Source: Candidatus Gallimonas intestinigallinarum
GTDB lineage: Bacteria; Bacillota_A; Clostridia; Christensenellales; Borkfalkiaceae
Length of the DNA stretch: 21,705 nt
Reading direction: 5' to 3'
Assembly: GCA_019116405.1 (NCBI GenBank)
Contig: DXBS01000114.1
Span: 1 to 21,705 of the forward strand
Made by a program: the position numbers and the translations under genes. Below, piece after piece: positions 1 through 21,705 of the stretch. Position 1 is the first letter of the stretch. Each line of letters opens with the position of its first letter. Under the pieces are notes generated by a model that did no database searches, had not been told where the DNA came from, and saw only the letters and a list, made by a program, of their open reading frames with translations.

Positions 1-2
1 AG

Positions 3-470
<468 letters not shown>

Positions 471-478
471 CAGGGCGG

Positions 479-503
479 GGCACGGAGCATTCCGTGCCTT
501 TTT
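479..503 (+). terminator. Intrinsic terminator after lysS
   Basis: An 8-bp perfect stem (479-486 with 491-498, loop GCAT) is followed by five T residues. It lies between the lysS stop and the SD of the next gene (511-515), so downstream transcription needs read-through or an unseen promoter. Confidence 0.88.
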
Positions 504-521
504 GTCAAAAAGGAGATCACA

Positions 522-1481
522 TTGGACGCACGCATCACCAAGCAACGGCTTGCCAATCTCATATCCTATGACTGGATCAAGATCCTGTGCACCATTCTGG
601 CAGCGATCCTCGTTTTAGTGCTGCTCTTTACCATGGCGGCGACCCGGCCGCACAGCACGCAGCAATACTATGTGTACGCCTACACCGATCTTTCGGCGGG
701 CGCGGACTTTACAGACCTTGCGGACGATCTCAAAGCAAAGCACGTCTTTTCTTATGATATCCTTGAGGTCAGTGCGGAAAATTTTGACAGTTCGTCCAGC
801 GGCAGCACCGTCTATACCGTGCGCCGTTCCGCGGGCATGGGCAACGTGCTGTTCGTAACGGACAACCCCACCTATGAGACGGACGAGGACGGCAACACCG
901 TGCTGGACGAGGAGGGCAAGCCCGTCGTTGCGGCGCAATCCACCCTCTATACGATGGCTTCGAGCGGGCTGGTGGCAAACGACGCCTCCACCGCGGGCGT
1001 CGCGTACGATACCGTGTACTATATGGACGCCTGCGAGCGCTACCTTAAGCAGTTCTTCGGCGACGACTGGCGCACGAGCGACGCGTTTGACGGCACGCTC
1101 ACGCCCGAGGCGCGCTTCACGGCGCGCAACGACGGCGACAAGCGCTACCGCACGGACGAGGCGCGCGCACAGGGCGTGGCGGACGAAAAGGCGCGCCTTC
1201 TGCAGCTTCGGACGGACTACCTCGCCGTGGACGCGGCATTTGAGAGCGGCGTGTTCACGCACACCGCCTATGAGAATGAGCTGGGGGAGACGGACTATCT
1301 GGGCATCAACGTCGGCGGGCTCAACACATTGCACGATCTGGTCTATTACATGGACGGTGAGACGCGTTCGACGGAGAACGTCAACCTCATCCTGCTCTTC
1401 AACGGCCCGCTCGCGCAGAACGATCTGCGCTTTGAGAGCATCTCCTTCCTCAACTATCTGCTTACGCAGTATCAGAATTGA
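522..1481 (+). CDS. Single-pass membrane protein of unknown function
   Basis: No family is recognised. The 319-residue protein has a short charged N-terminus, one strong hydrophobic segment at about residues 20-40, and a long polar domain rich in Asp, Glu, Tyr and Thr. It is therefore probably anchored in the membrane with most of its mass outside the cell. The start is a TTG at 522, chosen because AAGGAG lies 6 bases upstream (511-515) and no ATG occurs before the membrane segment. A Ser-rich patch (DSSSSGS) and a region rich in Asp and Glu lie in the external part. Its stop overlaps the start of the YaaO-like gene by one base (TGATG), which implies co-transcription and coupled translation. 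A role in the cell envelope is only an inference. Confidence 0.75.
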   Translation: MDARITKQRLANLISYDWIKILCTILAAILVLVLLFTMAATRPHSTQQYYVYAYTDLSAGADFTDLADDLKAKHVFSYDILEVSAENFDSSSSGSTVYTVRRSAGMGNVLFVTDNPTYETDEDGNTVLDEEGKPVVAAQSTLYTMASSGLVANDASTAGVAYDTVYYMDACERYLKQFFGDDWRTSDAFDGTLTPEARFTARNDGDKRYRTDEARAQGVADEKARLLQLRTDYLAVDAAFESGVFTHTAYENELGETDYLGINVGGLNTLHDLVYYMDGETRSTENVNLILLFNGPLAQNDLRFESISFLNYLLTQYQN

Positions 1482-2695
1482 TGAAGTGCCACATTGCGGA
1501 CATGCTCGCCGCCCAGCGGCGAAGGCACATTTCCTTTCATACGCCCGGGCATAAGAAGAGGGGCGCGGACATCACCGAGCTCTCCTATTCGGACAATCTT
1601 GCCTCGCCTGCGGGCGTCATCGCGGCGGCGCAGGCGGACGTTGCGCGCATTCTCGGCGCGGACAGGAGCTTTCTTTTGACGGACGGCAGCACGAGCGGCG
1701 TCTACGCCATGCTGCGCGCCCTCAGAATGGGGGGCGTCCGGCGGCTCGCGGTGCCCGTCTGCTCGCACGTCAGCGTGCTGCGCGGCGCGGAGCTTGCGGA
1801 GCTGGAACTTGTCCCCGTCCCGCAGCAATTTGTCTGCGGCATCGCGCGGCAGCCGTCGCTATCGGCGGTGCGCGCGGCGCTGGAGGGGGCGGACGCGCTC
1901 CTTCTCACCTCGCCCGATTACTACGGCTTTTTCCCCGACCTTGCAAAAATCGCCGCGCTCACGCAGGCGCAGGGCAAGCCGCTGGTCATCGACGGCGCGC
2001 ACGGCTCCCACCTGCACGGCACGGCAATGCACGCGTCGAACTACGCGCAGATGTGGGTGGACGGCGTGCACAAGTCGCTGCCCGCCCTCACGCAGGGCGC
2101 CGTCGTCTCGGCAAGGGGAAAATGGGCGGCGCTGCTCGGGGAGAGCGTTGCGTACTTCCGTACGACGTCCCCGTCCTATCCGATCATGGCGAGCATCGAG
2201 TATGCCGTCAAGGTTCCCCGCAACGAACGCATCGAGTTGGCGGCGGAGCGGGCAAAGAGGGAGATGGGAGCGCTTGAAAATCAGGACTGGAGCAAGATCG
2301 TCCTTCCGTTCGGCGACAGAAGCGGCGATGCGCGGCGCTTTTTAGAGGCGCGCGGCGTATATCCCGAATTTGATGACGGAAACTATCTCATGTTCTACCT
2401 CTCCCCCGCGACCAAGCCGCGGGAGCTGAAAAAACTGGTGCGGCTTGCAGGGCGTCTCCCGCGCGCGGCAGTTCGGGACGTGCGCCCCGCGCGGGCGGCA
2501 GGCGGCGGCAAGACGATCGCCCTTGCTCCGCAGCAGGCGGTGGGGCATGTCTGCGCACAGGCGTGCGGGCTGTTTCCGCCCTGCGTTCCGCTGCTTGTTC
2601 CCGGGGACGTCGTGAGCGAGGAGGCGGTGCGCAGGCTCTCGGGCGGGAGCGCCTTTGGGCTTGCGGAGGGGAAAATCATCGTCTACGAGGACTGA
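1481..2695 (+). CDS. YaaO-like Orn/Lys/Arg decarboxylase-family PLP enzyme
   Basis: This is a fold-type I PLP enzyme of the Orn/Lys/Arg decarboxylase family, 404 residues. Diagnostic blocks are FHTPGHKKG-like residues near the N-terminus (FHTPGHKKRG), LTDGSTSG (cofactor phosphate), VIDGAHGSH with Asp171 and His174 (cofactor ring), and DGVHKSLPALTQGA with Lys198 as the probable Schiff-base lysine. A small C-terminal domain follows, and the whole is shorter than B. subtilis YaaO or SpeA. The ATG at 1481 is preferred over TTG 1478 because it overlaps the previous stop. In Bacillota this gene commonly precedes tmk-holB; here holB starts one base after the stop and no tmk is present. The substrate is unknown, though arginine or lysine is plausible from the family. 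Confidence 0.88.
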   Translation: MKCHIADMLAAQRRRHISFHTPGHKKRGADITELSYSDNLASPAGVIAAAQADVARILGADRSFLLTDGSTSGVYAMLRALRMGGVRRLAVPVCSHVSVLRGAELAELELVPVPQQFVCGIARQPSLSAVRAALEGADALLLTSPDYYGFFPDLAKIAALTQAQGKPLVIDGAHGSHLHGTAMHASNYAQMWVDGVHKSLPALTQGAVVSARGKWAALLGESVAYFRTTSPSYPIMASIEYAVKVPRNERIELAAERAKREMGALENQDWSKIVLPFGDRSGDARRFLEARGVYPEFDDGNYLMFYLSPATKPRELKKLVRLAGRLPRAAVRDVRPARAAGGGKTIALAPQQAVGHVCAQACGLFPPCVPLLVPGDVVSEEAVRRLSGGSAFGLAEGKIIVYED

Positions 2696-2696
2696 C

Positions 2697-3635
2697 ATGC
2701 GCGAACTCTTTTCTTCCACAACGGCATATCGCACGATCGCCCCGGGCGCGCAGCGGGACGCGCAGGCGCACTTTACGCTCGTCCTCTTTCCGGACGGCAG
2801 GTATTTAAGGGACCTGCTCACCCTCTGCGCCGAGGCGTTCTTCGGCGCTGCGGAGGGCTCGCGCGTGCAAAAACTCATTGCCGCGGAGAGCTATGCCGAC
2901 TGCCTCTTCTACCCCGCCAGGGGTGCAAAGCTGACGGCGGACGGGGCGGCGGACCTCATCGGTGAGAGCGCGTTGCGTCCCGTCGAGGGGAGCAAAAAGT
3001 TGTTCGTGCTGGACGCCTTCCAGACGGTCACCCCCCTCGTACAGAACAAGCTGCTGAAAATTCTCGAGGAACCGCCCGAGAGCGTCTATTTCCTCGCGGG
3101 CGCGACGGCGGAGCACACGGTGCTGCCCACGGTGCTCTCGCGCGCGGATAAGATCGCCGTGCCGCCCTTTTCGGAGGAGGCGATCGCCGCGGCGCTTACA
3201 CGAAAGTACGGGGACGTCCCCGGCATCGCGGAGGCGGCGGCAGCCTGCGGCGGCATCTTCTCTGCGGCGGAGGACCTTTTGGAAGGGGGCGGGGCGGCGT
3301 TCCGTCTCGCCGTCCGTTTTCTGACGGAGGCGGACACGGTGCGCGTCTGCCGCGAGGTCGGCGATGCGCCCAAGGGCACCTTTCTGCCCGCGCTGCGCCT
3401 TGTGTTAAGGGACGTCGCCATGTATGCCGCAGGGCAGGGACAGTACGCCGTCCTGCGGGAGAAGGAAATCAAAACGATTGCGGCACGCATGCCTGCGGGC
3501 GTTGCCATCGCCGCGCTGCGCTTCGCCGCTTCGGCGGAGCGGGAAATACAATTCAACGCAAACCCCGCGCAGGCGGCGCTCACGCTCGCCCTGCGCATTG
3601 CGAAAGAGAGGGAAATATGGCAGAAGTTGTCGTAG
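2697..3635 (+). CDS. holB: DNA polymerase III delta' subunit
   Basis: This is a 312-residue delta' subunit of the clamp loader, which opens the beta clamp together with the DnaX and delta subunits. The AAA+ core is visible: KLFVLDAFQTVTPLVQNKLLKILEEPPESVYF is the classic delta'/DnaX block, followed by LPTVLSRA, which resembles the SRC sensor motif. The N-terminus (SSTTAYRTIAPGAQ) has no GKT P-loop, as expected for a delta' subunit that does not hydrolyse ATP. The ATG at 2697 follows the upstream stop by one base. The 3' end overlaps ricT by 19 bases, so the two are translationally linked. The neighbourhood (YaaO-like upstream, RicT downstream) matches the Bacillota holB locus, which supports the call. 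Confidence 0.9.
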   Translation: MRELFSSTTAYRTIAPGAQRDAQAHFTLVLFPDGRYLRDLLTLCAEAFFGAAEGSRVQKLIAAESYADCLFYPARGAKLTADGAADLIGESALRPVEGSKKLFVLDAFQTVTPLVQNKLLKILEEPPESVYFLAGATAEHTVLPTVLSRADKIAVPPFSEEAIAAALTRKYGDVPGIAEAAAACGGIFSAAEDLLEGGGAAFRLAVRFLTEADTVRVCREVGDAPKGTFLPALRLVLRDVAMYAAGQGQYAVLREKEIKTIAARMPAGVAIAALRFAASAEREIQFNANPAQAALTLALRIAKEREIWQKLS

Positions 3636-4705
3636 TCAAATTTAAAAAGGGGTGCAAACCCTACTATTTCGGAAATGGCGGCCTGAGCTTTGAAAAGGGG
3701 CAGGGCGTCGTCGTGGAGACCTCCAAGGGCCTGGAGTACGCCATCGTCGTCGAGCCCTCGCGCGAGGTGCCCGACGAGGCGATTGTCCAGCCGCTCAAGA
3801 ACGTCATCCGCATCGCGACGGAGAAGGACGAGGCGGCCGTCGCCGCAGGCGAGGCGCGCCGCGGCGAGGCAATGCGTATCTGCAAGGAGAAGATCGAGGC
3901 GCACAATCTTCCCATGAAGCTCATCGACTGCGAGTTTGCCTTTGACGGCAGCAAGGTCGTGTTTACCTTCACTGCCGAGGGCAGGGTGGACTTCCGCGAA
4001 CTGGTGCGCGACCTCGCATCCGTGTTCCATATCCGCATCGAGCTGCGCCAGGTCGGCATCCGCGACGAAGCGCGCATTTTAGGCGGTATCGCGCCCTGCG
4101 GCAGAGAGGTCTGCTGCGCGGGCTGCATGCCCGATTTTAAGAAGGTCTCCATCAAGATGGCCAAAAATCAGGGGCTCTCGCTCAACCCGGGCAAGATCAG
4201 CGGACTGTGCGGGAGGCTGATGTGCTGTCTTTCGTACGAGGACGAGTACTACGCCGCCGCCTGCAAGAAGGTGCCAAAACTTGGCGCGACTGTCGCAACG
4301 CCCGAGGGCAAGGGGCAGGTCGTCTCCGTCAACATGCTCAAGATGGAGTTGCGCGTCAAGATCGAAAAGGACGGCGCGCTCATCTACCGCGACTTTGCCG
4401 CCGAGGACGTCTCCCGCGCCGAACCGGACAGAGCGGACGCGCGTCCCGCGCCCCGCGCCGAGGATGCGGAGGACGCGCAGGCAGAGGGCGCGCAGGCGGA
4501 CAAACCGCTGCCCGGCGCCAAAGCGGAGCGCCGCGACCGCAGACAGGAGCGTCCCGAGCACCGCGCCGCACCCGCACAAAAGAATGGCGGCGGAAAGGGT
4601 GAGTCGCCCGAAGGGCGCAAGGATCACCGCCCGAACAACAATTTCCGTTCCCGCCGCAACCGCAAACCGCAGGGCGAAAACAAGACTCCGCCCGAAAAAA
4701 ACTAA
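3617..4705 (+). CDS. ricT: RicT (YaaT/PSP1 family) Fe-S protein with extended charged tail
   Basis: RicT (YaaT) in B. subtilis forms the RicAFT complex, which carries Fe-S clusters and promotes RNase Y-dependent mRNA maturation, competence, biofilm formation and sporulation. This 362-residue protein has the PSP1 domain (MAEVVVVKFKKGCKPYYF onward) and two cysteine clusters: Cys161, 166, 167 and 170 in CGREVCCAGC, and Cys198, 203 and 204 in CGRLMCC. These match the conserved RicT cysteines. The B. subtilis protein is about 275 residues. The extra part, from about residue 270, is a low-complexity tail rich in Arg, Asp, Glu, Gln, Pro and Asn that ends in NNNFRSRRNRKPQGENK. The tail is probably disordered and could bind RNA. 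The start lies inside the holB 3' end. Confidence 0.93.
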   Translation: MAEVVVVKFKKGCKPYYFGNGGLSFEKGQGVVVETSKGLEYAIVVEPSREVPDEAIVQPLKNVIRIATEKDEAAVAAGEARRGEAMRICKEKIEAHNLPMKLIDCEFAFDGSKVVFTFTAEGRVDFRELVRDLASVFHIRIELRQVGIRDEARILGGIAPCGREVCCAGCMPDFKKVSIKMAKNQGLSLNPGKISGLCGRLMCCLSYEDEYYAAACKKVPKLGATVATPEGKGQVVSVNMLKMELRVKIEKDGALIYRDFAAEDVSRAEPDRADARPAPRAEDAEDAQAEGAQADKPLPGAKAERRDRRQERPEHRAAPAQKNGGGKGESPEGRKDHRPNNNFRSRRNRKPQGENKTPPEKN

Positions 4706-4736
4706 AAATTCCCGCGCGGAAAAGTGAGCAAAAGGC

Positions 4737-4765
4737 TTTACGAACGGCGGCGATTGTGATATAAT
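4737..4765 (+). promoter_or_regulatory. Sigma-A type promoter for ferredoxin
   Basis: A TATAAT -10 box at 4760-4765 is preceded by TG at 4757-4758, making an extended -10. A weak -35 (TTTACG, 4737-4742) stands 17 bases upstream. The predicted start is near 4772, ahead of a strong SD (GGAGG, 4785-4789). Confidence 0.8.
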
Positions 4766-4797
4766 ACGGGTAAGATTTTTTGTTGGAGGTTTGTATC

Positions 4798-4968
4798 ATG
4801 GCTCACAAGATTTCGGATGAGTGCATTTCCTGCGGCGCATGCGCAGATACTTGCCCCGTCAACGCGATTGCACCCGGCGATACGACGTATGTCGTCGATC
4901 CCGACACCTGCATCGACTGCGGCGCTTGCGAAGACGGATGCCCCGTCGGCGCGATCACTGCTGAGTAA
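4798..4968 (+). CDS. 2[4Fe-4S] ferredoxin, clostridial type
   Basis: This is a 56-residue cytoplasmic electron carrier. Two CxxCxxCxxxCP motifs are complete (Cys9, 12, 15, 19 and Cys38, 41, 44, 48), which is enough for two [4Fe-4S] clusters. The length is typical of clostridial ferredoxins that accept electrons from pyruvate:ferredoxin oxidoreductase or feed hydrogenases. The ATG at 4798 is preferred over TTG 4780 because GGAGG (4785-4789) sits 8 bases before it. The gene has its own strong promoter and a terminator directly after it, so it is mostly a single-gene unit. It is an insertion relative to the B. subtilis ricT-trmN6 order and suggests anaerobic metabolism. Confidence 0.96.
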   Translation: MAHKISDECISCGACADTCPVNAIAPGDTTYVVDPDTCIDCGACEDGCPVGAITAE

Positions 4969-4983
4969 CGCTCGGAACTAAGG

Positions 4984-5011
4984 AAAGAGCACGGTTTTCC
5001 GTGCTCTTTTT
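4984..5011 (+). terminator. Intrinsic terminator after ferredoxin
   Basis: A stem of 9-11 bp (core 4986-4994 with 4999-5007, loop TTTT) is followed by a T tract to 5011. The tract ends only 13 bases before the trmN6 start, so trmN6 lies in its shadow. Confidence 0.9.
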
Positions 5012-5024
5012 CATATCTGACGCC

Positions 5025-5714
5025 ATGGAGATCATCGAAGACCTGCTCATCGGGGGATACCGCATCCTGCAGGACACCGCGCTGTACCGCTTCACGTCGG
5101 ACGCGGTCCTTTTGGCGCGCTTTCTGCGGGCAAAGCGGGGGGAGAAGGTCGCCGACTTCTGTTCGGGCAGCGGCGTTGTGGGACTGCACTTTTTTGCTGA
5201 AAATAAGGGCGTCGAGCACGTCACGCTCTTTGAAATGCAGCCACGCCTCGCCGACATGAGCGCGCGCACCGTGGCGCTCAACGGGCTGGAGGACAAATTC
5301 ACCGTGGAGAACGTGCGCCTGCAGGAGATCGACCCCCAATATACCGAGGCGTTTTCGCTCATTTTGTGCAATCCGCCCTATGAACGGGGCGGGTTTGCGG
5401 CGTCGGACGCGGAAAAGGCGCTCTGCCGCAAGGAACTCTCGCTCACGCTCGACGAGCTCTGCGCGGCGGCGGCGCGGTGTCTGAAGTTCGGCGGCAGATT
5501 CGCCCTCGTGCACCGTGCGGACAGGCTCGCGGAACTGCTCTACACCCTGCACGACTACCGCCTGGAGCCCAAAAAGGTGTGCCCCGTCTGCGGCAGGACG
5601 GGCGCTAAGCCCTATGCCGTGCTGGTCGCGGCGGTCAAGGGCGGGAAGCCGGGTACCGAGCTGATGCCCGCGCTGGTCAATGAAAAGCCGCCGTCGGGCG
5701 GGGAGGAAGTATGA
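5025..5714 (+). CDS. trmN6: tRNA1(Val) (adenine37-N6)-methyltransferase-like protein (YabB)
   Basis: This is a 229-residue SAM-dependent methyltransferase of the TrmN6/YabB family, which methylates N6 of A37 in a valine tRNA in E. coli. The start region (EDLLIGGYRILQ) is typical of the family. The SAM motif I is VADFCSGSGVVGL and the catalytic motif IV is NPPY at residues 116-119. The ATG at 5025 is chosen because the longer reading begins inside the terminator, although no good SD precedes it. The C-terminal part has CPVCGRTGA where relatives usually have an RFVH-type sequence, so a CxxC pair is an oddity. It overlaps rsmI by 4 bases (ATGA), the same pairing as yabB-yabC in B. subtilis. Confidence 0.88.
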   Translation: MEIIEDLLIGGYRILQDTALYRFTSDAVLLARFLRAKRGEKVADFCSGSGVVGLHFFAENKGVEHVTLFEMQPRLADMSARTVALNGLEDKFTVENVRLQEIDPQYTEAFSLILCNPPYERGGFAASDAEKALCRKELSLTLDELCAAAARCLKFGGRFALVHRADRLAELLYTLHDYRLEPKKVCPVCGRTGAKPYAVLVAAVKGGKPGTELMPALVNEKPPSGGEEV

Positions 5715-6514
5715 TCGCGTTTGTCGCAACGCCCATCGGCAACTTAAAGGATATTACGCTGCGCGCCCTGGAGGAACTGCGGGCGGCGGACGTCATTTTC
5801 TGTGAGGACACCCGCCATACCCTCCGGCTGCTCAACGCCTACGAGATCAAAAAGCCCCTCTTCTCCTGTCACAAGTTCAACGAGCGGGAGGCGGCGGAGC
5901 GCATTCTCGCCTTCTCGCGGGAGGGCAAACGGGTGTGCGTCGTCTCGGATGCGGGCATGCCCGTCATCTCCGACCCCGGCAGCACCGTCTGCGCGACGCT
6001 GCGGGCGGCGGGCGAGGACTACACCGTCATCCCCGGCGCGAATGCCGCGCTGTGCGCGCTCATTCTGTCAGCGCTGCCCGCGGACAGGTTCACCTTTGTC
6101 GGCTTCCTGCCCGATAAGACGTCTGAGCGCCGCGCCGCCCTGGAGCGGTATGCTGCCTCCCGCGAGACGCTGATCTTTCACTGCGCCCCGCAGGACGTGG
6201 ACGACTATGTTTCGCTTATGTATGCAGTCTTCGGCGAGCGCCGCGCCTGCGCCGTCCGCGAAATTACCAAACTGCATGAGGAGAGCGTCTCGTTCCTGCT
6301 CTCCGAAGGACTTGCGGGCGAGAAGCGCGGGGAGTACGTCCTCGTCGTAGAGGGCGCCAAGGAGCAGGAAAACCCCCTCAATGCGCTCTCCGTGCGCGAG
6401 CATGTGCTCGCTTACATGCGCGAAGGATACGACAAAAAAGAGGCGTTAAAGCGCGCTGCCAAGGACCGGGGCGTCCCCAAGAGCGCGCTGTATAAGGAGA
6501 CGCTCGATCTCTGA
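5711..6514 (+). CDS. rsmI: 16S rRNA (cytidine1402-2'-O)-methyltransferase
   Basis: RsmI methylates the ribose of C1402 in the decoding centre of 16S rRNA. The 267-residue protein shows the family blocks in order: ATPIGNLKDITLRA at the N-terminus, CEDTRHTLRLL, VVSDAGMPVISDPG, and REITKLHEE followed by GEYVLVVEG. A C-terminal helical extension (SVREHVLAYMREGYDKKEALKRAAKDRGVPK) is also typical. The length is normal. The start codon sits in the last bases of trmN6, so translation is probably coupled. Together with ksgA downstream, this gives two 16S rRNA modification enzymes in one neighbourhood, as in other Bacillota. Confidence 0.96.
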   Translation: MIAFVATPIGNLKDITLRALEELRAADVIFCEDTRHTLRLLNAYEIKKPLFSCHKFNEREAAERILAFSREGKRVCVVSDAGMPVISDPGSTVCATLRAAGEDYTVIPGANAALCALILSALPADRFTFVGFLPDKTSERRAALERYAASRETLIFHCAPQDVDDYVSLMYAVFGERRACAVREITKLHEESVSFLLSEGLAGEKRGEYVLVVEGAKEQENPLNALSVREHVLAYMREGYDKKEALKRAAKDRGVPKSALYKETLDL

Positions 6515-6593
6515 CGGGTGCGGAATATGTGCGCCGTGTGCCGGATGGATGCAAAAAAGGGCATGGAAATTGCCGGAAATTTGAGAAAAGGGC

Positions 6594-6622
6594 TTGTCTT
6601 TCCCGCGCTGGGATAGTATAAT
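6594..6622 (+). promoter_or_regulatory. Sigma-A type promoter, probably giving a leaderless mRNA
   Basis: TTGTCT (6594-6599), a 17-base spacer and TATAAT (6617-6622) form a good promoter. Only six bases separate the -10 box from the ATG at 6629, so transcription should start at or beside the start codon. Confidence 0.8.
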
Positions 6623-6628
6623 AACATT

Positions 6629-8095
6629 ATGCTGGTCAATGTCATCCCACAACTTCAAAAGTGGCGCTACCTGCCTTCGGTGCGCGCGTTCTTCAGCTCG
6701 GGGTGGTACATTGCCTGCATCGTGCTGCTCATGGCGTGCTCGGAGCTGTTTTCACTGGAGCTGTACGTCATTCCCGCCTATCTTGTGCTGGGGACGGTGT
6801 GCGTGCTGCTGTGCGAGGATCTGCTCGGCATCGTGCCCATGGCTGCCTGCGGCTACATGCTGTTTGCGGCGGAGAACAACCCCGGAAAATTCCCCATTAC
6901 GGGGCTGTTTGCACAAAAGTACGCGCAGGACGCGCTCTTTCTCTACATCGGGTTTGCCGTCGTCATCCTTCTGGCGCGCTTTCTCACCAAGATCTGCGAA
7001 CGCAAAAAGCGCGGCGTGCCCAAGCTGACGGCGGGGTATGTGCTCCTTAGCATCTCCTACCTGCTGGGCGGCGCGTTTACGACCTATTACGATGCGCGTA
7101 CGGTGTTCTTCGGCTTTGTCGAGATCGCCTCGCTGAGTTTCTTTTACTTCTTTTTCTATTTCAGCGTGGACTGGGAGAAGGTGCCGGAGCACTATGCGCC
7201 CCTGCTTGTGACCATCCTCGGCGTCGGGCTGTTTGCGCAGGTGCTGGGCATGTACACCAACCCCGGCGCGCCCACCCTGGACGGCGGCGGCAGCCGTGAC
7301 AGTCTCTATACGGGCTGGGGGATCTGGAACTGCATCGGCGCCATGATGGCGTTCTGTGTGCCCGCGCCCGTCTATTTTGCCGTCAAAAGGAAGAACGGCT
7401 GGCTGTATACGCTGCTCTCTACCGTGTATCTCCTGGGCGTCATCCTGACGCAGAGCCGCGGCTCCATGCTCGCAGGGGCGGGCGTCTATGTCTGCGGCGT
7501 TCTCGTGACGCTCATCAAATCCCGTGGAAAAGAACGGCTTTGGAACTTCCTCGTCTACGCCGTGCTGCTGCTGGGCGGGATTGTCATTCTGGTCCGCTAC
7601 CGGGATGCGGTGAGCGGACTGCTCAGCACGCTCATAGAAATCGGCGTCACGGACTCCGGGCGCTTCAGCCTCTATGAACAGGCGTGGGGCGTGTTCCAAG
7701 AGCATCCCTTCTTCGGCGTCGGTTGGTATGATGTCCCCGGGATCCAGTACGCGCAGGGCGGCATGTACCACAACGGGCACCCCATTCTGGAAAATTATTT
7801 CATCCCCGGGTTTGTGCACGATACCTTTTTTCAGCTGCTCGCCATGGGCGGTGTTCTTGCCTTCTTTGCTTACCTCATCCACCGTACGGACACCGTGCTG
7901 CTCTTTTTCCGCAAGCCGACGACCGCCAAGACGGTCTCGGGCATCTGCATCCTCGCCATCCTGCTTGCGAGCATTGTCGACAACCATGTGTTCAACCTCG
8001 GACCGGGGCTGCTGTATTCCATTCTCCTTGTCTTTGCGGAGAAGGCGGACGAGCGCGTGCCGGACTCCAAATTTTTGCGCGTTGCGCGTCCGTAA
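6629..8095 (+). CDS. O-antigen ligase/polymerase-like polytopic membrane protein
   Basis: This is a 488-residue integral membrane protein with about ten or more hydrophobic segments spread along its length. It resembles the O-antigen ligase/Wzy_C family: a TQSRGSMLAG motif lies before a membrane segment, and an extracytoplasmic loop reads GRFSLYEQAWGVFQEHPFFGVGWYD, as is typical before the last helices. In Gram-positive bacteria such proteins polymerise or attach surface polysaccharide or teichuronic-type glycans, so the substrate here is unknown. No other glycan genes lie beside it. The ATG at 6629 has no SD and starts six bases after a -10 box, consistent with a leaderless transcript. A terminator hairpin has the stop codon in its loop. 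Confidence 0.8.
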   Translation: MLVNVIPQLQKWRYLPSVRAFFSSGWYIACIVLLMACSELFSLELYVIPAYLVLGTVCVLLCEDLLGIVPMAACGYMLFAAENNPGKFPITGLFAQKYAQDALFLYIGFAVVILLARFLTKICERKKRGVPKLTAGYVLLSISYLLGGAFTTYYDARTVFFGFVEIASLSFFYFFFYFSVDWEKVPEHYAPLLVTILGVGLFAQVLGMYTNPGAPTLDGGGSRDSLYTGWGIWNCIGAMMAFCVPAPVYFAVKRKNGWLYTLLSTVYLLGVILTQSRGSMLAGAGVYVCGVLVTLIKSRGKERLWNFLVYAVLLLGGIVILVRYRDAVSGLLSTLIEIGVTDSGRFSLYEQAWGVFQEHPFFGVGWYDVPGIQYAQGGMYHNGHPILENYFIPGFVHDTFFQLLAMGGVLAFFAYLIHRTDTVLLFFRKPTTAKTVSGICILAILLASIVDNHVFNLGPGLLYSILLVFAEKADERVPDSKFLRVARP

Positions 8096-8107
8096 GGGCG
8101 CGCTTTT
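8084..8107 (+). terminator. Intrinsic terminator overlapping the stop codon of the O-antigen-ligase-like gene
   Basis: An 8-bp GC stem (8084-8091 with 8096-8103, one G-U pair) has the loop GTAA, which contains the TAA stop. TTTTGCTTTT follows. Confidence 0.65.
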
Positions 8108-8122
8108 GCTTTTCTTAAAACA

Positions 8123-8156
8123 GCGGGCGGCGGGGCTTGAAGCACCCGCCGCCCGC
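8123..8156. terminator. GC-rich hairpin, possible minus-strand terminator
   Basis: Twelve-bp perfect arms (8123-8134 with 8145-8156) enclose a 10-base loop that can pair further inside. Read on the minus strand it is followed by TGTTTT. No T run follows on the plus strand. It may act as a second terminator for transcripts arriving from spmAB or the candidate small RNA. Confidence 0.5.
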
Positions 8157-8171
8157 AATTGTACAAACAAG

Positions 8172-8279
8172 GCAAAAGCAAACCCCTCGGAACTTGCGTC
8201 CCGAGGGGTTTGCTATATGATAAGGGGGAAAAATGATGAGCGATGTTTTGGCAGGAGCGCTTCCGCACTTCCTGTTTAC
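8172..8279 (-). ncRNA. Candidate small RNA of about 107 nt
   Basis: On the minus strand a promoter-like pair (TTTACT at 8309-8314 and TATAAT at 8286-8291, spacer 17) predicts a start near 8279. The strong terminator at 8177-8214 predicts an end near 8172. The 5' part can fold into a hairpin (8252-8274) of about nine base pairs with a GGAA loop. The middle is unpaired and pyrimidine-rich. It does not match SRP RNA, because the AGCAG side of helix 8 is absent. No known family is recognised. The gap 8215-8430 is AT-rich and otherwise shows no convincing gene. Confidence 0.4.
8177..8214 (-). terminator. Strong intrinsic terminator, minus strand
   Basis: Fourteen-bp perfect arms (8177-8190 with 8201-8214) enclose a 10-base loop. 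On the minus strand a T run (TTTTG) follows. It ends either the spmAB message or the candidate small RNA that starts near 8279. Confidence 0.8.
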
Positions 8280-8285
8280 GCCACT

Positions 8286-8314
8286 ATTATATTCAGTCCT
8301 CTCGCAAAAGTAAA
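8286..8314 (-). promoter_or_regulatory. Putative minus-strand promoter in the spmB downstream gap
   Basis: On the minus strand TATAAT (8286-8291) lies 17 bases from TTTACT (8309-8314). It points toward the terminator at 8177-8214 with no reading frame in between. Confidence 0.5.
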
Positions 8315-8430
8315 ATATTTTTTCGACAATTTTTTCAAAAACTTATTTCTGATAAAATGTTTCAACCGGCAAAAAATTCGTTCACAAACAATAGGATTTT
8401 TTTATAATTTCTCACAGGAGGGGCGTTTTT

Positions 8431-8940
8431 TCATAAGAAGCGGCAAAGGAAGCACCCCAAAACGACGCTCAGAAAGTTGGCAGTCAGCGCAATTGCGATG
8501 GGGCGCAGCAGATTTTTTTTGTGCCCCGCAAAGTAGACCGCGGAGACGTAGAACACCGTCTCGCTCGAGCCGAACGCCACGCAGGCGCACCGCGCAATGT
8601 AGCTGTCCGCGCCGTAGGCGGCAAACAGATCGGAGAGCACTGCCGTCGCGCCGCTGCCCGAAAAGGGCTTGATGAGCACGAGCCCCGCGATCTCGGGCGG
8701 GATGCCCAGCGCGTTCAGGGCAGGCGCGATGAGCGTCGTGAGCGCCTGTGAAAGCCCGCTCTGTTCGAACAGTTCTGAGAGGATGAGCACCGCGGCGAGG
8801 TAGGGAAACAGGGACACGGCGAGCGGGATCGCGTCCTTCACGCCCTCGGTGAAGCAGTCGTACAGCCGCACCTTTCTGAAGAGGGCGAATACAAAGAGCG
8901 CCGCAAAGAGCAGGGGAATGATGAGGGCTATGTACGGCAT
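8431..8940 (-). CDS. spmB: Spore maturation protein B
   Basis: SpmB is a membrane protein of the nucleoside-recognition (Gate) family needed for full dehydration of the spore core in B. subtilis. This 169-residue protein starts MPYIALIIPLLFA and has several hydrophobic segments. It contains the family blocks DAIPLAVSLFPYLAAVLIL, KPFSGSGATAVLSDLF and CACVAFGSSETVFYV. The length is normal. It overlaps spmA by 13 bases, so the two are translated from one message. A transported substrate has not been established for the family. The presence of the pair argues for a spore former or a recent descendant of one. Confidence 0.93.
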   Translation of the reverse strand: MPYIALIIPLLFAALFVFALFRKVRLYDCFTEGVKDAIPLAVSLFPYLAAVLILSELFEQSGLSQALTTLIAPALNALGIPPEIAGLVLIKPFSGSGATAVLSDLFAAYGADSYIARCACVAFGSSETVFYVSAVYFAGHKKNLLRPIAIALTANFLSVVLGCFLCRFL

Positions 8941-9482
8941 CTTCTCCCCGTGAGTGCGACCAGTCCCGCGCCGATGAGGGTGGAGAGAAGAGTTGCGAGC
9001 AGCGTCGGCAGAAGGATATCGGCGGCGTTTGCCGACCCTGCCGCGGCGCGCAGGGCGATGACCGTCGTGGGCAGCAGCTGCAGGCTTGTCGCATTGAGCA
9101 CAAAGAGCATGTCTGCGGCATACTCGTTCTTCGCTGCAAGAAATTTCTTGGTCGCCGCCACGCCCAGCGGGGTGGGCGCGCCGGGGAGTCCTAAAAGGTT
9201 TGCCGCAATGTTCTGGCAGGCGTCGGAGAGCGCGTTTTTGTCCTCGGAGCGGAACAGCCGCCGCGAGAGGGGATACAGCCGCCGCGAGAGCATGGCAGAG
9301 AGCCCGCTTTGCTGCATGACCTTGAAAAATCCCAGCCAGACGCAGTAGGAGGCAAGCAGCGTCAGCGTGAGCGTCGCGGCGCGTTCGCCGCCCGTGAGCA
9401 TGGCGGGCAGAAACCCCGCGTGATCGCGAAGGCAGAAGATGACGGCGGCGGCAAGAAAGATGGCGGCGAAGATGGCGTTCAT
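8928..9482 (-). CDS. spmA: Spore maturation protein A
   Basis: SpmA is the partner of SpmB in late spore maturation. The 184-residue protein has an N-terminal hydrophobic segment (residues 2-17) and the Gate-family blocks LTLLASYCVWLGFFKVMQQSGL and NIAANLLGLPGAPTPLGV. A later block (FVLNATSLQLLPTTVIALR) is also characteristic. The ATG at 9482 matches the usual family N-terminus. No SD precedes it, and a sigma-E-like -10 lies only five bases upstream, so the message may be leaderless. It is divergent from the acetyltransferase unit. In B. subtilis the spmA-spmB-dacB operon is under sigma-E control in the mother cell; no dacB follows here. Confidence 0.93.
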   Translation of the reverse strand: MNAIFAAIFLAAAVIFCLRDHAGFLPAMLTGGERAATLTLTLLASYCVWLGFFKVMQQSGLSAMLSRRLYPLSRRLFRSEDKNALSDACQNIAANLLGLPGAPTPLGVAATKKFLAAKNEYAADMLFVLNATSLQLLPTTVIALRAAAGSANAADILLPTLLATLLSTLIGAGLVALTGRRCRT

Positions 9483-9487
9483 GCCCT

Positions 9488-9514
9488 ATTGTATGTCGGC
9501 GGCGCGCAAAATAT
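9488..9514 (-). promoter_or_regulatory. Sigma-E-like sporulation promoter for spmAB
   Basis: On the minus strand CATACAAT (9488-9495) matches the sigma-E -10 consensus fully. ATATT (9510-9514) matches the core of the -35, with a 14-base spacer. No comparable sigma-A -35 is present. Confidence 0.7.
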
Positions 9515-9524
9515 CATCAAATGC

Positions 9525-9553
9525 TTGACAAGGATGGGACGGGGTGTTACAAT
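9525..9553 (+). promoter_or_regulatory. Sigma-A type promoter for leader peptide and acetyltransferase
   Basis: TTGACA (9525-9530), a 17-base spacer and TACAAT (9548-9553) make a near-consensus promoter. The predicted start coincides with the ATG of the leader ORF at 9560. Confidence 0.88.
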
Positions 9554-9559
9554 ACAACT

Positions 9560-9622
9560 ATGAAAAAGTTTTCTGCAACCGTCAATGCCATGCGTCCCGT
9601 ATTTGCCAAGCGAATGCGGTGA
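9560..9622 (+). CDS. 20-residue leader peptide, putative attenuator uORF
   Basis: The short frame encodes MKKFSATVNAMRPVFAKRMR. It begins six bases after the -10 box and so would be translated from the 5' end of the RNA without an SD. It ends Lys-Arg-Met-Arg; the Arg-X-Arg arrangement is the known macrolide-dependent arrest signature (+X+) of erm-type leader peptides. Its stop lies in the loop of a small hairpin (9611-9615 with 9622-9626). An intrinsic terminator follows 28 bases later and then the acetyltransferase SD. The layout is that of a ribosome-controlled attenuator. That the peptide is made, and what it senses, is inference. Confidence 0.6.
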   Translation: MKKFSATVNAMRPVFAKRMR

Positions 9623-9650
9623 TTCGGCGTGCCTGCATCAAGGTGTTTTT

Positions 9651-9680
9651 CCCGTCGGGTCAGCCGGCGGGTCTTTTTTT
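9651..9680 (+). terminator. Intrinsic terminator/attenuator in the acetyltransferase leader
   Basis: An 8-bp GC stem (9651-9658 with 9664-9671, one G-U pair, loop GTCAG) is followed by TC and seven T residues. The SD (GGAGGAGGG, 9681-9689) begins on the next base, so the gene is expressed only if the terminator is bypassed. Confidence 0.85.
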
Positions 9681-9690
9681 GGAGGAGGGT

Positions 9691-10266
9691 ATGAACCAAC
9701 TGGGAAGCAGGGTGCTCACAACGCAGCGGCTGATCCTGCGCCCCTTCCGCGCGACGGACGCGGAACAGGCGTTTTCGGGCTGGATGAGCGATCCCGCTGT
9801 CACGAAATATCTCACATGGGAGCGGCATGAGAGCATCTTTCTCACGCGGCAGCTGCTCGCCGCCTGGGAGCAGGAAGCAAAGCTTCTCACGACCTACCAT
9901 TGGGCGATCGTCTGGCGGGAGACGGGGGTGGTCATCGGGGATATCTCCGTGCCGACCGCCGACATGCGCTCGCAGTGGGCGGAGGTCGCGTACTGTCTCT
10001 CGCGCGCGTTCTGGGGCAGGGGCATCATGACGGAGGCGCTCTCTGCCGTCATCGATTTTCTCATCGGGAAGGTCGGCTTTCTTCGCATCGAGGCAAAGCA
10101 CGCAACGGAAAACGTCGCCTCGGGGCGGGTGATGGAAAAGTGCGGCATGCAATTGGAGGGCGTGCTGCGTAAGGGACACCGCCTGCTCTCCACGGGCGAA
10201 CTTGTGGACATCGCCATCCGCGCCATCCTGCGCGAGGAGTGGGAAGCAAGAAAAGCGCAGCAATAG
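9691..10266 (+). CDS. GNAT-family N-acetyltransferase (RimJ/RimL type)
   Basis: This is a 191-residue acetyl-CoA-dependent N-acetyltransferase of the RimJ/RimL-like GNAT group. It starts with the typical beta strand (LTTQRLILRPFRATDAEQAF) and carries the acetyl-CoA motif A as EVAYCLSRAFWGRGIMTEAL. The group-typical segment KHATENVASGRVMEKCGMQLEGVLR follows. The ATG at 9691 sits 1 base after an exceptionally purine-rich SD run. Members of this group acetylate ribosomal protein N-termini, but others modify small molecules including antibiotics, so the substrate cannot be told from sequence. The leader peptide and terminator upstream imply conditional expression and favour a stress or drug response. 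Confidence 0.88.
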   Translation: MNQLGSRVLTTQRLILRPFRATDAEQAFSGWMSDPAVTKYLTWERHESIFLTRQLLAAWEQEAKLLTTYHWAIVWRETGVVIGDISVPTADMRSQWAEVAYCLSRAFWGRGIMTEALSAVIDFLIGKVGFLRIEAKHATENVASGRVMEKCGMQLEGVLRKGHRLLSTGELVDIAIRAILREEWEARKAQQ

Positions 10267-10307
10267 TGTCACCCTTCTTCCCTGCGGGGAGGCAAGAAAA
10301 GCGCAGC
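10246..10307 (+). repeat. 16-bp direct repeat at the 3' end of the acetyltransferase gene
   Basis: GCAAGAAAAGCGCAGC occurs at 10246-10261, within the last codons, and exactly again at 10292-10307, just after the stop. It suggests a local duplication of the gene's 3' end or a decayed insertion. Confidence 0.7.
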
Positions 10308-10492
10308 GACTTTTGCTATCAATTACGGCGCAAGGAAAGTCGCGCCTTTCCGCAGCGGGACTCAATTTGCGCGTCAGCGCTTTGGGGAAAGAGTGAAGCG
10401 GCGCGCGCTATTATGTTGCGATTGCGCGCCGCGAGAAAAACAGAACGCAGAGCCGCATTGCGACGTACCCGCGGGTTTTCCTAAAACTCACG

Positions 10493-10524
10493 GCATTTCT
10501 TTTCGTCAGTTCGAAAAGAAATGC
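10493..10524. repeat. 13-bp perfect inverted repeat upstream of the metG promoter
   Basis: Arms at 10493-10505 and 10512-10524 (GCATTTCTTTTCG and its complement) enclose a 6-base spacer. Three more outer pairs form with a one-base bulge. No T run follows on the plus strand. It ends 25 bases before the metG -35, so it could be an operator as well as a hairpin. Confidence 0.65.
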
Positions 10525-10549
10525 GTGAACATTGCTCCATTAAAATTTG

Positions 10550-10578
10550 TTTACATTTGCAAGGAAATAGAGTATAAT
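10550..10578 (+). promoter_or_regulatory. Sigma-A type promoter for the metG operon
   Basis: TTTACA (10550-10555), a 17-base spacer and TATAAT (10573-10578). The predicted start near 10585 gives a leader of about 57 bases with an SD-like AGGGAGA at 10631-10637. Confidence 0.85.
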
Positions 10579-10641
10579 ATCCGCGAACCAATTCGCAAAC
10601 AGGAATCAGGAGCGTGAACACAAATCGCGCAGGGAGACAGC

Positions 10642-12630
10642 ATGAAAAAACCCTATTATGTCACCACGGCGATCGCCTACACCTCGGGCAAGCCGCACAT
10701 TGGAAACACCTACGAGGCAATTTTAACGGACGCGATCGTCCGCTTCAAGCGCCTGCAGGGCTATGACGTCCGCTTCCAGACGGGCACGGACGAGCACGGG
10801 CAGAAGATCGAAGAGAAGGCGGAGGCGGCGGGCGTCACCCCGCAGGCGTACGTCGACAACGTCGCAAACGTCATCCGCACCATCTGGGACAGCGTCGGCA
10901 CGTCCTACGATAAGTTTATCCGCACGACCGATCACGATCACTGCGCCACCGTGCAGAAGATCTTCCGCAAGTTCTATGAGCAGGGCGATATCTACAAGAG
11001 CGAGTACGAGGGCTGGTACTGCACGCCGTGCGAGAGCTTTTGGACGGAGAGCCAGCTCGTGGATGGCAAGTGTCCCGACTGCGGCAGAGAGGTAAAAAAG
11101 GCAAAGGAAGAGGCGTATTTCTTCAAGATGGGCAAGTATGCGGACAGGCTCATCGCGCACATTGAGTCCCACCCCGATTTCATCCGTCCCGTCTCCAGAA
11201 AGAACGAGATGATGAACAATTTCTTAAAGAAAGGGCTTCAGGATCTGTGTGTCTCGCGCTCCACCTTCACATGGGGCATTCCCGTCGACTTTGACAGCCG
11301 CCACGTCGTCTACGTCTGGCTGGATGCGCTCACCAACTATATCACCGGTCTCGGGTACGATCCGGACGGCAATTCGGACGAGCTGTACAAGAAGTACTGG
11401 CAGGGCAGCGAGAAGCTGCACGTCATCGGCAAGGACATCGCCCGCTTTCACACCATTTACTGGCCCATCTTCCTGATGGCGCTGGGCGAGCCGCTGCCCG
11501 ATCACGTCTTTGCGCACCCGTGGCTGCTGCAGGGCGGCGAGAAGATGAGCAAGTCGCGCGGCAACGTCATCTACGCGGACGATCTCGCCTCAGTGTTCGG
11601 CGTGGACGCCGTGCGCTACTTCGTCCTGCACGAGATGCCCTACGAAGGGGACGGCACGATCACCTGGGAACTCATGACCGAGCGCGTCAACTCCGACCTT
11701 GCCAACACGCTGGGAAACCTGGTGCGCCGCACGCTCGCGATGACGCGCAAATATTTCGGCGGCGTCGTCGAAAATAAGAACGTCTCCGAGCCCGTGGACG
11801 AGGAACTGAAGGCAGTTGCCGTCGGCGTGCGCGCCAAGGTGGAGGCGTGCATGAACGAGTTCCGCATCGCGGACGCCCTGAACGAGTTATTCACTCTCTT
11901 CCGTCGCGCCAATAAGTATATCGATGAGACCATGCCCTGGGCGCTGGGCAAGGACGAGGGCAAGAAGGACCGCCTCGCGACCGTCCTTTATAACCTGACG
12001 GAGGCCATTTTAACGGGCGCAAGCCTTCTGTATCCCTTCCTGCCCGCGACGGCGGAGAAGATCGCGGGCTATCTGAACGCGCCTTTGAAGTCGCTGGAGG
12101 CGTGCGATACCTTCGGAAGCTACCCGAGCGGCAACACCATCGCCGCAGAGGACGAGGCACTCTTTGCCCGCTTTGACTGGAAGGAAGTTTCTCCCAAGGT
12201 GGAAGCCATCCGCAAGGCACAGCGCGAGGAGTACGAGCGCGAAAACGCGTCCGCGCAGAAGTCGGCGCCCGCCGCAAGCGAAGAAGCAACCGAGGCGAAA
12301 AAGACATTCATCTCCATTGACGACTTTGCGAAGATCGAGCTGAAAGTGGGCGAGGTCATCGCGTGCGAGCGCGTGCCCAAGTCCAAAAAACTGCTGCACG
12401 AGACCATCCGCGTGGGCGGGGAAGTGCGCTCGGTCGTCTCGGGCATCGCGCAGTTCTACACGCCCGAGGAGATGGTGGGCAAGAAGGTCGTGCTTGTCAC
12501 CAACCTTGCGCCCGTCAGGCTGTGCGGCGTACTGTCCGAGGGCATGATTTTGTGCGCCGAGGACGAACAAGGCAATCTCTCGCTGCTCACGCCCGAGCGT
12601 GCGGTGGAGAGCGGCGCGAACATCCGCTGA
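10642..12630 (+). CDS. metG: Methionyl-tRNA synthetase with C-terminal tRNA-binding domain
   Basis: MetRS charges initiator and elongator tRNA-Met. The 662-residue protein has the class I signature HIGN (residues 19-22) and KMSKS (301-305). A zinc knuckle in the connective peptide has Cys127, Cys130, Cys144 and Cys147. The anticodon-binding helical domain follows, and from about residue 555 there is an OB-fold tRNA-binding domain (FISIDDFAKIELKVGEV) joined by an Ala/Glu-rich linker. This is the full-length, dimerising B. subtilis-type architecture. The gene leads a tight operon: tatD begins one base after the stop and a radical SAM gene follows, the metS-yabD order of Bacillota. Confidence 0.98.
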   Translation: MKKPYYVTTAIAYTSGKPHIGNTYEAILTDAIVRFKRLQGYDVRFQTGTDEHGQKIEEKAEAAGVTPQAYVDNVANVIRTIWDSVGTSYDKFIRTTDHDHCATVQKIFRKFYEQGDIYKSEYEGWYCTPCESFWTESQLVDGKCPDCGREVKKAKEEAYFFKMGKYADRLIAHIESHPDFIRPVSRKNEMMNNFLKKGLQDLCVSRSTFTWGIPVDFDSRHVVYVWLDALTNYITGLGYDPDGNSDELYKKYWQGSEKLHVIGKDIARFHTIYWPIFLMALGEPLPDHVFAHPWLLQGGEKMSKSRGNVIYADDLASVFGVDAVRYFVLHEMPYEGDGTITWELMTERVNSDLANTLGNLVRRTLAMTRKYFGGVVENKNVSEPVDEELKAVAVGVRAKVEACMNEFRIADALNELFTLFRRANKYIDETMPWALGKDEGKKDRLATVLYNLTEAILTGASLLYPFLPATAEKIAGYLNAPLKSLEACDTFGSYPSGNTIAAEDEALFARFDWKEVSPKVEAIRKAQREEYERENASAQKSAPAASEEATEAKKTFISIDDFAKIELKVGEVIACERVPKSKKLLHETIRVGGEVRSVVSGIAQFYTPEEMVGKKVVLVTNLAPVRLCGVLSEGMILCAEDEQGNLSLLTPERAVESGANIR

Positions 12631-12631
12631 T

Positions 12632-13393
12632 ATGTATCTGGATATCCACGCCCATTTCGCGGGCGAGGGTTACGCCTTCCCCGCAGAATGGGAGCGCATC
12701 CGGGCGGCGGGTGTTTCGCGCGTCGTGCTCGCGGGCGATACGCTTGCGCACAGCGCATGGCACGCGGAATTTTGTCAAAGCCACGAAGGCGCGTACTTCA
12801 CGGCGGGCGTGCACCCCTCGGACCTTGCGGGCTTTGGGCAGCAGACGCTTGACGAGCTTGCCCGCCTTTGCGGGCAGGAGAAGTGCATCGCGGTGGGGGA
12901 GATCGGGCTGGACTATCACTATCCTACTCCCGAAAAGAGCGTCCAGCGCGCGGCATTCGTGGCGCAGCTTCAGCTTGCGCACCGACTGGGGCTGCCCGTG
13001 CAGATCCACTCGCGCGACTGCTTTGCGGACATGATCGCAATCTTAAAAGAGTACAGGGCGCTTTTGTCAAACGGTTTTCTGATGCACTGCTATTCGCACG
13101 GCGCGCAGAACATGGAGGACTTTTTACAGCTGGGCGGCTACTTCTCCTTCGGCGGCGTGGCGTGCTTCAAGAATGCCAAAAACGTATGGGAGAGCGTGCG
13201 GGCGTGCCCCGCGGACAGAATTCTGTCCGAGACGGACAGCCCGTACCTTTCGCCCTTCCGCGGGGACAAGAACAGTCCCGCCAACATCCCCGTCATCGTG
13301 CGGCGGCTGGCGGAACTGCGTGGGGAAGATGAGGAGAATTTACAAAATACGATTTGGGAAAACGCGGGAAGGCTCTTCCCGAAGATAGGGTGA
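12632..13393 (+). CDS. tatD: TatD-family metal-dependent DNase
   Basis: This is a TatD-family hydrolase, 253 residues, a TIM-barrel enzyme that cleaves DNA with divalent metals. It begins MYLDIHAHF, with His6 and His8 as the first metal ligands. Further blocks are GVHPSDL, VGEIGLDYHY with the bridging Glu, PVQIHSRD, LMHCYSHG and LSETDSPYLSPFRG with the conserved Asp. The usual HCFSG is replaced by HCYSHG, a small variation. The ATG at 12632 is one base past the metG stop, and a longer upstream reading inside metG is rejected. In B. subtilis the equivalent is yabD, directly after metS. The cellular role is probably DNA repair or degradation. Confidence 0.94.
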   Translation: MYLDIHAHFAGEGYAFPAEWERIRAAGVSRVVLAGDTLAHSAWHAEFCQSHEGAYFTAGVHPSDLAGFGQQTLDELARLCGQEKCIAVGEIGLDYHYPTPEKSVQRAAFVAQLQLAHRLGLPVQIHSRDCFADMIAILKEYRALLSNGFLMHCYSHGAQNMEDFLQLGGYFSFGGVACFKNAKNVWESVRACPADRILSETDSPYLSPFRGDKNSPANIPVIVRRLAELRGEDEENLQNTIWENAGRLFPKIG

Positions 13394-13398
13394 TTACT

Positions 13399-13992
13399 AT
13401 GGATACTTACGTCTACAAGATCGGGAACAATCTCTACATCAATCTCACCAACCGCTGTTCCAACCGCTGCACCTTCTGCGTGCGCGACGAAAAGCACCCC
13501 TTCGAGGGGTACGATCTCTGGCTCAAGGAGTGCGAGCCCACCGCGCAGCAGGTCATCGACCTCATCGGCGATCCCGCGCAGTACGGTGAGATCGTGTTCT
13601 GCGGCTTCGGCGAGCCCACCTACCGTCTGGGCGCGATGCTGGAGATCTGCGACTACGTCCACGCAAAGGGCGGCAAGACCAGACTCAACACCAACGGCCA
13701 CGGCAGCATCATCAACCAGCACGATATCACCGCCGACCTCGTCGGACGGCTGGACGGCATCAACATTTCCCTCAACGCGTCCAACGCGCGCCTGTATGAA
13801 AAGCTGTGCCGCCCCATCTATCCCGAGATGGCGTTTGACTCCATGCTCTTCTTTGCGCAGGCGTGCAGGGAAAAGGGGCTGAATTGCTGGTTCTCCGTCG
13901 TCGACTGCATCGGGGAAGAGGAGGTCGCCGCCTGCCAGAAACTCGCGGACAGCATCGGCATTCCCCTGCGCGTGCGCGAGATGATTTCTTAA
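13399..13992 (+). CDS. TatD-associated radical SAM protein
   Basis: This is a 197-residue radical SAM protein with Cys20, Cys24 and Cys27 in NRCSNRCTFC, the CxxxCxxC that holds the [4Fe-4S] cluster used to cleave SAM. FCGFGEPTYR provides the GGE-like motif, and TRLNTNGHG the next barrel strand. It is small for the superfamily, with little beyond the core half-barrel. It starts five bases after tatD and fits the described but uncharacterised family of TatD-linked radical SAM proteins. The substrate is unknown; co-occurrence with tatD suggests a nucleic-acid or nucleotide target. In B. subtilis this position, between tatD and ksgA, holds yabE and rnmV, which are absent here. Confidence 0.88.
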   Translation: MDTYVYKIGNNLYINLTNRCSNRCTFCVRDEKHPFEGYDLWLKECEPTAQQVIDLIGDPAQYGEIVFCGFGEPTYRLGAMLEICDYVHAKGGKTRLNTNGHGSIINQHDITADLVGRLDGINISLNASNARLYEKLCRPIYPEMAFDSMLFFAQACREKGLNCWFSVVDCIGEEEVAACQKLADSIGIPLRVREMIS

Positions 13993-13999
13993 AGCGAGA

Positions 14000-14023
14000 G
14001 AGCCGCATTGCGCGGCTCCCTTT
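14000..14023 (+). terminator. Weak terminator-like hairpin between radical SAM gene and ksgA
   Basis: A 7-bp GC stem (14000-14006 with 14012-14018) is followed by CCTTTGTT. A second feature, a 16-bp palindrome at 14064-14079, lies just before the ksgA SD. Both could lower transcription or translation of ksgA. Confidence 0.45.
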
Positions 14024-14095
14024 GTTCATTTGTGAGGAGGGCCGTTCCCTCATAGGCAGGATGCGCCGCCGCGGCGGCGGCATACGAGGAAAATC

Positions 14096-14935
14096 ATGGA
14101 AGACTTGAAAAATATCTTAGCGCGGCACGGCTTTTCCTTCAAGAAGAAGTTCGGGCAGAACTTTCTGACGGATCCCAACCTCCTGTCCGCCATCGTGCAC
14201 GACGCGGGCGTCGACGAAAACACCATCGTTCTGGAAATCGGCGCGGGCGCGGGCGCATTGACGCGCGAACTCTCCCGCGCCGCAGAGAAGGTCGTCGCTT
14301 ACGAGATCGATTCCTCCCTTCAGCCCGTGCTTGCCGAAACGCTTGCAGGCTGCGAGAACACGGAGGTCGTGTTCGGCGACATTCTGCGCGCCGACCTGCC
14401 CGCGCTGGAGGCGGAGCTGGGGCGGTACCGCGTCGTCGCCAACCTGCCCTATTATGTGACGACGCCCGTCGTCATGCGCTTTTTGGAGGAGGCGCACGGC
14501 TGCGACGGGCTGACTGTCATGGTGCAGGAGGAGGTTGCCGACCGCTTCTGCGCGCAGCCGGGGACGGCGGAATACGGGGCGGTGACGGCGGCGATCGCCC
14601 TGAAGGGCGCGGCGCGCGTGACGCGCAAGGTGCCGCGCACCATGTTCACGCCCCGCCCCAATGTCGACTCCGCCGTCGTGCGCATCGATTTTGAGCCCGG
14701 CCGCATCCCCGTCGGGAGCGAGGCAGCCTATCGCGCCGTCGTGCGCTGCGCCTTTGCAAGCCGCAGAAAGACGCTGGAAAACAACCTGATGAGCGCCTTT
14801 CATCTCCCGCGCGAGCGGGCAAAGGCGGCGCTCGTTCGGGCGGACATTCCCGACATGGCACGCGGCGAGACGCTCTCGCCTCAAATGCTCGCCCGCCTTG
14901 CGGACGTCCTGTTGGAAGAGGGGATCATACAATAA
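14096..14935 (+). CDS. ksgA: 16S rRNA (adenine1518-N6/adenine1519-N6)-dimethyltransferase
   Basis: KsgA dimethylates two adjacent adenines near the 3' end of 16S rRNA during late 30S assembly. The 279-residue protein begins with a helix (LKNILARHGFSFKKKFGQNFL), where GQNFL is diagnostic. It continues with the SAM-binding motif VLEIGAGAGALTREL and the catalytic NLPYYVTTPVVMRF. The C-terminal domain includes FASRRKTLENNL. An SD-like CGAGGA lies at 14085-14090. Upstream of ksgA in B. subtilis is rnmV; here the radical SAM gene takes its place. A very long palindromic terminator follows. The family assignment is secure. Confidence 0.97.
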   Translation: MEDLKNILARHGFSFKKKFGQNFLTDPNLLSAIVHDAGVDENTIVLEIGAGAGALTRELSRAAEKVVAYEIDSSLQPVLAETLAGCENTEVVFGDILRADLPALEAELGRYRVVANLPYYVTTPVVMRFLEEAHGCDGLTVMVQEEVADRFCAQPGTAEYGAVTAAIALKGAARVTRKVPRTMFTPRPNVDSAVVRIDFEPGRIPVGSEAAYRAVVRCAFASRRKTLENNLMSAFHLPRERAKAALVRADIPDMARGETLSPQMLARLADVLLEEGIIQ

Positions 14936-14938
14936 ATC

Positions 14939-14984
14939 AGGCGCGCCCATGTCTGCATGCATGCAGACATGGGCGCGCCTTTTG
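14939..14984. terminator. 42-bp perfect palindrome, bidirectional terminator between convergent genes
   Basis: Bases 14939-14980 form a perfect palindrome with 21-base arms and no spacer, followed by T residues on the plus strand. It lies between ksgA (plus) and the PHP gene (minus), so it can end both transcripts. The stem is far longer than termination needs. Confidence 0.85.
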
Positions 14985-15047
14985 TGTATGGTGCGCATGA
15001 TGATTCGTTTATGCATGGCATCCGCGGGAGCGCCATAAAAGGGCGGC

Positions 15048-15869
15048 TTACAGCGGGACGAGGATCTCCCTGCCGCAGTCGGGTACGGTGATATGCGTAA
15101 ATCCGATTGTTTTCAGCGCCGCGCAGACGATGTCCCGCTTCGCGCAGATCTGCTCCACGCCGTGCGCGTCCGAGGCGAAGGACACCTTGCGCCCGCCGAG
15201 CGCGAAGTAGCGCGCCAAAATGTCCGTCCCCGGCAAAAAGTCGCCTGCCTGCCGCGCGGAGGAGTTGACCTCTAAAATTTTACCCCTTGCAATGATCGTG
15301 CGCAGGATGTCGTCCAGCAGTTCGGGGCACTCCTCGTAGCGCAGCGCCGTGGGGGCGGGGTAGGGCGCATTTCGTCCGACGTACCCGATATGCGCGACGA
15401 TATCGTAGGGATAGGGCGCGTCCAGGCTTGCGCGCACCCGCTCCAAATAGCGCGCGTACGCCTCGCGGCGCGTCTTGCCCGCGAAGTACTCGGCGTACCA
15501 CGGGTCAAAGCCGTCCACCGTGTGCACGCTGTTGACGACAAAGTCGGGGCGGAATGTTTCGATAATCGTGAGATAGCGATCGGTCGCACTCTGCGTGGGC
15601 GTGTAGCCGAACTCGCCGCCGACGAGCACGCGCATGCGGGGCGCATACTCCCGTTGCAGGGCGCGGGCGGCGGGGAAGTACGCCTCCGCGTCGATGAGCG
15701 GCACTTGCTTCCCCTCGGCGAGCACGCCGTCCGCTTCGTAGTCGTAGTCAAAGTGTTCGGAGACGCCGTAGTACGCCGCCCCCAGCTCCGCCGCGCGGGC
15801 GAGCATTTCGGGGAGCGGCGACCTGCCGTCCGCCGAAAATGTGCTGTGTGTGTGAATGTCCGTGATCAT
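15048..15869 (-). CDS. PHP-domain phosphatase, histidinol-phosphatase (HisJ) type
   Basis: This is a 273-residue PHP-domain metal-dependent phosphoesterase. It begins MITDIHTHSTFSADG, with His6 and His8 as metal ligands. It continues with the YYGVSEHFD block, VNSVHTVDG, VAHIGYVGR and the terminal SFASDAHGVEQI, an order typical of HisJ-like histidinol-phosphate phosphatases. No other his genes are nearby, so a different phosphate ester is possible. The ATG at 15869 is chosen because the protein begins with the metal motif; the longer upstream reading runs through a terminator. There is no well-placed SD, and a TATACT box ends six bases before the ATG, suggesting a leaderless message. Confidence 0.85.
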   Translation of the reverse strand: MITDIHTHSTFSADGRSPLPEMLARAAELGAAYYGVSEHFDYDYEADGVLAEGKQVPLIDAEAYFPAARALQREYAPRMRVLVGGEFGYTPTQSATDRYLTIIETFRPDFVVNSVHTVDGFDPWYAEYFAGKTRREAYARYLERVRASLDAPYPYDIVAHIGYVGRNAPYPAPTALRYEECPELLDDILRTIIARGKILEVNSSARQAGDFLPGTDILARYFALGGRKVSFASDAHGVEQICAKRDIVCAALKTIGFTHITVPDCGREILVPL

Positions 15870-15875
15870 GCCTTC

Positions 15876-15904
15876 AGTATAGCACGCGGGACGCGCAAAA
15901 GCAA
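15876..15904 (-). promoter_or_regulatory. Putative promoter for the PHP gene
   Basis: On the minus strand TTGCTT (15899-15904) and TATACT (15876-15881) are 17 bases apart. The -35 part coincides with the T tract of the upstream gene's terminator, so it is less certain than the -10 part. Confidence 0.55.
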
Positions 15905-15933
15905 GCGGAGGACGGAAATATTCCGTCCTCCGC
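15899..15933 (-). terminator. Intrinsic terminator downstream of the NlpC/P60 gene
   Basis: Thirteen-bp arms (15905-15917 with 15921-15933, loop of 3) are followed on the minus strand by TTGCTTTTG. It lies about 60 bases after the NlpC/P60 stop. Confidence 0.75.
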
Positions 15934-15993
15934 CGCCCCATCACATTTCCGTGCGGCTGCGCCCGCGGCGCGCGCCGCGTCAAAGAGTGAGCG

Positions 15994-16917
15994 TCAGAAA
16001 AATCTGCGCGCCGTCACAAAGTACGCCTTGCGCGTCGCGCTCATCTGCTCGATGACGGCATAGTCGCTCGCCGTGTGCAGGATATAGTTGTTGCCCAGAT
16101 ACAGCGCAACGTGCCCGATGCGCTCCACGCCCGTCTTGTTGTATCGCTGGGCGTTGGTGTAAAAGAGCAGGTCGCCGCGTTTGATATTGTTCCAGCTGAC
16201 GGCAACGCCCTGCTTGACCTGGGTGCGCGTCGTCACGTCCAGCAAGATCCCCGCGCCCTGATAGAAGATATACTGCATGAGCGAGGAGCAGTCGAACTTG
16301 GTCACGGTGAAGCCCTTGAGCATGTTGCCCTTGCCGTCGTGCAGACGCGTCGCGCCGTAGACGTAGGGCACGCCCAGGAGTTCTAATCCCTCTGCGATCA
16401 CGCGCTCCACCTGCTCGCTGCCCTTGTCGAGGTAAGCGATGGTCGTGTACGCGTCGCTCGCGCTGACATAGGCGGTCTTAGAGCGGTAGCGGGTCTCGTA
16501 CCAGTCGCCCGCCTTGCGTACGAAGTGCAGCATGTCGCCGCTGTTCACCGCGCCGAGCGAGGCGAATCCCGTTCCCGCGCCTGTTCTTACATTGAGGGAG
16601 TTGGCGCGCACATAGATATATTCTGCCCGCGTGGAGACGGCGGGGATGTCAGGTTCGGGTTCCGGTTCAGGCTCGGTGACGGGCATGTCCGGCTCCGCTT
16701 CTGGTTCGTCCGTCGGTTCGTCCGGCTCCGTTTCTTCCGCCGGCGCATCCAATTCGGGCGCGTCCGGGTCGCCAAGATCGGGCAGGACGGGAAGATCGTC
16801 TGCGGGCAGCTCCAGTGCGGGTTCGTCCGTTTGGACATCGCCGCATGCCGCCAAAAGAGGCGCTGTTCCCAGGAGAAGCGCAAGGGAACAAGCCGTCAAA
16901 GCAAAAAGTCTTTTCAT
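15994..16917 (-). CDS. SH3b and NlpC/P60 lipoprotein, probable peptidoglycan endopeptidase
   Basis: This is a 307-residue exported lipoprotein. The N-terminus (MKRLFALTACSLALLLG) is a signal peptide ending in a lipobox (LLAAC), so it is probably lipid-anchored. A Pro/Glu/Asp-rich linker follows, with repeated PEPEPE-like steps. Next comes a bacterial SH3 domain (YVRANSLNVRTGAGTGFASLG) and a C-terminal NlpC/P60 domain with catalytic Cys210 in FDCSSLMQY and His in RIGHVALYLG. Such enzymes cut the gamma-D-Glu to diamino-acid bond of stem peptides during wall remodelling. An SD-like GGAAGG precedes the ATG at 16917. It diverges from the hydrolase gene and has its own terminator. Confidence 0.92.
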   Translation of the reverse strand: MKRLFALTACSLALLLGTAPLLAACGDVQTDEPALELPADDLPVLPDLGDPDAPELDAPAEETEPDEPTDEPEAEPDMPVTEPEPEPEPDIPAVSTRAEYIYVRANSLNVRTGAGTGFASLGAVNSGDMLHFVRKAGDWYETRYRSKTAYVSASDAYTTIAYLDKGSEQVERVIAEGLELLGVPYVYGATRLHDGKGNMLKGFTVTKFDCSSLMQYIFYQGAGILLDVTTRTQVKQGVAVSWNNIKRGDLLFYTNAQRYNKTGVERIGHVALYLGNNYILHTASDYAVIEQMSATRKAYFVTARRFF

Positions 16918-16951
16918 GGGTTTACCTTCCTTTTGTGTTTCTCGTGGCATG

Positions 16952-16981
16952 ATCATATCAGAAAAATATACTGTCACGCAA
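16952..16981 (-). promoter_or_regulatory. Putative promoter for the NlpC/P60 gene
   Basis: On the minus strand TTGCGT (16976-16981), an 18-base spacer and TATGAT (16952-16957) give a start about 25-30 bases before the ATG. The match is moderate. Confidence 0.5.
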
Positions 16982-17028
16982 CAAAAGGGCGCAGGTGAGT
17001 TGCTGGAAGGCGCCCCAAAGACTGGAAG

Positions 17029-17057
17029 TTGACAGCGGCGCAGTTGTCTGCTATAAT
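17029..17057 (+). promoter_or_regulatory. Perfect-consensus sigma-A promoter for the alpha/beta hydrolase
   Basis: TTGACA (17029-17034), a 17-base spacer and TATAAT (17052-17057). A GGGGAGG SD follows in the leader. This is one of the two strongest promoters in the window. Confidence 0.93.
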
Positions 17058-17082
17058 TGTCATCAAAAGGGGAGGACGCAGC

Positions 17083-17976
17083 ATGCAGTTTACAAGCTTT
17101 GACGGCAAGAAGATCAGCCTCTATGTCTGGGACGAGGTCGCTTCGCCGCGCGGCGTGGTGCAGATCGTGCACGGCATGACCGAGCACGCCGCCCGTTACG
17201 AGGCGTTTGCAAAATTTCTCAATGCGCACGGCTATATCGTCGTGGCGGACGACCACCGCGGGCACGGCGGCACCGACCCCCAAACGCTCGGTTGGTGCAA
17301 AGGGGACATGTTTGCGGACACCGTGCGCGACGAGCTTGCGATCACGGAGTACGTTCAGAAGAAGTACGCGGGGCTTTCCTGCTTCGTGTTCGGGTTTTCC
17401 TACGGCTCCTTTCTGACGCAGCGCTATATCGCCGGCTGCGGGAACATTTCTGGCGCGGTCATCGCGGGCAGCAACTACAAAAAGGACTTCGAAGTCTACC
17501 TCGGCAGTGTCGTGGCATGGCTGGGCATTCATTTTTGCGGCGAGAAAAAGCCCGCCAGGCTCATCGAAAAACTCTCCTTCGGCGCGTACGCAAAGCACTT
17601 TGCGGACAGGGAGTGGCTCTCCGCAGACGCGGACAACAACGCCGCCTACCACGGCGACCCGCTGTGCGGGTTCACCTGCTCCTTCCGCTTCTATGCCGAC
17701 TTCTTCCGCGGGCTGCGCAGCCTGTACACCAAAAAGTACCGCGCCGGTCTGCAAAAGGACATGCCGCTGCTGCTCGCCTCGGGCGAACTCGACCCCGTGG
17801 GCGACATGGGCAGGGGCGTGAAGAAGCTGCACCGCTTCTATACGCAAAAGGCGGGCATGCGCAACGTGACGCTCAAGCTTTTCGCCGGTTCCCGCCACGA
17901 ATTTTTGAACGAGAAGGAAAACCGGGAGGAAAAATGGGGCGCCGTCCTCGCATTTTTTGACCAAAATTGCAGATAG
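17083..17976 (+). CDS. Alpha/beta hydrolase, monoacylglycerol-lipase (Hydrolase_4) type
   Basis: This is a 297-residue serine hydrolase of the monoacylglycerol lipase/lysophospholipase group. The oxyanion region is VQIVHGMTEHAARYE, followed by DDHRGHGGTD. The nucleophile elbow is GFSYGS with Ser106; the acid is Asp237 in GELDPVG, and the base is His272 in SRHEFLNE, so the catalytic triad is complete. There is no signal peptide, so it should act in the cytoplasm, perhaps on lipids or other esters. The ATG at 17083 has a strong SD (GGGGAGG). It is a single-gene unit with a consensus promoter and ends in a region with two hairpins. Substrate unknown. Confidence 0.9.
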   Translation: MQFTSFDGKKISLYVWDEVASPRGVVQIVHGMTEHAARYEAFAKFLNAHGYIVVADDHRGHGGTDPQTLGWCKGDMFADTVRDELAITEYVQKKYAGLSCFVFGFSYGSFLTQRYIAGCGNISGAVIAGSNYKKDFEVYLGSVVAWLGIHFCGEKKPARLIEKLSFGAYAKHFADREWLSADADNNAAYHGDPLCGFTCSFRFYADFFRGLRSLYTKKYRAGLQKDMPLLLASGELDPVGDMGRGVKKLHRFYTQKAGMRNVTLKLFAGSRHEFLNEKENREEKWGAVLAFFDQNCR

Positions 17977-17994
17977 GGGTCGCAAAACAAAAGG

Positions 17995-18027
17995 GGCGCC
18001 CGCCGCGCTGTTCGCGCGGCGGGCGCC
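17995..18027 (-). terminator. GC-rich terminator hairpin, minus-strand orientation
   Basis: Fourteen-bp GC arms (17995-18008 with 18014-18027, loop TGTTC). On the minus strand it is followed by CCTTTTGTTTTG, so it can end the SecB-like transcript. Confidence 0.75.
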
Positions 18028-18034
18028 ATACAAT

Positions 18035-18067
18035 AAAAAGCGGAGCGCTGCAGCGCTCCGCTTTTTT
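18035..18067. terminator. 32-bp perfect palindrome, bidirectional terminator
   Basis: Bases 18035-18066 are a perfect palindrome with 16-base arms: five A residues, a GC core and five T residues. It works in both directions for the convergent hydrolase and SecB-like genes. Confidence 0.9.
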
Positions 18068-18074
18068 CAAAAGA

Positions 18075-18524
18075 TCAGTTGACGACCTTGGGATCAAGGT
18101 TGAGGGTGTACTGCGAGCCGCCCCTGTCGTCGGGGAAGAGCGTCGCACCCGAGACGACGGGCAGCGTCAGAGGGTTGATGAGCGCGTCCGCCGTGAGGTT
18201 GGCAACCGCCGCACGGAGGAAGGGGAACATGGTCTCCGTCGCGTTGATCGCGAAGAATCTTCTGTCCTCGTCGGTATTCATGTTCTGCACTTCAAACACG
18301 CCCACGAAGCGCGCCAGCAGATTGAAGGGCTTGGGAGAATCTTCCGTGCTCTCGATCTTGCATTCGAGCATAACGATGTTGATCTTGGGATTCTCGTTCG
18401 CGTGACGGATCTGGCGCGAGAACATGGGTTTGATTTCAAATTTGGCATTGGGCGCCGCCTGAATGTGATTGACCTTAAAGGAGAGCTCTTCGGCGGTCAG
18501 CGCCTTCATGGAGTATTCGATCAT
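18075..18524 (-). CDS. SecB-like chaperone family protein
   Basis: This is a 149-residue cytoplasmic protein that resembles the SecB family. The clearest block is VGVFEVQNMNTDEDRRFFAINATETMFPFLRAAVANLTADALINPLTLP, matching the SecB pattern of a beta strand ending in F-x-V, then an acidic stretch, then a helix with FPxxR and a loop of Pro and Leu. SecB keeps exported proteins unfolded in Proteobacteria, while SecB-like proteins in Gram-positive bacteria are poorly characterised. The ATG at 18524 has the SD GAGGTGG six bases upstream; the GTG at 18533 is rejected because it would overlap that SD. It is a single-gene unit with a perfect promoter. No toxin-antitoxin partner is adjacent. Confidence 0.78.
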   Translation of the reverse strand: MIEYSMKALTAEELSFKVNHIQAAPNAKFEIKPMFSRQIRHANENPKINIVMLECKIESTEDSPKPFNLLARFVGVFEVQNMNTDEDRRFFAINATETMFPFLRAAVANLTADALINPLTLPVVSGATLFPDDRGGSQYTLNLDPKVVN

Positions 18525-18554
18525 AATTTCCACCTCTATTTGTCGTTTGCCGCC

Positions 18555-18583
18555 ATTATAGCATGGGAAGCATCAAATGTCAA
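18555..18583 (-). promoter_or_regulatory. Perfect-consensus, extended -10 promoter for the SecB-like gene
   Basis: On the minus strand TTGACA (18578-18583), a 17-base spacer ending in TGC, and TATAAT (18555-18560). This suggests strong constitutive expression. Confidence 0.93.
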
Positions 18584-18608
18584 CCGCCTTTTCGATCGCA
18601 CACAAAAA

Positions 18609-18948
18609 ATCGCCGTTTCAACACAAAATTCTCAGGAGATCGGCGCGGTGCGGCAAAACCTTGAGGATGCAGTCACGCGGCTGGAAGGACTGATCGGCGG
18701 AAATACGTCGGATGTCACCGCACTCGAGACGGCGCTTGAGGAAGTTACAGCGGCATACGCCGCGGCGGATGCGTTGCTCGAGGCGGATATCACCACGTTA
18801 CAGGAGCAGGATACGGCGCTCTCGGAGGGCATAACGGCGCTGCAGACAACGCTGGTGGCTGCGGATGACGCCATCTGGGATGCGATCGGGCAGTTGCAGT
18901 CCGACCTGGATGCGAGCGAACAGACGCTCAGCACCGTCATCATCGGGC
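18609..18948 (+). pseudogene. Remnant of a coiled-coil protein gene
   Basis: About 110 codons on the plus strand read as a regular coiled coil: Leu, Ile and Ala alternate with Asp, Glu, Gln and Thr, for example RQNLEDAVTRLEGLIGG and ALETALEEVTAAYAAADALL. The composition is nearly free of Lys and is rich in Ala, Thr and Asp, typical of long surface or tail-type proteins in gut Clostridia. A GTG at 18648 with AGGAG nine bases before it could serve as a start. However, the frame runs on into the antisense of the amidohydrolase gene and stops only at 19052, and the coiled-coil character ends near 18948. It is best read as a fragment whose remaining parts are lost. Confidence 0.6.
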
Positions 18949-18954
18949 GGCATG

Positions 18955-20445
18955 TCATTCCGCGGGAAAGACGCGCCCTCCTTTCATGTAGGTCTCCACG
19001 ACGCGCAGGTCCGGCAGGTCCTCGGCATTGCAGGCGAGCGGGTCGCGATTGAGGATGACAAAGTCGGCGCGCTGTCCCGCCGCGATGCGCCCGCGATCCC
19101 CAAAACCGTACTGGGCGGCGGCGTGTTCGGTGACGGCGCGCAGCGCATCCAATACGCTTATCTCCTGCCCTGCCAGCCGTTTGCCCGCCTTTGTTGTGCG
19201 CAGGACGGCGCAGGCGACCGCGTCCAGCGGGTCGGGTTCGCAGACGGGCGCGTCCTGGTGCAGCGTAAAGGGGATGCCGCGCACGAGCGCCGAACGCGTC
19301 GGCGAGATGCGCATGCCCCGTGCTCTGCCCAGATTTTGAAGGTGCGTGTCCCCGAATTCGCGCACATGCGCGACAAAAAAGGAGAGGATGACGCCCAGTC
19401 GCTTGATGCGCTCGAGCTGGTCGTCGCCCAAAATCTGCCCGTGGATGAGCACGGGTCGGCAGGCGGCGCGCGCCGCAGGAGACAGGGTTTCCAGTGCGTT
19501 TATAAACAGTTCCGCCGCCCCGTCGCCGTTGCAGTGGGCGAGCAGCTGCGTCCCGCGGCCTGCGGCAAATCGGCAAGATTCGAGCACTTCGGCGGCGGAC
19601 ATGCTCTGCATGCCTGTTCCTCCGCCCTCGTAGGGCGCGCGCAGGAGCGCCGTTTTCTGCTGGGGCGAGCCGTCCAGAAAGATCTTGACGCCGCCCACGC
19701 GGAATGTGCCGCGCAGATCGTTTGTGCCGTCTTTGCCCCCGCGCGCGCCCGCTTCCCGTTCTGTCGGGCGGAAGCGGGCGCGCGCGTCGTCATAGTCCGC
19801 GGGCGATGGATAGGCGACGACGTCAATGCGGAGTGTGGGCAGGAGCGTATCGTAGAGCGGGAACATTTCGCGCGTCAAAATGCCCTCCTGCGCCGTCGTC
19901 ACGCCGTAGGAAAAATAGCGCGCCTGCGCTCTTGCAAACGCAGATTTGAGCGTTTCTCCCTCGGGCAGCGGCACGCGGCGGGTCGCGGCGAGGTACTCCG
20001 TTTCCTCGAGTACCGCGTTCTCGCCCAGCCCTAAAAGGCGGCGCGCCGCCCCGTTGAACAGTCCCGCGTGTCCCGAGCGCAGCTGAATGTGCAGCGGGCG
20101 CAGGCAAGTCTCCAGCGGCGCGGAATCGGGCAGCGTCCGGGCGTTTCTGATCGTGACGAGGTCCAGCTCTCCCATGCCGTTCTCGCGCGCAAACCGCTCG
20201 GCGCAGGCGATAAAGTCCTGTGCGGTCGCGGCGCTTGTTCCGTCCGCCTGCGTCAGGGAGAGCGCGTAGGCCAAGAGGTGGGAGTGCGCGTCGCAAAAGG
20301 CGGGCAGCACCGCCGCGCCGCCCAGGTCGATCGTTTCGTCATAGGGCCCCTCTGCGGGGGCGAACTTCCCGCCTTCGACGCAGAATTCTTTTTCGTCCTG
20401 TCCGCCCGCAAGGGGAAGTGAGCAGTTTTTGTACAGTGTTTTCAT
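18955..20445 (-). CDS. Amidohydrolase family protein, YtcJ-like (Amidohydro_3)
   Basis: This is a 496-residue metal-dependent amidohydrolase of the YtcJ-like Amidohydro_3 group. It has the beta-sandwich N-terminus, then PAFCDAHSH with the HxH metal ligands. A VGGVKIFLDGSP block carries the Lys expected to be carbamylated or near the metal. LLAHCNGDGA and VLIHGQ supply further His ligands, and FTLHQDAPVCEPDPL carries the conserved Asp. The closing segment GRIAAGQRADFVILNRDPL is also family-typical. The ATG at 20445 is chosen because the upstream reading is an intergenic region with a 12-bp hairpin. Substrates in this group are mostly unknown. It diverges from ppdK. Confidence 0.88.
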   Translation of the reverse strand: MKTLYKNCSLPLAGGQDEKEFCVEGGKFAPAEGPYDETIDLGGAAVLPAFCDAHSHLLAYALSLTQADGTSAATAQDFIACAERFARENGMGELDLVTIRNARTLPDSAPLETCLRPLHIQLRSGHAGLFNGAARRLLGLGENAVLEETEYLAATRRVPLPEGETLKSAFARAQARYFSYGVTTAQEGILTREMFPLYDTLLPTLRIDVVAYPSPADYDDARARFRPTEREAGARGGKDGTNDLRGTFRVGGVKIFLDGSPQQKTALLRAPYEGGGTGMQSMSAAEVLESCRFAAGRGTQLLAHCNGDGAAELFINALETLSPAARAACRPVLIHGQILGDDQLERIKRLGVILSFFVAHVREFGDTHLQNLGRARGMRISPTRSALVRGIPFTLHQDAPVCEPDPLDAVACAVLRTTKAGKRLAGQEISVLDALRAVTEHAAAQYGFGDRGRIAAGQRADFVILNRDPLACNAEDLPDLRVVETYMKGGRVFPAE

Positions 20446-20457
20446 GTCCCAAGTATT

Positions 20458-20491
20458 GCCCGCGGCGCGGGGAACAAAACGCGCCGCGGGC
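20458..20491. repeat. 12-bp inverted repeat in the amidohydrolase/ppdK divergent region
   Basis: Arms at 20458-20469 and 20480-20491 (GC only) enclose a 10-base loop. It ends 13 bases before the amidohydrolase start on the minus strand and could form in its leader. No T run follows on either strand, so it is not a simple terminator. Confidence 0.6.
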
Positions 20492-20551
20492 GAAGCGACA
20501 AGAAAACCTGTAAAAACTTTGCAAAAGGGTGTAAAATTTTTCGCGAAAGGC

Positions 20552-20580
20552 TTGAAATTTATTTGGAAATGTTGTACAAT
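20552..20580 (+). promoter_or_regulatory. Sigma-A type promoter for ppdK
   Basis: TTGAAA (20552-20557), a 17-base spacer and TACAAT (20575-20580). The leader of about 35 bases has a strong SD (AGGAGGA, 20608-20614). Confidence 0.85.
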
Positions 20581-20622
20581 AATTTCCGGCAAACATGAAA
20601 ATTATCAGGAGGAAAAGCATTC

Positions 20623-21705
20623 ATGGCAAAAAAGTATTGTTACCTGTTCACGGAAGGTAATGCACAGATGCGTGAGCTGCTCGGCGGCAAGGGCGCAAAC
20701 CTCGCGGAAATGACCAACATCGGTCTGCCCGTGCCTCAGGGTTTCACGATCTCCACGGAAGCCTGCACGCAGTACTACGAGGACGGCAGGCAGATCAATC
20801 CCGAGATCCAGGCAGAGATCATGCAGTACATCGAGAAGATGGAGCAGGTCTGCGGCAAGAAGTTCGGCGATAAGGAAAATCCCCTGCTCGTCTCCGTCCG
20901 CTCGGGCGCGCGCGCTTCCATGCCCGGCATGATGGACACGATCCTTAACCTTGGTCTCAACGAGGAAGTCGTGGAGACGCTTGCGAAGAAGTCCGGGAAT
21001 CCCCGCTGGGCATATGACTGCTACAGAAGATTCATTCAGATGTTCTCCGACGTCGTCATGGAAGTGGGCAAGAAGTATTTCGAAAAGCTCATCGACGAGA
21101 TGAAGGAGAAGAAGGGCGTTACGCAGGACGTCGAGCTGACGGCGGACGACCTCAAGAAGCTTGCCGAACAGTTCAAGGCAGAGTACAAGAAGCAGCTCGG
21201 GAAGGACTTCCCCTCCGATCCCAAGGAGCAGCTTTTCGAGGCGATCAAGGCAGTCTTCCGTTCGTGGGACAACCCTCGTGCGAACATTTATCGTATGGAC
21301 CACGACATCCCTTACAGCTGGGGTACTGCGGTCAACGTGCAGATGATGGCGTTCGGTAACATGGGCGACAACTGCGGTACGGGCGTTGCGTTCACGCGTA
21401 ACCCTGCAACGGGTGAAAAGGGCCTCATGGGCGAGTTCCTCACGAACGCACAGGGCGAGGATGTCGTCGCGGGTGTCCGTACGCCTATGCCCATTGCCAA
21501 GATGGCAGAGATCTTCCCCAAGGTCTATGAGCAGTTCCAGGAAGTCTGCAAGATCCTTGAAAATCACTACCGCGATATGCAGGATATGGAGTTCACCGTC
21601 GAGAACGAGAAGCTCTATATGTTGCAGACGCGTAACGGCAAGCGCACGGCTGCGGCGGCGATCAAGATCGCGTGCGACCTCATCGACGAGGGCATGATCA
21701 CCGAG
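20623..21705 (+). CDS. ppdK: Pyruvate, phosphate dikinase, N-terminal part (runs off the window)
   Basis: PPDK interconverts pyruvate, ATP and phosphate with PEP, AMP and pyrophosphate, and is common in anaerobes with pyrophosphate-linked glycolysis. The first 361 residues are present. They start with CYLFTEGNAQMRELLGGKGANLAEM and the glycine-rich LPVPQGFTISTEAC. The nucleotide-binding region follows with SVRSGARASMPGMMDTILNLGLN and GNMGDNCGTGVAFTRNPATG, then GEFLTNAQGEDVVAGVRTP. The frame stays open to the last base, so the phosphohistidine and PEP-binding domains lie beyond it. The ATG at 20623 has a strong SD (AGGAGGA) 8 bases upstream. Codon use in this gene includes more A/T-ending codons than its neighbours, as expected for high expression. 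Confidence 0.97.
   Translation, partial: MAKKYCYLFTEGNAQMRELLGGKGANLAEMTNIGLPVPQGFTISTEACTQYYEDGRQINPEIQAEIMQYIEKMEQVCGKKFGDKENPLLVSVRSGARASMPGMMDTILNLGLNEEVVETLAKKSGNPRWAYDCYRRFIQMFSDVVMEVGKKYFEKLIDEMKEKKGVTQDVELTADDLKKLAEQFKAEYKKQLGKDFPSDPKEQLFEAIKAVFRSWDNPRANIYRMDHDIPYSWGTAVNVQMMAFGNMGDNCGTGVAFTRNPATGEKGLMGEFLTNAQGEDVVAGVRTPMPIAKMAEIFPKVYEQFQEVCKILENHYRDMQDMEFTVENEKLYMLQTRNGKRTAAAAIKIACDLIDEGMITE

Follow-up and report, generated by a model that had tools for sequence, protein, structure and literature searches.

A probable methionine-sensing transcription attenuator with a predicted leaderless leader peptide upstream of a GNAT acetyltransferase gene and metG in uncultured Clostridia

The proteobacterial trp, his and pheST attenuators work by alternative pairing of RNA strands (1:2, 2:3 and 3:4), with the control codons in or near strand 1, and drug-inducible leader peptides (erm, msr and hflXr) control read-through or translation downstream. 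Bacilli have His leader peptides upstream of hisS/hisZ, described by authors who, in the sections used here, were aware of no such system demonstrated beyond Proteobacteria and Actinobacteria except ermC (PMC2965389), and a leucine-rich attenuator peptide is reported for the ilv operon of Staphylococcus aureus (PMC5794164). In the passages drawn on here for Streptomyces lividans TK24, the leaderless leader peptide MetL lies upstream of metNIQ, and leader peptides also occur at the tRNA-ligase genes leuS, trpS and thrS, which are stated to be leaderless, and at alaS (PMC8079986). In the excerpts used here from a 2005 study of Actinobacteria, methionine and tyrosine operons are reported to lack a conserved upstream RNA structure (PMC1262725).

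The locus described here lies in a 21,705-nucleotide stretch of DNA from Candidatus Gallimonas intestinigallinarum (contig DXBS01000114.1), which was analysed as a whole and is called the window. We consider it likely that a ribosome-mediated transcription attenuator at this locus responds to charged tRNA-Met by way of a leaderless leader peptide and controls a GNAT acetyltransferase gene and, probably by read-through, metG. Searches of open-licence papers, judged mostly from listings, brought up no report of this system. The gene names metG, metN, tyrS, DAHP synthase (aroF) and spmA/B are those that we take to apply from the protein sequences; a Pfam match, PF07670, corresponds to spmA/B. The features are as follows.

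9525..9553, plus strand: sigma-70-type promoter TTGACA-17-TACAAT, with 11 of 12 consensus matches and TG ahead of the -10 box
9560..9622, plus strand: predicted leaderless leader-peptide ORF of 20 codons, MKKFSATVNAMRPVFAKRMR, starting 6 nt past the -10 box
9590..9592 and 9620..9622, plus strand: Met codon 11 and the stop codon TGA of the leader
9585..9589, plus strand: 5' strand of P1, ATGCC, which may pair with GGCGT at 9626-9630 and so hold the antiterminator 5' strand
9597..9619, plus strand: hairpin P2 over codons 13 to 20 (9597-9606 with 9610-9619), with covariation
9620..9629, plus strand: putative antiterminator 5' strand, beginning with the leader stop codon
9653..9662, plus strand: putative antiterminator 3' strand, made up of most of the terminator left arm and the loop
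9651..9680, plus strand: intrinsic terminator and T tract (hairpin 9651-9671; 8 pairs, 7 of them GC, then TC and seven T)
9681..10266, plus strand: Shine-Dalgarno sequence GGAGGAGGG (9681-9689) and GNAT acetyltransferase gene, ATG at 9691 (PF13302)
10550..10578, plus strand: promoter of metG itself, TTTACA-17-TATAAT
10642..12630, plus strand: presumed metG (methionyl-tRNA synthetase, so named from its protein sequence), possible read-through target in view of synteny

The predicted transcription start coincides with the A of the ATG at 9560, so the leader frame would be leaderless, and the GNAT Shine-Dalgarno sequence begins on the base right after the T run of the terminator. The promoter, the 20-codon frame, the terminator with seven T residues and the adjoining Shine-Dalgarno sequence had all been pointed out in the initial annotation and are indeed present. 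The combination of a promoter, an ATG 5 to 7 nt past the -10 box, an ORF of 14 to 27 codons and a terminator occurs once in the window and in none of 1,000 dinucleotide shuffles. The RNA from 9560 to 9700 folds somewhat better than shuffled sequences (z -1.81; 10 of 200 equally good), which is weak evidence when taken alone. A GNAT start further upstream, in an ORF (9544-10266) that crosses the leader in another frame, was discarded in favor of the better Shine-Dalgarno sequence and start at 9691. Two more genes in the window look leaderless: at 6629 on the plus strand, TTGTCT-17-TATAAT is followed after 6 nt by the ATG of a 488-amino-acid ORF, and at 15869 on the minus strand, TATACT is followed after 6 nt by the ATG of an ORF that, judging from its sequence, we take to be PHP-type phosphatase-like. 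This genus may often use leaderless starts.

The mechanism that we infer would operate as follows. RNA polymerase would start at the A of the leader ATG, and a ribosome would translate the leaderless 20-codon peptide. When Met-tRNA is scarce, the ribosome would wait with Met codon 11 in the A site, where it would cover the 5' strands of P1 and P2 and leave 9620-9629 free for pairing with 9653-9662; this antiterminator would pre-empt the terminator, and the GNAT gene would be transcribed, probably together with metG by read-through. When Met-tRNA is plentiful, the ribosome would reach the stop codon and cover 9620-9629, letting the terminator form. On RNA free of ribosomes, P1 and P2 would tend to hold this segment in many, not all, relatives.

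The element is conserved in the genus. A covariance model (R1) finds it in 17 of 103 congeneric genomes at no less than 100 bits, every time at the GNAT gene, and the next match scores 40.6 bits. A divergent 18th element (genome G083, locus L332, leader MKYVNTQPMYAMPPVFNGIR) also stands at its GNAT gene, at 51% GNAT identity; the other leaders are found upstream of GNAT genes down to about 56% identity. The nearest named record, an uncultured Clostridia MAG (L061), has a GNAT that is 98% identical, and that of Candidatus Gallimonas gallistercoris (L066) is 61% identical. Invariant in the alignment of 18 sequences, window included, are TTGAC, the -10 letters TA.A.T, the ATG of codon 11 (codon 12 in L010) and the letters CG that open the last codon. 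In all 18, the leader begins 6 nt past the predicted -10 box, with ATG in 17 and CTG in L142 (element L142:2101-2252, minus strand). The position of the stop codon is constant (TGA in 12, TAG in 6), in-frame insertions and deletions comprise three nucleotides (L010; L063/L064), and the first seven pairs of the terminator are formed in 125 of 126 cells (a cell being one pair in one sequence). Conservation of the leader frame, of its last four residues and of the terminator among relatives had been named as a check in the initial annotation; the frame and the terminator are kept. A plain DNA search with the leader returned close relatives together with some partial matches and background noise. 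In a class-wide sample of 291 genomes, the sequence-only model R2 matches 2 at E <= 1e-5, both from this genus; more distant forms could escape it, because it was built from this order. In order-wide samples, the matches confirmed by their downstream gene fall in families f1, f3 and f24.

P2 shows covariation: 6 of its 10 pairs have changed on both sides and 170 of 180 cells (94.4%) are paired; for P2 and the terminator together, 95.9% of cells are paired, compared with 89.3% in shuffles that are blind to relatedness. P1, which is seen in folds of the free RNA, is weak, with 73.3% of cells paired and two-sided changes not above those in shuffles. A smaller hairpin at 9611-9626 (CGAAT/ATTCG), to which the initial annotation had given the regulatory role, does exist in the window. 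It competes with the longer hairpin 9597-9606/9610-9619, and it was dismissed as the functional one, as all of its pairs are kept in just 7 of the 18 aligned sequences. All 18 aligned GNAT leaders end on an Arg codon, either CGG or CGA (9617-9619 in the window), which is probably maintained by its pairing in P2, but the end of the peptide may have a role.

The strong structure and covariation of P2 would also suit a structured regulatory RNA or a protein-binding hairpin, riboswitch-like in kind, in which the ORF is incidental and the terminal Arg codon owes its conservation to base pairing. We regard this explanation as very improbable, given that the start, frame and stop are kept, that indels are three nucleotides long in the sequences named above and TGA and TAG replace each other in place, and that homologous elements have amino-acid-specific leaders. 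In addition, no Rfam family matches the window at its gathering threshold, and the five sub-threshold matches all belong to unrelated families. A T-box or another Rfam RNA was therefore set aside: the best sub-threshold match, anti-hemB, reaches 21.3 bits where the gathering score is 49.5 and was judged to be due to chance, and T-box RF00230 is absent from the matches at E <= 10 between 9500 and 9720.

An antiterminator partner for the terminator stem had escaped inspection by eye in the initial annotation, yet 9620-9629 can pair with 9653-9662, in the window by 10 of 10 standard pairs, and this pairing is conserved. It is possible in 94.7% of cells in the aligned sequences, a value reached in none of 500 shuffles, and antiterminator duplexes delimited by hand do better than composition shuffles, of which 0 of 1,000 are as low. 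The letters of the outer three pairs are present in only 9 of 18 sequences. Two pairs show two-sided changes, a number matched by 116 of 500 relatedness-blind shuffles, and when 5' strands are swapped between sub-types 235 of 2,000 exchanges pair equally well, so the covariation between sub-types is modest. As drawn from the base pairing, the antiterminator and the terminator would be mutually exclusive, which is the arrangement of a leader-peptide attenuator. In alignment A3, GNAT elements share a block TTTKGCGYG after the leader with the elements of tyrS and DAHP synthase, across different families. This block is apparently the 5' strand of the antiterminator, and its near-invariance may exceed what pairing alone needs.

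To relate these structures to the ribosome, the RNA behind and under a ribosome was masked at each codon, and the rest was folded up to the 3' arm of the terminator, assuming a leading edge 14 nt past the first P-site base, for the window and 14 relatives. With the conserved Met codon in the A site, 6.0 to 11.9 antiterminator pairs are predicted in the 15 sequences; when the stop codon takes its place the number is 0 to 3.3, and in free RNA 0 to 11.4. These counts suggest that the antiterminator becomes available when a ribosome pauses at codon 11 and is blocked by completed translation, and the model thus places Met 11 where a control codon would be expected. The ribosome positions that free the antiterminator are broad, from about codon 6 to codon 16 in most sequences. 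The free RNA of six sequences (the window, L001, L003, L066, L063 and L064) already forms 3.0 to 11.4 antiterminator pairs, as many in L063 as with a stalled ribosome; because of this partial formation, their off state would come mainly from the terminating ribosome. The scan lacks discrimination for the tyrS leaders and fails for the metN leaders, whose stop codon sits further downstream.

When the complete RNA is folded, equilibrium favors the terminator for almost all placements of the ribosome. The switch would therefore have to be kinetic, set while RNA polymerase moves, as in classical attenuators. The same strength of the terminator would agree with an unregulated unit, either a constitutive promoter followed by a partly efficient terminator or a small RNA with read-through into the GNAT gene; the conserved hairpin and antiterminator pairing and the pattern of control codons make this extremely improbable.

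The initial annotation had proposed a drug-responsive attenuator, in which a ribosome inhibitor, for instance a macrolide, arrests translation of the leader and induces a resistance-type GNAT. GNATs do include resistance enzymes, the leader of the window ends in KRMR, and according to the folding scan a drug that halts ribosomes at about codons 6 to 16 would also free the antiterminator in most relatives. We nevertheless find this reading quite improbable. The terminal (R/K)X(R/K) motif occurs in 2 of 19 distinct leaders, those of the window and L063, and macrolide stalling at such a motif, here Lys-Arg-Met-Arg, was rejected given its lack in the other 17; the invariant codon is Met. Stalling on the last codons had been proposed to allow read-through, but in the scan it masks the antiterminator 5' strand and should therefore lead to termination. 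Moreover, the element is linked to metG, and the residue enriched in sister leaders follows the amino acid of the downstream gene.

Support for an amino acid signal comes from both the GNAT leaders and these sister elements. Met is codon 11 (12 in L010) in all 18 aligned leaders and falls within codons 9 to 13 in 19 of 19 distinct leaders. Homologous leaderless elements with a terminator were found through the second-tier matches of R1 and through R2, and most of them carry a TTTKGCGYG-like block 3' of the leader. Inspection of 22 second-tier R1 loci placed 14 in the class and 8 outside it. In a set that overlaps with these (65 loci inspected out of 68, leaving out L278 and also L244 and L281, which repeat other loci), tyrS, DAHP synthase, metN or GNAT lies downstream in 60, the exceptions being L283, L284, L285, L287 and L340; a leader ORF was found by the 4-to-8-nt rule in 55 of the 60. 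A hairpin near the end of the ORF is present in the tyrS and metN matches shown and is less clear in those of DAHP synthase. Examples of these leaders are MKRSLAVAIYGYAYYVLA (tyrS), MKKDNLFAYAYYFYFSYGIA (DAHP synthase) and MITISHNYMYMPMSRAEMRGVSAL (metN), and the core of the L063 GNAT leader, NAMYMPVFAMRMR, resembles a metN leader core, NYMYMPMSRAEMRG.

Leader composition was counted in 56 loci, one of which is the GNAT leader L332, and 18 GNAT elements, giving 72 leaders after equal peptides were merged; near-duplicates and L288, L308, L312, L313, L180, L182 and L192 were left out. Tyr makes up 107 of 497 non-start residues in tyrS leaders, and Phe plus Tyr 120 of 305 in DAHP-synthase leaders. 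Met accounts for 32 of 188 non-start residues in metN leaders and 41 of 364 in GNAT leaders, and for only 0.6% in tyrS leaders and 1.0% in DAHP-synthase leaders. The search favors leaders of such shapes, because the models were built from them; their composition itself was not selected by gene. That sister leaders are rich in the amino acid of the downstream gene is our main reason for proposing amino acid sensing with methionine as the signal.

The downstream genes point in the same direction. Among the 55 genomes of the genus with a GNAT match at E <= 1e-40, metG adjoins the GNAT gene in 18 of 18 that bear the leader (17 strong elements and the weak one of G083) and in 3 of 37 without it (G020, G068 and G023, the GNAT gene of G023 being cut by a contig end); Fisher's test gives p 9e-12 when relatedness is ignored. 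The GNAT gene of G068 has a promoter and no leader. In G020 (L344), a few nucleotides separate the promoter from a terminator-like hairpin with T7, behind which comes the GNAT Shine-Dalgarno sequence, with no leader ORF; this hairpin is perhaps a remnant or another attenuator.

A methionine attenuator could also have GNAT as its sole real target, with the adjacency of metG incidental in view of the promoter that metG has of its own. Inspection of 30 loci shows a promoter of the form TTTAC[AT]-17-TATAAT (TAGAAT in L241) ahead of metG in 29, whether or not a GNAT gene lies in the flank; in the 30th the gene start is missing. In the window, metG begins 375 nt past the GNAT gene, and the gap holds a weak terminator-like site (-8.7 kcal/mol); the sites in the two closest relatives, L214 (-15.6) and L215 (-14.4), are stronger. 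It is these gap sites that raise the GNAT-only possibility, and they make read-through least sure in the window. We think it rather unlikely all the same that GNAT is the only target, as the presence of the leader tracks metG adjacency, 13 of the 16 GNAT-metG gaps examined are free of a terminator-like site, and 10 of the 16 are only 31 to 116 nt long. Since metG keeps its own promoter, for which reason control by the leader element alone was rejected, read-through would add to metG expression and not replace it. The gap of the window also contains a perfect 13-bp inverted repeat (10493-10505/10512-10524) with no T run behind it, and the same sequence, whole or in part, lies upstream of metG in L214 and L215. 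A near-repeat, gaagcaagaaaagcgcagc and gaggcaagaaaagcgcagc, surrounds the GNAT stop codon (10244-10310).

No family match assigns the acetyltransferase to the resistance enzymes. Its Pfam matches (PF13302 and PF00583) are generic, and none of its six NCBIfam matches (RimJ, RimL, Pat, aminoglycoside 6'-acetyltransferase, GNAT-bearing IleRS and TlmB) comes near its cut-off. Homologs number 490 at E <= 1e-20, with few and generic names among the 120 listed. Sequence comparison with the PDB gives, among other relatives, ribosomal-protein acetyltransferases and MccE (E 1.8e-5). MccE and RimL acetylate, and thereby inactivate, the aspartyl-adenylate analogue microcin C. With this role in mind, the linkage to metG leads us to a speculation that we hold to be unlikely as it stands: the GNAT might guard MetRS by acetylating a methionyl-adenylate-like inhibitor, with the attenuator sensing uncharged tRNA-Met and raising both GNAT and MetRS. 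The response would then be biphasic, on at moderate and off at extreme methionine shortage, because the leader needs initiator Met-tRNA for its own translation.

The idea that a leader peptide and a terminator here form a ribosome-controlled transcription attenuator, put forward in the initial annotation, has thus gained from the conserved ORF in front of the intrinsic terminator and from the antiterminator. If it is true, the locus would form an RNA switch that is complete within about 120 nt; its translation would have to begin at the first base, and the stop codon would belong to the antiterminator. Uncultured Clostridia that have T-boxes would also use leaderless leader-peptide attenuators for tRNA-synthetase and amino acid genes, and an uncharacterized GNAT would join a methionine/MetRS regulon, which makes its function testable.

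Like the T-box riboswitch (RF00230), the element would sense tRNA charging upstream of synthetase or amino acid genes. T-boxes occur in 103 of 103 genomes of the genus at E <= 0.001, in 42 of them above the cut-off, so both kinds of control would coexist. Drug-inducible leaders differ in that their stall motif is missing from 17 of 19 GNAT leaders, in which the invariant codon is Met. The classical trp, his and pheST leaders have a 5' UTR and a Shine-Dalgarno sequence, whereas the ORF of the window starts at the predicted first base and its stop codon belongs to strand 2. The His leaders are likewise ordinary amino acid attenuators in Bacillota at genes of the tRNA-synthetase family; they respond to histidine, and the words leaderless, methionyl, metG, tyrS and acetyltransferase are absent from the main text of that paper (PMC2965389). 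The ilv attenuator of S. aureus is also an amino acid leader peptide of Bacillota and differs by its branched-chain amino acids (PMC5794164).

MetL shares with our element a leaderless, Met-containing leader peptide in front of a methionine gene; it is actinobacterial, its termination is called unclear with a typical Rho-independent terminator missing, and the passages on MetL that we drew on name neither GNAT nor metG (PMC8079986). The element of the window, in contrast, combines a clear terminator with an antiterminator and a hairpin that covaries, and elements built in the same way stand before tyrosine, aromatic and methionine genes of related uncultured Clostridia. The kind of system is already known from the leaderless MetL of Streptomyces, and the element at GNAT-metG would be a variant of it.
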